From the NCBI RefSeq assembly GCF_005871085.1, contig NZ_VAUP01000015.1, forward strand, positions 248,001-312,000: a DNA stretch of 64,000 nucleotides, written 5' to 3'. The stretch comes from Xanthobacter autotrophicus (lineage in GTDB: Bacteria > Pseudomonadota > Alphaproteobacteria > Rhizobiales > Xanthobacteraceae). Position numbers and translations under genes: made by a program. The notes under the pieces are model-generated. The model was not told the DNA's origin. It saw only the letters and a program-made list of their open reading frames with translations, and did no database searches. Shown piece by piece: positions 1 through 64,000 of the stretch (positions within the stretch are counted from its first letter, which is position 1; each line of letters opens with the position of its first letter).

Positions 1-485
1 GGGCCACGGCATGGGCCCTCGTGGTGCTGGTGCTGGTTCAGATCTTCGCCGGCGGGCTGGTGGCCGGGCTCGATGCTGGCATGGCCTACAATACGTGGCC
101 CCTCATGGACGGTCACCTCATCCCCCCTGCGGCCCAGCTGGCGGCGGCGGAGCCGTTCTGGCGCAACCTGTTCGAGAATGCGCTGACGGTGCAGTTCAAC
201 CACCGGATGATCGCCTATGCCCTCTGGACTCTCGCCCTGCTCCATGCCTTGGATACGCGACGGGTGGGCGGCGTCATGGTGCAGCGGGCGTGGGTGCTGT
301 TCGCGCTCATCACCGCGCAGGCGTCGCTGGGCATCCTGACGCTGATCCATCAGGTGCCCATCGATCTGGCGCTGGCCCATCAGTTCGGCGCCACCCTGGT
401 GCTTGTGGTGGCGACCCTGCATCTGGGTGGGCTTTCCGGACCGGTCGAGCCGGCCGCGCCGAAGCTTCGGCTGGTGAAGGGATAG
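1..485 (+). CDS. ctaA: Heme A synthase (CtaA/COX15 family), C-terminal part only
   Basis: This is the end of a heme A synthase, the inner-membrane enzyme that converts heme O to heme A for cytochrome c oxidase. The frame is open to the left edge, so the true start lies outside the window and about 160 residues are visible. They include the stretch [17 protein letters not shown] and two histidine-bearing membrane segments, [17 protein letters not shown] and [17 protein letters not shown], whose histidines match the heme ligands of the family. The segments are strongly hydrophobic and arranged as in the C-terminal four-helix half. The TAG stop is followed by about 80 bases before the convergent lrgB-like gene. 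The family call is firm; the N-terminal half cannot be judged. Confidence 0.88.
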
Positions 486-568
486 GACCTGGAAAATCCT
501 ATTTTATCTTAAGGCTTTGTCTGGATTTTCTCACGTTGATTCAACCTGTGAGGACCCGGCGCCAACCC

Positions 569-1264
569 TCAGGCCATCAAGGCGGCGACCACGGGCGCCA
601 TCAGTACGTTGAACAGGCCTGCGAGCACCATCACCAAGCCGGCGATGGAGCCTTCCTCCCCGCCGATCTGATGGGCGCGGGCGACACCGGCGCCGTGAGC
701 GCCCATGCCGAATAAGGCACCGCGCGCCAGCGAGGAGCGCAGGGGCATCAGCTTCATCACCAGTTCCCCGAGCGCCGCACCGCAAATGCCGGTGACGATG
801 ACGAAAACCGCCGTGAGGTCGGGCAGCCCGCCGATGTCGCTGGACACGCTCATGGCGAAGGGCGTGGAGGTGGAGCGCGGCATCAGGCTGAGCTGGAGCG
901 TGTGCGACAGGCCCAGCAGGTCTGCCAGCAGGAAGGCGGTGGACATGGCGAGCGTCGAGCCCACCAGCACACCCACCAGCAGCACCGGCCACTGGCGGCG
1001 GATGAGCGCGCGCTGTTCATAGATGGGAATGGCGAAGGCCACCGTCGCCGGGCCCATCATCAGCACCAGCCAATGGGTGCCGCGGATATAGTCCGCATAG
1101 CCGGTGTGCAGGCTGAGGGCGACGATGCCCACCGCCACCGGAGTGAGCAGCAGCGGCGAGGTCCACCAGGAGCGCCAGCGCCGGGCGACCAGACGCGCCG
1201 CCGCATAGCAGCCGATGGTGACGGCCGACCAGAACAGCGCGGCGAACAGCGGATCACGCAGCAT
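569..1264 (-). CDS. lrgB: LrgB/CidB family membrane protein
   Basis: A 231-residue integral membrane protein of the LrgB/CidB/YohK family, with about six or seven hydrophobic segments. The family signature region is visible as SLMPRSTSTPFAMSVSSDIG, followed by LTAVFVIVTGICGAALG and the RGALFGMGAHGAGVARAHQIG segment. In other bacteria LrgB works with the small CidA/LrgA partner, and the pair has been linked to murein hydrolase control, overflow metabolism and glycolate or pyruvate transport. Its start overlaps the end of the upstream cidA-like gene by 11 bases, so the two are one transcription unit. The divergent LysR gene next door is the likely regulator, by analogy with CidR. The physiological substrate cannot be read from the sequence. 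Confidence 0.85.
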   Translation of the reverse strand: MLRDPLFAALFWSAVTIGCYAAARLVARRWRSWWTSPLLLTPVAVGIVALSLHTGYADYIRGTHWLVLMMGPATVAFAIPIYEQRALIRRQWPVLLVGVLVGSTLAMSTAFLLADLLGLSHTLQLSLMPRSTSTPFAMSVSSDIGGLPDLTAVFVIVTGICGAALGELVMKLMPLRSSLARGALFGMGAHGAGVARAHQIGGEEGSIAGLVMVLAGLFNVLMAPVVAALMA

Positions 1265-1706
1265 GGCCCGCCTCCGGTGCTGAAGCGCGCATGCGCCAGC
1301 GGTAGCACAGGTCCACCGTCAGGGCGGTACCGCCCATCACCATGACAGTGCCGGCGAGGATAACCGCGGCGATCTTGAGGCCCACGAGGCCCATCAGCTC
1401 GCCATGGTCGAGGATCGCCATCACCGCCGGAACGAAGAACAGCAGCATTTCCGCCAGAAGCCACCCTGCCCCGCGCCGTACCACGGCGGGCCGGATGTGG
1501 CCGGTGCCGAGCAGGGTGAGGACCACCACCATGCCGACGATGCCGCCGGGCAGAGGCAGATGGGTGAGCCGCACCGTCGCTTCCCCGACGGCCCAGAAGC
1601 CGGCGAGAACCGCGATCTGAAGGATCATGCTGCGGTGCAGCGTGACACCCATGCTGCGCAACATGTTGCGCAGCATGGGTGGGCGGGAAAAGGAATGTGC
1701 AGACAT
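1254..1706 (-). CDS. CidA/LrgA family small membrane protein
   Basis: A small hydrophobic protein with the CidA/LrgA pattern: helix one (ILQIAVLAGFWAVGEA), the conserved PLPGGIVGMVVVLTLL motif, then further segments including LLAEMLLFFVPAVMAI. It is the partner of LrgB, and the genes overlap. The start is uncertain: ATG at 1706 gives 150 residues, ATG at 1676 gives 140, and ATG at 1628 begins almost at the first helix; none has a convincing Shine-Dalgarno site. I chose 1706 because it leaves a promoter-sized gap to the LysR gene. A perfect 36-bp palindrome lies either in the first codons or, if a later start is used, in the leader. Family members are usually 120 to 150 residues. Confidence 0.75.
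   Translation of the reverse strand: MSAHSFSRPPMLRNMLRSMGVTLHRSMILQIAVLAGFWAVGEATVRLTHLPLPGGIVGMVVVLTLLGTGHIRPAVVRRGAGWLLAEMLLFFVPAVMAILDHGELMGLVGLKIAAVILAGTVMVMGGTALTVDLCYRWRMRASAPEAGHAA
1646..1681. repeat. Perfect 36-bp palindrome at the 5' end of the cidA-like gene
   Basis: The two 18-base arms (1646-1663 and 1664-1681) are exact reverse complements with no spacer. The left arm reads CACCCATGCTGCGCAACA. It overlaps the first codons of the cidA-like gene (encoding Met-Leu-Arg-Asn-Met-Leu-Arg-Ser-Met-Gly) or lies in its untranslated leader, depending on which ATG is used. It could act as a dyad operator or as an RNA hairpin across the ribosome-binding region. The function is inference; the symmetry is direct observation. 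Confidence 0.8.
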
Positions 1707-1783
1707 TGGGGCAGATACCGTGCAGCGCCTGAAGCGCCATTGCCGGCAACATAGTATGCAATGCAGTATGATGAAAATGAATT

Positions 1784-1797
1784 GACTGAATTTAGTC
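1784..1797. promoter_or_regulatory. Candidate LysR operator, GACT-N6-AGTC
   Basis: In the gap between the divergent cidA-like and LysR genes there is an AT-rich inverted repeat GACT-GAATTT-AGTC, 20 bases before the LysR start codon. LysR regulators usually bind imperfect dyads with a T-N11-A core in such gaps and control both directions. The element is short and the assignment rests on position only. Confidence 0.35.
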
Positions 1798-1816
1798 CAT
1801 TCCATATTCGCATAGC

Positions 1817-2710
1817 ATGGAACTTCGCACCCTGAGGGTTTTCGTCGAGGTGGTGCGCCAGGGCGGCTTTTCCTCGGCCGCCAAGGCGCTGTTCTCCACC
1901 CAGCCCACCGTCTCCAAGGCGGTGAAGCAACTGGAGGACGAACTGGGCGTTCCCCTGCTCGATCGCATCGGCCATCGCAGCCAACTCACCGCAGCCGGGG
2001 AGATCGTGTATCGGCGCGCCCTGACCCTGCTGGCGGAGCGCGAGGGCCTGGTTGCCGAGCTGGACGACCTGCGGGGCCTCAAGCGCGGCAGCCTGCGCCT
2101 CGGCCTGCCACCGCTCGGCGCCAGCACGCTGTTCGCGCCGCTGTTCGCCATCTTCCGCGCGCGTTATCCGGGCATCGACATCCGCCTCACCGAACACGGC
2201 TCGAAACGGCTGGAGGAAATGCTGCTGGAAGGCGAGGTGGAACTCGCCGGTTCGCTCATCCCGGTTCGCGAGGTGTTTGAAGCGCAACCGGTGCGGCGCG
2301 AGCCGCTGATGGTGGTGCTGCCCAGGGCGCACCCGCTGGCCGGGGCGGAAAGCATCGGCATCGCGGCGCTGGCCTCATCGCCCTTCATCCTGTTCGAGGG
2401 GGGATTCGCCCTCAACCAGGTGCTGGAAGACGCCTGCGCCCGCAACGGCTTTGCCCCGCAGGTGGCTGCGCGCAGCGGGCAGATCGATTTCGTCGTGGAG
2501 CTGGCGGGTGCGGGGCTCGGCATCGCATTCCTGCCCCGCACCATCGCCGAGCAGCGGGCGACGCCCTCCGTTGTCCTGACCCGGCTCGACGAGCCGGGCA
2601 CCGAATGGCAGATGGCCCTTGTCTGGCGGCAGGGCAGCTACTTGTCCCACGCCGCCCGCGCCTGGCTGGATCTCGCGCGCGAAGTCTATGGCCCGGAGGG
2701 CTCCGGCTGA
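1817..2710 (+). CDS. LysR family transcriptional regulator
   Basis: A 297-residue LysR-type regulator. Residues 1-60 form the winged helix-turn-helix (MELRTLRVFVEVVRQGGFSS, then the recognition part STQPTVSKAVKQLEDELGVP). From about residue 90 the periplasmic-binding-like effector domain begins (GSLRLGLPPLGASTLFAP), with the second-lobe signature AGAGLGIAFLPRTIAEQ near residue 240. Length and layout are standard. It is transcribed away from the cidA/lrgB-like pair, the usual arrangement for CidR/YwbI-type regulators of these membrane proteins, so control of that pair is the likely job. The inducer is unknown; in Gram-positive CidR systems acetate plays that role, but nothing here shows it. 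Confidence 0.88.
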   Translation: MELRTLRVFVEVVRQGGFSSAAKALFSTQPTVSKAVKQLEDELGVPLLDRIGHRSQLTAAGEIVYRRALTLLAEREGLVAELDDLRGLKRGSLRLGLPPLGASTLFAPLFAIFRARYPGIDIRLTEHGSKRLEEMLLEGEVELAGSLIPVREVFEAQPVRREPLMVVLPRAHPLAGAESIGIAALASSPFILFEGGFALNQVLEDACARNGFAPQVAARSGQIDFVVELAGAGLGIAFLPRTIAEQRATPSVVLTRLDEPGTEWQMALVWRQGSYLSHAARAWLDLAREVYGPEGSG

Positions 2711-2727
2711 GCGCGCCGGCGCCCCCC

Positions 2728-2754
2728 CCGGCATCGGGCTTCAACCGATGCCGG
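2728..2754. terminator. Stem-loop between the LysR gene and metY
   Basis: A perfect 10-bp stem (CCGGCATCGG with CCGATGCCGG) and a 7-base loop start 17 bases after the LysR stop codon. No long T-run follows. It sits between convergent genes and probably ends LysR transcription. Confidence 0.5.
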
Positions 2755-2785
2755 AGGGTCACGCTCAAATGCCGCGCGGGCTTGG

Positions 2786-2820
2786 CGAAAGGTCCATGAG
2801 GCAAGCCCGTGGACCTTTCG
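2786..2820. terminator. Stem-loop directly after the metY stop
   Basis: A perfect 11-bp inverted repeat (CGAAAGGTCCA at 2786-2796, TGGACCTTTCG at 2810-2820) with a 13-base loop lies 2 bases from the metY stop codon. A role in ending or protecting the metY transcript is inferred from position; no T-run is present. Confidence 0.45.
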
Positions 2821-2822
2821 CA

Positions 2823-4124
2823 TCAGACCTTCGCCAGAGCCTGCTCCAGGTCGCCGATGATGTCGGCCACGTCCTCTATGCCCACCGAGAGGCGCACCAC
2901 TTCCGGCCCGGCGCCCGCAACCACCTTGGCCTCGTCGGTCAGCTGGCGATGGGTGGTAGAGGCCGGATGGATGATGAGGGAGCGCGTGTCGCCGATGTTG
3001 GCGAGGTGAGAGAACAGCTCCACATTCGACACCAGCTTCACGCCGGCCTCGTAGCCGCCCTTCAGGCCGAAGGTGAAGACCGCGCCGGCGCCCTTGGGCA
3101 GGTACTGCTTTGCCAAAGCGTGGTAGCGGTCGCTTGCAAGGCCCGGATAGCTCACCCATTCCACCTTGGGGTGGGCGGCGAGATATTCGGCCACCTTCAG
3201 CGCATTCTCGCTGTGCCGCTGCATGCGCAGCCCCAGCGTCTCGATGCCGGTGAGGATGAGGAAGGCGTTGAAGGGCGACAGCGCCGGGCCCAGATCGCGC
3301 AGGCCCAGCACACGGGCGGCGATGGCGAAGGCGAAATTGCCGAAGGTCTCGTGCAGAACCATTCCGGAATATTCCGGCCGCGGCTTGGAGAGGAACGGAT
3401 AGCGGTCGGTGGCGGACCAGTCGAAGGTGCCCGCGTCCACGATCACGCCGCCGATGGAATTGCCGTGGCCGCCCAGGAACTTGGTTGCCGAATGCACGAC
3501 GATGTCCGCACCGTGCTTGATGGGCTGCCACAGGTAGGGCGTCGCCAGCGTGTTGTCGACGATGAGCGGCACACCGGCCTTCTTCGCCACCGCCGAGATG
3601 GCGGCGATGTCGGTGACCACACCGCCGGGATTGGCGATGCTCTCGGTGAAGATGGCCTTGGTCTTCGGCGTCACCGCCTTCTCGAAGGAGGAGATGTCGT
3701 CGGGATCGGCCCACACCACGTTCCAGCCGAAGCTCTTGAAGGCATGGCTGAACTGGTTGATGGAGCCGCCATACAGCTTGCGGGAGGCGATGAACTCATC
3801 CCCCGGCGTCAGCAGTGTATGGAACACAAGATGCTGCGCCGCATGGCCCGAGGCCACCGCCAGCGCCGCCGTGCCGCCTTCCAGCGCGGCCACGCGCTCT
3901 TCCAGCACCGCATTGGTGGGGTTGGTGATGCGCGAATAGATGTTGCCGAAGGTCTGGAGGCCGAACAGGGCCGCCGCGTGGTCCACGTCGTCGAAGACGA
4001 AGGACGTGGTCTGGTAGATGGGGGTCGCCCGCGCGCCCGTGGTCGGGTCCGGCTGCGCGCCCGCATGGATGGCGAGGGTGGCAAAACCCGGCTCGTGCGG
4101 TGGCGTGCTGGTCTCGTCGGTCAT
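2823..4124 (-). CDS. metY: O-acetylhomoserine sulfhydrylase (MetY-type, PLP enzyme)
   Basis: A 433-residue member of the Cys/Met metabolism PLP family, longer than the roughly 390-residue MetB/MetC/MetZ types, which fits O-acetylhomoserine aminocarboxypropyltransferase. It would make homocysteine from O-acetylhomoserine and sulfide, or methionine with methanethiol. Visible are the N-terminal [20 protein letters not shown], the PLP-stacking tyrosine region [19 protein letters not shown], and the PLP lysine in [15 protein letters not shown]. The C-terminus carries [18 protein letters not shown], conserved in the family. The gene stands alone, with stem-loops just after its stop and an AT-rich stretch upstream (about 4165-4205) that may hold the promoter. 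I saw no SAM-II riboswitch in the short leader. Confidence 0.9.
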
Positions 4125-4205
4125 AAGCGCATTCTCCCAGTGGCATGACGCCGATCCGTGATAGCCCGGCGTGGATTTTTATTTAATACAGTAAATTGAC
4201 GAATT

Positions 4206-4754
4206 TTATGAACTTTTGGGCCCGCGCGGTGCGATGGAAAGCCGCTGCACCCCCTCCCCAAGCCGCAGCGGCTTGCGCGAGGAGATGGTGCGGGAATTCA
4301 CACCGGTCCAGCCGATCTCGCCGGAGAGGCGGCCATATTCGATCTTGGGGCAGCGGTTCATCACCACCTTCAGCCCGGCGGCCTCGGCCCTGGCCGCAGC
4401 CTCGTCGTTGCGCACGCCGAGCTGGGTCCACAGCACCTTGGGCAGCGGATCGAGCTTCAGAACCTCGTCCACCACCGCCGGCACATGCTCCGGCGCGCGG
4501 AACACGTCCACCATGTCGATGGGCTCGGGCACGTCCGCCAGCGTCGCCACGAAGGTGAGGCCTGCCACCGTCTTGCCCGCCTGTCCCGGATTGACCGGGA
4601 ACACGCGATAGCCGCGCTCGGACAGGTATTTCATGACGAAATAGGATGGCCGGGCCGCATTGGCGCTGGCCCCCACGATGGCGATCGTTCGCACCTCAGA
4701 CAGGATGGCGCGGATATAGGCGTCGTCATAGCGGTCGTGGTTCACCGGGCGCAT
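4206..4754 (-). CDS. CoA-binding domain protein (YccU type)
   Basis: A 182-residue single-domain Rossmann protein of the CoA_binding family. The nucleotide-binding turn is visible near residue 25 (TIAIVGASANAARPSYFVMK), followed by YRVFPVNPGQAGKTVAGL and the later VLWTQLGVRNDEAAARAEA and VVMNRCPKIEY segments. E. coli YccU and Thermus TTHA1899 are of this size, and the latter binds CoA; the cellular role is unknown. The residues after about 150 (Arg- and Ser-rich) are not conserved in the fold. It lies 9 bases downstream of the tatD-like gene on the same strand and is probably co-transcribed with it. Confidence 0.82.
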   Translation of the reverse strand: MRPVNHDRYDDAYIRAILSEVRTIAIVGASANAARPSYFVMKYLSERGYRVFPVNPGQAGKTVAGLTFVATLADVPEPIDMVDVFRAPEHVPAVVDEVLKLDPLPKVLWTQLGVRNDEAAARAEAAGLKVVMNRCPKIEYGRLSGEIGWTGVNSRTISSRKPLRLGEGVQRLSIAPRGPKSS

Positions 4755-4763
4755 CCTCTTGTG

Positions 4764-5546
4764 TCAGGGCTGGCTTTTCGCCTTGGAGAACAAGGTGAAG
4801 AAGTTCCGCGTGGTGGCCTGCGCGAAGTCCTCGAAGGCTTCGCCCCGTGCTTCGGCGAGCACCTTGGCGGTCTCGCGCACGAAGGAGGGCTCGTTGCGCT
4901 TGCCTCGATAGGGGGTCGGCGCGAGGAAGGGCGAATCGGTCTCCACCAGGATGCGATCAGCCGGCACACTGGCCGCGATGGCCCGCAGGTCCTCGCTCTT
5001 CTTGAAGGTCACTACGCCGGAGAAGGAGATGTAGCCGCCCAGCGCCAGCGCCCGGCGCGCCAGATCCGGTCCCGCCGTGAAGCAGTGGAGAAGGAAGGGG
5101 AAGGCGCCCCTGGCGCTCTCCTGCTCCAGGATGGCGGCCACGTCCTCATCCGCCTCGCGGGCATGGATGACGAGAGGCAGGCCGGTCTCCCGCGCCGCCG
5201 CAATATGGGTGCGAAAGCCCTGCTCCTGCGCGGCGCGGGGGCTGGTGTCGTAATGATAGTCGAGCCCCGCCTCGCCGATGGCCACCACCTTGGGATGGCG
5301 GGACAGGGCGACGATCTCGCCGAGCGTCACATCCAGTTCCTCCGCCGCCTGGTGCGGATGGGTTCCCACCGAGCAGGACACCTGATCGAACCGCTCGGCG
5401 ATGGCGAGGATCTGCGGAAACCGCCGCACCCGGGTGGAGATGGTGACGAGATGGGACACCCCGGCCGCGCCGGCGCGGGCCACCACGTCCGGCAGTTCGG
5501 CGGCGAAGTCGGGAAAATCGAGATGGCAATGGCTATCGACGAGCAT
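4764..5546 (-). CDS. TatD family metal-dependent hydrolase
   Basis: A 260-residue TIM-barrel metallohydrolase of the TatD family, probably a 3'-5' exonuclease or DNase. The metal-binding HxH is at the very start (VDSHCHLDFP), followed by SVGTHPHQA, IGEAGLDYHYD and the late aspartate in ILVETDSPFLAPTPYRGKRN. Length and motif order match E. coli YcfH/TatD. In many alphaproteobacteria this gene follows metG; here metG lies 2.2 kb further on, separated by bioY and other genes. The CoA-binding protein gene follows after 9 bases. Confidence 0.87.
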   Translation of the reverse strand: MLVDSHCHLDFPDFAAELPDVVARAGAAGVSHLVTISTRVRRFPQILAIAERFDQVSCSVGTHPHQAAEELDVTLGEIVALSRHPKVVAIGEAGLDYHYDTSPRAAQEQGFRTHIAAARETGLPLVIHAREADEDVAAILEQESARGAFPFLLHCFTAGPDLARRALALGGYISFSGVVTFKKSEDLRAIAASVPADRILVETDSPFLAPTPYRGKRNEPSFVRETAKVLAEARGEAFEDFAQATTRNFFTLFSKAKSQP

Positions 5547-5714
5547 GGCATTTCACATTCGAAAGGTCGGCATCACATAAGCGCATCCCCCCGCCACGTC
5601 GAGGTGGAGCGGGTCATGCGAGCGGCCTTGCTCGGGTGCCGAGGGGGCTTGATATCCCGGTCCGACAGCGTTGACGGCGCAGGCGGCTTCGGCCTTTGTG
5701 CGGGCGTTACCGCA

Positions 5715-6308
5715 ATGGGTTTTCTCATGCCTTCGCCTGTCCTCCCCTTCCGCCCTGCCCTCGCCCGTCTCGCCGATTATTCCGCCGCCTGGGCGGTGGC
5801 CGCCCTCGTCGTGGGCGTCGCCCTCATGGCCTGGAGCGCGCAGATCTCCATTCCCATCCAGCCGGTGCCCATCACCCTGCAAAGCTATGTGCTGATCACC
5901 CTCGCCGCCCTCATGGGCTGGCGGTTCGGCGGCTTGACCGTGGCGATCTATGTGTTTGCCGGGCTCATGGGCCTGCCGGTGTTTTCCGGCGGGCGCAGCG
6001 GGCTCGACATGCTCAAGGGGCCGTCGGGAGGCTATATCGTCGGCTTCCTGCTGGCGACGCTGCTGGTGGGCTGGTTGCAGGAAAACTGGGCGAGGCTCAA
6101 GCCCCTCCCCCTGTTCGGGGTTCTGGCCCTTGGTCACCTGCTGCTGATGGTGATCGGCACCGGCTGGCTCGCCACCAAGGTCGGGCTGGCGGCGGCGCTG
6201 GAGAAGAGCTTCCTGCCGCTCCTTCCCGGCGCGGTGGTGAAGACGGTGGCGGCGCTCGCCACCGTCATCCTCGTCGAGCGCCTCGCGGGGACCGAGCGGC
6301 CGCGCTGA
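5715..6308 (+). CDS. bioY: Biotin transporter BioY
   Basis: A 197-residue membrane protein of the BioY family, the substrate-binding S component for biotin uptake. Visible are the family segments SAQISIPIQPVPITLQSYV, IYVFAGLMGLPVFSGGRSGL and LKGPSGGYIVGFLLA, with about six hydrophobic helices. No ECF ATPase or T component is adjacent, so it may work alone or use shared modules. ATG at 5715 was chosen because it precedes the first helix closely; ATG at 5727 is an alternative. A much longer upstream extension of the same frame is not coding. I found no BioR-type operator in the 168 bases between it and the divergent tatD-like gene. Confidence 0.87.
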   Translation: MGFLMPSPVLPFRPALARLADYSAAWAVAALVVGVALMAWSAQISIPIQPVPITLQSYVLITLAALMGWRFGGLTVAIYVFAGLMGLPVFSGGRSGLDMLKGPSGGYIVGFLLATLLVGWLQENWARLKPLPLFGVLALGHLLLMVIGTGWLATKVGLAAALEKSFLPLLPGAVVKTVAALATVILVERLAGTERPR

Positions 6309-6317
6309 GGCAGTCCT

Positions 6318-6860
6318 TCAATGGGCCTGCCGGCCCAGATGCCGGATGAGGACGAGCGCCTCTTCCGGCGGGCGCTGCTCGATGCGCCGGTAGCGCCGGC
6401 CGTCCGTGGTGCGCCAGAGGCGGCCGGTGTCGACCAGGCAGCGGCGCAGCAGCGCCGGATCATCGAACAGATGCCAGGCCCGCAGCAGTTCGTTCACCTG
6501 CGCCTCGTTGAAGGTCTCTGCCGCCGGAATGCGCGACCACAGCACCCACAGGCACAGCGCGCGGCGGCTGTCCTTCGCGGGCCAGCGCGTGAGCCTTCCG
6601 GCGCCGTCGAAATGCTTGGCAGCATGCTCGACCCGCTTCAGGTCCACCGGCTCGGGGGGAGCGGGCAGGCTGGCGAGGCGCGCTTCGGCGGCATGGTTGG
6701 CGCGGAAATGCTGGAAATTGCGATAGCCGGCGGAGCGCGCCAGCATGTTTAAAAGCTCGACGTGGCCGGGCGTCTTCTCGCTGGCGGCAAGCTCGCGACC
6801 CAGCGCGCGGGCAAGCCCGGCAACATCGTGTGTCGCGAATGGAAATGCGGTTCTGGACAT
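6318..6860 (-). CDS. DUF2087 domain protein
   Basis: A 180-residue protein whose middle and end match the DUF2087 pattern: the core FDGAGRLTRWPAKDSRRAL near residue 85, then FNEAQVNELLRAWHLFDDPA and LLRRCLVDTGRLWRTTDGR. Such domains resemble small winged-helix modules and often sit in regulators, but no function is established. The first 70 residues are helical and contain LLNMLARSAGYRNFQHFRA, which looks like a second small helical module. It converges with bioY with only 9 bases between the stop codons. No operon partner is present. Confidence 0.7.
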   Translation of the reverse strand: MSRTAFPFATHDVAGLARALGRELAASEKTPGHVELLNMLARSAGYRNFQHFRANHAAEARLASLPAPPEPVDLKRVEHAAKHFDGAGRLTRWPAKDSRRALCLWVLWSRIPAAETFNEAQVNELLRAWHLFDDPALLRRCLVDTGRLWRTTDGRRYRRIEQRPPEEALVLIRHLGRQAH

Positions 6861-7062
6861 GACCTATCCCTCAGGTGCCGAGGTTTTCAGTCGTTGGTCG
6901 CTGGCTTACGACGCGGCACGGGATAAGTGTCTGCCGACGGAAAATGGCAGGTTTAGCTCCCCTTTCGGGGCAGCGACGCCTCGGTGAACTGCCGACCGGG
7001 GGCGCTTGTACACGCACCAGCCCCGCCCCGGCAAGGGGCGGCGACGCGGTCGGCCCGAACCC

Positions 7063-7569
7063 TCACCCGGATGCCGAGATTTCCTGCTTGAGCGCGTCGG
7101 CATCGCTGGCCGGCATGGTGATCGGATGCACCTGCTCACCCGGCCGTCCCGGATTGGTGACGATGGAGGCTTCGAGCGAGACCGTGACCGTGCCGCCGGA
7201 GGTGTTGAAGATGTAGTCGAGCCGGAAGGCGGCGTCCTGGCTCTGGCCGTTGGTGCGCTTCAGGGCCTCGTCCGGCGTCAGGCGCTTCTCGGCGACGAGC
7301 TGGGACGGCTGGTCCACGGTGATGTTGTACTGCCGCGCCCGGCGCGAGGTGGAAATGCGCGCGCGCACCAGGGTGGAATCGGCGTTCGGCAGCTTCACCT
7401 CGATGCGCGGAACCGCCGGGCCTTCCGGCAGGGGGGCCTGTTCTGCGGGCATCATGGGCGGGATGGGGTCCAGGGACGCCTGGGGCGGGGCGCGGTCGTA
7501 CCGTTCGCCGCCACAGCCCGCGAGAAGCAGCACGAGGGCCACCGCCGAGATCCCTTTTGCGCCCGTCAT
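7063..7569 (-). CDS. Putative lipoprotein of unknown function
   Basis: A 168-residue secreted protein. The start at 7569 gives a good lipoprotein signal: a short positive start (MTGAKG), a hydrophobic stretch (ISAVALVLLLAG) and the lipobox cysteine in LLAGC near residue 19. A proline-rich linker follows (residues 25-55), then a beta-rich region ending IVTNPGRPGEQVHPITMP. I do not recognise the folded part. The same frame stays open upstream to 7878, but that part overlaps metG and lacks coding character. It may form a unit with metG, which ends 182 bases upstream. Confidence 0.65.
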   Translation of the reverse strand: MTGAKGISAVALVLLLAGCGGERYDRAPPQASLDPIPPMMPAEQAPLPEGPAVPRIEVKLPNADSTLVRARISTSRRARQYNITVDQPSQLVAEKRLTPDEALKRTNGQSQDAAFRLDYIFNTSGGTVTVSLEASIVTNPGRPGEQVHPITMPASDADALKQEISASG

Positions 7570-7750
7570 CCGCACGGCTTCCGCTGCCTCCGCTGTCGCG
7601 CGCTCGCGGCGCGTCTTGGGTTGAAACTGCCGGATCTGGTTAAGCCCATGGGGTGCATGAGCGAAATGGATCCCGATCGCACCGGCATGATCAAAATCCC
7701 GTATAGGACACTTTAGGGCGCGGCATCCATCCCGTCGCGCGGTTTTGCGC

Positions 7751-9307
7751 TCACGAGGCCGTTTCCGGCTCCACATAGCGTGGGAACACGCCCACCGGCG
7801 CGGGCAGCACGCGGCCGGCGGGCAGCCTGTGGCCGGCGCCCAGCCGGTCGAAGCCGCGCTCGTCCTGCGGCACCACAACGAGGTCGAGCAGCTTGGCGGC
7901 GCTTTCGGGCATCACCGGCTGCACCAGGATGCCCACCTCGCGGATCAGCTCGGCGGTCACCCACAGCACGGTGGCCATGCGGGCGGGATCGGTCTTGCGT
8001 AGGGCCCACGGGGCCTGGGCGGCGAAATAGCGGTTGGCCTCGGCCACCACATTCCACACCGCGGCGAGATAGTGGTGAATCGCTTGGCCCTCCATGGCCT
8101 CGCGGCTCTTCTCCAGCATGCCGTCGGCCAAGGCGAGGATGGCCTCGTCCTCCGGCGAGAGCGGGCCGGGCTGCGGCACCACGCCGTCGAGGTTCTTGGC
8201 GATCATGGACAAGGAGCGCTGGGCGAGGTTGCCGAGGTCGTTGGCAAGGTCCGCATTCATCCGCGCCACGATGGCCTCGTGGCTGTAGGAGCCGTCCTGC
8301 CCGAACGACACCTCGCGCAGGAAGAAATAGCGGATGGCGTCCACGCCGTAGGTGGCGGCGAGATCGAACGGGTCGATCACGTTACCCACGGACTTGGACA
8401 TCTTCTCCCCGCGGTTGAACAGGAAGCCGTGGCCGAACACGCGCTTGGGCGCCTCCAGCCCCGCCGACCACAGGAAGGCCGGCCAATAGACCGCATGGAA
8501 GCGGATGATGTCCTTGCCGATCACGTGCACGTTCGCCGGCCAGAACCGCTTGAACAGCTCCGCCTCGGTGTCCGGATAGCCCAGCGCGGTGATGTAGTTG
8601 GTCAGCGCGTCCACCCACACATACATGATGTGCTTGTCGTCGCCGGGTACCGGAATGCCCCAGTCGAAGGTGGTGCGGGAGATGGACAAGTCTGTGAGGC
8701 CGCCGGAGACGAAGCTCACCACCTCGTTGCGCCGGGCCTCCGGCATGATGAAGCCGGGATTCTCCGCGTAATAGGCCAGAAGCCGGTCCTGATAGGCGGA
8801 GAGGCGGAAGAAATAGCTCTCCTCCTCCACCCACTCCACCGGCGTGCCCTGGGGACCGAGGCGGACGCCCTGCTCGTTCAGCTGGGTCTCGTCCTCGGCG
8901 TAATAGGCCTCGTCGCGCACCGAATACCAGCCGGCATAGGTGGATTTATAGATGTCGCCATTGGCGGCCATTTTGGCCCAGATGGCCTGGCTGGACGCGT
9001 AATGCCGCTCCTGGGTGGTGCGGATGAAGTCGTCGATGGAGAGGTTGAACGCCTCCACCATGGCCTCGAAGCGCGGCACGTTGCGCGCCAGCAGCTCGCG
9101 CGGGGTGACCCCGGCCTTCTGGGCGGTCTGGAGCATCTTGATGCCGTGCTCGTCCGTGCCGGTGAGGAACCGCACGTCGTAGCCGTCGAGCCGCTTGAAA
9201 CGCGCGATGCAGTCGGTCGCGATCGCCTCATAGGCGTGGCCCATGTGGGGCACGCCATTGGGATAGGCGATGGCGGTGGTGATGTAGAAGGGGGGCTTCG
9301 CGGACAT
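7751..9307 (-). CDS. metG: Methionyl-tRNA synthetase
   Basis: A 518-residue class I aminoacyl-tRNA synthetase that charges tRNA-Met in the cytoplasm. The HIGH-type motif is in [18 protein letters not shown] near residue 20 and the KMSKS motif is in [17 protein letters not shown]. It is the short form without a C-terminal tRNA-binding (EMAP-like) domain, as usual in alphaproteobacteria. ATG at 9307 starts at the conserved [17 protein letters not shown]; the open frame upstream to 9538 overlaps holB and is not part of the protein. It lies 61 bases after holB in the rlpA-dac-tmk-holB-metG cluster. Confidence 0.95.
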
Positions 9308-9368
9308 CGGGCGCTCGGAACAGGCTGGCTCGGAAAAGGGCTCCGGCCCCGCGCGTCGCGGCGGCTTC

Positions 9369-10400
9369 TCAGCGCACGGCTTCGGCGAGATCGGCAAAGA
9401 TACGGAACACCAGCGCCTTGCGATCGAGATTGAAGACATCCGCCTCGCGCGCGCTGCGCCGCACCTTCTCCCATACCTCGCCCAGGCGGACAAGGCGATG
9501 GCGCGGCTCTTCACCCTGCGTCGCACGGGCGGCCACATAGTCGCTCACCGCCTCGATGAAGAGGTCGAGCCCGTCGGAGCGGTCGCCCTGCAGGCGAGCG
9601 CCCAGCGCATGAAGGTCCTCCGGGCGGGGCCGGGGCAGTTGCTCCAGCGCCTTCAGGGTGGCGGAGCGCACCTCCATCCCCTCTCCCCGCGCCAGCACGA
9701 TGGCCCGGCGCACGCTGCCGCCGCTGGCTTCGGCGGCGGACGGCAGGGTAGCGGCGTCGAGGTCCGCCATCTCCTCCTTGAGGTGATCGAGGGCGGCGAG
9801 CACGTCCGCATTGCCGAGGGGACGCATGCGCAGCAGGCGGGTGCGTGAGCGGATGGTGGGCAGCACCCGGCCCGGCGCATGGGAGATTAGCAGGAAAAGC
9901 GCCTTGGGCGGCGGCTCCTCCAGCGTTTTCAGAAGCGCATTGGCGCCGAACGGGTTGAGTTCGTCCACCGCGTCCACGATGCAGACGCGCCAGCCCCCTG
10001 CCGCCGCCGTGGCGCCGAAGAAGCTGCGCACCCGCCGCACCATCTCGGCCGGAATGACGGTGGGGATCTTCTCCTCCCCCGCCTCGGGCACCCGGTGCAG
10101 CACCAGAAGGTCCGGATGGCTCTGGGAGGCCACCTGCCGGAACACCGGATGGGTGGTGGGCAGGTCCAGTGAATGGCTGCCGGCCTGGGGGCCGCCGGAC
10201 AGCACCATGCGGGCGAGGCGATAGGCCAGCGTCGCCTTGCCGATTCCCTCCGGCCCGCCGATGAGCAGGGCGTGGGGCAACCGGCCGGCGCGGAAATCGC
10301 CGATCAGGTCGGATTCGACCACCCCATGGCCGAACAGTCGCGCCTGGTCGCGCGGGTGCGGCGCGCCGGGCAGCACATCGCCGGAGACGGTCTCGCTCAT
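9369..10400 (-). CDS. holB: DNA polymerase III subunit delta'
   Basis: A 343-residue clamp-loader ATPase-like subunit. The N-terminal AAA+ fold shows a Walker A-like [20 protein letters not shown] near residue 45 and the SRC-like sensor region [17 protein letters not shown]. The central strand [20 protein letters not shown], followed by [17 protein letters not shown], is typical of DnaX/HolB proteins. Delta' works with delta and tau/gamma to load the beta clamp at the fork. ATG at 10400 begins [20 protein letters not shown]; the frame continues upstream into tmk but without support. It follows tmk after 49 bases. Confidence 0.92.
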
Positions 10401-10449
10401 GGGATGCGCTTCTCTGGCACGCGCTTCCTTGGGCTCGGGGCCGGCGCCA

Positions 10450-11103
10450 TCACGACGCCTGCGCCACGGCGTGAAGGCCGAGGCGTGCGGCGACGATGCC
10501 TGCGATCTCGGCCGCCACCGCGTCCGGATCGGGGGTCGCATCCACCAGCACGCAGCGCCTGGGCGCCGCCGCCGCGCGGGTCACGAACGCCTCGCGCACG
10601 GCCGCATGATAGGCAGCACCTTCCTTCTCGAACCGGTCGGGATTGCCTTCACCGCGCGCAGCGGCGCGGGCAAGGCCGATGTCGGGCGGCACGTCCAGAA
10701 CAAGGGTGAGGTCGGGGCGGGTGCCGCTGGTCGCCATCTCCTCCAGCGCGTCGAGGAGATGAGGCTGCACCTGGCCGACGGCGCCCTGATAGACACGGGT
10801 GGAATCGATGAAGCGGTCGCAGATCACGATGATGCCTGCCGCCAGCGCCGGGCGGATCAGCGTCGCCACGTGGTCGGTCCGGGCGGCGGCGAACAGCAGC
10901 GCCTCGGCCACCGGCCCCAGCGGCTCGGCGGCGCCCGAGAGCAGTACATGGCGCACGGCCTCCGCTCCCGGCGAGCCGCCGGGCTCACGGGTTTCCACGA
11001 CCTGGTGGCCGAGGGCGCGCAGATGCGCCGCAAGGCGGCGGGCCTGGGTGGACTTGCCCGTTCCCTCCCCGCCCTCGAGCGTGATGAAGTGGCCCCGGGT
11101 CAT
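10450..11103 (-). CDS. tmk: Thymidylate kinase
   Basis: A 217-residue dTMP kinase, which phosphorylates dTMP to dTDP for DNA synthesis. The P-loop is at the N-terminus (ITLEGGEGTGKSTQARRLA), followed by the thymidylate kinase signature ETREPGGSPGAEAVRHVLL and the DRFIDSTRVYQGA motif in the middle. Length and motif order are those of bacterial Tmk. Its ATG overlaps the TGA of the upstream dac gene (ATGA), which points to translational coupling, and holB follows. Confidence 0.95.
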   Translation of the reverse strand: MTRGHFITLEGGEGTGKSTQARRLAAHLRALGHQVVETREPGGSPGAEAVRHVLLSGAAEPLGPVAEALLFAAARTDHVATLIRPALAAGIIVICDRFIDSTRVYQGAVGQVQPHLLDALEEMATSGTRPDLTLVLDVPPDIGLARAAARGEGNPDRFEKEGAAYHAAVREAFVTRAAAAPRRCVLVDATPDPDAVAAEIAGIVAARLGLHAVAQAS

Positions 11104-12299
11104 TTATGAAGCTTTGCCATGGTGCGTTTGGCCAGATCCCGCACGCTGTCGCCCATCAGCGTCAATCCGCCGTCGAGGGCGCGATCCACCAGCGAGCCCA
11201 CCGGCACGTCCTCCTGCGTGTAGAGCGGGATTTCCAGCACCTTGGTCTGGCCTCGCGTCACTTCCAGCCGGCCCACCTGCGTGCCCTTGGTCACCGGCGC
11301 GAGCAGCGGCCCGGTATAGATGGCCCGGGCCGTGATGCGCTCGTTACCAGCGCGTGGGGTCAGCACGCTCACCGGCCGTCCGCCCACGAGGCCGACGCTG
11401 CTGGCAGCGCCGCCGAACACCTGGGCGCGGCCCACCTCCTGGTCGGCGGCGAAGATCACCCGCTGGCGGAATGATTGGAAGCCCCATTCCACCAGCTTCC
11501 GGGTTTCGTCGAGACGCTCTTTCTCCGACTTCGCCGCCAGCACCACCACGATGAGCCTCTGGCCGTTCTGCACCGCCGAGCCGAGGACGTGGTAGCCCAC
11601 ATCCTTCACCCAGCCGATCTGGAGCCCGTCCGCCCCGATGCCGGCATCCAGCAACACGTTGCGATTGCGCTGCTTGATGCGGCTCCACTCGATGCCGGGC
11701 CGCGCGAAGACCGGATAATAGTCGGGATAGGTGCGGATGATGTGCCGGGCGAGCAGGGACAGGTCGCGGGCCGTGGAGAACTGGCCCGGATCGGCGAAAC
11801 CCGTGGCATTGCGGAAGTCGGAATTGGCCATGCCGATGGCCTTGGCCTGCTCCGTCATCATCTGCGAGAATTCACTCTCGGTGCCGCCGATGCCTTCCGC
11901 CAGCGCCATGGCTGCGTCATTGCCCGAAACCACGAGCATGCCTGCGAGAAGCTCGCCCACGGGGGCGGGCTTGTTCACCTCGGCGAACATGGCCGCGCCG
12001 CCCGAGGGGCCGCCGCCTCTCCGCCACGCGTTGACGCTCACGGTGAAGGGCGTGTCGAGGGCGATCTTGCCCGCCTTGAGCTGGGAGAACACCACGTCCG
12101 CGGTCATCACCTTGGCGAGGGTGCCGGGGGCGATGCGGCGGTCGGCGTCCTTCTCGAACAGGATGGTCCCGGTGTCGTAGTCCACCAGGATGGCGGAGGG
12201 TGCCTGGGTCTGGAAACCGTCGGCGGCCCCTGCGCGACCTGCACCGGCGAGCGCCGCGATGGCCACGAGAAGAAAGGCGAAGCGAAGCTTCGGCAACAT
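11100..12299 (-). CDS. D-alanyl-D-alanine carboxypeptidase family protein (PBP5/6-like) with altered catalytic motifs
   Basis: A 399-residue periplasmic member of the peptidase S11 (DacA/C/D) family with a signal peptide (residues 1-26, ending AGAGRAGAA). The fold landmarks are present: AILVDYDTGTILFEKDADRR, the second motif SGN in LVVSGNDAAMALAEGIGG (Ser125), and the C-terminal beta domain. However, where family members have the nucleophile serine in SxxK, this protein has Thr60 (APGTLAKVMTA), and the third motif KTG is QIG (Gln227, in GLQIGWVKDVGYH). I checked both on the nucleotide sequence. Activity as a carboxypeptidase is therefore doubtful. It lies between rlpA and tmk, overlapping tmk by 4 bases, the normal site for this gene in the order. 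Confidence 0.85.
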   Translation of the reverse strand: MLPKLRFAFLLVAIAALAGAGRAGAADGFQTQAPSAILVDYDTGTILFEKDADRRIAPGTLAKVMTADVVFSQLKAGKIALDTPFTVSVNAWRRGGGPSGGAAMFAEVNKPAPVGELLAGMLVVSGNDAAMALAEGIGGTESEFSQMMTEQAKAIGMANSDFRNATGFADPGQFSTARDLSLLARHIIRTYPDYYPVFARPGIEWSRIKQRNRNVLLDAGIGADGLQIGWVKDVGYHVLGSAVQNGQRLIVVVLAAKSEKERLDETRKLVEWGFQSFRQRVIFAADQEVGRAQVFGGAASSVGLVGGRPVSVLTPRAGNERITARAIYTGPLLAPVTKGTQVGRLEVTRGQTKVLEIPLYTQEDVPVGSLVDRALDGGLTLMGDSVRDLAKRTMAKLHK

Positions 12300-12483
12300 G
12301 TTGATCCACCTGGCTATCGCGGACGGGCCAAGGCCGCTGCGGACAGGACGCATTGTCCGGCACCTGCCCACGCGGCCGATGGTGCGTCGCGATCATCGTC
12401 CAAGGTCGGGAGACGGGTAAAGCCCCAAACGGCAGGGGCGCGGAAGAATGGGCAGGGAAAAACAGGCTCGGCAGACCGTTCGG

Positions 12484-13350
12484 TCAGCGCGCGCCCTCGG
12501 GAACACCGGCAAACCCCAGGCCGCTCACGGGGGCCGGACCGGCGGACCAGCCCGACGCGCTCGCCACCGCCACCGTTCCGGCGCTGGAAGCGGGGCTTCC
12601 GGACGTGCCGAGATCATAGGGCCGCGACGGCGGCACCGGCGCCTCCGCGCTGGGTGGGGTGGAAGCCGGCACAGCGCGCACCGAGGGCACCTCGGGCACG
12701 AATGGCCGGGCCGACGCCACCATGACCGGCGAGGTCATTTTCAGATCCGCGAGGGTGCCATCCTGGCGCAGGGTCGAAGCCAGCTTGACGTCGTCATCCT
12801 CGTTGATGGGCGCGCGGCCCATGTAATCCACCCGCACCCGTGCGACGCCGAACTTGGCGAAGCCCAGCAGTTCGGCGGTGCGATAGGAGACGTCGATGAG
12901 GCGGCTCCCCACATAGGGCCCGCGATTGTTCACGCGCACGATGATGGAGCGCTTGTTGGCAAGATTGGTGACGCGCACATAGGACGGCATGGGCAGCGTC
13001 TTGTGGGCCGCCGAGATGGAGCCCATGTCGAAGATCTCCCCGTTGGCGGTCTTGCGCCCGTGGAAATCCTTGCCGTACCAAGAGGCGAGGCCCTCGGCGG
13101 TGTAATCGGGGTTTTCCGCCGGCACATAAGTGCGCCCGGCCACCGTATACGGCTTGCCCACCTTGTAGCCGCCGCCGCCGCGCGGCACCGGATCCCCCTC
13201 CGCCACCACGCGGGGGCTGGCCGAGACGCCATAGAGCGGGTCGATCTTGCTGCCGAGTGTGTCGATGGAGCCGCATCCCGCGACCGCGAGGCAGCCGGCG
13301 AGCGTCGCCGCCAGTTTCGCTCCCGAACCGCGACTGGCCCTTGCTGTCAT
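12484..13350 (-). CDS. rlpA: RlpA family septal ring lipoprotein / lytic transglycosylase
   Basis: A 288-residue lipoprotein. ATG at 13350 gives a signal peptide with lipobox cysteine in CLAVAGCGS near residue 26. The double-psi beta-barrel follows: TAEGLASWYGKDFHGRKTAN, then VRVNNRGPYVGSRLIDVSYR with the catalytic-type aspartate. RlpA in Pseudomonas is a lytic transglycosylase acting on denuded glycan strands at the septum. The C-terminal 80 residues are rich in Pro, Ala and Ser, and no SPOR domain is visible, so septal targeting by SPOR is not expected. It heads the cluster rlpA-dac-tmk-holB-metG, with 184 bases before dac. Confidence 0.87.
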   Translation of the reverse strand: MTARASRGSGAKLAATLAGCLAVAGCGSIDTLGSKIDPLYGVSASPRVVAEGDPVPRGGGGYKVGKPYTVAGRTYVPAENPDYTAEGLASWYGKDFHGRKTANGEIFDMGSISAAHKTLPMPSYVRVTNLANKRSIIVRVNNRGPYVGSRLIDVSYRTAELLGFAKFGVARVRVDYMGRAPINEDDDVKLASTLRQDGTLADLKMTSPVMVASARPFVPEVPSVRAVPASTPPSAEAPVPPSRPYDLGTSGSPASSAGTVAVASASGWSAGPAPVSGLGFAGVPEGAR

Positions 13351-13680
13351 TGCCGCGCCATGGGGCGTCGGACAGGACTGATGCGAGGCGGCCGGGATTC
13401 GCGGAAGGAAGTGCAACGACGGTCCCCTCTTCATCGATGCCCGGTCTCCTGCTTGCGCCGAAACCCGGCCGGGATGTCTTCAAGGCGCGCGCCGTCCTTG
13501 AGCCGGACAACCGCATTCTCCGTCAAAAGCATGGCTAATGACGGCAAAAATGGGGCGAACCCGCGGCCATGGTTAATCCGATGTGTCTTTCGCGGAGCTC
13601 TCGACGGGTGCGGGCGGCTGGGCTAGATGAGGTCTTCAGCCGGACTCGGGACCGGGCTTCACCGCCCCGGATGCCTCTTC
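13351..13680. other. Intergenic region between rlpA and tRNA-Ser
   Basis: This 330-base stretch lies between divergently oriented rlpA and the tRNA gene and should hold both promoters. I found no convincing open reading frame, repeat or RNA element in it. Frames that cross it in either direction are short and lack coding character. Confidence 0.5.
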
Positions 13681-13770
13681 GGAAGGGTGGCCGAGTGGTT
13701 TAAGGCAGCGGTCTTGAAAACCGCCGTGGGTGGAAGCCCACCGTGGGTTCGAATCCCACCCCTTCCGCCA
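13681..13770 (+). tRNA. tRNA-Ser (anticodon UGA)
   Basis: A 90-base class II tRNA. The acceptor arms GGAAGGG (13681-13687) and CCCTTCC (13760-13766) pair perfectly, followed by discriminator G and an encoded CCA. The anticodon loop CTTGAAA, between GCGGT and ACCGC, gives UGA for serine. The long variable arm (GTGGGTGGAAGCCCAC region) and the T loop GGTTCGAATCC are typical of tRNA-Ser. It reads UCA and probably other UCN codons. Confidence 0.97.
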
Positions 13771-13906
13771 AACTATCTCATAAAATCAATATTTTATGGC
13801 CTATTCTTGCGGCCCAGCCTTGGTGTTTTCCGTATCCATCCGATCCGCCTCGCCGATGGTACGGCCCTGATCACCCCAGACGCGGCAGGCAGAGGCGTGG
13901 CCCGCC

Positions 13907-14155
13907 CTATGCCGCCTCCAAGGTGCTGTCCGGCACCTGGCCGAAGCTGGCGATGAGCACCGGCGGATCGGCATCATCCGACTCGGGGTCGACATCCCGC
14001 GAGAAGGCGATGGCGCCGGCGTTCACGATTGCCATCCGACGCGCGATGCGCTCGGCATCGGCAGCCGTGCGAGCCTCCACGGCCGCACCAGCCTTCAAGG
14101 CGCCGCGCTTGCCCAGCCCGAACGGCTGGACCACGTAGAACGTCTTCTTGGCCAT
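13907..14155 (-). CDS. Small hypothetical protein
   Basis: An 82-residue protein starting MAKKTFYVVQPFGLGKRGAL. It has a short hydrophilic alpha/beta pattern, with ARTAADAERIARRMAI in the middle and an acidic stretch near the end (DVDPESDDADPP). I do not recognise a domain. ATG at 14155 is favoured over the upstream extension to 14224 because it follows a purine-rich stretch (GAGGAGAGAGTCGACC) that can serve as ribosome-binding site. The neighbours are the tRNA gene and glk, and no operon is evident. Confidence 0.6.
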   Translation of the reverse strand: MAKKTFYVVQPFGLGKRGALKAGAAVEARTAADAERIARRMAIVNAGAIAFSRDVDPESDDADPPVLIASFGQVPDSTLEAA

Positions 14156-14398
14156 GGTCGACTCTCTCCTCGTGATGGCCGCAGGCTGCGCTGTTGCATG
14201 GAACAAATCAAGAACTATAAGCACTGCTTGTCGAACTGGGTGCCATTCGCCGCGGCTCCCGTGTAAATCGGCAGCGGGAACGCCGCGGGGCCCTCGCGCG
14301 CTGTAGCAAGAGCGCGGCGTTTTCCGCGTTTAGGGCAACCATTGTGGAAGGCGCAGCGCGGCAGGCGGAGCGCCTGGCCATGGGAAAGGACACCGGGC

Positions 14399-15367
14399 GT
14401 GGAGATCGTCGCTGTCGATATCGGGGGCACCCATGCCCGCTTTGCCCGCGCGGAAGTCGCGGACGGCCGGGTGGTGTCCCTTGGGGAGCCCATGGTTACC
14501 CACGCCGCGGACCATGCCAGTTTCCAGCTCGCCTGGCAGGCGTTCGCCGAAACCATGGGGATGCCCCTGCCGCGGGCGGCCGCCATCGCGATCGCCTGCC
14601 CGGTGGAGGGTGAGGTCCTGAAGCTCACCAACAATCCGTGGGTAATCCACAAGGCTCTGATCCCGGAAAAGCTCAATGTGGATACCTGGACCCTGGTGAA
14701 TGATTTCGGCGCCATCGGCCATGCGGTGGCGCAGATCGGCGAGGAGGGATTCGTCCATTTCGCCGGGTCGGACCGGCCGCTGCCCGAGACCGGTGTCATC
14801 AGCATCATCGGGCCCGGCACGGGGCTCGGGGTTGCCCATGTGCTGCGTCAGGGTGGCCGCTATCACGTCATCGAATGCGAGGGTGGCCATATCGATTTCG
14901 CCCCGCTGGATTCCCTGGAGGAGGCGATTTTGCACCGCCTGCGCCAGCGCTATCCGCGCGTGTCGGTGGAGCGGATCGTCTCCGGCCCGGGCCTCGTCAA
15001 CATCTACGAGGCGCTCGCTGCCATCGAGGGGTGCCAGATCGACCAATTGGAGGACAAGACCCTGTGGGGGCTGGCCACCGAGGGCAAGGATGGGCTCGCC
15101 GCCGCCGCCCTCGACCGCTTCTGCCTGAGCTTCGGCGCGGTGGCGGGCGACATCGCGCTGGTGCAGGGCGCCAAGGCGGTGGTAATCGCCGGCGGCATCG
15201 CCCCGCGCATCGCGCACCTCATCCCGCAGTCCGGCTTCGCCAGCCGCTTCTCCGCCAAGGGTCGGTTCGCGCAGCGGATGGAGGACATTCCGGTCCGCCT
15301 CATCACCCATCCCCAGCCCGGCCTCTATGGCGCCGCCGCCGCCTTCGCGGAGCAGCATACGCGGTGA
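14399..15367 (+). CDS. glk: Glucokinase
   Basis: A 322-residue ATP-dependent glucokinase of the Glk family, which phosphorylates glucose to glucose 6-phosphate. Visible are the phosphate-binding VAVDIGGTHARFARAE at the start, the sugar-binding NDFGAIGHAV region, the second nucleotide loop IIGPGTGLGVAHVL and the late AVVIAGGIAPRI. GTG at 14399 is chosen because AAAGGA lies about 8 bases before it and the protein then begins right at the first strand; a TTG at 14342 would add 19 residues of low-complexity sequence. Length matches E. coli Glk (321). It stands alone between a small gene and a convergent LysE-type exporter. Confidence 0.92.
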   Translation: MEIVAVDIGGTHARFARAEVADGRVVSLGEPMVTHAADHASFQLAWQAFAETMGMPLPRAAAIAIACPVEGEVLKLTNNPWVIHKALIPEKLNVDTWTLVNDFGAIGHAVAQIGEEGFVHFAGSDRPLPETGVISIIGPGTGLGVAHVLRQGGRYHVIECEGGHIDFAPLDSLEEAILHRLRQRYPRVSVERIVSGPGLVNIYEALAAIEGCQIDQLEDKTLWGLATEGKDGLAAAALDRFCLSFGAVAGDIALVQGAKAVVIAGGIAPRIAHLIPQSGFASRFSAKGRFAQRMEDIPVRLITHPQPGLYGAAAAFAEQHTR

Positions 15368-15484
15368 GGCAAGCGGGCCGGTGCGGTCCGACAAGGGGGC
15401 GTGAGGACGAGGCGCGCGGGAAGACTCCGAGGCCCCGCAACGACCTGGAGGCTTTTGCCGGGCCTGCTGAAAAACTCGGCGGCC

Positions 15485-16102
15485 TCAGCGCCGCCCCGCC
15501 GCCAGGAGCAGGGCTGCCCCGCCCACGAGGATGCCGGCGGAGACCCGATCCGCGATGCGGGTGAAACGGCCGGCGAGCGCGGCGCGGGCCTTGTCCGCCG
15601 CCACCGCCCACAACACGTCGCCCACCAGCGCGATGGCCGCGAACACCGCCGCCAGCAGCGCGATCTGCGGCACTGGATCGGCCTTGTCGGTGATGAACTG
15701 GGGCAGGAAGGCTGCGTGGAACAGTAGGGTCTTGGGATTGGCGAAGGCCACCGCCAGCCCCCGCCCGAAGGCGGCGCGGGCCGATGGCATGGGCGCCTCG
15801 CGACCGGCTCCCGCCCCGCGCCACTGCAGGACGGCGAGCCAGATCAGATAGGCCGCGCCGGCATAGCGCACGAGGTCGAAATTGCGGGAGAAGGTCTCCA
15901 CCACATAGGCGAGGCCCGCCGCCACGAGCGCCAGCTGGGCAATGAGCCCCACATTGACGCCGGTGGCGGTGAGAATGCCAGCCCGCCGACCATGCTTGAG
16001 GCTGGTGCCGACGATGAGTGCCACGTTCGGCCCCGGCGTCGCGGCGAGAGCGACGCAAGCGACCACGAACAGGGCAAGGCTTTCCACCGATATCATCGCC
16101 AT
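15485..16102 (-). CDS. LysE/RhtB family amino-acid exporter
   Basis: A 205-residue inner-membrane protein with six hydrophobic segments and the LysE/RhtB signature near the N-terminus (ALAATPGPNVALIVGTSLKHG) and in the middle (GLAVAFANPKTLLFHAAFLP). Such proteins export amino acids such as homoserine, threonine or lysine, but the substrate cannot be predicted here. No LysG-type regulator is adjacent. It ends 117 bases from the convergent glk stop. Confidence 0.85.
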   Translation of the reverse strand: MAMISVESLALFVVACVALAATPGPNVALIVGTSLKHGRRAGILTATGVNVGLIAQLALVAAGLAYVVETFSRNFDLVRYAGAAYLIWLAVLQWRGAGAGREAPMPSARAAFGRGLAVAFANPKTLLFHAAFLPQFITDKADPVPQIALLAAVFAAIALVGDVLWAVAADKARAALAGRFTRIADRVSAGILVGGAALLLAAGRR

Positions 16103-16216
16103 CCCCAGATCCGCAGGCAGCTCCTCGCCCGCAGCCCCAACGCCCTTTGACGCTCAAACCAGGGAGCGAGTTCAGCTTTGCTTCGGCATCGCTCGACGCC
16201 GAAGCAGCCTACGACC

Positions 16217-18961
16217 CTACGCCTCCGATGCCTCGCCCGTTTCGTCGGCATCGCCGTTCTCGGCCCCGGCATCGTCGCTGATATGCTCCACGGAGACGAC
16301 ACGCTCGCCCTCCGCCGTATCGAACACGATGACGCCCTGGCTGGCGCGGCCGACGATGCGGATGCCGTCCACCGGGCAGCGGATCAGCTGCCCACCGTCA
16401 GTCACCAGCATGATCTGGTCCTGGTCCTCCACCGGGAAGGAGGCGACGAGGCGGCCGTTGCGCTCGTTCACCGCCATGGCGACGATGCCCTTGCCGCCGC
16501 GTCCGGTCACCCGATACTCGTAGGACGAGGTGCGCTTGCCGTAACCATTCTCGGAGACGGTGAGGATGAACTGCTCCTTGGCGCCCATCTCGGCGTAGCG
16601 GTCCTGGCCCAGTTGGCCATTGCCGCTGGCGCCCTCCTCCGGCTCCACGTCTCCGGCCTCGGTGGCCTCGCCCGCCAGAGCACGGCGGCGCTTGATATAG
16701 GCCAGGCGGTCTTCGGCGGAGGCGTCCACATGGCCGATGATGGCCATGGAGATGATGGTGTCGCCATCCTCCAGCCGGATGCCGCGAACGCCCACGCTGT
16801 CGCGTCCCTTGAACACGCGCACCTCGGTCACCGGGAAGCGGATGCAGGCTCCGGCCGCCGTGGTCAGCAGCACATCGTCGTCTTCCGTGCACAGCCCCAC
16901 GTCAGCGATGGCCTCGCCCTCGTTGAGCTTCATGGCGATCTTGCCGTTGCGGTTCACCTGCTGGAAATCGGTGAGCGCATTGCGCCGCACGGTGCCGCCG
17001 GTGGTCGCGAACATGATCTGCAGGCGATCGTTCTCGTCGGAATCCTCTGGCAGCAGGACGACGGAGGTGATGCGCTCATCCTGCTCCAGCGGCAGGATGT
17101 TGATGAGCGCCTTGCCGCGGGCCTGTGGCGCCGCCAGCGGCAGGCGCCACACCTTCAGCTTGTAGACCTGCCCCTTGGAGGAGAAGAACAGCACCGGAGC
17201 GTGGGTGGAGGCCACGAACAGGCGGGTGACGAAATCCTCGTCCCGCGTCTGCATGGCCGATCGGCCCTTGCCGCCGCGTCGCTGCGCCCGATAGGTGGAG
17301 AGCGGCACGCGCTTGATGTAACCGGCGTGGGAGACGGTGACCACCATCTCCTCACGCTGGATAAGGTCCTCGTCCTCCAGGTCGCCGAAGCCTTCCACGA
17401 TCTCCGTGCGCCGCGGCGTGCCGAACTCCTCCTTGATGGCGATCAGTTCGGCCCGGATGATGGCGCGCATGCGCGGACGGCTGGCGAGAATGTCCAGATA
17501 GTCGGCAATTTCCACCGCCAGCTTGTCTAGTTCCTCGGCGATCTCGTCGCGGCCCAAAGCCGTGAGGCGCTGCAGGCGCAGGTCCAAGATCGCGCGGGCC
17601 TGCTCGAAGGACAGGCGGTAGGTGTCGTCCGGGCCAAGCTTGTGGCGTGGGTCGGCGATGAGCGCGATGAGGGGCGCCATGTCCTTGGCCGGCCAGTCGC
17701 GCGCCATCAGGGATTCGCGGGCGCTGGCCGGGTCCGGCGCGGTGCGGATGAGGCGGATCACCTCATCGATATTGGCCACGGCGATGGCAAGGCCCACCAA
17801 CACATGGGCCCGGTCGCGCGCCTTGCGCAGCAGGAACTTGGTGCGGCGGCTGATGACCTCCTCGCGGAAGGCGATGAAGGCGGTGAGTACATCGTGCAGC
17901 GTGAGCACGCCCGGCTTGCCGCCCGACAGCGCCACCATGTTCACGCCGAACGAGGTCTGCAGCAGTGTCAGGCGATAGAGGTTGTTGAGCACCACATCGG
18001 CCTGGGCGTCGCGCTTGATCTCGATGACCACGCGCATACCGTCCCGGTCGCTCTCGTCGCGGATCTCGGCGATGCCCTCGACGCGCTTGTCGCGCACCAG
18101 CTCGGCCATCTTCTCGATCATCGTCGCCTTGTTCACCTGATAGGGAATTTCGGTGACGATGAGCGCCTCGCGCTCCTTGCGGATGGTCTCGATGGCCACC
18201 TTGGCCCGCATCAGGATGGAGCCGCGCCCGGTAAGATAGGCTTGGCGGATGCCGGTGCGGCCCAGGATCAGCGCGCCGGTGGGGAAATCCGGTCCGGGGA
18301 GCAGGTCGAGTAGCGCCTCGGGTTCCAGCGTTGGGTCGTCCAGCAGAGCGACGGTGGTGTCGACGATCTCGCCGAGATTGTGCGGCGGGATATTGGTGGC
18401 CATGCCCACCGCGATGCCGCCGGCGCCGTTGACCAGCAGGTTCGGGAACTTGGCCGGGAGGACGGTCGGCTCGTGCTCCGAATTGTCGTAATTGTCCTGG
18501 TAGTCGACAGTGTCCTTGTCGAGGTCGTCGAGAAGGGCATTCGTCACCTTCTCCAGGCGCACCTCAGTGTAGCGCATGGCCGCCGGGGCATCGCCGTCCA
18601 CCGAGCCGAAATTGCCCTGGCCGTCCACCAGCGGCAGGCGCATGGCGAAGGTCTGCGCCATGCGCACGAGGGCATCGTAGACCGACTGGTCGCCGTGCGG
18701 ATGATACTTGCCGATGACATCGCCCACCACGCGGGCGGACTTGCGATAGGACTTATTCCACTCATACCCGTTCTCGTGCATGGAGAACAGAATGCGCCGA
18801 TGCACCGGCTTCAGGCCGTCGCGCACGTCGGGCAACGCGCGGGCGACGATGACGCTCATCGCATAGTCGAGGTAGGAGCGCGACAACTCCTCCGTGATGG
18901 AAACGGGCCGGATATCGGACGGCGGCTCGCCGCCGGGCTTCGGCGTCTCGGAATCGGCCAA
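16217..18961 (-). CDS. gyrA: DNA gyrase subunit A
   Basis: A 914-residue gyrase A subunit, which breaks and rejoins DNA while GyrB supplies ATP-driven negative supercoiling. The N-terminal breakage-reunion domain shows [20 protein letters not shown] and the catalytic tyrosine region [10 protein letters not shown]. The C-terminal beta-pinwheel has the GyrA box in [20 protein letters not shown], and repeated blades follow. The C-terminus is acidic. In the quinolone-resistance region the residues after HGD are Gln-Ser instead of the Ser-Ala of E. coli positions 83-84. It lies downstream of ssb on the same strand after 319 bases. Confidence 0.96.
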
Positions 18962-19245
18962 AAGTCAACACTCTCAATCGTGGAACGCGGTGCTTCCTTC
19001 TAGCCGATTCACCCCCGAAAGGCCAGCGAAACCACAGCAACGTAACGATTTTTTCTCTTTAATCTTCAATGACTTGCGCGCCAGTTCCCTCGAAGTCGCC
19101 GATCACTTTGACCCTTTTGCGTCAAAGTTCCCCCTAGGCGTGCCTGACAGCGCTTCCCGTCCGAACCCCGAAAGCGCCACCTGCTGTGACCCAATCATCC
19201 TACTGGCGCCCTAAACAAGGAGTTCAGACAGCCGAGTGCCGAGTG
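18962..19245. other. Intergenic region between ssb and gyrA
   Basis: This gap carries the presumed gyrA promoter, with AT-rich patches around 19045-19070 and an 8-bp inverted repeat at 19105-19128. No gene is visible. Confidence 0.5.
19105..19128. repeat. Inverted repeat upstream of gyrA
   Basis: Two perfect 8-base arms, ACTTTGAC (19105-19112) and GTCAAAGT (19121-19128), are separated by 8 bases. The element lies about 145 bases before the gyrA start codon. It may be an operator or part of a promoter: the minus strand reads TTTGACG at one arm, like a -35 box. No function is established. Confidence 0.5.
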
Positions 19246-19273
19246 CCCGCCCCGGCTGATCAACCGGGGCGGG
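19246..19273. terminator. GC-rich stem-loop after ssb
   Basis: A perfect 10-bp stem (CCCGCCCCGG / CCGGGGCGGG) with an 8-base loop lies 7 bases after the ssb stop codon. There is no T-run on the minus strand, so it may be a pause or mRNA-end hairpin and not a full intrinsic terminator. Confidence 0.5.
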
Positions 19274-19280
19274 GAAGGCA

Positions 19281-19820
19281 TCAGAACGGAATTTCGTCAT
19301 CGAGATCGGCAGCCGGTCGCCCCCCACCGCCGGAACCGCTCGATGAGCTGGCCGAGGCGCCAGACACCTTGCGGCCGCCACCGGAGCCGCCATAGCCGCC
19401 GCCCATCGGGCTCGCCGAACCGAAATCAGAGCCGCCGGCATAGTCGTCACTGCCCGCCCCAGAGCCTTCGCCGCGTCCGTCGAGCAGCGTCAGCTCGCCG
19501 CGATAGGGCCGCAGCACGATCTCGGTGGTATAGGTTTCCCGCCCGTCCTTCTCATATTTGCGGGTCTCAAGCTGGCCTTCGATGTAAACCTTGGAGCCCT
19601 TTTTCAGGAAGCGCTCGGCGACGCCCGCCAAATTCTCATTAAAGATCACCACGCGGTGCCATTCCGTGCGCTCGCGGCGCTCACCGGATGCCTTGTCCCG
19701 CCAGTTCTCCGAGGTGGCGACCGACAGGTTGCAGACCCGTCCGCCATTCTGGAAAGACTTGATTTCCGGGTCCCGGCCGAGATTGCCGACCAGGATCACC
19801 TTATTGACGCTGCCGGCCAT
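19281..19820 (-). CDS. ssb: Single-stranded DNA-binding protein
   Basis: A 179-residue SSB. The OB-fold occupies residues 1-110 (MAGSVNKVILVGNLGRDPEI, TEWHRVVIFNENLAGVAERF, YIEGQLETRKYEKDGRETY). A Gly/Ser-rich flexible linker follows, and the protein ends in DLDDEIPF, the acidic tip that recruits partner proteins. ATG at 19820 gives the canonical start; the frame continues upstream without support. It is divergent from uvrA, and the gap holds two LexA-type boxes, so SOS induction is likely, as for ssb-uvrA pairs in other proteobacteria. Confidence 0.95.
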   Translation of the reverse strand: MAGSVNKVILVGNLGRDPEIKSFQNGGRVCNLSVATSENWRDKASGERRERTEWHRVVIFNENLAGVAERFLKKGSKVYIEGQLETRKYEKDGRETYTTEIVLRPYRGELTLLDGRGEGSGAGSDDYAGGSDFGSASPMGGGYGGSGGGRKVSGASASSSSGSGGGGRPAADLDDEIPF

Positions 19821-19954
19821 CCCGATGCTCCTCGTTCGTGGTCGCTTTATCAGCCCGCACCCTACCGCCCACGGCGCGGCAGGCCAGCCCAAAGCCGACT
19901 TTTCCCCATTAAGAACCGCGTGGATCCACGCGCAGTAAAGGGGGATTTAGCAAT

Positions 19955-19969
19955 GTTCATGTTGTGTTC
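19955..19969 (+). promoter_or_regulatory. LexA (SOS) box, ssb-proximal
   Basis: The sequence is GTTC-ATGTTGT-GTTC, which fits the alphaproteobacterial LexA consensus GTTC-N7-GTTC exactly. It lies 135 bases upstream of the ssb start codon in the divergent ssb-uvrA gap. Confidence 0.75.
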
Positions 19970-20055
19970 CTATCGTCTCGCGACGCCGGATGCAAGCACC
20001 TTCTTCCATTGGGAGGCGTGGTGGCCGTCAGAATTTTGGCTGGCTCGGCGCAGCG

Positions 20056-20070
20056 GTTCCTGATATGTTC
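20056..20070 (+). promoter_or_regulatory. LexA (SOS) box, uvrA side
   Basis: A second exact GTTC-N7-GTTC element, GTTC-CTGATAT-GTTC, lies about 100 bases from the first. Both are direct repeats of GTTC in the same orientation. It is nearer to uvrA (about 245 bases before its start). The remaining roughly 240 bases before uvrA show no gene. Confidence 0.7.
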
Positions 20071-20313
20071 CCTACCGCATTGCACGCGGCCACCTACATT
20101 CAACCCGTGATCAGGGGCGAATTCGAAATGCAGCGATTGGGTTTCACTGTCGTGTCAAAAGAGTCGTGCAACGCCGAGGCGGGGAGCGTTTCCGAGGGTT
20201 GGTTCGGCCCAGCGCGCATCCCTTCCCCCACATTTAGCGTATTCACCCCCAGAGCCAAGTCGGCCGCCCCTCTTTCCTGATCTTTCTGCGCCTGTCGGCG
20301 CCACCGGAATTCC

Positions 20314-23300
20314 ATGTCTGATCGCGCATTTCCCACCCGGGCGACTGCCGCCCCTGATATCGCCGTCCGCCGGGACGCCCGTACCCTCACGGTGCGTGGC
20401 GCGCGCGAGCACAACCTGAAGAACGTGGACCTCGCGATCCCGCGGGACAGCCTCGTGGTGTTCACCGGCCTCTCCGGATCGGGCAAGAGTTCGCTGGCCT
20501 TCGACACAATCTATGCCGAAGGCCAGCGCCGGTATGTGGAAAGCCTCTCGGCCTACGCCCGGCAATTCCTGGAAATGATGCAGAAGCCGGATGTGGACCA
20601 GATCGACGGTCTGTCCCCGGCGATTTCCATCGAGCAGAAGACCACGTCCAAGAATCCGCGTTCCACCGTGGGCACGGTGACCGAGATCTACGATTACATG
20701 CGCCTTCTGTGGGCGCGCACGGGGGTGCCGTATTCGCCGGCCACCGGCCTGCCCATCGAGAGCCAGACCGTCTCGCAGATGGTGGATCGCACACTGGCCC
20801 TGCCCGAGGGCACCCGCCTCTATCTGCTGGCCCCGGTTGTGCGCGGACGCAAGGGCGAGTACCGCAAGGAACTCGCCGAGTGGATGAAGAAGGGCTTTCA
20901 GCGGGTGAAGATCGACGGCGCCTTCCACGAAATCGCGGAAGCGCCTGCCCTCGACAAGAAAATCAAACACGACATCGACGTGGTGGTGGACCGCATCGTG
21001 GTGCGGGCTGATCTCGCCGCGCGCCTCGCCGACAGTTTCGAGACGGCGCTGGCGCTGGCCGATGGCATCGCGGTAGCTGAATACGCCGATGAGAAGGACG
21101 AGACAGGGGCCGCGCGGCGCATCCTGTTCTCCGAGAAGTTCGCCTGCCCGGTTTCCGGCTTCACCATTTCGGAGATCGAGCCGCGACTTTTTTCCTTCAA
21201 CAATCCCTTCGGCGCCTGCCCGGCTTGCGATGGGCTCGGAGTCGAGCAGACCATCGATCCAGACCTCGTGGTGCCCGACCGGATGCGCTCGCTCAAGCAG
21301 GGCGCCATCGCACCGTGGGCAAAATCCACCTCTCCTTATTATGGCCAAACGCTGGATGCTCTGGCCAAGCACTATGATTTCAAACTCAACGTGCCCTTCG
21401 CCGATCTGCCGGAACAGGCCAAGGATGTATTGCTCTTCGGCTCGGGCTCCGAGAAGATCACCTTCGCCTATGACGACGGCATGCGCGCCTACGAGACCTC
21501 CAAGACCTTCGAGGGCGTGGTGCGCAACCTCGACCGGCGCTGGAAGGAGACGGACAGCGACTGGGCGCGGGAGGAAATCTCGAAATATTTCTCGACCGTT
21601 CCCTGTAAGGCCTGTTCGGGCTACCGCCTGAAGCCGGAGGCCCTGGCCGTAAAGGTGGCCGGAAAGCATATCGGCGAGGTGGGCGAACTCTCGGTGCGGT
21701 CGGCGTCCGCGTGGTTCGAAGCTCTGCCAGGCGAACTGACCGACAAGCAGAACGAGATCGCCGGCCGGATCCTGAAGGAGATCCGCGAGCGGCTGATCTT
21801 TTTGCTGGATGTGGGACTTGAGTATCTCACCCTCACCCGGGCCTCTGGCACCCTGTCCGGTGGCGAGAGCCAGCGCATCCGTCTCGCATCCCAGATCGGC
21901 TCGGGCCTGACCGGGGTGCTGTATGTGCTGGATGAGCCGTCCATCGGCCTGCACCAGCGCGACAATGCGCGTCTTCTGGATACGCTGAAGCACCTGCGCG
22001 ACCTCGGCAATACGGTGATCGTGGTGGAGCACGACGAGGACGCCATCCTCGCCGCCGATTATGTGGTGGATGTAGGTCCTGGTGCCGGCATCCATGGCGG
22101 CCGCATCGTCTCCCAGGGCACGCCCGCCCAGATCCTGGCCGATCCCAATTCCCTCACTGGCCAATATCTCACCGGCCAACTGTCCGTGGGCGTGCCGGCG
22201 CGGCGCAAGCCCAACCCGAAGCGCATGCTCAAGCTTTCGGGCGCGCGCGGCAACAATCTGAAGGACGTGACGGCAGAGATTCCGCTCGGCCTGTTCACCT
22301 GCATAACCGGCGTGTCAGGGGGCGGCAAATCCACGCTGCTCATCGATACCTTGTACAAAGCGGTGGCGCGGCGGCTGAACGGCGCCAGTGAGGCCCCCGC
22401 CCCGTTTGATCGTCTGGAGGGGCTCGAGCACCTCGACAAGGTGATTGATATCGATCAGTCGCCCATCGGCCGCACCCCCCGCTCGAACCCGGCCACCTAC
22501 ACGGGCGCCTTCACGCCCATCCGCGAATGGTTCTCCGGCTTGCCGGAGGCCAAGGCGCGCGGGTATGGCGCCGGGCGCTTCTCCTTCAATGTGAAGGGCG
22601 GGCGCTGCGAGGCCTGCCAGGGCGACGGCGTCATCAAGATCGAGATGCACTTCCTGCCGGATGTCTATGTCACGTGCGACGTCTGCAAGGGCAAGCGCTA
22701 CAACCGCGAGACCCTGGATGTCTCGTTCAAGAACAAGTCCATCGCCGACGTGCTGGACATGACGGTGGAAGAGGGTGCGCAATTCTTCAAGGCGGTGCCG
22801 TCCGTCCGCGAGAAGCTGGAGACCCTGCATCGTGTGGGGCTCGACTACATCAAGGTGGGTCAGCAGGCGACCACGCTCTCCGGCGGCGAGGCGCAGCGCG
22901 TGAAGCTCTCCAAGGAGTTATCCAAGCGCGCCACCGGGCGTACCCTCTACATCCTTGACGAGCCTACCACCGGCCTACACTTCCACGATGTGAAGAAGCT
23001 GCTCGAAGTGCTGCATGAGCTTGTGGAGCAGGGCAACACGGTGGTGGTGATCGAGCACAATCTGGAGGTTATCAAGACCGCCGACTGGATTCTCGATCTC
23101 GGCCCGGAAGGCGGCGACGGGGGCGGCGAGATCGTGGTCGCGGGCACGCCAGAGCAGGTGGCGCAGCACCCGCGCTCCCACACCGGCCACTTCCTCGCGG
23201 AAGTCCTGGCGCGGCGGCCCATGGCCAAGGCCGCCCCGACGGCACCGGTGGAAACGGCGCCTACCACAAAGGCACTGTCGCCGGCAAAGGCATCCACGGG

Positions 23301-23502
23301 GAAGATGTCAACGGCGAAGGTTGAAGCCCGCAAGGCCGTGACCAGAAATGCACCGGCCAACCCGGAAGCATTGGATCGGGAGCCTGCGGCAGATGCTCAA
23401 ACTGCGGGAAAGGTCGGTGAGACTGTTGGTGTTGAGGACAAGGCCACGCCGGCCAAGGCGGCGCCCCGTCCCCGTGGCCGGCGCCGGCAGGCTGCGGAGT
23501 AG
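20314..23502 (+). CDS. uvrA: Excinuclease ABC subunit A
   Basis: A 1062-residue UvrA, the damage-recognition ATPase of nucleotide excision repair. It carries two ABC modules: the first Walker A is [20 protein letters not shown] near residue 50 and the second is [19 protein letters not shown] near residue 665. ABC signatures are [16 protein letters not shown] and [15 protein letters not shown], and the zinc-binding CxxC pairs appear in [11 protein letters not shown] and in CEACQGDG with CDVCKGK. The last 93 residues (about 970-1062) are an unusual tail rich in Ala, Thr, Lys and Pro, beyond the normal end near [13 protein letters not shown]. Two LexA boxes precede it. Confidence 0.97.
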
Positions 23503-23514
23503 GTGCCTTTGGAT

Positions 23515-23533
23515 CGGCCCGGTGTGCGGGCCG
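23515..23533 (+). terminator. Short stem-loop after uvrA
   Basis: A perfect 7-bp stem CGGCCCG / CGGGCCG with a GTGTG loop begins 12 bases after the uvrA stop codon. No T-run follows, so its strength as a terminator is uncertain. Confidence 0.35.
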
Positions 23534-24034
23534 GCGATTCGCGAAAATGCTCTACTCGGGACCTCCACTTGGGACCTTCCGGTTCGGGGGCGTCCGCGAG
23601 CGGGTCGGATTCCGGTGACGGTAAGGCCCGCGTCGCGATATCGGAACGGAACCGGCCTTTTCATGCCCGCTGCAGGATACCGGCGTGCCCTTGTGGCTGC
23701 CTGCGCTCGGTACCGATCGTCGTTTTAGATGTTGGGGGCCTGCGGCAGCAATCGCGCTCCGAGCAACATCACGGCTCCTATCGGGCGTCGCCTGTGGCGT
23801 CTGCCGGGGCGTCGCCTGGCTCGTCCGTTTCTCCATTTTCCACGTCATACGCGCGGTGCGTCCGGCGACAGCCCTTGACCCCGCGATGGCGAGTAAGCTC
23901 AGCCGGCCAAGCTCCATGCACACTTCGCAATGCTGCAATGCATGATCCGCTATTTGGCGATGCAGCAAAGAGGCGTATCTAAGAGGAGAAAGTCGCGGAA
24001 GCAAAGAGACGCTTCCGCAAAGTGGAGAAGACCA
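23534..24034. other. Intergenic region between uvrA and the DUF1127 gene
   Basis: About 500 bases without a supported gene. Open frames exist on both strands but have scattered Cys, His and Ser and no domain pattern. The last 60 bases are AT-richer and purine-rich and probably carry the promoter and leader of the small DUF1127 gene. A small RNA here cannot be excluded by eye. Confidence 0.5.
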
Positions 24035-24196
24035 ATGTTGCTCTGGGGTTTCCTGGCTCGCCAGTTCCGCCGGTGGCAGACGTATAATCGCACTGTCACA
24101 GAGCTGTCCAAGCTTGATGATCGCAGTCTCGCGGACATCAATGTGTCGCGCAGCGAGATCCGTGCTCTCGCTCGGCACGCATCCGCCGCCGTCTGA
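24035..24196 (+). CDS. DUF1127 small protein (YjiS type)
   Basis: A 53-residue Arg-rich small protein matching the DUF1127 pattern: FLARQFRRWQTYNRTVTELS followed by KLDDRSLADINVSRSEIRAL. Such proteins are abundant in alphaproteobacteria. Some act in phosphate or carbon metabolism or RNA turnover in Agrobacterium and Rhodobacter, where DUF1127 proteins bind RNA or affect RNase-dependent processes; the role of this copy is unknown. ATG at 24035 follows a good ribosome site (GTGGAGAAG). A stem-loop with a T-rich tail lies 46 bases after the stop, so it is a monocistronic transcript. Confidence 0.85.
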   Translation: MLLWGFLARQFRRWQTYNRTVTELSKLDDRSLADINVSRSEIRALARHASAAV

Positions 24197-24242
24197 TACG
24201 ACGACGCTGACATAGCCCGGCCAGTGGCTGGGCATCGATAGT

Positions 24243-24264
24243 GGCCCCGCTCGGGGCCATTTTC
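24243..24264 (+). terminator. Rho-independent terminator after the DUF1127 gene
   Basis: A 6-bp GC stem GGCCCC / GGGGCC with loop GCTC is followed by ATTTTCGTTTTC. The T-rich tail makes it a good intrinsic terminator. Confidence 0.75.
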
Positions 24265-24418
24265 GTTTTCTGGACGCGTATACTGCCCGCCCAATCCGGC
24301 GCAGGGGTTGAAGTCTTCGGGGTGGCTGTGGCACATGGCACCTCCCGTCGGCACGTCCTTCGCGTTCCAGCCTTCAAGGCTCTTTGCCTGAAGGCCCATT
24401 CCCCGGCGGAGCGGAGTC

Positions 24419-25837
24419 ATGATGCCCCAGTCAGCTGACCCCGTGCACGTTGTCGGCGGCGGCCTCGCCGGATCCGAGGCGGCCTGGCAGATCGCAACCC
24501 GCGGCGTCCCCGTGGTGCTGCATGAAATGCGACCCCAGCGCACCACTGACGCCCATCTCACTGACGGCCTCGCCGAGCTGGTCTGCTCCAATTCCTTCCG
24601 CTCCGATGATCCGGAAGGCAATGCGGTGGGCGTGCTCCATGCTGAGATGCGGCAGGCCGGATCGCTCATCCTCGCCGCCGCAGACAAAAACCAGGTGCCC
24701 GCCGGCGGCGCGCTGGCGGTGGACCGCGACGGCTTCTCCCGCGCGGTCACTCAGGCGCTTGAAGAGCACCCTCTCATCGAGATCCGGCGCGAGGAACTCG
24801 CCACCCTGCCGCCCGCCGAGTGGGACAAAGTGATTTTGGCCACGGGCCCCCTCACCTCCCCCGCGCTCGCCGAGGCAATCCTGTCGCTGACCGGGGAGAC
24901 GGCGCTGGCCTTCTTTGATGCCATCGCGCCCATCGTGCATTTCGATTCAATCAACATGGGCAAGGCCTGGTTCCAGTCGCGCTACGACAAGCCGGGGCCG
25001 GGCGGCACCGGTGCAGACTACATCAACTGCCCGCTGGACGAGGCGCAGTACCATGCCTTCGTGGACGCGCTGATCGCCGGTGAGAAGGCGCCCATGCGCG
25101 ATTTCGAGGCCAAGACCCCCTATTTCGACGGCTGCCTGCCCATCGAGGTGATGGCCGAGCGCGGTCGCGAGACCCTGCGCTTCGGCCCCATGAAGCCGGT
25201 GGGCCTCACCAATCCGCATAACCCCGCCGTCAAGGCCTATGCCATCGTCCAGCTGCGGCAGGATAACAAGCTGGGCACGCTCTACAATATGGTGGGCTTC
25301 CAGACCAAGCTGCGCCATGGCGAGCAGGCGCGCGTCTTCCGCACCATCCCCGGGCTGGAAAACGCGGAGTTCGCGCGGCTCGGCGGCCTCCATCGCAATA
25401 CCTACCTGAACTCCCCGCGCCTGCTCGACGGTACGCTGCGGCTGAAGGCCGATCCGCGCCTGCGCTTCGCCGGACAGATCACCGGCTGCGAGGGCTATGT
25501 GGAAAGCGCGGCCGTGGGCCTCATGGCCGGACGCTTCGCCGCCGCCGAGCGGCACGGTGAGATGATCGTCCCGCCCCCGCTCACCACGGCGCATGGGGCG
25601 CTGCTCGCCCACATCACCGGCGGCCATGTGGAGGCCGAGGAGGCCGGAGCGCCGCGCTCGTTCCAGCCCATGAACATCAATTTCGGCCTGTTCCCGCCGC
25701 TGGAGGAAGCCCCCCGCGCCGAACCCGGCAAGCGCCTCCGCGGCGCGGAGAAGACGCTGGCGAAGAAGAAGGCCATGGCCGCGCGGGCGCTGGCCCATAT
25801 GGCGGCGTGGCTCGACACGCCGGCCCGGGCGGCTTAA
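24419..25837 (+). CDS. trmFO: TrmFO, folate/FAD-dependent tRNA (uracil-54-C5)-methyltransferase
   Basis: A 472-residue flavoprotein that makes ribothymidine at position 54 of tRNA from methylenetetrahydrofolate. The dinucleotide-binding motif is at the N-terminus ([20 protein letters not shown]), followed by the conserved [20 protein letters not shown] region with [10 protein letters not shown], then [14 protein letters not shown] and [20 protein letters not shown] near the end. Length and motif order match TrmFO/Gid and not the related MnmG, which is about 620 residues. The kinase-like gene follows after 9 bases and is probably co-transcribed. Confidence 0.95.
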
Positions 25838-25846
25838 GAGGCCCCG

Positions 25847-26950
25847 ATGCCGCGTATTTCCAGCCCGCCGCCCCCCGTGGAATACCACGCCGATCCGGCC
25901 CGCTTCGCCGTGGACACGGTGTTGAAGCGCGACGTGTTCTCCACGGTTGAGCGCGGCGTGTGGACCGACCGCCACGGGCGGGACTGGCCTGCCGTGCGCC
26001 GGCGCTGGAACGAGGTGTCGTTCTGGCTCGGGCCACTGGCCCGGCGCCTCGCGGCGTTCGAGGTCAAGGCGCTGGAGCGCGTCACCAAAACCGGCGTGAC
26101 CACGCCGCTTCTGGCCGTGGGCGACCGCTTCCTGGTGCGCGGCTGGGTGGAGGGTGCGCCGCTGCAGATCGCGCGGCCTGCCGACGACCTACACTTCTTC
26201 CATTCGGCCCGCTCGGCGCTGCACACCCTGCACGCGGCCGGCTATGTGCATAACGACCTCGCCAAGCAGCAGAATTGGCTGCGCGGGGCTGATGGCGAAG
26301 CCTGGCTGATGGATTTCCAGCTGGCCCTGCCCATCAGCCGGCGCTGGAAGCTTGGCCGGGTGCTCGCCTACGAGGACATTCGCCACCTGCTCAAGCACAA
26401 GCGGACCTATTGCCCGGAAGCGCTCACGCCGCGCGAGAAGAAGGTGCTGGCCACCAAGAGCCTGCCCACGCGCGTGTGGATGGCCACTGGCAAGAAGGTG
26501 TACCGTTTCGTCACGCGGCGGCTTATGTCTTATTCGGATACCGAGGGGCGCGGCCCGCGGGTGACGCAGGTGGCCCCGCGCATCGCGACGGCGCTCGCCG
26601 CCCACCCGGCCGTGGCCGAGGTGCACATGGCCGATTTCCAGACCTTGGGCGGCAAGGTGGGGCTCTATGCCTTTGTCGCCGCCCGCGAACCGGTGACGGT
26701 GGAGGCGCTGCGGGCGCATCTGGCGCAGGCACTGCCGGATCGGCCCCATCTCGACCAGCTCCAGCTGGTGGACGCTCTGCCCCACGGCGCGGACGGCATG
26801 GTGCGGGACGACCTGCTGCTGCTCATCGCCCGCAACCAGATTGAGATGCTGGACGTGCTGGCAGGCTCGGAGGCGGTGCGCCTCCAGGTGGCGGAAATCG
26901 CCCGCGGCCGGCTCAACCTGACGGACCGGATCACCCGCCCGGCGGCGTGA
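25847..26950 (+). CDS. Kinase-like protein fused to an ANL-type C-terminal domain
   Basis: A 367-residue two-part protein. Residues about 25-190 look like a small protein-kinase fold of the RIO/Kdo-kinase kind: the catalytic loop is HNDLAKQQNW with Asp137 and Asn143, and the metal-binding motif is DFQ (Asp156) in place of DFG. Residues about 240-345 resemble the C-terminal lid domain of acyl-CoA synthetases (HPAVAEVHMADFQTLGGKVG, then VTVEALRAHLAQALPDRP and VDALPHGADGMVRDDLL). In active ANL enzymes the residue after the glycine of this last motif is the catalytic lysine; here it is Met318. The gene follows trmFO by 9 bases. Substrate and role are unknown; the second domain is an inference from pattern. 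Confidence 0.7.
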   Translation: MPRISSPPPPVEYHADPARFAVDTVLKRDVFSTVERGVWTDRHGRDWPAVRRRWNEVSFWLGPLARRLAAFEVKALERVTKTGVTTPLLAVGDRFLVRGWVEGAPLQIARPADDLHFFHSARSALHTLHAAGYVHNDLAKQQNWLRGADGEAWLMDFQLALPISRRWKLGRVLAYEDIRHLLKHKRTYCPEALTPREKKVLATKSLPTRVWMATGKKVYRFVTRRLMSYSDTEGRGPRVTQVAPRIATALAAHPAVAEVHMADFQTLGGKVGLYAFVAAREPVTVEALRAHLAQALPDRPHLDQLQLVDALPHGADGMVRDDLLLLIARNQIEMLDVLAGSEAVRLQVAEIARGRLNLTDRITRPAA

Positions 26951-26995
26951 GGCGGAAGCTCGCCCACGCCGGCCGGTCCACGCCTCAACACGGGT

Positions 26996-27907
26996 TTAGA
27001 ACCACACTTTGCCGGCTGCCGCACGTCGCGCCGCGCGCCAGATCGCGAACTGGCGGCGGAACGGCGATAGTCCGGCGACGGTGCTGAACGGGTCGCTCGC
27101 TCGCGCCAAAGCCTTGAGATCGCCCGCTACCAGCGCCAGCGGCAGATAGGGCGCGGCGATGGCCGCTGCCGGACCGAGCCGTTCGGCTGCCGTCCGCGCC
27201 GCAGCAAGGTGTCGTGTCGCCTCAGCGCGAAATTCGGCCAGCGCGGCCAGCAACTGAGGCGAGACCTTGCCGGAGACGGCATCGTCCCGACCGATGCCGT
27301 GGCGTGCGAGAAGGTCCAGGGGCAGGTAGCACTGTCCGCGCGCCGCATGGATGGGGAAGGCGCGCATGAGTCCGGTCATGGCGATGGCGACGCCGCCGTG
27401 TCCGGACAGGTCCCCGGTTCCGGCGGAGGCCTGCGGCGAAAGCACCAGCGCTGACAGTTGGAGCAGCGCCGATGCGGTTTCGCCTGCATAGCCCTCCAGG
27501 TCCGCCACCGTGGGCATGGGGTCGTCGTAAAGGTCGAAGATGCGCGCATCCACCAGCGCGGTCAGGCTGACGCGCGGCAGGGCGAAGCGCTCCGCCGTGT
27601 CGAGCAGGGCCGCTGCCACCGGATGGCCGGCCACCTCACCCCTCCCCTGCCCTTCGATCACCTCCCGCCACCAGGCGAGGCGCACCTCGCCGGGCAGAGC
27701 CTCGCGCACTACCTCCCGCACCCGCGCCACGTCGAGATTGAAGGCATAGAGCGCGAAGAGATGGCGGCGCTTGTCCTCCGGCGCGAACAGGGCCGAGAGG
27801 AAACGGTCCCGGTCCTGCGCACGCACCTGCTCGGCACAATGGGCATAAGCGGCGGCTAGAACCGTGTCGTCGGGCGCGCCATCGTCGGGGGTGATCTCGT
27901 CCGGCAT
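26996..27907 (-). CDS. Squalene/phytoene synthase-like protein, NDUFAF6 type
   Basis: A 303-residue all-helical protein of the squalene/phytoene synthase fold. The family prenyl-diphosphate motifs are degraded: the first region reads LFALYAFNLDVARVREVV with no DxxxD, and the second reads HAARGQCYLPLDLLARHG without the acidic pair. This matches the NDUFAF6 (C8orf38) subgroup, a complex I assembly factor in mitochondria, and not terpene synthases. ATG at 27907 begins MPDEITPDDGAPDD, 7 bases after the NDUFAF3-like gene. It is the last gene of the yajC-secD-secF operon. A role in respiratory complex assembly is inferred from homology and neighbours. Confidence 0.75.
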   Translation of the reverse strand: MPDEITPDDGAPDDTVLAAAYAHCAEQVRAQDRDRFLSALFAPEDKRRHLFALYAFNLDVARVREVVREALPGEVRLAWWREVIEGQGRGEVAGHPVAAALLDTAERFALPRVSLTALVDARIFDLYDDPMPTVADLEGYAGETASALLQLSALVLSPQASAGTGDLSGHGGVAIAMTGLMRAFPIHAARGQCYLPLDLLARHGIGRDDAVSGKVSPQLLAALAEFRAEATRHLAAARTAAERLGPAAAIAAPYLPLALVAGDLKALARASDPFSTVAGLSPFRRQFAIWRAARRAAAGKVWF

Positions 27908-27914
27908 GGCCGGA

Positions 27915-28295
27915 TCAGACAGCGATGAGGGCGGCGCCCACGCGGCGGCCCTCGCCGAGCAGCACATTGTAGGTGGAGGCGGCGCTCGCGGTGGGCATCA
28001 GCTCGAAGCGCAGGCCTTTCTCGCGCAGGAGCTGCTTCAGCGGCTCCTTCAGATGTGCGGGATCGCGGCCGGTGCCCAGAAGCAGCAGCTCGAAGGCGCC
28101 AGCCTCGGCGAGGATCGGTGCCAGCGCGGCGGGGTCGACCTCAGCCATCGCCGTGACTGACCAGGGACGGATGCCCGAGGGCAGCGCGAGGATGGAGCCG
28201 GCATGGGACATGCTGGCGAAGTGGAAGAAGCTGTCGCCATAGCCGTCTATGGTGACCTGCCGCGGGAAGAAGGGCGCGCCGGAGGGGCTTGCCAC
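27915..28295 (-). CDS. Mth938-like (DUF498) protein, NDUFAF3 homologue
   Basis: A 126-residue single-domain protein of the DUF498/Mth938 family. Visible are VTIDGYGDSFFHFASMSHAG near the start, GIRPWSVTAMAEVD, the glycine turn in ELLLLGTGRDPAHL and the C-terminal LRFELMPTASAASTYNVLLG. The eukaryotic member NDUFAF3 is a complex I assembly factor. Its gene lies 4 bases after secF and 7 before the NDUFAF6-like gene, so the four or five genes form one operon. As far as I recall, the link of this family with secDF in alphaproteobacteria has been noted before. Confidence 0.85.
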   Translation of the reverse strand: MASPSGAPFFPRQVTIDGYGDSFFHFASMSHAGSILALPSGIRPWSVTAMAEVDPAALAPILAEAGAFELLLLGTGRDPAHLKEPLKQLLREKGLRFELMPTASAASTYNVLLGEGRRVGAALIAV

Positions 28296-28299
28296 CGCA

Positions 28300-29373
28300 T
28301 CACGCCTTGGCGGGTCGGGCGGGCGGACGCTTGCCGCCCTTTGATCCCTTGCCGGCGGTCTTGGGCGGAACCGGAGCGACCGGCTGTTCCGCGACTTCGG
28401 CTTCCACCTCGGAAAGCTTGGCCGCCTCGTCCACGCCCAGCACCGCTTCCGGCTCGCTCTTGGCGGGTCCAGCGACGGTCGAGGACCGCAGGCCCAGATG
28501 GATGAGAATGGGCGCCGCCACGAAGATGGTGGAATAGGTGCCGATCACCACGCCAACCGTCATCGCCAGCGAGAAGCCGCGCAGCACTTCGCCGCCGAAG
28601 AAATAGAGGGCGAGGGTGGCGAAGAAGGTGGTGGTGGAAACGATGATGGTTCGTGAGAAGGTGGCGTTCACCGCGATGTCGAGCAGTTCCGGTAGCGGCA
28701 GCTTCTTGTAGCGGCGCAGCATCTCGCGGATACGGTCGTACACCACCACCGTATCGTTGAGCGAATAGCCCATGATGGTGAGGATGGCCGCAATGGACGT
28801 GAGATCGAAATCGATCCCGAAGGCCGAATAGATCATCAGGGTGACGAAGATGTCGTGCATCGTCGTCACGATGGCGCCCACGGCGAACTGCCACTCGAAG
28901 CGGAACCACAGATAGGCGAGCACCGCCACCGCGCCGAGCACCAGGGCGAGGATGGACTGGCGCACCAGCTCACCGGACACGCTCGGGCCGACGGTTTCCA
29001 CGCGGCGCACGGTGTATTCGGCGCCGAGCACGTCACGCACCTTGGTGATGATCGCCTGCTGGGCCTCGTCGGTGGCGCCGAATGCGCCGACGCGGATCAG
29101 CACGTCGCGCGGCGAGCCGAATTCCTGGATCTGCACGTCGCCCACGTCGAGGTCGGTCAGGTGCTCGCGCAGGGCGCCGATGTCGGCCGCCTGCTGGCTG
29201 GTCTGCGCCTCGATAAGGGTACCGCCCCGGAAATCGATGCCCAGGTTGAAGCCGTAGGTGGCGAACAGAACCACGGCGATAATGGACAGCGCCGCCGAGA
29301 ACGGGAACGTCCAGTGGCGTAGGCGCATGAAGTGGATATTGGTCTGCGCCGGAATGTAATCGATCAAGGGCAT
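28300..29373 (-). CDS. secF: Protein translocase subunit SecF
   Basis: A 357-residue inner-membrane protein of the RND-like SecF family, which with SecD uses the proton gradient to help pull exported proteins through SecYEG. One helix follows the N-terminus (RLRHWTFPFSAALSIIAVVL), then a periplasmic loop with DFRGGTLIEAQTSQ, then five helices including ILTIMGYSLNDTVVVYDRIR. The C-terminal tail after about residue 300 is Lys/Pro-rich and cytoplasmic. It lies 13 bases after secD. Confidence 0.95.
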   Translation of the reverse strand: MPLIDYIPAQTNIHFMRLRHWTFPFSAALSIIAVVLFATYGFNLGIDFRGGTLIEAQTSQQAADIGALREHLTDLDVGDVQIQEFGSPRDVLIRVGAFGATDEAQQAIITKVRDVLGAEYTVRRVETVGPSVSGELVRQSILALVLGAVAVLAYLWFRFEWQFAVGAIVTTMHDIFVTLMIYSAFGIDFDLTSIAAILTIMGYSLNDTVVVYDRIREMLRRYKKLPLPELLDIAVNATFSRTIIVSTTTFFATLALYFFGGEVLRGFSLAMTVGVVIGTYSTIFVAAPILIHLGLRSSTVAGPAKSEPEAVLGVDEAAKLSEVEAEVAEQPVAPVPPKTAGKGSKGGKRPPARPAKA

Positions 29374-29386
29374 GTGCGGCGGACCT

Positions 29387-30994
29387 TCAGATGGGCAGCT
29401 TTGCAGGCCGCCGCCACTTCACCCAATAGGCGATCATCAGCCGCGTCAGGGTATAGGCAGTGAACATGGTGGTCAGAAGGCCGAGGATGTAGGTGACCGC
29501 GAACCCGCGCACGGGGCCGGACCCGCCCATGAGGAACAGGATGACGGCGGTGGCGAGCGAGGTGACGTTGGCGTCGAGGATGGTGCCGAGCGCGTTTACG
29601 AACCCCTTGTCGATGGCGGAAATGGCCGATCGGCCTTCCCGCGCCTCGTCGCGCATGCGCTCGAAGATGACGACGTTGGAATCAACCGCCATGCCGATGG
29701 TGAGCACCACGCCGGCGATGCCCGGCATGGTCAGCGTCGCGCCCAGCACCGACTGGAGCGAGAACATGAGCACGATGTGGACTGCGAGTGCCACCAGAGC
29801 GAACAGGCCGAACAGGCCGTAGACTGCAACCATGAACACCGCCACCAAGGCGGTGGCCACATAGGCCGCGACCTTGCCGGCATGAATAGAGTCGGCGCCG
29901 AGGCTCGGGCCGACGGTGCGCTCTTCCACCACCTTCAGCGGGGCCGGCAGCGCGCCGGCGCGCAGCAGGATGGCGAGGTCGTTCGCCTGCTGCACGGTGA
30001 AGGCGCCGGAAATCTGCCCCGAGCCGCCGAGGATGGGCTCGCGAATCACTGGGGCGGAAATCACCTGGTTATCGAGCACGATAGCGAAGGGCCGGCCCAC
30101 CGCGTCCTGGGTTGTGGCGGCAAAGCGCCGGGCGCCATTGTTGTTGAAGCGAAAGGAGACGATGGGCTCGCGGGTATTTTGGTCGAAGCCCGGCTGGGCA
30201 TCCACCAGATCCTCACCGGAAACGCGCACCTGCTTCTCGACCAGATAGGGCTGGCCGTCCTGGCCCTGCAGCACTTCGGATTCCGGCGGCGGGCGGCCTT
30301 CCAGCGCCTGCTGCGGCGACATGGACTGGTCCACCATGCGGAAGGACAGCTTGGCGGTCTGGCCCAGCAAATTCTTCAGCCGCTGCGGGTCCTGAAGGCC
30401 GGGCACCTGCACCAGGATCCGGTCGAGGCCCTGACGCTGGATATTGGGTTCCACCGTCCCGAGCTGGTCGATACGGCGGCGGATGATCTCGATGGATTGC
30501 TCCACAGCCGAGCGCATGCGGGCGTTCAGCCCGGCCTCGCTCAGCTGCACCGTAACGGCACCGTCGGAGCCGGAGGAGACCAAAAGGTCCATCTCGCCGG
30601 AGGAATTGCCGAACAGCGCGTTGGTCACCGGGGCGGCCAGCTTGCGCAGTTCCGCGACCGCCTTCTGGGTGTCGGCGGGATCGCGCAGGCGCAGGCTCAC
30701 CGAGGTGTCGCGCAGGGCGAGATTGGAATAGCCGATCTTCTGGTCGCGCAGGACGCGGCGGATCTCGTCACGGACCTGCTCGGTACGCTCCTTGCGCAGC
30801 GCCGAACCATCCACCTCGAGCAGGATGTGCGAGCCGCCCTGAAGGTCGAGGCCCAGCGTCACGCGGCTGGAGGCCAGCCACGAGGGCAGGTAGGCCAGCG
30901 CGCTCGGGGGCAGGACATTGGGCAGCGCGAACAAGAATCCCACGGCGATGGTGAGGAGGATCGCCGTGGTCTTGAGGCGGGAGAAGTGCAGCAT
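29387..30994 (-). CDS. secD: Protein translocase subunit SecD
   Basis: A 535-residue SecD. The N-terminal helix is followed by the conserved GLDLQGGSHILLEVD, the large periplasmic P1 domain, and the C-terminal membrane half with VVLTIGMAVDSNVVIFERMR, the segment carrying the proton-related aspartate. Length is normal for alphaproteobacteria. The order yajC-secD-secF on the minus strand is the standard one, with 37 bases between yajC and secD. Confidence 0.96.
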   Translation of the reverse strand: MLHFSRLKTTAILLTIAVGFLFALPNVLPPSALAYLPSWLASSRVTLGLDLQGGSHILLEVDGSALRKERTEQVRDEIRRVLRDQKIGYSNLALRDTSVSLRLRDPADTQKAVAELRKLAAPVTNALFGNSSGEMDLLVSSGSDGAVTVQLSEAGLNARMRSAVEQSIEIIRRRIDQLGTVEPNIQRQGLDRILVQVPGLQDPQRLKNLLGQTAKLSFRMVDQSMSPQQALEGRPPPESEVLQGQDGQPYLVEKQVRVSGEDLVDAQPGFDQNTREPIVSFRFNNNGARRFAATTQDAVGRPFAIVLDNQVISAPVIREPILGGSGQISGAFTVQQANDLAILLRAGALPAPLKVVEERTVGPSLGADSIHAGKVAAYVATALVAVFMVAVYGLFGLFALVALAVHIVLMFSLQSVLGATLTMPGIAGVVLTIGMAVDSNVVIFERMRDEAREGRSAISAIDKGFVNALGTILDANVTSLATAVILFLMGGSGPVRGFAVTYILGLLTTMFTAYTLTRLMIAYWVKWRRPAKLPI

Positions 30995-31031
30995 GTCGCG
31001 CGTTTATCTCAAAAAGGAATCAGGCTGCGGC

Positions 31032-31379
31032 TCACGCCGCGGGCGCTTCGTCCTTGGCCGGTTCGCCCTTGGCGCGGACGGTGGCGATCTGCGTGCGCAG
31101 CTGGCGCACACGGACGTTGTCGGCGATCTGCAGCTCGATCTCGGCCTCGTCCACCACGCGGGTCACCTTGCCCACGAGGCCGCCGGCGGTGACGATCACG
31201 TCGCCGCGACGCAGGGCACCGACCATTTCCTGGTGGGCCTTGGCGCGCTTCTGCTGCGGCCGCAGGATGAGGAAATACATCACCACGAAGATGAGCAGGA
31301 ACGGAGCGAGCTGAATGAGCATGTCGGCCCCGCCGCCGGCTCCCGTGGCGCCTTGGGCGAAAGCGGGCGTAATGAACAT
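31032..31379 (-). CDS. yajC: Preprotein translocase subunit YajC
   Basis: A 115-residue protein with one transmembrane segment (LIQLAPFLLIFVVMYFLILR) followed by the conserved RPQQKRAKAHQEMVGALRRG and GDVIVTAGGLVGKVTRVVDE. It is an accessory subunit of the SecDF complex. It is the first gene of the operon, and its 257-base upstream gap is shared with the divergent pncC-like gene. Confidence 0.95.
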   Translation of the reverse strand: MFITPAFAQGATGAGGGADMLIQLAPFLLIFVVMYFLILRPQQKRAKAHQEMVGALRRGDVIVTAGGLVGKVTRVVDEAEIELQIADNVRVRQLRTQIATVRAKGEPAKDEAPAA

Positions 31380-31636
31380 TTGCGTCCTCGTTCGGTCGGT
31401 GGTGGGAATCCGTGCCGCGCCGGGGTCCGGCAGGGCGGCGGGACTATAGCTGCCGTCCCGTCGAATGCAAACGAGTGGCCGGAAAGATCACGGAACTGTT
31501 GAAAAGAAAGGCGCGCGGGCCGGGGCGGGCCCATATGCTGCGGGACCTTCGGGTAGGCTGATGCCGCTCTCCGGAACCAATGCACGCAAGGGGCGGCCCC
31601 GATGCCGACCAGCCGGAGCGTCAAGGGAGACCAAGC

Positions 31637-32125
31637 ATGGACGAGGAAACCTATGGCCGCGCCGTTGCCGTGCTCGCAGCCTTTCGTGCCCGCGGCCTGA
31701 CCCTCGCCACCGCCGAATCCTGCACCGGCGGCCTCGTGGCCGGGGCGCTGACGGAGGTGCCGGGCTCCTCCGACGTGGTGGACCGGGGCTTCGTCACCTA
31801 TTCCAACGCCGCCAAGATGGTCATGCTCGGCGTTCCCGAGGCGACGCTTTCCGTCCATGGCGCCGTGAGCGAGGAGACCGCCCGCGCCATGGCAAAAGGC
31901 GCCCTGGAGGCGGCGGGTGTCGATGCTGCGGTGGCCATCACCGGCATCGCGGGGCCGGGCGGCGGCTCGGCGCAAAAGCCGGTGGGGCTGGTGCATTTCG
32001 CCTGCGCCCGCAAGGACGGCACGGTGGAGCACCGGGAAAAGCGCTTCGGCGAAGTCGGGCGTGGGGAGATTCGCCAGCTCTCCGTGCTGGAAGCCCTCGA
32101 CCTGCTGGCCCGCGCGGCGTCCTGA
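31637..32125 (+). CDS. pncC: CinA C-terminal domain protein (nicotinamide-nucleotide amidase PncC type)
   Basis: A 162-residue stand-alone CinA C-terminal domain, which deamidates NMN to nicotinate mononucleotide in the pyridine nucleotide cycle. The serine-containing signature LTLATAESCTGGLVAGALTE is near residue 25, followed by FVTYSNAAKMVMLGV, GAVSEETARAMA and AVAITGIAGPGGGSAQKPVG. ATG at 31637 follows AAGGGAGA, a clear ribosome site; an upstream in-frame start at 31580 is less likely. It converges with recQ. Confidence 0.9.
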   Translation: MDEETYGRAVAVLAAFRARGLTLATAESCTGGLVAGALTEVPGSSDVVDRGFVTYSNAAKMVMLGVPEATLSVHGAVSEETARAMAKGALEAAGVDAAVAITGIAGPGGGSAQKPVGLVHFACARKDGTVEHREKRFGEVGRGEIRQLSVLEALDLLARAAS

Positions 32126-32150
32126 CGCGGCCGGCTTCTGCGCGGACGCC

Positions 32151-33974
32151 CTACCCCTCTGCGATCACGGCGAGGAACTGGCTGCCGTAGCGTGTGAGCT
32201 TGGCTTCGCCGATGCCGGAAATCATGCCCAGCGCCTTCATGGAATCGGGTTTCAGCTCGGCCAGGGCCATCAGCGTGGTGTCGTGGAAAATCACATAGGG
32301 CGGTACGCCCTGGGCGCGGGCGATGTCCAGCCGCAGCGCCTTGAGCTTGCGGAACAGGGCCTCGTCCGCCGGGTCCGACAGTACCGGCCCAGACCCGCGC
32401 GAACCGCCGGTGACGCGGGCCGGGCGCGTGCGCGCCTCCGCCTTCAGCTCCACCTTCTCGGCGCCGCGCAGCACGGCGCGGCATTTCTCGGTGAGGCCGA
32501 GGCTGCCGTGGCCCTCAACATCCACCCACAGATGGCCCATCGCCACCAACTGGCGGACGATGGCACGCCACTCGTCCCGCGAGAAATCCTTGCCGATGCC
32601 GAAGGTGGAGAGCTTCTCGTGGCCGAACTTCAGCACCTTGTCGTTGCCCTCGCCCTTGAGCACGTCGATGACATGCCCGGCGCCGAAGCGCTCGCCGGTA
32701 CGGTAGACGCAGGACAACAACTTCTGCGCCGCCTCGGTTCCATCGAAGGTGCGCGGGGGCGACAGACAGGTATCGCAATTGCCGCACGGCTCGGGGAGGT
32801 CCTCCTCGAAATATTTCAGCAGCACCTGGCGGCGGCAGCTCGCGGTCTCGCACAGGCCGAGCAGGGCATCGAGCTTGCCGCGCTCCACGCGCTTCCTCGC
32901 CTCGGGCGAATCGGAGGATTCCACGAACTGGATGAGTTTCGCCACATCCTCCACGCCGTAGAGCAGCAGCGCTTCGGAGGGCAGGCCGTCGCGGCCTGCG
33001 CGGCCGGTCTCCTGGTAATAGGCCTCGATGCTTTTCGGCAGGTCGAGATGGACCACGAAGCGCACGTCCGGCTTGTCGATACCCATGCCGAAGGCGACGG
33101 TGGCCACCATCACCACCCCCTCCTCCTTCAGGAAGCGGTCCTGGTGGCGCGCGCGGGTGTCGGCGTCCAGGCCGGCATGGTAGGGCAGCGCGGTGCGGCC
33201 CTCGGTAGAGAGGATCTCGGCGGTGGCCTCCACCTTCGCCCGGCTCATGCAATAGACGATGCCGGCCTCGTCGGTGTGGGCGTCGAGGAAGGCCCGCAGC
33301 TGCGCGCGGGGATTGGCCTTCGGCTCAATGCGGTAGCGGATGTTGGGCCGGTCGAAGGAGGAGAGGAAGACCTTGCCCTCCTCCAGCGCCAGCCGCTCCA
33401 TGATCTCGCGGCGGGTGGGACCGTCCGCCGTGGCGGTGAGCGCGAGGCGCGGCACGCCGGGGAAGCGCTCGTGCAGGATCGTGAGCTGGCGGTATTCGGG
33501 GCGGAAATCATGCCCCCACTGGGACACGCAGTGCGCCTCGTCGATGGCGAACAGGGCGATGCGCGCACCGTCCAGCAAGGTCAGGAAGCTGTCGGTCAGA
33601 AGCCGCTCGGGCGCCACATAGAGCAGGTCGAGGTCGCCCATGGCGAGCGCCCGCTCCACCTGCCGCGCCTCGCCGGGGGCCAGCGAGGAATTGAGCATGG
33701 CCGCCTTCACGCCCAGCTGGCGCAGGGCCTGCACCTGATCGTGCATCAGCGCGATGAGCGGCGACACGACGATGGCGGTGCCGGCCCGAACCAAGGCCGG
33801 CACCTGATAGCACAGGGACTTGCCGCCACCCGTGGGCATCAGCACCAGGGCATCGCCGCCCGCCGCCACGTGTTCCACGATCTCCTTCTGATGCCCGCGA
33901 AAGGCCTCGTAGCCGAAGACATGGCGCAGGACGCGGAGCGGATCGGAATCAGGGGCAGCTTCAAAGGCGGGCAT
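32151..33974 (-). CDS. recQ: ATP-dependent DNA helicase RecQ
   Basis: A 607-residue RecQ helicase with all three standard regions. The SF2 core shows Walker [19 protein letters not shown], the box [20 protein letters not shown] and [17 protein letters not shown]. The RQC domain has the zinc cysteines in [10 protein letters not shown] and CGNCDTC. The C-terminal HRDC domain ends the protein ([20 protein letters not shown]). It acts in recombination repair and fork restart. No LexA box was seen in its upstream gap. Confidence 0.96.
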
Positions 33975-34198
33975 GGCGCCTTATAGACCCGTCGGCCGCC
34001 CGGGCAATGCGGGCGGAGGCCGCGCCGCAGCTAACGCTGCGCAATGGTGCGGGGTGCTGTCGTCGAAGTGTTATGTTGAGGTCGTAGTCAGCAAGCCTGA
34101 AGATCCGGCTCCATCGGCCCGACCGGGCCGTGCCGCCCCATGCGAGCCGGGTTTCAAAGTCGCGCGCCGGACCCGATCCGGCATGGGAAGGCGGTGCC

Positions 34199-36136
34199 AT
34201 GCGAAAATCCCAGATCGTCGAAGAGCTTGGCGAAGGCGAATTGCTGCTCCCCGCTCTCATCGAGACGGCGCTCCTGGCCAATGACCGGGCGAAGCTGCGC
34301 ATGACCGCGCTTCAGGAGGCCGTGGCCCATGCCAAGGCGCCGCTGCGCGCGGTCCGCCTCATGGCTGCGGAAGCCCGCGCCGCCGGGGCCGCCGAGGATG
34401 GGCTCGATGCGACCGTGGCCGGCGCCCAGATCGTGGACGGTGGTTATGCCATCCCCGGAGCCCGGCGGCTGATGGATGGCATCCTCGACGACATCGCCGC
34501 CATGACCACGCCGCTGGATGCCGCGCAGGCGTCCGCCGCCTCCGGTTTTTCCGATCGCCTCGCCGGCTTGCGCGCGGCCTTCGCCGGCAGCGCCGGCGAT
34601 GTGCTGGACGAACGGGCCCTGGTGCGCCTCACCTCCGCCCGGCGCGGGGGCGAGGACAGCGCCCACCTTCTCGTCATGGACCTGCACAAGGCGCTTAACC
34701 AGCTCTCCGCCACCATCGCCGCCGAGACCATTGCAGGAGCCCGCGCGCTCGGCGTGCTGGCGCAGGACCATGCCCGCATCGAGGCTTTCATGGCCGGGCT
34801 CAACCGCACTCGCGGCCTCGCCTTCGGCCATCCCGGGCTGGACACCACGGCCAGCCGTTCCAGCGCGCGCCTGATCCTCCAGAACGACATCGGCACCACC
34901 GATGCCCACGTGATCATCCTGGCGGTGGAGGGGCTTGATGCCACCGTGACCTATACCGACGTGCACCGCTCGCGCGCCAAGTTCTTCATCTCCCTGTTCC
35001 GGGATTTTTCCGCCACCTGGACGCCGTTGGCCGAACGCAGCGTGGCGGGCCTCGCCGAAGGCGGCAGCTTCTTCCTGGTGACGGGGCGCTACTCCGCGCG
35101 GGACACCGCCGATCTCGACACCTTCCTCGATGCGGTGGGAGCGCACCTCGTCTTCCTCATCGACTGGAACAAGGCGCGCAAGACGCTCCAGACCTTCGTG
35201 GACAAGGCCACCGCCATCCGCCTCCTCACCGACGCCGCGCGTGCCCGCTTCGGCCACCGGGCCTTCCTGGAGCTGGGCGGGGCGGAGTTGATCTTCGATG
35301 CGGTCCGGCGCAGCGCCGAAGGCCGCGTGCCCTATGGCGCCCGCCTCGACCGGGTTCTGGGCGTCGGCTCCGTGGCGCGGCTTCTGGGAGAAGTGTTGCG
35401 GCTCACCAGCGAAGGGCTCGGCGCCCAGCGCTCGGTCCGGCTGATCAAAGACGAGGTGCGGGCGGAACTGGCCCGCAGCTTCGGCTCGGCCGAGCAAGAG
35501 GTGCTCGCCATGGCGCTCACCCAGCTCGGGCTCGCCCGGATGCTGGCCGCCGAGGTGGCCGAAGCCCTCGACGAACCGGGAGACGGGGGAGATAGCATCC
35601 GCGCCGCCTTCCAGCGCCGTGCCAAGCGGCTGGAGGAGAAGGCCGACCGGCAGGTGCTCGCGGCCCGCGATCTGGCGAGTGGCCCCTTCGGCCGCGGCCG
35701 ACGCTTCCTACCCCTCGCCGAATGGGTGGAGGAGGCGACCGATTCGTTCGAGGAAGCCGCCTTCCTGCTCGGCACCCATTCACGGCGGCAGACCACGGAC
35801 GCCGCCGCGCCGCTCGCGGAACTGGTGAGCGTGGCCATGGCCTGCTGCGGCGACCTCGTGCGTGCCGTGGCCGCCGCCTGCGAGGGACCCGCGGGCCGGC
35901 GCGAGGACATCACCGACGCGTTGGAAGCCATCGACGCCGTGATGGAAGGCGAGCGCCGCGCCGATGCGGCCCATCGCCGGGTTCTGGCGGCCGTCCTGGG
36001 CGACCCGGCTCCAGGGCCGGCGTCCGCGCTGGTGGCGACCATGGAGGTGGCCCGCGCCATGGAGACCGGCACCGACCACCTCGCCCGCGCCGCCCTGGCG
36101 CTGCGCGCCTGTGTTCTGGAGGAGGTGGGATCGTGA
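34199..36136 (+). CDS. Large protein of unknown function with a PhoU/DUF47-like C-terminal region
   Basis: A 645-residue protein, largely alpha-helical and without signal peptide or membrane segment. I do not recognise residues 1-470; they contain SSARLILQNDIGTTDAHVII and VTYTDVHRSRAKFFISLFRD, with a conserved look but no motif I can name. Residues about 480-645 resemble PhoU/DUF47 phosphate-related helical bundles (RRAKRLEEKADRQVLAARDL, WVEEATDSFEEAAFLLGTHS, REDITDALEAIDAVMEGERR). ATG at 34199 follows GGGAAGG. Its TGA overlaps the GTG start of the PPDK-like gene (GTGA), so the two proteins are probably made together. A phosphate or phosphotransfer role is inference. Confidence 0.6.
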   Translation: MRKSQIVEELGEGELLLPALIETALLANDRAKLRMTALQEAVAHAKAPLRAVRLMAAEARAAGAAEDGLDATVAGAQIVDGGYAIPGARRLMDGILDDIAAMTTPLDAAQASAASGFSDRLAGLRAAFAGSAGDVLDERALVRLTSARRGGEDSAHLLVMDLHKALNQLSATIAAETIAGARALGVLAQDHARIEAFMAGLNRTRGLAFGHPGLDTTASRSSARLILQNDIGTTDAHVIILAVEGLDATVTYTDVHRSRAKFFISLFRDFSATWTPLAERSVAGLAEGGSFFLVTGRYSARDTADLDTFLDAVGAHLVFLIDWNKARKTLQTFVDKATAIRLLTDAARARFGHRAFLELGGAELIFDAVRRSAEGRVPYGARLDRVLGVGSVARLLGEVLRLTSEGLGAQRSVRLIKDEVRAELARSFGSAEQEVLAMALTQLGLARMLAAEVAEALDEPGDGGDSIRAAFQRRAKRLEEKADRQVLAARDLASGPFGRGRRFLPLAEWVEEATDSFEEAAFLLGTHSRRQTTDAAAPLAELVSVAMACCGDLVRAVAAACEGPAGRREDITDALEAIDAVMEGERRADAAHRRVLAAVLGDPAPGPASALVATMEVARAMETGTDHLARAALALRACVLEEVGS

Positions 36137-37770
36137 CAACCCTCAGCGCGCGCCTGTCCGACTCGGACGAAACCCACGGCTCCCACGGGGCGGCCTCGCC
36201 CCTCATCGGCTTCATCGGACCCGGCGGCGACACGCAGCCGCTCTCCGCCCACGCCTTCGGCTCCAAGGCGGCGCAGCTGTGGCGCATGAATGCCCTCGGC
36301 CTCAACGTGCCGCCGGCGTTCGTGCTCTCCACGGCCCTGTGCGGCAAGGCCCACGCCGAAAAGCGCATCGGCGCGCTGCTGGAGCAGGGCATCGCCTATC
36401 TCGAACGGGTCACTGCGCGCGGCTTCGGCGATCGGCGCCGGCCGCTCCTCGTCTCGGTGCGGTCGGGGGCGGAGAAATCCATGCCCGGCATGCTGGAGAC
36501 GGTGCTGGACGTGGGCATGACCGCCGCGACTACCCGCGGCCTCATGCGCCTTTACGGCAATCCGCGCCTTGCGGCCGATTGCCGGCGGCGCTTCATCGAG
36601 GGCTATTGCGAGGTGGTGGCGGGCCTGCCGCGCGGCCCGTTCGAGGACGTGCTGCGCGCCGTTCAGACCGCCGAGGATGTCACATCCGACCGGGAGCTGG
36701 ATCCCGAGGCGCTGGACCGGCTCGCCGGCCTTTATCTCAATCTCGCCCGCGACCGGTTCGGCACCGCCATCCCCGAGGAGCCCATGGACCAGTTGCGGGC
36801 GGCGGCCGAGGCCGTGTTCCGCTCCTGGGATGCGCCCAAGGCGCAGGACTATCGGCGCCTCAACCACCTGGAGGACCTGTCGGGCACGGCGGTGACGGTG
36901 CAGGCCATGGTGTTCGGCAATGCCAGCGCCCGCTCGGGCTCCGGCGTCGCCTTCTCCCGCGACCCCGCCACGGGCGCGCCGGGCCTTTATGCGGACATGC
37001 TGTTCGAGGCCCAGGGCGAGGACGTGGTCTCCGGACGCCGCCAGCCGGTGGGGCTCGGTCGGCTTGAGGCCATGCTGCCGGACGTGGCGACACAGCTCGC
37101 CGATGGCGTCGGCGCGCTGGAAGCGGCCTATCGCGACGTGCAGGACGTGGAATTCACCTTTGAGGACGGCCGCCTGTTCTTCCTTCAGACCCGGTCCGCC
37201 AAGCGTACGCCCCGCGCGGCGCTGAAGATCGCGGTGGACCTCGTGGCCGAGGGGGTGCGGACCGAAGCGGAAGGCCTCGCCCTGCTCGACGGCATCGACC
37301 TGTCGCAGGTGGGAACCACGCGCTTCACCGGCACGGCGGAAGTGGCAGCGCGGGGCGTGGCCGCCTCTCCGGGCACGGTAAGCGGGCGTATCGCCTTCGA
37401 CGGCGAGGCGGCCAAGCGCCTCTCGGAGGGCGGGGAGCCCGTCATCCTGGTGCGGCCGGACGTGGCAACCGACGATATCGCCGGCATGGCGCTGGCGGCC
37501 GGCGTGCTCACCCGCGTCGGCGGGCGCACCGCCCACGCCGCGGTGGTGGCGCGTCAGCTCGGGCGGGTCTGCGTGGTGGGGTGTGCGGCGCTTGCGATCG
37601 ATCTCGACTCACGCAGCGCCCGTCTCGGCCCAGCGGAGGTCCGGGAAGGCGACTGGGTGTCGCTGGACGGCGACGAAGGCACGGTCTTCGTCGGCCGCCG
37701 CGAGAGTGTCGTGGACCGTCCCGAGGCGGACCTTGCCACGGTGGCGGGCTGGACGGCGCGCGCGCGATAG
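36133..37770 (+). CDS. Short PPDK-like protein: ATP-grasp and phosphohistidine domains without the PEP-binding barrel
   Basis: A 545-residue protein collinear with the first two thirds of pyruvate phosphate dikinase. The ATP-grasp part shows GSKAAQLWRMNALGLNVPPA, SVRSGAEKSMPGMLETVLD, GTAVTVQAMVFGNASARSGS and DVEFTFEDGRLFFLQTRSAK, with the Arg, Glu and Gln positions of the nucleotide site kept. The swivelling domain has the phosphohistidine, His468, in GGRTAHAAVVARQLGRVCVV. The protein ends about 75 residues later, so the roughly 350-residue PEP/pyruvate TIM barrel is absent (normal PPDK about 880-900). It could charge its histidine from ATP and pass the phosphate to another acceptor. It is translationally coupled to the upstream gene. 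Confidence 0.8.
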   Translation: MTTLSARLSDSDETHGSHGAASPLIGFIGPGGDTQPLSAHAFGSKAAQLWRMNALGLNVPPAFVLSTALCGKAHAEKRIGALLEQGIAYLERVTARGFGDRRRPLLVSVRSGAEKSMPGMLETVLDVGMTAATTRGLMRLYGNPRLAADCRRRFIEGYCEVVAGLPRGPFEDVLRAVQTAEDVTSDRELDPEALDRLAGLYLNLARDRFGTAIPEEPMDQLRAAAEAVFRSWDAPKAQDYRRLNHLEDLSGTAVTVQAMVFGNASARSGSGVAFSRDPATGAPGLYADMLFEAQGEDVVSGRRQPVGLGRLEAMLPDVATQLADGVGALEAAYRDVQDVEFTFEDGRLFFLQTRSAKRTPRAALKIAVDLVAEGVRTEAEGLALLDGIDLSQVGTTRFTGTAEVAARGVAASPGTVSGRIAFDGEAAKRLSEGGEPVILVRPDVATDDIAGMALAAGVLTRVGGRTAHAAVVARQLGRVCVVGCAALAIDLDSRSARLGPAEVREGDWVSLDGDEGTVFVGRRESVVDRPEADLATVAGWTARAR

Positions 37771-37790
37771 CGGCCGTTCGGCAGTGCCGG

Positions 37791-38018
37791 TCAGCGCTTG
37801 CGTTCGGAGGGGCTGAAATTGCTCGCGTGCCCCTCCCGCGCGGCCTGGGCGCGCCACACCTTGGCGGCGGCGGCCAGCTTGCCGTCGGGCGCGATGCGGC
37901 CGATCATTCGCTCCATCTTCTGCCCACCGCAGGACGGGCAGACGGGCGTTTCCGACGCGCCCACGAGCAGTTCGGTGTCCTTGTCGCAATCGGGACAATG
38001 AAAATTGTAGAGCGGCAC
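37791..38018 (-). CDS. FmdB-type zinc ribbon protein
   Basis: A 75-residue protein with the FmdB/CxxC_CXXC_SSSS regulatory zinc ribbon: PLYNFHCPDCDKDTELLV and PVCPSCGGQKMERMIG supply two Cys pairs. The rest is a short basic helical tail. GTG at 38018 is chosen because GGAG lies about 9 bases upstream and family members begin Met-Pro-Leu-Tyr; the open frame upstream to 38087 is not needed. Function in this family is poorly known, though FmdB was linked to regulation of a formamidase in Methylophilus. Confidence 0.82.
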   Translation of the reverse strand: MPLYNFHCPDCDKDTELLVGASETPVCPSCGGQKMERMIGRIAPDGKLAAAAKVWRAQAAREGHASNFSPSERKR

Positions 38019-38174
38019 CGCCGTATCTCCGTTCCTGCCACAGTCACGTCCAGCACAATGCCCCCAAATCATTGATTTGACGTGCAATTATGCCAAAGAC
38101 GCGCGGTCGCGCGCCGCGCCGTCGTCGCCCGGTGCGGCTGCGCCTTGTGGGTTACAAGCAGGAAGCGGGCCAGG

Positions 38175-38999
38175 TCAGTCGGCGGCTTCGGTCTCGATGC
38201 CGAGCACCTGTTCCAGCACGCCGGCGGGGTCGGCGTCCTTCATCAGCGCCGTGCCGATCAGCAGGGCCTTGGCCCCGGCGGCGCCAAGCCGCTCCCGGTC
38301 GGCGGCGGTGCCGAGGCCGCCCTCCGCCACCACCAGCGCCTTGGTCGCCGGAATGAGCGGGATCAGCGTCTCGCAGGTGCCGGGCTTAAGCTCGAAGGTG
38401 TGGATGTTGCGGTTGGTGACGCAGATGAAATCCGCACCGGCGGCCAGCGCGGCTTCCACCTCCTGCGGGGTGTGGACCTGCACCAGCGCATCCATGGCGA
38501 CGGAGGCCGCCCGCTCGCGGAATTCGGCAAGCTGCGGACCGAGCAGGGCCGCGGAGAGCACCACCGCATCGGCACCGGCGAGGCGCGCCTCAAGGATCTG
38601 GTAAAGGTCGAAGATGATGTCCTGCGCCAAAAGCGGGATGTCCACCGCGTCGCGCACCGTGGCAAGGTCCGAATAGGAGCCGCGGAAGGCCTGCCGCTCC
38701 ACCGCCACCGACAGCGCCGCCGCCCCGACCGCCTCGAAATCCTCGGCCAGCGCCTTGTAGGGCACCATGGTGCGGAACGAGGGATCGAACGGCGAGCCGC
38801 CCTTCAGCTCGGCGATGATGCCCGGCGCGCCGTTGGCCTTGAAGGAGGCGGCAAGGGCGCCCTGGAAGCCGCGGGTCATGGGCATGTCGCCCACCTTGCC
38901 CTGGATCTGGCCGAGGGAGCGGCGGACCTTGGCCTTCGCGAGCTGGTCGCGGCGCTGGAGGATGAAGGGCTTGAGCGGGCTGGCGTCTGGCAAAATCAT
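38175..38999 (-). CDS. TrpC-like protein (indole-3-glycerol phosphate synthase family), divergent paralogue
   Basis: A 274-residue TIM-barrel protein aligned along its length with indole-3-glycerol phosphate synthase: GIIAELKGGSPFDPSF, IPLLAQDIIFDLYQILEARL, ALVQVHTPQEVEAALAAGAD, VTNRNIHTFELKPG and VVAEGGLGTAADRERLG. The residues that act as general acid and base in IGPS (Lys in the RKDF motif, Glu in the TEV/VEV motif) are Gln126 and Gln174 here, while Glu226 of the last motif is kept. The canonical SPSKG and SESG motifs are also altered. It is unlikely to be the tryptophan enzyme, and no trp genes are near. A Rieske ferredoxin gene is divergent, 179 bases away. Confidence 0.75.
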   Translation of the reverse strand: MILPDASPLKPFILQRRDQLAKAKVRRSLGQIQGKVGDMPMTRGFQGALAASFKANGAPGIIAELKGGSPFDPSFRTMVPYKALAEDFEAVGAAALSVAVERQAFRGSYSDLATVRDAVDIPLLAQDIIFDLYQILEARLAGADAVVLSAALLGPQLAEFRERAASVAMDALVQVHTPQEVEAALAAGADFICVTNRNIHTFELKPGTCETLIPLIPATKALVVAEGGLGTAADRERLGAAGAKALLIGTALMKDADPAGVLEQVLGIETEAAD

Positions 39000-39178
39000 G
39001 AAAAACGTCCGTCTCCAACGGGGCAAAGACGCCCCGGCGCGAAAAATGCCCCTTGAACTTCCCAGATTTTGCCGCGCTTCGCCACCGTCGCGGTTGGGGC
39101 GCGGCATGGTTTCCTCTTCCCTCGGGCGCCATCACGAGCGATCATGCCGCTATTCTTCGCCCGAGAGATTTTTCTGAG

Positions 39179-39514
39179 ATGTTCACCCGCGTCTGCAAAG
39201 CAGAAACCGTGCCCGAAGGTGGCATGCGGCTCGTGATCGCCGACAGCCACCTCATTGTCCTGGCCTGGCCCGACAATGCAGAGGAGATGAAGGCGTTCCA
39301 GGGGGTGTGTCCCCACTCCAACACGCCCCTCAACGAGGCCGAGTTCGACGGCACGATCATCACCTGCCCGCTGCATTACTGGACATGGGACCTCAACAGC
39401 GGCGATCCCGTCGAGCCGCAGGAATGCCCGCTCGCGCAGTATCCGGTGAAGGTCGAGGACGGCATCGTCTATATCGATACCGAAGGCGTCACCCCCCTCT
39501 TCGCGGCCCCCTGA
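39179..39514 (+). CDS. Rieske [2Fe-2S] ferredoxin, toluene-monooxygenase (TmoC) type
   Basis: A 111-residue soluble ferredoxin. The cluster ligands are in CPHSNTPLNEAEFDGTIITC followed by PLH, giving Cys-x-His and Cys-x2-His. The flanking pattern (FDGTIITCPLHYWTWDLNSG and CPLAQYPVKVEDGIVYIDTE) resembles T4MO/XamoC ferredoxins, which pass electrons to di-iron monooxygenases. No hydroxylase, effector or reductase gene lies nearby, so it is an orphan here. ATG at 39179 has only a weak upstream GAGAG. It is divergent from the TrpC-like gene and followed by the SDR gene after 124 bases. Confidence 0.85.
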   Translation: MFTRVCKAETVPEGGMRLVIADSHLIVLAWPDNAEEMKAFQGVCPHSNTPLNEAEFDGTIITCPLHYWTWDLNSGDPVEPQECPLAQYPVKVEDGIVYIDTEGVTPLFAAP

Positions 39515-39638
39515 GCCACAGCCCGGCCCCGCCGGCTGTAACCGCCGGGCCGGTTGATCCGTAAGCATATGCAGAGGCCGTCCCCCACCCGCGAGCGCAG
39601 CGCGCCGGGTGGAGCAGCCGCAAGCCGGAGTTCGACCC

Positions 39639-40334
39639 GTGACACAGGAAACCGCCGTTATCGTAGGGGCAGGCAAGGGCCTCAGCGCCGCTCTCGCCCG
39701 CCGGCTCGCCAGGGATGGCTTTCGCGTCGTGCTCGTGGCCCGCGACGTGGCGAAGCTCGCGCCCCTCGTGGCGGAAACCGGCGGTCTTGCCGTCTCCGCC
39801 GACGCCCAGAGCCCGCAGGCCATCGAGGCCGTGTTCGCCGAGGTGGACCGCACCTTCGGGCCGCCCGACCTCGTGGTTTTCAACGCCGCCATGCGCTATC
39901 GCGGCCCCATCGAGGTGCTGGATCCGGCAGACGTGATGGACGCCTACGCGGTGGGCGCCTTCGCCGGCTTCGTCACTGCCCAGGCGGCGGCGCGGCGCAT
40001 GCTCCAGCGCGGCAGCGGCTCCATCTTCTTCACCGGCGCCACCGCCAGCGTGAAGTCCATGCCCCATTCCGTACCGTTCGCCATGGCCAAGTTCGCCCTG
40101 CGCGGCCTCGCCCAGGGCCTCGCCCGCGAGCTGGGACCGCGCGGCATCCATGTGGCCCATTTCATCATCGATGGTGGCATCGCCTCGTCGTGGGCCACGG
40201 AGGGGGAGGCCGGGCCGCCGGACAAATGGCTCGATCCCGCCGCCATCGCCGAGACCTATCTCGCCGTGCACCGCCAGCACCGCTCGGCCTGGACCGCAGA
40301 GCTGGAGCTGCGCCCCTGGGTCGAGAAGTTCTGA
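39639..40334 (+). CDS. Short-chain dehydrogenase/reductase family protein
   Basis: A 231-residue Rossmann protein. The cofactor loop is VIVGAGKGLSAALARRLARD, followed by LVVFNAAMRYRGPIEV. The catalytic region reads SVKSMPHSVPFAMAKFALRG: the usual Tyr-x3-Lys is Phe147-x3-Lys151. The C-terminus has IHVAHFIIDGGIASSWA. GTG at 39639 follows CCGGAG with 8-base spacing and is preferred to the start at 39609. The Phe for Tyr change occurs in a subgroup of bacterial SDR proteins of unknown activity. It may belong with the Rieske gene upstream, which is on the same strand. Confidence 0.78.
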   Translation: MTQETAVIVGAGKGLSAALARRLARDGFRVVLVARDVAKLAPLVAETGGLAVSADAQSPQAIEAVFAEVDRTFGPPDLVVFNAAMRYRGPIEVLDPADVMDAYAVGAFAGFVTAQAAARRMLQRGSGSIFFTGATASVKSMPHSVPFAMAKFALRGLAQGLARELGPRGIHVAHFIIDGGIASSWATEGEAGPPDKWLDPAAIAETYLAVHRQHRSAWTAELELRPWVEKF

Positions 40335-40414
40335 TCAAGCCCGGCCGTGCACAGCCCTTTGCGAGCGTTGTGGGCGGCCTGAGGGCGTGCCATCTTTCCC
40401 CTCTTGCAGGAGAT

Positions 40415-40438
40415 CCCGGACCGGCTAACGCGTCCGGG
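40415..40438 (+). terminator. Stem-loop after the SDR gene
   Basis: A 7-bp stem CCCGGAC / GTCCGGG with a 10-base loop, followed by GGGGCTCTTTG, lies 80 bases after the SDR stop codon. It is a modest terminator candidate. Confidence 0.35.
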
Positions 40439-40506
40439 GGGCTCTTTGCTCATGCGCCGAACGGGCGCGGCCGGCGGCCGACGGGGGCAACCCGTCGGGG
40501 ACCGGC

Positions 40507-40812
40507 GTGAAGGGGAGAGGACTGTTGGCGTATTCCTTGGTGAGCGGACGCCAGATCAAGGCCGCACGGGCCCTTCTAGGCTGGTCGCGCAGCGAACTGG
40601 CGGACCGCACCGGCGTCACCGCGCCGACGGTGAAGGTGGTGGAGCAGGATTCGGGCGTGCTGGACGAGTTGGCCTCGACCCGCACCCGCCTGTGCAACGT
40701 GCTGGCGGCGGAAGGCGTGGACTTCCTCAACGGCGGCAGCATCGGCGTGCAGCTGGTGCAGAAGGGCGAAGGCCTGCGCACCGAAGACCTCAACGCCTCC
40801 AACGACGACTGA
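40507..40812 (+). CDS. XRE-type helix-turn-helix protein
   Basis: A protein of up to 101 residues with a Cro/CI-like HTH: SGRQIKAARALLGWSRSELA followed by TGVTAPTVKVVEQDSG. The rest is a short tail ending in acidic and Asn-rich residues. The start is uncertain: GTG at 40507 is taken, but the strongest ribosome-like site (AAGGGGAGAGG) lies after it, so TTG at 40525 is possible. The tiny membrane ORF follows after 8 bases and a terminator closes the unit, so the HTH protein may control its own small operon. Confidence 0.75.
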   Translation: MKGRGLLAYSLVSGRQIKAARALLGWSRSELADRTGVTAPTVKVVEQDSGVLDELASTRTRLCNVLAAEGVDFLNGGSIGVQLVQKGEGLRTEDLNASNDD

Positions 40813-40820
40813 GCCCAGCC

Positions 40821-40913
40821 ATGATCCTGCACAAAGTCGCCACGCGGCACTGGATTCTCGTCGCGATCATCCTGATCGTCGCCACGCTCGCCTATCTCGG
40901 CAGCTGGTCCTGA
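40821..40913 (+). CDS. Tiny predicted membrane peptide
   Basis: A 30-residue frame: a short start (MILHKVATRHW) then one strong hydrophobic helix ILVAIILIVATLAYLGSW. It begins with ATG 8 bases after the HTH gene's stop, although I see only a weak ribosome site, and it ends 6 bases before a good terminator. Position and composition suggest a real single-span membrane peptide, but its short length leaves room for chance. Confidence 0.5.
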   Translation: MILHKVATRHWILVAIILIVATLAYLGSWS

Positions 40914-40919
40914 AGGCAA

Positions 40920-40950
40920 GGCGCCGGAGCCAAGGCTTCCGGCGCCTTTT
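40920..40950 (+). terminator. Rho-independent terminator after the HTH/small-peptide unit
   Basis: A 9-bp stem (GGCGCCGGA / TCCGGCGCC) with a 9-base loop is followed by TTTT, and two A-T pairs extend the stem. Confidence 0.8.
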
Positions 40951-40977
40951 GCTCAGCCGCCGCGCAGGCTGGGGGCG

Positions 40978-41643
40978 TTACTCCACCCTCAGCAGGGCGA
41001 AGCCGTCATAGCCCTTGGCGCCCACGGTCTGGACAGCGGTGGCGGAGAGGCGCGGGTCGGCCCCCGCCAGATCGAACAGGCGCCGCACACCGATGACATT
41101 GGCGTCGGTGCTTTCGGCATCCAGCACTTTGCCGCTGCGCACCACATTGTCGCAGATGATGACCGTGCCGGGACGCGACAGCCGCAGTGCCCAGTGGAGA
41201 TAGTCCGGATTGCTGGGCTTGTCGGCGTCGATGAAGACGAGGTCGAATGGCCCCTGCCCTTCCGCTTCCAGCTTGGGCAGGGTGTCGATGGCGCGGCCCA
41301 CCCGCAGGTCGACCTTGTCGGAAAGGCCGGCGCGGGCAAGGTTGGCGGCCGCCACCTCGGCATGGCGTGGCTCGAATTCCAGCGTCACCAATTTTCCGTC
41401 CGCAGGCAAAGCGCGGGCGAGGAAAATGGCGCTATAGCCGCCCAGTGTGCCGATCTCCAGGATGCGCTTCGCGCCGATCATGCGGGCGAAGAGATGCAGC
41501 ATCTGCCCTTGCGCCGCAGACACGGAGATGGCCGGCAGGCCGGCGGCGGTGGAGGCCGCGAGCGCCTCCTCCAGCACCGGATCAGCCGGCAGAAGGCGCT
41601 CGACGATATAGTCGTCCATCTCGGCCCAGAGGGTCGCGCTCAT
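40978..41643 (-). CDS. SAM-dependent O-methyltransferase (family 3, COMT-like)
   Basis: A 221-residue class I methyltransferase. The SAM-binding loop is ILEIGTLGGYSAIFLARALP near residue 62, followed by VTLEFEPRHAEVAAANLARA, the acidic FDLVFIDADKPSNPDYLHWA and VIICDNVVRSGKVLD, which carry the metal and substrate positions of catechol and caffeoyl-CoA O-methyltransferases. The substrate is unknown. A membrane-protein gene follows HIBCH just upstream on the same strand, 32 bases away. Confidence 0.87.
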   Translation of the reverse strand: MSATLWAEMDDYIVERLLPADPVLEEALAASTAAGLPAISVSAAQGQMLHLFARMIGAKRILEIGTLGGYSAIFLARALPADGKLVTLEFEPRHAEVAAANLARAGLSDKVDLRVGRAIDTLPKLEAEGQGPFDLVFIDADKPSNPDYLHWALRLSRPGTVIICDNVVRSGKVLDAESTDANVIGVRRLFDLAGADPRLSATAVQTVGAKGYDGFALLRVE

Positions 41644-41675
41644 GGTCCCGTCTCCGTGCGTCGGAAATTAGTTCG

Positions 41676-42103
41676 TCAGTCCTGGTCGCTCTCGCGGGCG
41701 GCGCGGATGGAGAGCACCGCATAGGCAACCACCAGGGCCAGTTCCACCAGGGTGAACAGCAGCAGTCGGGTCATGCCTGCCGGCGCCCAGGCGCCGAGCA
41801 CCACCTGCGCCAGCGTGGCGATGAGCCACAGCACCACGGCCCATCCCGCCCTCAGCCACAGCCCGACCCCCGCAATGGGATCGACGATGGCAGCCCAGAT
41901 GATGGCCGCCTGCGCCGCCATGGGCATGGCCTCGAAGCGGCTGTCAGGCCCGTCACCAATGCCGAGGATCACCGCCCAGTGGATGACGCCCTCGATGAGC
42001 AGGAAAGCGGCCACGCCGCGCAGGAATAGGAACAGCCGCCGCCGCCAGGGCGTCAGGTTTTCCCACTGGGCGCGGGCGCTTGCATCGATGGGATCGTAAT
42101 GGC

Positions 42104-42107
<4 letters not shown>
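41676..42107 (-). CDS. Small membrane protein of unknown function
   Basis: A 143-residue protein with four hydrophobic segments: FLFLRGVAAFLLIEGVIHWA, AAIIWAAIVDPIAGVGLWL, AVVLWLIATLAQVVLGAWA and LLLFTLVELALVVAYAVLS. It resembles small uncharacterised membrane proteins common in Rhizobiales. Its ATG overlaps the stop of the HIBCH gene by 4 bases, so the two are translationally coupled. No function can be given. Confidence 0.72.
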
Positions 42108-44475
<2,368 letters not shown>

Positions 44476-44497
44476 GACCCGCGCCCGGAGAACCAAG

Positions 44498-45775
44498 ATG
44501 ACAGCCCCCGCCGTCGCAACCAGCGACCGCATCGTCGACCCAAACGGCGACCTGCCCGTCACCCTCGCGGACGTGGAGGCGGCGCGGACGCTGGTGAGCG
44601 GCGCGGTTCTCCACACGCCGACGCTGCACGCTCCGCGTCTGTCCGCCCTGACCGGCGCGGACGTGTATGTGAAGTACGAGAATTTCCAGGTCACCGCCTC
44701 GTTCAAGGAGCGCGGCGCGCTGGTGAAGCTGGCGCGCCTCACCCCCGAGGAGGCGCGGCGGGGCGTGGTGGCCATGTCGGCCGGCAACCACGCCCAGGCG
44801 GTGGCCTATCACGGTACGCGGCTGAAGATTTCCACCCTCATCGTCATGCCCGAGACGACCCCGCAGGTGAAGGTGGCCGCCACCGAAGCCTTCGGCGCCG
44901 AGGTGGTGCTGTTCGGCGAGACCGTGGCCGACGCCTTCGAGGAGGCGACGCGCATCTCCAAGGCGCAGGGCCGCATCTTCGTCCACCCCTATGACGACGC
45001 GGACGTGATCGCGGGCCAGGGCTCGCTGGCGCTGGAAATGATGGAGGACGGGCCGGCCTTCGACGCCGTGGTGGTGCCCATCGGCGGCGGCGGGCTCATC
45101 GCCGGCATGGCGCTGGCCTTCGCCGGGCGCTCGCCAGCGACGCAGGTGGTGGGCGTGGAGACCCAGCTCTATCCCGCCATGTGGTCAGCCATGACCGGCG
45201 AGGCGCGCCCCTGCGGCGGCCCGACGCTGGCCGAGGGCATCGCGGTGCGCGACGTGGGGGTTATCACCTCGCAGATCGTGAGGCGCCTGGTGCCCCATGT
45301 GGTGCTGGTGGACGAGACCGCGCTGGAGCGGGCGGTGAATGCCTTCCTCATGCACCAGAAGACGCTGGCCGAAGGCGCCGGCGCCGCCGGCCTTGCGGCG
45401 CTCCTCGCTGAGCCCGAGCGCTTCCGCGGCAAAACGGTGGGGCTCGTGGTCTCCGGCGGCAACATCGACCCGCGCATGATCGCCGGCATTCTGTTGCGCG
45501 AGTTGGAGCGGGAAGAGCGCATCGTCTCTTTCCGGCTCACCATCCTCGACCGGCCGGGCATGCTGGGGCGTATTGCCACGCTGCTCGGCAAGCTCGGCGC
45601 CAACATCCTGGAGGTGCATCACCGACGCACCTTCCTCGACGTGCCGGCCAAGGGCACGCGGCTTGACCTCACGGTGGAGAGCCGCGACCAGGCCCATGCC
45701 GAGCTGATCCAGAAGGCGCTGGAGGGCGAGGGCCTGCCGGTGCAGCGGCTGGGCGCAGGCGGCGCCGACTGGTGA
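44498..45775 (+). CDS. ilvA: Threonine ammonia-lyase with C-terminal ACT domain
   Basis: A 425-residue PLP enzyme of the serine/threonine dehydratase family, deaminating threonine to 2-oxobutanoate. The PLP lysine is in FQVTASFKERGALVKLARL, the glycine-rich phosphate loop is VVVPIGGGGLIAGMALAF, and residues about 345-420 form an ACT-like regulatory domain (SFRLTILDRPGMLGRIATLL, then GANILEVHHRRTFLDVPAKG). The length matches the one-ACT type. The regulatory ligand is unknown. It lies 22 bases after hemB. Confidence 0.92.
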   Translation: MTAPAVATSDRIVDPNGDLPVTLADVEAARTLVSGAVLHTPTLHAPRLSALTGADVYVKYENFQVTASFKERGALVKLARLTPEEARRGVVAMSAGNHAQAVAYHGTRLKISTLIVMPETTPQVKVAATEAFGAEVVLFGETVADAFEEATRISKAQGRIFVHPYDDADVIAGQGSLALEMMEDGPAFDAVVVPIGGGGLIAGMALAFAGRSPATQVVGVETQLYPAMWSAMTGEARPCGGPTLAEGIAVRDVGVITSQIVRRLVPHVVLVDETALERAVNAFLMHQKTLAEGAGAAGLAALLAEPERFRGKTVGLVVSGGNIDPRMIAGILLRELEREERIVSFRLTILDRPGMLGRIATLLGKLGANILEVHHRRTFLDVPAKGTRLDLTVESRDQAHAELIQKALEGEGLPVQRLGAGGADW

Positions 45776-45840
45776 TGCCTTGATCTTGCGCCGCAGGGTA
45801 GCCCTCACCACCTGAAGGTGTCGGAAGGAGTCTTCGACCC

Positions 45841-46386
45841 ATGAGCAACACGAGCGACACGTCCCGCGAGCAGCCCCCCTACGGCTATCCGGACGGTGCG
45901 CGTCCATACGCCTATGATCCGGTGGCGCAGCCGGAATTTTTCGAGGGCGTGCTCTCCCGCCGGCTCATGGCCTTCTTCATCGATGCCGCGATCGTCGTCG
46001 GGGCGGTGGTGCTTTTCTATATCTTCGTCCTGCTGATGGGGCTGGTGACGTTCGGCCTGAGCTGGATCGCCTTCTTCTTCATCTGGCCAACCTTCGTCAT
46101 CGTAGCGCTGGCCTACAACGCCATCACCCTCGGCGCGCCGGCCTCGGCGACGCTGGGCATGCGACTCATGGATATCGAGGTGCGCACCTGGTACGGCGCG
46201 CCGTGCTATTCCGTGCTCGGCGCGGTGCATGCGGTGTGCTTCTGGGTGTCGGTCTCCATCTTCACGCCGTTCGTGCTGCTGGTGGCCCTGTTCAACGACC
46301 GGCGCCGGCTGCTGCACGATTTCCTCGTGGGCACGGTGGTGGTGAACAACGCCATCCGCGCGGACGCCTTGCGATACAGGCGCTGA
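45841..46386 (+). CDS. RDD family membrane protein
   Basis: A 181-residue protein with a Pro/Tyr-rich cytoplasmic start (residues 1-35) and three or four hydrophobic segments. The RDD-type signature is SRRLMAFFIDAAIVVGAVVL near residue 40, with GAPASATLGMRLMDIEVRTW in the middle and ALFNDRRRLLHDFLVGTVVV at the end. RDD proteins act in ion or solute transport, but the substrate is unknown. The gene lies 65 bases after ilvA and 80 before bpt. Confidence 0.85.
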   Translation: MSNTSDTSREQPPYGYPDGARPYAYDPVAQPEFFEGVLSRRLMAFFIDAAIVVGAVVLFYIFVLLMGLVTFGLSWIAFFFIWPTFVIVALAYNAITLGAPASATLGMRLMDIEVRTWYGAPCYSVLGAVHAVCFWVSVSIFTPFVLLVALFNDRRRLLHDFLVGTVVVNNAIRADALRYRR

Positions 46387-46466
46387 ATTTTGCGCGCTGA
46401 GGCACCTTCGCCTTTGACCTCGTCCCGCACAGCGGCGATGCTGTGTGTTCTTGAGGCAAAGACGTC

Positions 46467-47216
46467 GTGAGCGAGCATCCGCGCGATACACCGCAATTCT
46501 ATCTGACGGCCCCTTCCCCATGCCCGTACCTTCCGGGACGAGAGGAGCGGAAGGTGTTCACGCACCTTGTTGGCGACAAGGCCGCCAGCCTCAATGATGT
46601 GCTCACCCAGGGCGGGTTCCGGCGCAGCCAGTCCATCGCCTACCGCCCGGCCTGCGAGGGCTGCAAGGCATGCGTGTCGGTGCGAATCTGCGTGGATGAC
46701 TTCACCGCGAGTCGCAGCTTCCGCAGGGTCCAGGCCGACAATGCGGACCTGATCGGGCAGATCAAGCCGGCGACCCCCTCGTCCGAGCAATATGCCCTGT
46801 TCCGCAGCTATGTCACCGGCCGCCACGGCACTGGCGGCATGGCCGACATGAGCGTTCTCGACTACGCCATGATGGTGGAGGATACTCACGTCCACACCCG
46901 TCTCGTGGAATACCGCAAGCGCGGGCCGGACAGCCGCATCATCCCCCGCGGCACCGGCGACCTTATGGCCGTGGCGCTGACGGATGTGCTCACCGACGGC
47001 CTGTCCATGGTCTATTCCTTCTACAACCCGCAGGTGCAGAACCGTTCCCTCGGCACGTTCCTGATCCTTGACCACATCACCCGGGCGCGGCAGATGGGCT
47101 TGCCGTACGTGTATCTCGGCTATTGGGTTCAGGGCTCGCGCAAGATGGATTATAAGCGCCGCTACTTGCCCCAGGAGCGCCTGACGCCCCACGGCTGGGA
47201 GCGTGTGGAAAAATAG
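46467..47216 (+). CDS. bpt: Aspartate/glutamate leucyltransferase (Bpt)
   Basis: A 249-residue aminoacyl-tRNA-protein transferase of the Bpt/ATE family, which adds leucine to N-terminal Asp or Glu and so marks proteins for ClpAP degradation. The N-terminal half has the Cys pair in [20 protein letters not shown], and the C-terminal GNAT-like half has [20 protein letters not shown] and [20 protein letters not shown]. Length and motifs fit Bpt. The stop lies in the beginning of the possible long form of marC. Confidence 0.92.
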
Positions 47217-47244
47217 CCCCTGCGGGGCGCAAGGGGGCGTGCGC

Positions 47245-47922
47245 GTGGGCTATTTCAGTAATTCCGTCAATATCTTCCTTGCTGTCTTCGCCGCTCTCTT
47301 CCCAATCGTGAACCCGCTCGGCGGGGCTCCGATCTTCCTCAATTTTGTCCGGGGCTGCTCCGCGCCGACGCGGGAACTGCTGGCTCGCAGCGTGGCCGTC
47401 TACGGCTTCCTGATGCTGCTCGGCTCGCTGATCATCGGTGCGCAGGTGCTCCTCTTCTTCGGCATCACCTTGCCGGTGCTGCGGGTGGCCGGCGGCGTGG
47501 TGGTGACCTCCGTGGGCTGGAACCTGCTGCATCAGGGCGACGAGCCGGCCAAGCGCGCCGACGGCACGCCGCTGGACGATGCCCACGCCAAGGACCAGGC
47601 TTTCTACCCCCTGACCCTGCCGCTCACGGTGGGTCCCGGCTCCATCGCCACCACCATCGCGCTGGCCGCCAGCCACAGATCCACCTTCGAGACCGATCTG
47701 GCCATGTCCGTGTCGTCCCTCATCGGGGCGGTGGCGGGGCTGATCGGGGTGGCGCTCACCGTCTATTTCGCCTTCCGGGAGGCGCCTACCATCGAGCGCG
47801 TGCTGGGCAAGAACGGCACCAACGTGCTGGTGCGGCTGTTCGCCTTCATCCTGTTCGCCATCGGCGTGCAGATCATCTGGCTCGGCGCGCGGGACCTGCT
47901 CGGCGAGATCCCGAGGCGGTGA
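47245..47922 (+). CDS. marC: MarC family membrane protein
   Basis: A 225-residue, six-helix inner-membrane protein of the MarC/NAAT family. It shows VNIFLAVFAALFPIVNPLGG near the start and YPLTLPLTVGPGSIATTIAL in the middle. GTG at 47245 has AAGGGGG at 7-base distance; a GTG at 47203 would overlap bpt. A hairpin follows directly. Despite the name, a role in drug resistance is not established; some members are linked to amino-acid export. Confidence 0.85.
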   Translation: MGYFSNSVNIFLAVFAALFPIVNPLGGAPIFLNFVRGCSAPTRELLARSVAVYGFLMLLGSLIIGAQVLLFFGITLPVLRVAGGVVVTSVGWNLLHQGDEPAKRADGTPLDDAHAKDQAFYPLTLPLTVGPGSIATTIALAASHRSTFETDLAMSVSSLIGAVAGLIGVALTVYFAFREAPTIERVLGKNGTNVLVRLFAFILFAIGVQIIWLGARDLLGEIPRR

Positions 47923-47951
47923 GGTATACTGCCAGACAGGGCAGTCATACC
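47923..47951. terminator. Stem-loop directly after marC
   Basis: An 11-bp stem with one bulged base (GGTAT-ACTGCC / GGCAGT-C-ATACC) and a 6-base loop starts right after the marC stop codon. Only CTT follows. It is a probable weak terminator or mRNA-end hairpin. Confidence 0.45.
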
Positions 47952-48025
47952 TTCGCAGCTATGACTGAGTTTGGTTCCGCCTGCTAGAAGACTGGGAATC
48001 CCCAGAGCCTCAGGCAGGAGTTCCC

Positions 48026-49063
48026 ATGTCCCATCCGAACCACCCCATCCGCCGCGTCGCCGTGATCGGAGCCGGGACCATCGGCGCGAGCTGGGCCGCG
48101 CTGTTCCTGTCGCGCGGGCTCGACGTGGTGGTGAGCGACCCGGCGCCGGGGGCGGCCGAAGCCACCCAGCGCCTCATCTCCGCCGCCTGGCCGATCCTGA
48201 TGGAACTGGGCGGAGAGGCGTGGATAGACCCTACCAGCTGGCGCTTCGAGCCGGACCCGGTGAAGGCGGTGGCGGGCGTCGATTTTGTGCAGGAGAACGC
48301 GCCCGAGCGCTATGAGCTGAAGCAGAAGCTGTTTCCCGCCATCGACGCGGTGCTGCCGCCGGAGGTGGTGATCGCTTCTTCCTCCTCCGGACTGCTGGTG
48401 AGCCGCATCGCCGAGGGCTGCCGCTATCCCGAACGCTGCATCATCGGCCACCCCTTCAATCCACCCCACCTGATCCCGCTTGTGGAGGTGGTGGGCGGCG
48501 AGAAGGCGAGCCGCGCCGCCATCGACACCGCCATGGCCTTTTACAAGGCCATGGGCAAGCACCCCATCGAGATTCACAAGGAGGTCGCCGGCCACGTGGC
48601 CAACCGGCTGCAGGCGGCGCTGTGGCGCGAGGCCATCCATCTGGTGGCGGAAGGGGTGGTTTCGGTGGCGGACGTGGATGCGGCCGTGTCGGAAGGCCCC
48701 GGCCTGCGCTGGGCGCTCATGGGCCAGAACATGACATTCCACCTGGGCGGCGGCGAAGGCGGCCTTGCCCACTTCATGCACCACCTTTTGCCGGCAGTGG
48801 AAACCTGGTGGGACGACCTCGGCTCGCCGAACGTCACGCCGGAGCTTCAGGCCAAGCTTGTGGAAGGGGTGACGGCGGAAGCCGCCGGCCGCTCCATCAC
48901 TGAACTGGCGCAGCGGCGCGACACCCTGCTGACGCAGATCGTGGCGCTAAAGCGCGCGCATGATGCACTTGAGGAGAAGCAGGATCTGAACAGGCGGCTG
49001 GACGAGGCGCTGGAGGAGAGCTTTCCCTCCAGCGACCCGGTGGCGGTCCACAAGGCGGACTGA
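48026..49063 (+). CDS. 3-hydroxyacyl-CoA dehydrogenase family protein (carnitine dehydrogenase-like)
   Basis: A 345-residue NAD-dependent dehydrogenase. The Rossmann loop is VAVIGAGTIGASWAALFLSR, the catalytic His region is IGHPFNPPHLIPLVEVVGG, and the helical C-terminal domain has HVANRLQAALWREAIHLVAE. The pattern is nearest to L-carnitine dehydrogenase and related short hydroxyacyl dehydrogenases; no carnitine genes are adjacent, so the substrate is open. After about residue 295 a coiled tail follows and the protein ends in LDEALEESFPSSDPVAVHKAD without its last residue being conserved, a motif I have seen on unrelated alphaproteobacterial proteins. Confidence 0.8.
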   Translation: MSHPNHPIRRVAVIGAGTIGASWAALFLSRGLDVVVSDPAPGAAEATQRLISAAWPILMELGGEAWIDPTSWRFEPDPVKAVAGVDFVQENAPERYELKQKLFPAIDAVLPPEVVIASSSSGLLVSRIAEGCRYPERCIIGHPFNPPHLIPLVEVVGGEKASRAAIDTAMAFYKAMGKHPIEIHKEVAGHVANRLQAALWREAIHLVAEGVVSVADVDAAVSEGPGLRWALMGQNMTFHLGGGEGGLAHFMHHLLPAVETWWDDLGSPNVTPELQAKLVEGVTAEAAGRSITELAQRRDTLLTQIVALKRAHDALEEKQDLNRRLDEALEESFPSSDPVAVHKAD

Positions 49064-49068
49064 GGGCA

Positions 49069-49101
49069 GATCCCCTCTTCCCGTTCAAGGAAGAGGGGAT
49101 C
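49069..49101. terminator. Strong stem-loop between the dehydrogenase gene and eno
   Basis: A perfect 13-bp stem (GATCCCCTCTTCC / GGAAGAGGGGATC) with loop CGTTCAA lies between two convergent genes, 5 bases after the first stop and 14 after the eno stop. It probably serves both directions. Confidence 0.7.
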
Positions 49102-49115
49102 CACGGTTTGAAGAC

Positions 49116-50528
<1,413 letters not shown>

Positions 50529-50655
50529 CTATTGCGCCTGCGAAGGGGGCCTGTCGCGTTCCAGGCCGGCTTCGCCGCAAAACGGCCGGACGGCGGTTGA
50601 ACATTGCGGCCCGCGCGGGTAGAGCACCCGCTCTTCCGCCGCAGGATCAAGAGAT

Positions 50656-51108
50656 ATGACCGATCGCCCGCTGCAGCTCGGCGTCAGCGCCGCCCTGCCC
50701 GCCTCGCCGGAGGAGGCGGTGCTCGACCGCGTGCCGAACCCGCACCCGGACGTGGACTATGTGGCGCGCTTCACATGCCCGGAATTCACCTCGCTCTGCC
50801 CGGTGACGGGGCAGCCGGATTTCGCCCACATCGTCATCGACTATGTGCCCGATCAGTTCCTGGTGGAGTCCAAGTCGCTGAAACTGTACCTCGGCAGCTT
50901 CCGCAACCATGGCGCTTTCCATGAGGACTGCACCGTGGCGGTGGGCAAGCGGCTGGTGGACTTGTTGAAGCCTCGCTTCCTGCGCATTGCGGGCTACTGG
51001 TATCCGCGCGGCGGCATCCCCATCGACGTGTTCTGGCAGACCGGAAAACTGGCCGAGGGCGTGTGGTTGCCGGATACGGGGGTTGCGCCCTACCGCGGTC
51101 GCGGGTGA
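50656..51108 (+). CDS. queF: NADPH-dependent preQ0 reductase (QueF)
   Basis: A 150-residue unimodular QueF that reduces 7-cyano-7-deazaguanine to preQ1 in queuosine synthesis. The catalytic cysteine and aspartate are in [20 protein letters not shown], and the family motif [20 protein letters not shown] follows. It is the short YkvM type. The DUF1835 gene follows after 70 bases; no other que genes are in the window. Confidence 0.95.
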
Positions 51109-51178
51109 AGCTGTTGCCTCCGGAGCCGTCGACACCAGAACAATCCGAGCGGACCGGGGAGGACGGAGGGCACGGGTC

Positions 51179-52204
51179 ATGCCGAAGCTCATTGTCACCA
51201 ATGGAGAATCTGCCGCCGAACGCCTGCGCGCGGCGGGGATCAAGGGCCATATCCTGCCGTGGCAGGACATGCTCCACGACGGGCCGGTCCCCCCGGGCAC
51301 CGACCTTGAGGAGGTGTCGGACGTGCGCGCCGATTTCCTTTCCGAGGCGCTGGGCCTGCCCTTTGACGAGGTGCGGGCGGATTTCGCCCATCGCGACGCC
51401 CAGGTGGAGGTGCATGTCGCCTATGCGCACGTGGAGTTGTGGTTTGAGCACGACCTGTTTGACCAGCTCCAGCTGATCCAGCTCCTCGCCTATTTCGCCC
51501 ACGAGCCTGAGCGCATGGGGCTGAGCCTGGTGCAGGCCTCGCACTATCTCGGGGTCATGGCGCCAGACGAGATGCGCGCTCTGGAGGCGCATCGCACGCC
51601 GGTCACCCATCTGCAGCTGGAGACGGCGCGGCAGGCCTGGGAGGCTTTCACCGCTCCAACCCCGCGGCCGCTCGTGGCCTTCGCCGGGCAGGCGCACGCG
51701 TCCCGCGCCTTCGAGGCGCTGCCCCATCTGGCCCCGGCGCTCCATCGGCTCATCGCCGAGTTGCCTGCCCCCAAGAGCGGACTGTCGCTGACCGAGGAGC
51801 GAATCCTGCGGCGGCTTCAGGATGGGCCCATGAAGGTGGCGCACCTCTATGGCGCCGTCCATTCCATGGACGAGGCGCAGTTTCTTGCCGACCTGCCCTT
51901 CTTCCTGCGCCTCGACGGGCTGGCCTTTGCCCATGAGCCGCTGATCTTCGGCCTGCCCTTCCGCTCCAGCGAGGCGGCGGGCATGCGCTTTTCCCCCGGT
52001 GACGACAGTACGGCCGAGCGCTCCTATCGCGCCTACGCGTCGGCCGAGATCGAGCTGACCCCTACCGGCGCGGCGGCGTTGAAGGGCCATTTCGACCATG
52101 CGTGCCAGAATGCGGTGGACCGCTGCATCGGCGGCACCCACCTGATGCCCGGCGCCATGTGGCGTTTCGACAGGACCTCCGGTACCCTCGTGCTACCGAA
52201 CTAG
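51179..52204 (+). CDS. DUF1835 domain protein
   Basis: A 341-residue protein whose N-terminus matches DUF1835: LIVTNGESAAERLRAAGIKG, then the region ILPWQDMLHDGPVPPGTDLE and VELWFEHDLFDQLQLIQLLA. The C-terminal part is a helical DUF3658-like region including LTEERILRRLQDGPMKVAHL. Function is unknown. ATG at 51179 starts just at the first strand. Its TAG stop overlaps that of the convergent AI-2E gene in the shared CTAG. Confidence 0.82.
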   Translation: MPKLIVTNGESAAERLRAAGIKGHILPWQDMLHDGPVPPGTDLEEVSDVRADFLSEALGLPFDEVRADFAHRDAQVEVHVAYAHVELWFEHDLFDQLQLIQLLAYFAHEPERMGLSLVQASHYLGVMAPDEMRALEAHRTPVTHLQLETARQAWEAFTAPTPRPLVAFAGQAHASRAFEALPHLAPALHRLIAELPAPKSGLSLTEERILRRLQDGPMKVAHLYGAVHSMDEAQFLADLPFFLRLDGLAFAHEPLIFGLPFRSSEAAGMRFSPGDDSTAERSYRAYASAEIELTPTGAAALKGHFDHACQNAVDRCIGGTHLMPGAMWRFDRTSGTLVLPN

Positions 52205-53217
52205 GATTTGGCTCGGTCCGGCGTCGCCTCCTGCTCGCCATGGGCCTTGAAGGCGGCGAAGGCGAGCACGGTGAGGGGCGTGGCGAGCACCACGCCGAGG
52301 GCGCCGAATACATTGCCGAACGCCACCACCGCGAACAGCGTCACCGCCGGCGGCAACGACACCATGCGTTGCTGGAGCAACGGGGTGATCACATTGCTCT
52401 CCGACTGCTGCACGATGACGAACACCAGCAGCGTCCACAGCCCCGAGTCCACCCCGAGCGTCAATGCGATGAGCACCGCGGGCGCCGCCGCCACCACCGG
52501 CCCGATCATGGGCACAAACTCGGCGAGTCCTGCGAACAGGGCGAGCGCGAGGGCCGAGGGCACCCCCACGATGGTGAGACCGATGAAGGTGAGCACGCCC
52601 ACCACCACCATGGCGATGAGCTGGGCCTTCAGGAAATGCCGCAAATCCTCGGAGACGGAGGCAAGCCGCCGCGCCGCCGCGGGCCGGTCCGCCTCGGCCC
52701 ACAGTGAGAGGAACATGAGGCGGTAGAGATCCGGCGAGACGGCGAAATAGATGCCGCCCACCACCACCAGAAAGCTGCCCAGCACCACCTGGAAGACGTT
52801 GCTGGTGAGGCCCTGCACCGCCGAGATCATCGTCTCGCCGGAGGGCGCCGCCGCCTCGGCCCGGCGCAGCAGATCATCGCTCATGCCTTCCAGATGGAAG
52901 CGCTGCTCGAAGGCTTTCCAGGCGGCGGGCAGCTCGTTGAACAGCTCGGTCACCTGCACCTGGATGGTGGAGCCGAACAGATACAGCGTGAGCCCGATGC
53001 CGCCGAACACCATGAGCGCCACCGGGAACACCGCATAGCGCTCGGGAAACCGGGTGAAGCGGGCGAACGGCTCCGCCAGCGCGTGCAGGGCCAGCGACAC
53101 CAGCATGGCCGCGAACACCTGGAGGATCACGTCGATGGTCTTGTAGGAGAAATAGGCGAGCGCAAGGACGATGCAGGCGACGGCCACGCGTCGCGCCACG
53201 ATCCAGTCGGAAGCCAT
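52201..53217 (-). CDS. AI-2E family transporter (PerM/YdiK type)
   Basis: A 338-residue integral membrane protein with about eight hydrophobic segments, typical of the AI-2E exporter family: VACIVLALAYFSYKTIDVIL near the start and LFAGLAEFVPMIGPVVAAAP in the middle, the latter matching the conserved EFIPxxGP motif. The name is broad; some members export autoinducer-2, others are Na+/H+ antiporters, and the substrate here is unknown. It is divergent from nothing close and lies 99 bases from the dnaE end. Confidence 0.87.
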   Translation of the reverse strand: MASDWIVARRVAVACIVLALAYFSYKTIDVILQVFAAMLVSLALHALAEPFARFTRFPERYAVFPVALMVFGGIGLTLYLFGSTIQVQVTELFNELPAAWKAFEQRFHLEGMSDDLLRRAEAAAPSGETMISAVQGLTSNVFQVVLGSFLVVVGGIYFAVSPDLYRLMFLSLWAEADRPAAARRLASVSEDLRHFLKAQLIAMVVVGVLTFIGLTIVGVPSALALALFAGLAEFVPMIGPVVAAAPAVLIALTLGVDSGLWTLLVFVIVQQSESNVITPLLQQRMVSLPPAVTLFAVVAFGNVFGALGVVLATPLTVLAFAAFKAHGEQEATPDRAKS

Positions 53218-53316
53218 GGTGTCTCTCTCGCTGGGGAAAGCGCTCTACCGCCTGTATAGCCCGAATGCACGGCGCCGCACATGTGCGGGTGAACGCAGGC
53301 GTCGGTTTTGGCGTTC

Positions 53317-56300
53317 CTACGCCGCCTCCACCGACACCACCCCCGGGATGGCCTTGATGGCCCCGGCGATCTGCGGGGAGATGGGGTATTTGCCGGGCAG
53401 GCTCACCTCCACCTCGGCCCGCGCATCCTCCACCATCAGGATCAGGCTGACCTCGCCCGATCCCGCATCCCCGGTCTTGCCGTCGGCAAGGCGGCGGGCG
53501 ATGCCCTCGATGGGCTCGGGGGAGCGCAGGAAGATGCGCAGACCCTTCTGGTGGCGGGTGGTGACGGGATCGAGCTTCTCGCAGGAATTGATGCGTACGC
53601 GCACATCCTCGCCGTTCAGCTCGGCCGCCACCATCATCAGCAGCGGCGTGCCCGGCTCCAGCAGGTCGCGATAGTGGGCGAGGCCTTCGGAAAAGATCAC
53701 CGCCTCGTAATGGCCCGAGGGGTCGGAGAGGCCCACGATGCCCATGCGGGTGCCGGACTTGGTGCGCCGCTCCTGCTTCGATACCACAGTGGCCGCCAGC
53801 CGCCCCGCCGCCGCGCCCGAGCGCACGGCGCGGGAGAAGTCCGAGAAGGACTGCACCCGCATCTTCTTCAACGCGTCGGCATAATCATCCAGCGGATGGC
53901 CGGTGAGGAAGAAGCCGATGGCGTCATATTCCTTCTGCAGCCGCTCCGAGGGCAGCCACGGCGCCACCTCCGGAATGGGCAGGGAGACGGCGGAAGGTCC
54001 GGAGCCGAACATGTCGTTCTGACCGGACTGGGCGTTCGCCTCCACGCGCTGGGCCTCGGCCACAATGGATTCGATGGCGGCAAAGGCCCGGGCGCGGTTC
54101 TTCTCCAGCACGTCGAAGCAGCCGGCGGCCATCAGGCTTTCCAGCGTGCGCTTGTTCACCAGCTTCACCGGCAGGCGCGAGGCGAAATCCGCGAAGCTCT
54201 TGAACGGCCGCGCGCCGCGCGCCGCTACCAGCGCCTCCACCGCCGCGCCGCCCACGCCCTTGATGGCGCACATGGCATAGATGATCCTGCCGTCCTTCAC
54301 CGCGAACTCGCGGGCCGACAGATTGATGTTGGGCGGCACCACCTCGATGCCGAGGCGCTGGGCCTCCTGCCGGAATTCCGCGAGCTTGTCCGTGTTGCCC
54401 ATGTCGAGGGTCATGGAGGCGGCGAGGAATTCGGTGGGGTAGTTCGCCTTCAGCCATGCCGTCTGGTAGGCGACGATGGCGTAGGCGGCGGCGTGGGACT
54501 TGTTGAAGCCGTAGTCGGCGAACTTGGCCAGAAGGTCGAAGATGGTGTCGGCCTGCGCCTTCTCGATGCCCCGCCCGGCGGAGCCGGAGACGAAGCGCTC
54601 GCGCTGCTTCTCCATCTCGGCGCGGATCTTCTTGCCCATGGCCCGGCGCAAAAGATCAGCCTCGCCCAGCGAATAGCCCGCCATAGCCTGGGCGATCTGC
54701 ATCACCTGTTCCTGATAGATGATGACGCCGAACGTCTCCTTCAGGTACGGCTCCAGCATGGGGTGGAGATAGTCCGGCTTGGCGCGGCCGTGCTTGCAGT
54801 CGCAATAGACCGGGATGTTGGCCATGGGGCCGGGCCGGTAGAGGGCCACGAGGGCGATCAGGTCCTCGACGCGGTCGGCCTTCATGTCCACCAGCGCCCG
54901 GCGCATGCCCGCGCTTTCCACCTGGAACACGCCCACCGTCTCGCCCTTGCCCAGCATGGCGTAGGTCTTGGGGTCGTCCAGCGGGATCTTGGAAATGTCC
55001 AGATCGATGCCGCGCTGGTGGATCAGCTTCACCGCCTTGTCGATGGTGGTCAGCGTCTTCAGGCCCAGGAAGTCGAACTTCACCAGGCCCGCCTGCTCCA
55101 CCCATTTCATATTGTACTGGGTGACCGGCATGTCGGACTTGGGATCGCGATAGAGCGGCACCAGCTCATGGAGCTTCCTGTCGCCGATCACGATGCCCGC
55201 CGCATGGGTGGAGGCGTGGCGGTTGAGGCCTTCCAGGCGCACCGCGATGTCGAAGGCGCGCTTCACCACCTCTTCTTGGTCGCGGGAGGCCTGGAGGCGC
55301 GGCTCGTCCTCGATGGCCTGCTTCAGCGTGACCGGATTGGCCGGATTCTGCGGCACCAGCTTGCACAGCTTGTCCACCTGCCCGTAGGGCATCTCCAGCA
55401 CGCGCCCCACGTCGCGCAGCACGCCGCGCGCTTGCAGGGTACCAAAGGTGATGATCTGCGCCACTTGGGCGCGGCCGTAGCGCTCCTGCACATAGTGGAT
55501 CACCTCGTCGCGGCGCTCCTGGCAGAAGTCCACGTCGAAGTCGGGCATGGACACGCGGTCCGGGTTCAGGAACCGCTCGAACAGCAGGCCGAACCGGATC
55601 GGGTCGAGGTCGGTGATCTGGAGCGAATAGGCCACCAGCGAGCCGGCGCCCGACCCACGCCCCGGCCCCACCGGAATGTCGTGTGCCTTGGCCCACTTGA
55701 TGAAGTCCGACACGATGAGGAAGTAGCCGGGGAACTTCATCTTGGTGATGACGGAGAGCTCGTAGGCGAGCCGCTCCTCATAGGTGGCGATATCCAGCCC
55801 CGGCGCCGGGCCATGCTTCTCGAGGCGCTGGGCAAGGCCCTCCCTGGCTTGCCGCTCCAGCTCGGCGGCTTCCTCGGCAAGCGGATCCCCGTCCCCGGCG
55901 CCGGAGGTGAAGCGCGGCAGGATGGGCTTCACCGTACGCACCCGGTGGGCGCAGCGCCGGGCGATCTCCACCGTGTTGGCCGTCGCCTCCGGCAGGTCAG
56001 CGAACAGGGCCAGCATTTCCGCACGGGTCTTGAAACGATGCTCCGGGGTCAGCCGGCGCCGGTCGCCCTCCGACAGCAGCCGGCCCTCGGCGATGCACAA
56101 AAGGCCGTCATGGGCTTCATAATCGGTCTTGCTGGCGAAGAAGGGCTCGTTGGTCGCCACCAGCGGGACGCCCTTGGCATAGGCGAGTTCCAGCAGGCCG
56201 GCTTCGGCCAGACGCTCGGCGTCGGTGTCGTGGCGCTGCACTTCCACATAGAGCCGCTCGCCGAACAGGGAGGCGAGCAGGTCGAGCCGCTCCGCCGCCA

Positions 56301-56769
56301 GCTCCGGATGGCCGGACACCAGCGCCTTGTCGATGGGCCCCGCCGGCCCGCCGGTGAGGGCGATGAGGCCGTCATGGGCCTCAGCCAGCCAGTCGGGCAG
56401 GATGCGCGGCTCGTCCTCGCTGGCGGTTTCCAGAAACGAGCGGGAGACGAGGCGCATCAGGTTGCGCCAGCCCGGCTCCGACTGGGCGAGCAGCACGAGG
56501 CGCGGCCGCTTGGGTCGGATCGCCCCGCGCGGGCCGGCCGGCTCCGGCAGGTCCAGGGCCAGCGACACACCGGCGATGGGCTGGATGCCCGCGCCCGCCA
56601 TCTTCTCGGAGAATTCCAGCGCGCCGAAGAGGTTGCCCGTATCGGTGAGGGCAATGGCCGGCTGCGCGTCCGCCTTCACGAGGTCTGCCAGCTTGCCGAT
56701 GGAAAGCGCCCCCTCCAGCAGCGAATAGGAGGAATGAACGTGCAGATGGATGAAGCCGGGATCGGGCAT
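53317..56769 (-). CDS. dnaE: DNA polymerase III subunit alpha
   Basis: A 1150-residue replicative polymerase, DnaE1 type. The PHP domain begins [20 protein letters not shown], the polymerase core carries [20 protein letters not shown] and the catalytic aspartates in [20 protein letters not shown], and the C-terminal part has an OB-fold domain. Length is near the E. coli protein (1160). It is unlike DnaE2, which in this group sits with imuA/imuB. No LexA box is visible upstream. Confidence 0.97.
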   Translation of the reverse strand: [1150 protein letters not shown]

Positions 56770-56914
56770 GGTCTACTTCGTTGCAGCGGAGCTGAGTCGG
56801 ACGGGCGCCCCATGGTAACCGGGATGCCGGGCACCGGCACCAACCGGAGCGGTCGTCCCCGCTGTTCTCTCAAGTGGTGTCATGGTGATCGCCACGCTAT
56901 AGCCGAGTGACGGC

Positions 56915-57352
56915 ATGTCTCAATCCTGGTCCACCTCCTGGCTGTTCTGGGCGTTCCTGTCCGCGGCCTTCGCGGCGCTCACCGCCATCTTCGCCAAGGT
57001 GGGGGTGGCGAACATCCATTCCGACCTCGCCACGCTCCTGCGCACCATCGTCATCCTCGCCCTGGTGGCCGCCATGGTCGGGTTCGGCGGGTCGTGGCAG
57101 GCGCCCGGCGAAATCCCGGCGCGGACGTGGATCTTCCTGATCCTGTCCGGCCTTGCCACCGGGGCGTCGTGGCTTTGCTATTTCCGCGCGCTGAAGATGG
57201 CCGATGCGGCGCGGGTGGCGCCGGTGGACAAGCTGAGCGTGGTGCTGGTCGCCATCTTCGGCGTCATGTTCCTGGGCGAGCGCCTGAGCGCGCTGGCGAC
57301 CCTGGGCGTCGTCCTCATCGCCGCCGGGGCGGCTCTGGTGGCGCTGGGATAG
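56915..57352 (+). CDS. Half-size EamA family transporter
   Basis: A 145-residue protein with five hydrophobic segments and a single EamA repeat: WLFWAFLSAAFAALTAIFAK at the start, LRTIVILALVAAMVGFGGSW, and the end ATLGVVLIAAGAALVALG. The usual EamA protein has two repeats (about 290 residues); single-repeat members exist and are thought to pair. The substrate is unknown. It is convergent with thiL. Confidence 0.85.
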   Translation: MSQSWSTSWLFWAFLSAAFAALTAIFAKVGVANIHSDLATLLRTIVILALVAAMVGFGGSWQAPGEIPARTWIFLILSGLATGASWLCYFRALKMADAARVAPVDKLSVVLVAIFGVMFLGERLSALATLGVVLIAAGAALVALG

Positions 57353-57370
57353 CACCCCCGACCTGCCGGC

Positions 57371-58378
57371 TCAGAAGTGGCTGAAGCTGCCGGCTCCGAG
57401 GTCGAGGGCATGGCCTCCGGCATCGGTCACATCAAGGCCGGGCTGCTCCCGCGTCTCGCCGATCAGCGTCACCGGAACCCCCACCCGCGCGGCCTCGGCG
57501 GTGAAGGCGTGGACCAGGGCATGGGGCACGCAGGCCACCACCTCGTAATCATCCCCGCCGGTGACCGCGGTCTTGAACAGGCCGGCGTCCGCCGCAATGG
57601 CCGCCGCCGCTGCGGCCGACACCGGCACCCGCCGCGCCTCGATGCGCCCGCCGCAGCCGGAGGCGGCGAGCATCTTCGCCACGTCGCCGACCAACCCGTC
57701 TGACACATCCATGGCGGACTTGGCGTAGCGGCGCAGAACCGGCGCGATGGCGAGCCGGGGCTGGGGGTGCAGATAGCGGTCCACGAGATGCCCGCGCTGC
57801 TCGTCGTCCAGGCCGGCGAAGGCCGCAGCCTTGTGGTCCTGCCGCAGCCGCAGGCCCAGCGCCGCGTCGCCGATGGTGCCGGTGACGAGGATGGCCTGGC
57901 CGGCCTTCGCCCCCGTGCGCGGCACGAAGGCGCCCTTCGGCACCGAGCCCAAAGCGGTGAGCGTGATGGTGACCGGGCCTGGGATGGAGACCGTGTCGCC
58001 GCCTAGGATGGGGCAAAGATAGCGCTCGCAATCCTCGCCGAGGGCCGCCGCGAAGGCTTCCATCCAGGCGTCGGGCGTGCCCTTGGGCAAAGCCAGCGCC
58101 AGCAGGGCGCCCAGCGGGTCGGCACCCTTGGCGGCAAGGTCGGAGAGGTTCACCCGCAGCGCCTTGCGGGCGATGGAGGCCGGCGGATCATCCGCGAAGA
58201 AGTGCACCCCCGCCACCACAGCATCCTTGGTGAGCACCAGGTCGCAGCCTTCGGGCGGGGCCAGCAGCGCGGCATCGTCGAGCAGGCCGAGGGCGGCGGA
58301 CGAACCGGCGATGGGACGCAGGAAGCGCGCGATGAAGCGATCCTCGCCCGATCCCGCTGCTGCCTCGCCGTCCACCAT
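57371..58378 (-). CDS. thiL: Thiamine-monophosphate kinase
   Basis: A 335-residue kinase of the PurM-like fold that makes thiamine diphosphate from thiamine phosphate. Visible are LGLLDDAALLAPPEGCDLVL near residue 30, ARKALRVNLSDLAAKGADPL, the family CPILGGDTVSIPGPVTITLT and AMDVSDGLVGDVAKMLAASG. It is the last gene of the glyA-nrdR-rib-nusB operon; one base separates the nusB stop from its start. Confidence 0.94.
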   Translation of the reverse strand: MVDGEAAAGSGEDRFIARFLRPIAGSSAALGLLDDAALLAPPEGCDLVLTKDAVVAGVHFFADDPPASIARKALRVNLSDLAAKGADPLGALLALALPKGTPDAWMEAFAAALGEDCERYLCPILGGDTVSIPGPVTITLTALGSVPKGAFVPRTGAKAGQAILVTGTIGDAALGLRLRQDHKAAAFAGLDDEQRGHLVDRYLHPQPRLAIAPVLRRYAKSAMDVSDGLVGDVAKMLAASGCGGRIEARRVPVSAAAAAAIAADAGLFKTAVTGGDDYEVVACVPHALVHAFTAEAARVGVPVTLIGETREQPGLDVTDAGGHALDLGAGSFSHF

Positions 58379-58379
58379 G

Positions 58380-58859
58380 TCAGCCGCCCTTGAATTCGTC
58401 GGGGCGCAGGTCGTGGGCCAGCGTGTCGAGCACGGCGTTGACCATGCCGGTCTCGTCGCGATCGAGGAAGGCGCCGGCCACGTTCACATATTCGGTGATG
58501 ACCACGCGGGCGGGCACGTCGGGCTTGGATGCCAGCTCGAAGGCGCCCGCGCGCAGCACCGCGCGCAGCACGGCTTCCACCCGCTTCAAGGGCCAGCCCT
58601 TGGTCAGGGCGTTGTCCACCATGGGGTCGATGCGGCGCTGGTCGTTCAGCACCCCTTCCACCACGGCGCGGAACAGGCGCACGTCGGCCTCGGGGAACTC
58701 GACGCCTTCCACCTCCTGGCCCAGCCAGTGGCTCTCGAACTCGGCGAGGATGTCGTTCAGCGGGGTCTGGGCGAGGTCCATCTGGTAGAGCGCCTGCACC
58801 GCGCCGAGGCGGGCCGCGCTCTTTTTCATGGGCTTTGCCGGGGTGTTCACGTCCTTCAT
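58380..58859 (-). CDS. nusB: Transcription antitermination factor NusB
   Basis: A 159-residue helical NusB. The N-terminal [20 protein letters not shown] and the C-terminal [20 protein letters not shown] with [14 protein letters not shown] match the family. It works with NusE/NusA in rRNA antitermination. The start overlaps the ribH stop (ATGA), and thiL follows after one base. Confidence 0.94.
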
Positions 58860-59353
58860 GCTTCCAGCCGCCGCCGCAGGCGCAGCAGGGTGAGCGCCGC
58901 TTCTGCAGCGCCGCCGCCCTTGTTGCCTTCAGAGACGCGGGCGCGCTCCCAGGCCTGGGCCTCGGTGTCCACGGTGAGGATGCCGTTGCCCACGGGCAGC
59001 GCATGCGCCATGCCCAGATCCATAAGGCCGCGGGCGGATTCCCCGGCCACGATCTCGAAATGATAGGTCTCGCCGCGGATCACCACGCCAAGGCCGATCA
59101 CCGCGTCCACCGCATTGCCGGTGATCTCGGCGGCTTCCAGGGCAATCTCGGCGGCGATGGGCACCTCCAGCGCGCCGGGCACGGTGATCACCTCCACCTC
59201 GACGCCAGCCGCCTCCAGCACGGCGCGGGCACCGGCGAGAAGCTCGTCGGCGAGGGCCTCGTAATAGCGGCCTTCCACGATGAGCACCCGGGCGCCTTCA
59301 AGCCCGGCATTGAGCGAGGCGTCGCCCGCGCTTTCCCTGCGCGTCGTGACCAT
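58856..59353 (-). CDS. ribH: 6,7-dimethyl-8-ribityllumazine synthase
   Basis: A 165-residue lumazine synthase, the penultimate enzyme of riboflavin synthesis. Visible are [38 protein letters not shown], the substrate-binding [20 protein letters not shown] and [23 protein letters not shown] at 59353 follows GGAGAG with good spacing. It overlaps nusB by 4 bases and lies 61 bases after ribE. Confidence 0.95.
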
Positions 59354-59414
59354 GGGATGTCTCTCCAGAACCGTTTGGCACCGCGCGCGGCGCCGGAATT
59401 GGTCGCGAGGCGTA

Positions 59415-60026
59415 CTAGGCCCGGGGGAACTCCGCAAGCCGGGCGGCATAGCGGGCCATCAGGTCCACCTCGAAATTGACCGTGTCGCCCGCCTTCACGC
59501 CGCCCCAGGTGGTGACCGCCAGGGTATGGGGAATGAGCAGACAGGAGAAGGTGTTGCCCTCCACCGTATTGACCGTGAGGGAGGTGCCGTCGAGGGCCAC
59601 CGACCCCTTCGCCGCGACAAAACGGGCAAGCTGCTCCGGCACCTCGAACACGAAGCGCGTGGTGGAGCCGAGATCCTCGCGCGACACCACCTTCGCCGTG
59701 CAGTCCACGTGGCCGGAAACCATGTGGCCGCCCAGTTCGTCGCCCATCTTGAGCGAGCGCTCCAGATTGATGCGCCGGCCCTGCGACCAGCCGCCCACGG
59801 TGGTGATCGCCAGCGTCTCCGGTCCGGCGTCCACGGTGAAGAGGGTGCCGCGCGGGCCATCGGCCGTCACCGAAGTGACAGTAAGGCACACCCCCGCATG
59901 GGCGATTGAGGCGCCCACATCGATGCCCGCCGCCTCATAGGCGGTGGCAATGGTGAGGGTCTTGACCTCCCCCTTCGTCTCCACGGCGACGAGGTCGCCC
60001 ATGTCGGTGACGATGCCGGTGAACAT
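59415..60026 (-). CDS. ribE: Riboflavin synthase, alpha subunit
   Basis: A 203-residue riboflavin synthase with two lumazine-binding repeats. The first starts [20 protein letters not shown] with [13 protein letters not shown]; the second has [19 protein letters not shown] and [23 protein letters not shown] at 60026 lies one base after the ribD stop. The family start MFTGI confirms the choice. Confidence 0.95.
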
Positions 60027-60027
60027 G

Positions 60028-61179
60028 TCAGCGTCTCCACAAGCGCACGAGTTGGTCGGCGCCCAGTTCGGCGCGCTCCACCTCGGCGAAGCCCACGGGG
60101 GCGAAAAGGCGGCCGAGGGGACGGCCGGCCAGCGCATGATAGGCATCCGGCCCCAGCAGCACCGGGCTGTGGAACACCGCCACCTCGTCCACCAGGCCCG
60201 CCTCCAGGAAGGCGGCGGCGGTGGTGGGGCCGCCCTCCACCATCAGGCGGGTGATGCCGAGCAGGCCCAGAAGCTTGAGCACCGCCGGCAGGTGCAGCCG
60301 CCCCTCGATGCCGCCGCGCGGGGCGCGCAGCACTTCCACGCCCCGCTCCATGAGGGCGGCGGCGCGCTCGGCCGGGGCATCCTCCGCCGCGATCACCCAG
60401 ACCGGGACATCGCTGGCGGTGCGCACCAGGGCGCTTTCCAGGAGAATGTCGAGACCGCTGTCGAGCACGAGGCGCACCGGGGAGCGGTCCTCATGGCCTT
60501 CCAGCCGGCAGGTGAGCATGGGATCGTCCGCCGTCACCGTGCCGAGACCCACCAGGATGGCATCCGCATGGGCGCGCATGAGATGGGCCCGCGCCCGCGC
60601 CTCGGGTCCGGTGACCACCGCCGGCCGGGGTCCGGCAAAGGCCGCCTTGCCGTCGGCGGAGACCGCCATCTTCAAAAGCACATGGGGCCGGCCTTCGGTG
60701 ACGCGGCGGATATGGCCAGCATGGTCGGCCAGCGCCTGCTCGGCGCCGACCCCAACCGTCACCCAGATGCCGGCGGCGCGCAGGCGGGCGACGCCGCGCC
60801 CCTTCACCCGATGGTCGGGATCCTCGATGGCGGCCACCACCCGCCGCACGCCGGCGGCGATCACCGCGCCGGCGCAGGGCGGGGTGCGACCGTGGTGGGA
60901 ACAGGGCTCCAGCGTCACATAAAGCGTTGAGCCCCGGGCCGCCTCCCCCGCCTGGGCGAGGGCGATGGGCTCGGCATGGGGCCGGCCGGTGGGCGCGGTG
61001 GCGGCCGCGCCGACGATATGCGGGCGGCCGTTCACATGCTGCACCACCACGGCCCCCACCGAGGGGTTGGGCCAGGTGCGCCCAAGGCCGCTCTGGCCCA
61101 CCTTCAGGGCCTCGGCCATGAACCGCTCGTCTTCCTCCGGCGAGGTGACGGGATGGGCGGACAGGGGGGACACGCTCAT
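60028..61179 (-). CDS. ribD: Bifunctional riboflavin biosynthesis deaminase/reductase
   Basis: A 383-residue RibD. The deaminase domain carries the zinc site in [20 protein letters not shown] (HAE) and [16 protein letters not shown]; the reductase domain begins near residue 165 ([17 protein letters not shown]) and includes [20 protein letters not shown] and [20 protein letters not shown]. It converts the first pyrimidine intermediate of the pathway. It overlaps the nrdR stop by 4 bases. I saw no FMN riboswitch in front of the operon. Confidence 0.95.
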
Positions 61180-61727
61180 TCGGCGCTCCGCGGCGGCGTC
61201 TTGCCGGCGGCCTTCGGCTTGTCCCGGCCGCCTTCGGCCGCGCCCTCGGCCTTCACGTCATCGGACTGGGCCAGCTCGGGCTGGGAGAGTTCGGCCAGCG
61301 CGTTCTCGAAATCCTTGGCCTCGCGAAAGTTGCGATAGACCGAGGCGAAGCGCACATAGGCCACGTCGTCCAGCTGCTTGAGGCCTTCCATGACCATCTC
61401 GCCGATGGTCTCGGATGTGATGTCGCTGTCGCCCATGCTCTCCAGCTGGCGGACGATGCCGGACAACATGCGCTCCACCCGCTCGCTATCCACGGGACGC
61501 TTGCGCAGGGCCACATCCACGGAGCGGGCGAGCTTGTCGCGATCGAACGGCACCCGCCGGCCGGAACGCTTCAGCACCATCAGTTCGCGCAGTTGCACGC
61601 GCTCGAAGGTGGTGAAGCGGCCGCCGCAATCGGGGCAGATGCGACGGCGGCGGATGGCGGTGTTGTCTTCCGTCGGCCGGGAATCACGCACCTGCGTATC
61701 GAGACCGCCGCAATAGGGACAGCGCAT
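61176..61727 (-). CDS. nrdR: Transcriptional repressor NrdR
   Basis: A 183-residue NrdR, which senses ATP/dATP and represses ribonucleotide reductase genes. The zinc ribbon is in [17 protein letters not shown] and [20 protein letters not shown], and the ATP-cone follows ([20 protein letters not shown], then [20 protein letters not shown]). The C-terminal 35 residues are Lys/Ala/Pro-rich and longer than in E. coli (149). It lies 50 bases after glyA and overlaps ribD. Confidence 0.95.
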
Positions 61728-61777
61728 GCTTCACCCTCTCCGGCGCTCAGGCATTTTCGCGCGTGAACACCCGCCCC

Positions 61778-63091
<1,314 letters not shown>

Positions 63092-63266
63092 GGCAGGTCT
63101 CCGGTAATGTCGGGGCACCCAGGCGGGACGCGTGTTCCAGCGGCCCTCCGGAGCGGACCCTGCGCTTAACACAGGGTCGAGGTGAAGTCCAAAGCCTGGG
63201 CATGCGGCAGGAGCGCCGCAGCCCTGCGCCGGCTACGCATGCCAACCGGAGCAGGAGGCCCTTCCC

Positions 63267-64000
63267 TCACCGCGTGGTGAAGTTGATGGGTACCGAGAAG
63301 GTCAGGGGCCGATTGTCCGGCGGGGCGGGAAACGGGGAAGCCCGGTAGACCAGGGCCACCGCCTCCCGGTCCAAAACCTCGTTGCCCGATGCGTTCAGCA
63401 GTCGCGCTGATGTGACGGATCCCGACGAGCTGAGCGAGATGGTGACCCGCGGTTGCCCCACATTACTGCCCTGTGAGCGCTTGTAGCGACTGATGTGCGC
63501 GAAGGCCCGCGACCGCCAGTCCGCCAGCGCCGCCGAACGCATGGCAGCGGCACCCGGCGAGGGCGCGGCCGTGGCCTGTGCCGCCGGCGCATCCGAGCGC
63601 GGCGCAGCGGTGGTCGTGGGTGCCGACGGTCGCCGCGTCGGCTTGGCGTCCTTCTTCGGCTTGTCAACCTTCTGCTTCGGTGGCTGTTTCACCTCTTCCT
63701 TTTTCGGCTCGGGCTTGGGCAGAACCACCTCGGCCTGTTCCTTGGAAGGCTCGACCTCAGGCAGCTTCTCCAGCACCTCGTTCACCACCGGCTCGGGGGG
63801 TGGCGCGGCCTCGGCCGGGATATCCGGCGCGTCGGGGACGGATTCCGGCGCCTGGACCATCTGCGGCCCGGGTGCTGCATCCTCCACCTGCTGCTGCTCG
63901 CTCACCGCGACCGGGGCGAGCTCGATCATGATTGCGGCGGGCGGGGCCGACTCACCCGCTTCCAGCTTGCGCCAGAACAGCGCAGCATAGACCGCCACCG
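63267..64000 (-). CDS. TonB-family energy transducer, cut by the window edge
   Basis: At least 244 residues of a TonB-like protein, read off the right edge at its N-terminus. The visible part opens with the end of a membrane segment (VAVYAALFWRKLEAGES), then a long Pro/Glu/Lys-rich periplasmic spacer (PEPKKEEVKQPPKQKVDKPK) and the C-terminal TonB domain (ISLSSSGSVTSARLLNASGN, ending PLTFSVPINFTTR). It would pass proton-motive energy from ExbBD to outer-membrane transporters, whose genes are not in the window. Confidence 0.85.
   Translation of the reverse strand, partial: VAVYAALFWRKLEAGESAPPAAIMIELAPVAVSEQQQVEDAAPGPQMVQAPESVPDAPDIPAEAAPPPEPVVNEVLEKLPEVEPSKEQAEVVLPKPEPKKEEVKQPPKQKVDKPKKDAKPTRRPSAPTTTAAPRSDAPAAQATAAPSPGAAAMRSAALADWRSRAFAHISRYKRSQGSNVGQPRVTISLSSSGSVTSARLLNASGNEVLDREAVALVYRASPFPAPPDNRPLTFSVPINFTTR

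Follow-up and report, generated by a model that had tools for sequence, protein, structure and literature searches.

A DacA/PBP5 orthologue in Xanthobacter as a probable recurrent pseudoenzyme of the Hyphomicrobiales, so far found only in MreB-less genomes

1. The dac locus of Xanthobacter

The window, the whole stretch of 64 000 nucleotides of Xanthobacter DNA that was analysed, contains a dac gene (Table 1) in a cluster that reads, according to Pfam, rlpA-like (DPBB), dac, tmk, holB-like and metG (methionyl-tRNA synthetase). The dac product matches the Peptidase_S11 family (PF00768) with an E-value of 4.8e-58 (196.9 bits against a gathering score of 27.6) and PBP5_C with an E-value of 2.8e-18 (66.3 bits against a gathering score of 21.2), and its closest named matches are from X. 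oligotrophicus (92%) and then from other Xanthobacter. The S11 and PBP5_C domains and the adjacency of rlpA and dac place it by descent among the S11 proteins of the DacA (PBP5) type, and because of this domain order and neighbourhood the protein is a DacA/PBP5 orthologue. Among the three motifs of an active S11 enzyme only S-x-N is found in it: S-x-x-K lacks its serine and K-T-G is absent.

The preliminary description of this DNA had read T60-L-A-K63, S125-G-N127 and Q227-I-G229 in an otherwise intact, syntenic gene. The codons (ACC 60, AAG 63, TCG 125, AAT 127, CAG 227, ATC 228 and GGC 229) confirm this reading, and the gene is indeed full-length (399 aa), with both domains and neighbours of the rlpA, tmk and holB types. 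The Xanthobacter protein also has alanine at position 102, where 149 of 155 intact orthologues have serine. The stop codon of dac and the start codon of tmk overlap in AAATGA (window positions 11100-11103), which suggests translational coupling of a wall protein and thymidylate kinase.

Table 1. Features of the dac region, in window coordinates
Feature	Position	Strand	Remarks and basis
dac, DacA/PBP5-type S11 homologue with degraded catalytic motifs	11100..12299	minus	399 aa; ORF, translation, Pfam, orthologues
Putative signal peptide, residues 1-26	12222..12299	minus	A-x-A end judged by eye; model helix 4-18
Peptidase_S11 domain, residues 30-257	11529..12212	minus	Pfam; block with pLDDT >=90 from residue 31 on
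T60-L-A-K63, replacing S-x-x-K	12111..12122	minus	Translation, alignment, codons
S125-G-N127 (SxN motif), kept	11919..11927	minus	Translation, alignment, codons
Q227-I-G229, replacing K-T-G	11613..11621	minus	Translation, alignment, codons
PBP5_C domain, residues 277-366	11202..11471	minus	Pfam; found in 54/54 aligned orthologues
C-terminal amphipathic helix, residues 370-398, probable membrane anchor	11106..11192	minus	Low-confidence model helix; hydrophobic moment
rlpA-like gene (DPBB_1), conserved neighbour	12484..13434	minus	Pfam; annotated beside dac in S. meliloti and E. coli
tmk, thymidylate kinase	10450..11103	minus	Pfam; start overlaps dac stop
holB-like gene, DNA polymerase III delta' subunit	9369..10541	minus	Pfam; coordinates are those of the ORF, start putative

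2. Extent of the change within and near Xanthobacter

Glutamine replaces the KTG lysine in all 14 best loci of the genus (L004-L017, from the 14 genomes searched). At position 60 these loci have threonine in nine cases, serine in four and alanine in one, and in X. tagetidis SGN is replaced by GGN. Eight loci from four sister genera have glutamine or histidine at position 227 and glycine (6/8) or serine at position 60. The 22 loci of the five genera, all of one family, form a single clade with a support of 100, and the KTG lysine is missing from every one of them; the next-closest genus in the search (g39) has three intact loci with the same tmk neighbour. The preliminary description had named orthologues with standard motifs as a sign that the change is a local mutation. 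Such orthologues exist outside the clade, but the alignment shows the altered form to be clade-wide in five genera and to recur across the Hyphomicrobiales. A local mutation or chance change is rejected, since none of the 14 congeneric loci has the KTG lysine.

3. Recurrence across the Hyphomicrobiales

A locus was scored as intact if it had S60, K63, S125, N127, K227, threonine or serine at 228, and G229. Three partial rows (L175, L234 and L283) and a partial second match (L018 in genome G012) were left out before the final counts and the tree. The 248 Hyphomicrobiales orthologue loci then comprise 155 intact and 93 degraded ones; loci near Xanthobacter and additional loci from degraded genera are over-represented among them, so that counts by genus are fairer. 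By genus label, 57 of 172 are degraded and none is mixed, although the named loci L101, L409 and L410 may fall in genera already counted under a code. On a maximum-likelihood tree built with the motif columns removed, the fewest state changes are 13 by parsimony, or 18 if loss is irreversible; the true number of losses may be higher or lower, because the gene tree groups some degraded families with low support (60-67). On a first tree of 197 rows, ten changes sufficed, compared with 55.7 on average when the labels were shuffled. The intact and degraded states are thus strongly clustered, yet distributed over many separate clades. In other alphaproteobacterial orders all 87 loci were intact (27 + 60, picked from the better-scoring part of the matches in a search of 143 genomes, low-scoring matches lying outside the sample).

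Family f22, which is Rhizobiaceae-like, has 53 resident loci in the sample, 31 of them degraded. The orthologue of the root-nodule bacterium Sinorhizobium meliloti Ak57 has SxxK, with LAN in place of SxN and ATG in place of KTG, and its annotated cluster runs rlpA-dac-tmk-holB-metG, continued by tatD; that of Shinella sp. PSBB067 has FAN and VTG. The remaining S11 genes in the two sequence records concerned (three and two, respectively) have intact motifs. One S. meliloti record, L409 (CP090106.1; 3.7 Mb), is titled plasmid pSymB but has the tmk-holB-metG core cluster; it looks chromosomal and mistitled. A different route of loss is seen in genus g72 of family f32, where in 9/9 loci (L197, L200, L202, L247, L254 and L291-L294) the SxxK lysine is replaced by threonine and the SxN asparagine mostly by glycine, and KTG is kept. 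In one genome of family f16 (G141) and two of family f42 (G167 and G203), the query found only matches at the level of paralogues, and the DacA orthologue seems to be missing.

An artefact of sequencing or alignment, or a mixing of paralogues, is a general risk of large automatic samples, and nothing more speaks for it here. Its probability is negligible: the motifs are contiguous in many independent assemblies, the tmk motif lies downstream of 68/69 loci not scored intact (and of 120/127 intact loci), PBP5_C is present in 54/54 aligned orthologues and a named S. meliloti record shows a loss of the same kind.

4. Residues lost and kept

The residue that the 93 degraded loci most often lack is K227 (83 loci), followed by S125 (48), S60 (28), K63 (10, the other 83 keeping it) and N127 (nine). 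At least two of these five S/K/S/N/K residues are lost in 72 loci; the 21 loci with a single loss might keep some penicillin binding or activity. W92, M104 and R262 are kept in 93/93, and S102 is replaced in 57/93. The enrichment of loss at the motif columns is partly a matter of construction, as `degraded' is defined on those columns. A non-circular test was based on the 27 positions with a conservation of 95% or more both in 52 PBP5-type loci (51 mostly from outside the Hyphomicrobiales and one E. coli copy) and in 60 paralogue loci. Here K227 is kept in 68% of genera, S125 in 77%, T228 in 83%, S60 in 92% and G229 in 95%, and K63, N127, R262, D128, G167 and G225 in 99-100%. D179 (to glutamate) and V252 (to alanine) vary more than the motif residues, by similar residues.

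In E. coli PBP7, any one of the substitutions S67A, S124A and K231A is enough to remove both the binding of Bocillin and the strong toxicity, the K70A protein stays toxic, and the KTG lysine has been proposed to be an electrostatic anchor of the substrate (PMC11586513). Residues S67, S124, K231 and K70 of PBP7 are the counterparts of S60, S125, K227 and K63; the losses described here therefore fall on residues shown by experiment to matter.

A threonine nucleophile, considered in the preliminary description, is rejected because position 60 is threonine, serine, alanine or glycine among close relatives, all of which lack the KTG lysine. Altered catalysis in the wider sense, by a hydrolase with threonine or some other nucleophile or with a new substrate, would agree with the intact predicted fold, nearest to PBP6 and PBP5, and with the presence of K63, S125 and N127 in the Xanthobacter copy. 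It is nonetheless very improbable, as the four alternatives at position 60 in close relatives occur together with Q227 or H227, asparagine is also found at this position elsewhere in the order and, among the degraded loci, none of the replacing residues is conserved.

5. Structure model

An AlphaFold2 model of the Xanthobacter protein (mean pLDDT 88.7, pTM 0.80) was calculated from an alignment with 53 orthologues, intact relatives among them, and the predicted structure consequently does not prove an intact pocket. The best match in the PDB is E. coli PBP6 (3it9; TM-score 0.86 by target). The nearest solved structures are this protein and the PBP5s of P. aeruginosa and E. coli; by sequence, the nearest solved relatives are likewise PBP5/PBP6-type carboxypeptidases. 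The C-terminal helix of E. coli PBP5 is amphipathic. The hydrophobic moment of the Xanthobacter tail has a z-score of 1.8 relative to shuffles of the same tail, and degraded and intact loci hardly differ in this amphipathic signal (median z 1.67 and 1.60, respectively).

The Xanthobacter protein resembles E. coli DacA (PBP5) and DacC (PBP6) in domain order, fold and C-terminal amphipathic helix, which in PBP5 is mentioned as a membrane anchor (PMC4916385), and rlpA also lies beside dacA in E. coli K-12. It differs from both in the replacement of the nucleophile serine and the KTG lysine, and downstream of dac it has tmk and holB where E. coli has ybeD and lipB.

6. Constraint on dac and its paralogues

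All 93 degraded ORFs are full-length. In 11 of 12 Xanthobacter pairs dN/dS is 0.08-0.17, the remaining pair (L004-L010) giving 0.31; six pairs of intact orthologues give 0.11-0.25 and the intact paralogue in the same genus 0.01-0.12. In the four pairs that include the window's genome, dac has dN/dS of 0.11-0.15 compared with 0.06-0.12 for the intact paralogue. The dac protein is under purifying selection, perhaps somewhat relaxed. One mark of a pseudoenzyme, a fold and a full-length gene kept under purifying selection, is thus found here, and a pseudogene as the main reading is rejected on account of the full-length ORFs and the low dN/dS.

In 30 genomes chosen for a degraded orthologue, both S11 paralogues are intact (30/30 each, 60/60 loci), and the loss therefore belongs to the DacA orthologue and not to the S11 proteins of these genomes generally. 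The search for another DacA-like enzyme proposed in the preliminary description yielded two motif-intact S11 paralogues in the window's genome, one with a C-terminal stretch that by eye resembles a SPOR domain and the other with a long low-complexity tail. The S13 family (PF02113) has no match in the window's assembly.

Such redundancy raises the question of slow decay, in which the remaining carboxypeptidases meet the need and the protein is gradually disappearing, retained for the time being by its operon position. The two intact paralogues, the overlap of dac and tmk and the apparent absence of the orthologue from some f16 and f42 genomes would fit this explanation. We regard it as distinctly improbable, since all 93 degraded genes are full-length, purifying selection at the amino-acid level is like that on intact orthologues and entire genera and families retain the gene; coupling of translation would by itself leave the protein sequence unconserved.

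In seven genomes of family f22 a PBP5-type gene occurs twice, the second copies being L395, L398, L400, L402, L403, L405 and L407. The second copy is intact in 7/7 and the resident copy degraded in 7/7, with tmk found by the resident in six; no tmk motif was found downstream of the seven second copies, which are unlinked to it. In the tree the seven second copies are grouped in a single clade with a support of 99, which lies outside the remaining orthologues of the Hyphomicrobiales. From their sequences they look like a replacement acquired from elsewhere, though they may stem from an ancient duplication.

7. MreB and the mode of growth

MreB was called at E < 1e-100 in 80 genomes of our choosing, 40 with a degraded and 40 with an intact DacA. 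It was found in six of the 80, all with intact DacA, and in 0/40 degraded genomes; the other 74, the window's genome included, gave only poor matches, with E-values of about 1e-16 at best, that we take for other actin-fold proteins. As many as 34 of the 80 genomes lack MreB yet have an intact DacA. An exact test of MreB against DacA state gives p = 0.026, a value that ignores relatedness and depends on our 40/40 choice of genomes. The six MreB genomes fall in one 25-tip part of the tree, in which the sole degraded locus (L216) comes from an MreB-less genome. Absence of MreB seems close to necessary, and insufficient, for the loss of catalysis.

It is common among the Hyphomicrobiales for MreBCD, RodA and PBP2 to be missing, for growth to proceed from a single pole and for LD-crosslinks to be abundant, and in A. 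tumefaciens a gene termed `dac', not necessarily the tmk-linked one, is synthetically essential without certain LD-transpeptidases (PMC11527210). As a tentative scenario, which we hold to be possible rather than probable, loss of the MreB elongation machine and the adoption of one-pole growth may have led to recruitment of DacA as a non-catalytic subunit of polar growth. Its activity would then have become dispensable and been lost a dozen or more times, in S. meliloti too, and an intact DacA would have been regained from outside the order in one Rhizobiaceae-like lineage.

8. Discussion

The Xanthobacter DacA/PBP5 orthologue is, with a probability that we put at roughly 0.8, a recurrent pseudoenzyme that is kept for a non-catalytic role and so far occurs only in MreB-less genomes. 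The protein is most likely still exported and anchored in the membrane with a PBP5 fold, judging from the predicted structure and the putative signal peptide and terminal helix. It would have no D,D-carboxypeptidase activity, as the PBP7 mutants suggest, because the substrate-anchoring KTG lysine and the nucleophile serine are gone. Its role may be that of an adaptor without hydrolytic activity in the machinery of envelope growth or division, acting through protein contacts with a partner that is perhaps the RlpA encoded next to it or some other enzyme of the wall. Such a conversion would have taken place many times in the Hyphomicrobiales, in the tested genomes only where MreB is absent, with the catalytic motifs preserved in two further S11 proteins. 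The preliminary description had offered a structural or regulatory role beside the threonine nucleophile; the former has become the best-supported reading, to which the conserved gene, neighbours, fold and C-terminal domain, the purifying selection and the repeated loss all point, and the latter has fallen away.

A dead protein could also act as a shield, binding D-Ala-D-Ala stems and guarding them from the active carboxypeptidases; the growing pole would thereby retain its pentapeptide donors. According to PMC4916385, E. coli PBP6a seems to lack carboxypeptidase activity and may shield pentapeptides, and the inactive PBP5(S44G) worsens cell shape, implying that an inactive protein of this type can act in the cell. 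K63 and N127, moreover, are mostly kept. We nevertheless think such a shield unlikely: with the KTG lysine lost in 83/93 loci and S102 replaced in 57/93, retained binding is not suggested. As no residue is lost more often than this substrate-anchoring lysine, we favour a scaffold or regulator.

Wall hydrolases are already known to include pseudoenzymes. PBP6a (DacC) is, like the Xanthobacter protein as predicted here, an S11 protein with little or no activity in the cell (PMC4916385), but an E. coli dacC copy (L412) keeps PASLTK, SGN and KTG, whereas in the Xanthobacter protein the motifs themselves are gone. DipM, an inactive LytM-domain regulator, is another dead wall-hydrolase fold kept in alphaproteobacteria, and it binds and stimulates active autolysins (PMC10336132). 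By analogy the DacA pseudoenzyme may work in a similar manner, although DipM is of an unrelated fold and family. The four S11 genes of S. meliloti are given as putative DD-carboxypeptidases (PMC7327166). In the open-access literature we found no earlier report of a loss of S11 DacA catalysis on this scale; one may exist elsewhere.

Genes labelled `D-Ala-D-Ala carboxypeptidase' in many Hyphomicrobiales, S. meliloti included, are probably not carboxypeptidases, and mutants in such dac genes, together with the peptidoglycan data, would then need a different reading. The order also provides a natural experiment in which the catalysis of the PBP5 family is separated from any other role that these proteins have, the chemistry having been repeatedly discarded while the sequence stays constrained. 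For bacteria whose elongation machinery is poorly known, this provides a lead, open to experimental test, to a component of polar growth that is still missing.

Follow-up and report, generated by a model that had tools for sequence, protein, structure and literature searches.

The 64-kb window, by which we mean the whole stretch of DNA analyzed here, carries two overlapping genes, P1 and P2, that on balance we take to encode a split dikinase, in which P1 would replace the acceptor domain that P2 has lost. This reading draws on the retention in P2 of the catalytic residues and His468, the absence of the PEP/pyruvate barrel, the strict pairing of the two genes, the correlation between their divergences (r = 0.97), the single clade formed by the short dikinases and a strongly conserved core in P1. 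The first-pass annotation had already proposed a two-protein phosphotransfer system; the pairing, co-divergence, single short-form clade and catalytic residues now support that proposal, whereas phosphate transfer itself is what we infer from them. The P1 stop codon and the P2 start codon overlap in the sequence GTGA at 36133-36136, exactly as first described, and the coordinates, the protein lengths (645 and 545 amino acids) and the position of His468 all proved exact.

Features of the P1-P2 locus, with positions counted from the first nucleotide of the window
Feature	Position	Strand	Description
P1	34199..36136	+	645 aa; C terminus PhoU/DUF47-like, N terminus without family match
P1 core, residues 152-345	34652..35233	+	highest conservation; alpha/beta in model; no PDB fold match
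P1 PhoU/DUF47-like helical domain, residues 412-645	35432..36133	+	four ExxxD pairs
P2	36133..37770	+	545-aa truncated dikinase; GTG start
P2 ATP-grasp (PPDK_N), residues 40-390	36250..37302	+	invariant K45, R110, R153, D338, E340, Q352, R354
P2 phosphohistidine swivel (PEP-utilizers), residues 400-520	37330..37692	+	His468 codon 37534-37536
Upstream element, kept in Xanthobacter	34057..34086	+	CTGTCGTCGAAGTGTTAT...GTCGTA; two TGTC-type half-sites 11 bp apart

A dikinase without its barrel and a partner with a PhoU-like C terminus

Pfam recognized two domains in P2, PPDK_N (7e-34) and PEP-utilizers (6.7e-20), and no other. The pyruvate phosphate dikinase (PPDK) model TIGR01828 matched only over positions 16-524 of 865, with a score of 488 against a cut-off of 843, and NF004531, which describes a 534-aa short form, gave 432 bits, slightly below its cut-off of 456. 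Residues 40-526 aligned with dikinases in the PDB (E = 6e-119), and K45, R110, R153, D338, E340, Q352, R354 and His468 were invariant in an alignment of 24 sequences that takes in the full-length PPDK of the same genome. Work on the Clostridium enzyme indicates that the counterparts of these residues in PPDK bind and act on ATP and phosphate. Both the retention of the ATP-grasp residues and His468 and a shortfall of about 350 residues covering the PEP barrel had been read from the sequence at the outset, and both were borne out: the full-length PPDK of the same genome is 350 residues longer, and P2 stops where the PEP/pyruvate barrel would start.

A frameshift separating P2 from a downstream barrel had been named as an outcome that would overturn this picture. 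It did not occur, as a search of the 64-kb window with the last 350 residues of the full-length PPDK found no counterpart (best E = 0.43). When 60 proteins were placed in a tree, the paired P2 sequences formed a single clade (100/100) apart from the full-length PPDKs; this tree, from which VadK (see below) was left out, is midpoint rooted and contains some long rows and therefore does not give the direction of domain loss. Because the window holds no barrel sequence and the short dikinases group in a clade of their own, we rejected a frameshift or lost-barrel artifact. The domain loss in P2 is real.

The suggestion that the C terminus of P1 is PhoU/DUF47-like also held. Pfam PF01865 matched 11 of 22 P1 homologues (best 1.7e-7), although the P1 sequence of the window, searched alone against Pfam, gave no PhoU match; a profile of the C terminus matched PDB entry 3l39 (2.7e-5) as well as Pit-adjacent DUF47 proteins and PhoU, and Foldseek searches with the P1 model returned PhoU-like structures with a target-normalized TM score of up to 0.81. 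Four ExxxD pairs (E479/D483, E511/D515, E585/D589 and E622/D626) are conserved, which we take to be the metal motifs of PhoU/DUF47 proteins. By profile and model, then, the C terminus is PhoU/DUF47-like, with a predicted helical-bundle fold. Domains of this kind are usually regulatory. A weak Acetate_kinase match to P1 (E = 0.076), present in 1 of 22 members, was taken as chance.

The N-terminal ~390-400 residues, which had been left without assignment, matched no Pfam family and no PDB fold and stayed unassigned after profile searches as well. Residues 1-391, modeled separately (pLDDT 87), gave a best PDB match of E = 0.016 with TM scores of 0.18-0.23, and the model bore only small ACT-like and YbjN-like resemblances. 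No rifampin phosphotransferase (RPH), PEP synthase (PEPS) or PEP-barrel fold was among the P1 matches listed, and Pfam found no PEP-utilizers domain in P1. We therefore rejected the description of P1 as an ordinary PhoU/DUF47 protein for its N-terminal 60%, which has no family or fold match. This region includes the most conserved stretch of the protein, a core (residues 152-345) that exceeds the PhoU-like domain in conservation, holds many invariant residues (His, Asp, Asn, Lys and Arg), among them five histidines (H156, H163, H211, H237 and H256), and carries the motifs QNDIGTTDAH, TYTDVH and FLIDWNKARK.

Pairing, distribution and genomic context

Each of the 22 relatives in the initial set had P2 next to P1, with P1 leading. 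Among further loci the pair was adjacent in 78 of 80, that is, in 78 of the 78 with room for it, since in the other two (L065 and L123) the contig edge lies within or just after P1 and P2 is not readable. Altogether, both proteins could be read at 100 distinct loci, and at all 100 they were adjacent and in the same order. This survey of neighborhoods, proposed as a check when the pair was first noted, thus gave the opposite of the result that had been set down as a refutation, namely, a pair not conserved together. Pairwise distances among P1 sequences tracked those among P2 sequences (r = 0.97; Mantel p 0.001), a correlation that joint inheritance of neighboring genes would also produce. Two Xanthobacter genomes carry a far more distant P1 (44% identity) and an equally distant P2 (53%), as if the two genes had been exchanged together.

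The closest relatives of P1 among named genome records are from Xanthobacter, which very probably places the window in that genus. In total, 533 stretches, from several hundred genome records, encode a P1 relative, and the module is known mainly from alphaproteobacteria. Its occurrence is patchy: at the family level, 33 of 200 genomes had P1, although two of these matched only marginally and at the C terminus, and 9 of 289 genomes sampled from the class had it. The best short P2 matches in the class sample belonged to these nine genomes, and the other matches listed were nearly all full-length frames. Plasmids of the betaproteobacterium Aquabacterium olei and of Methylocella carry the pair as well. 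Public annotation calls P1 a “DUF47 family protein” or “phosphate transport regulator” and P2 a “PEP/pyruvate-binding domain-containing protein.” One Methylocella tundrae record (NZ_LR536451; L198:1851-4194) shows the pair broken into several small ORFs, probably through an assembly error; it is intact in another record of this species (L188).

A constant third gene was sought beside P1-P2 across the loci, and none was found; neither Pit nor Pst is a constant neighbor, and phosphate-linked neighbors occur singly (phosphonate genes at L098, pstSCA at L199). At the latter, an IMG/VR contig (L199:2202-8259) that is classed as viral and may be host DNA, P1-P2 is divergent from the pstSCA phosphate-transport genes. 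Two Roseiarcus-type loci (L072:6353-7972 and L075) have, immediately before P1, a gene for a CYTH-CHAD protein, a class with links to polyphosphate. In Tistlia consotensis (L070:4842-7802), the directly upstream, co-directional gene encodes PEP carboxylase. In 16 Bradyrhizobium-type loci, the co-directional gene directly upstream encodes phosphoketolase, usually accompanied by acetate kinase; the phosphoketolase-acetate kinase gene pair of B. diazoefficiens is a FixK2 target (PMC9104804).

The region upstream of P1 contains a predicted FixK/FNR-type box (TGATCTnnCGCAA-type, of the form TTGA-N6-TCAA) in 51 of 79 loci outside Xanthobacter (35 of 73 with the ORF starts used for the control genes), compared with 0.02 expected from shuffled sequence and with 6 of the 845 control genes taken from those loci. 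These motif matches occur across several alphaproteobacterial orders, and one of them, TTGATCCAGCGCAA, has exactly the sequence of a box that is listed as a FixK2 site. They suggest that P1-P2 is induced under scarce oxygen in many lineages. No such box was found upstream of P1 in the Xanthobacter lineage of the window, where a different element is conserved: 11 bp separate its TGTC half-sites, and GTCGTA follows downstream. Tentatively, this element is possibly PHO-box-like. PHO-box scores upstream of P1 were raised. Outside Xanthobacter, we rejected a PHO box, as a FixK/FNR-type box accounts better for the conserved element.

Relationship to known dikinases and a candidate mechanism

What dikinases have in common is an ATP-using engine and a mobile phosphohistidine; the product is set by the third domain. 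RPH and PEP synthase follow the same logic as P2, with a swivel histidine moving between two sites, although P2 is of the PPDK type and not of the PEPS or RPH type. P2 is 40-45% identical to PPDK over the ATP-grasp and swivel domains and keeps its catalytic residues, but PPDK has the PEP/pyruvate barrel, whereas P2 lacks it and forms a separate clade. P1 (residues ~412-645) shares a predicted fold and four ExxxD pairs with the Pit- or Pst-associated PhoU/DUF47 proteins (PF01865), from which it differs in having ~400 more N-terminal residues and in adjoining a dikinase instead of Pit or PstB. Two sets of characterized proteins bear on the arrangement. VadK (Rv1127c) of Mycobacterium tuberculosis is a truncated dikinase that autophosphorylates on the equivalent histidine (PMC13400623); like P2, it is PPDK derived and has the ATP-grasp and phosphohistidine domains without the PEP/pyruvate domain, but no P1-type partner has been reported for it, whereas P2 always lies beside P1. 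In HpeHI, CreHI and PpsAB, the dikinase is divided between two chains, both of which are required (PMC12167813). These systems share with P1-P2 the distribution of a dikinase with a phosphohistidine swivel over two proteins, but in them the swivel is joined to the acceptor-binding domain and the ATP-grasp is separate, whereas P2 holds ATP-grasp and swivel together; P1 also differs from their acceptor chain in having an unrelated predicted fold and a PhoU-like domain. Within a limited library, we found no literature on a DUF47-dikinase pairing or on a PhoU-like partner with such an N terminus, and a search with guessed locus tags found no paper naming the B. diazoefficiens pair genes. Truncated and split dikinases are thus both known, and what appears new, as far as this limited literature goes, is their combination with a conserved PhoU-like partner.

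Other dikinase arrangements were also seen. On plasmids of Diaphorobacter sp. HDW4B (L191:1571-5455) and Rhodococcus oxybenzonivorans (pRB98; L189:1333-6451), a 206-aa protein without a Pfam family directly precedes a dikinase, and a separate PEP-utilizing protein is encoded nearby; the Diaphorobacter dikinase is truncated, at 506 aa, and that of Rhodococcus has 835 aa. On a Streptomyces atratus plasmid (L190:3252-5608), a truncated 548-aa dikinase directly follows a 211-aa “transcriptional regulator.” The short dikinases of Streptomyces and Diaphorobacter fall outside the P2 clade in the 60-protein tree.

In the split dikinase that we favor, the ATP-grasp domain of P2 would bind ATP and pass the beta-phosphoryl group to His468, as suggested by the conserved residues and by VadK. 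Because P2 is PPDK derived, the gamma phosphate would probably go to inorganic phosphate, releasing AMP and PPi. Given established family chemistry and the VadK precedent, autophosphorylation of P2 is likely. With no PEP/pyruvate barrel to serve, the swivel would dock on P1 as a substitute third domain and deliver the phosphate to a ligand bound in the alpha/beta core or to an invariant histidine of P1; docking, transfer and acceptor are steps that we infer. We assign P1 to the acceptor side because in HpeHI, CreHI and PpsAB the dikinase is split over two chains that are both needed, and an acceptor supplied by P1, whether a bound molecule or a residue of its own, fits such two-component dikinases. 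A possible role of the PhoU-like domain is to bind metal and to make transfer responsive to phosphate or energy status, and in many lineages, although not in that of the window, which lacks the box, the module would be induced at low oxygen.

Three points count against a split dikinase: VadK apparently works without such a partner, the N-terminal fold of P1 has no known substrate-binding relative, and the usually regulatory role of PhoU-like domains suits a different reading, in which P2 would be a regulatory histidine kinase of the VadK type, with metabolic enzymes as its targets, and P1 would serve as its phosphate or metal sensor or its scaffold, not as an acceptor-binding catalytic subunit. 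We consider this second reading unlikely, though deserving of weight. P2 is truncated as VadK is, and VadK interacts with metabolic enzymes (PMC13400623); P1 has its PhoU-like domain, and neighbors include genes for phosphoketolase, acetate kinase, PEP carboxylase, phosphonate functions and pstSCA. Set against this, none of these neighbors is constant, and conservation in P1 peaks in the core, whose invariant His, Asp, Asn and Lys residues look like an active or ligand site and not like a scaffold.

It is highly improbable that P2, regulated by P1, borrows the PEP/pyruvate domain of full-length PPDK in trans. The P1-bearing genomes of the class sample do mostly also match full-length PPDK, but such co-occurrence is expected, because PPDK is present in 214 of the 289 sampled genomes with or without the pair; moreover, P1-P2 is also found on plasmids, and we know of no precedent for borrowing this domain in trans. 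As for P2 being a decaying or frameshifted PPDK without function, the absence of one domain is what such decay might leave, but some 100 loci, spread over many genera, end the protein at this very boundary and keep the catalytic residues invariant, and no barrel sequence follows P2, so that we give this explanation practically no credence.

If P1-P2 is a split dikinase, a conserved protein of unrelated type would here take the place of the third domain, all within a compact two-gene module. Metabolic models would be misled if P2 were automatically annotated as a pyruvate phosphate dikinase. More tentatively, and with less confidence than we place in the split dikinase itself, the N terminus of P1 may be a new dikinase acceptor domain. 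The outcome would be a phosphorylated metabolite or a phosphorelay not known before, which in alphaproteobacteria would link energy charge, phosphate (through the PhoU-like domain) and, in many lineages, low-oxygen metabolism. P1-P2 is a counterpart of the VadK-type truncated dikinase that comes with a partner, and it offers a tractable system for finding the acceptor.
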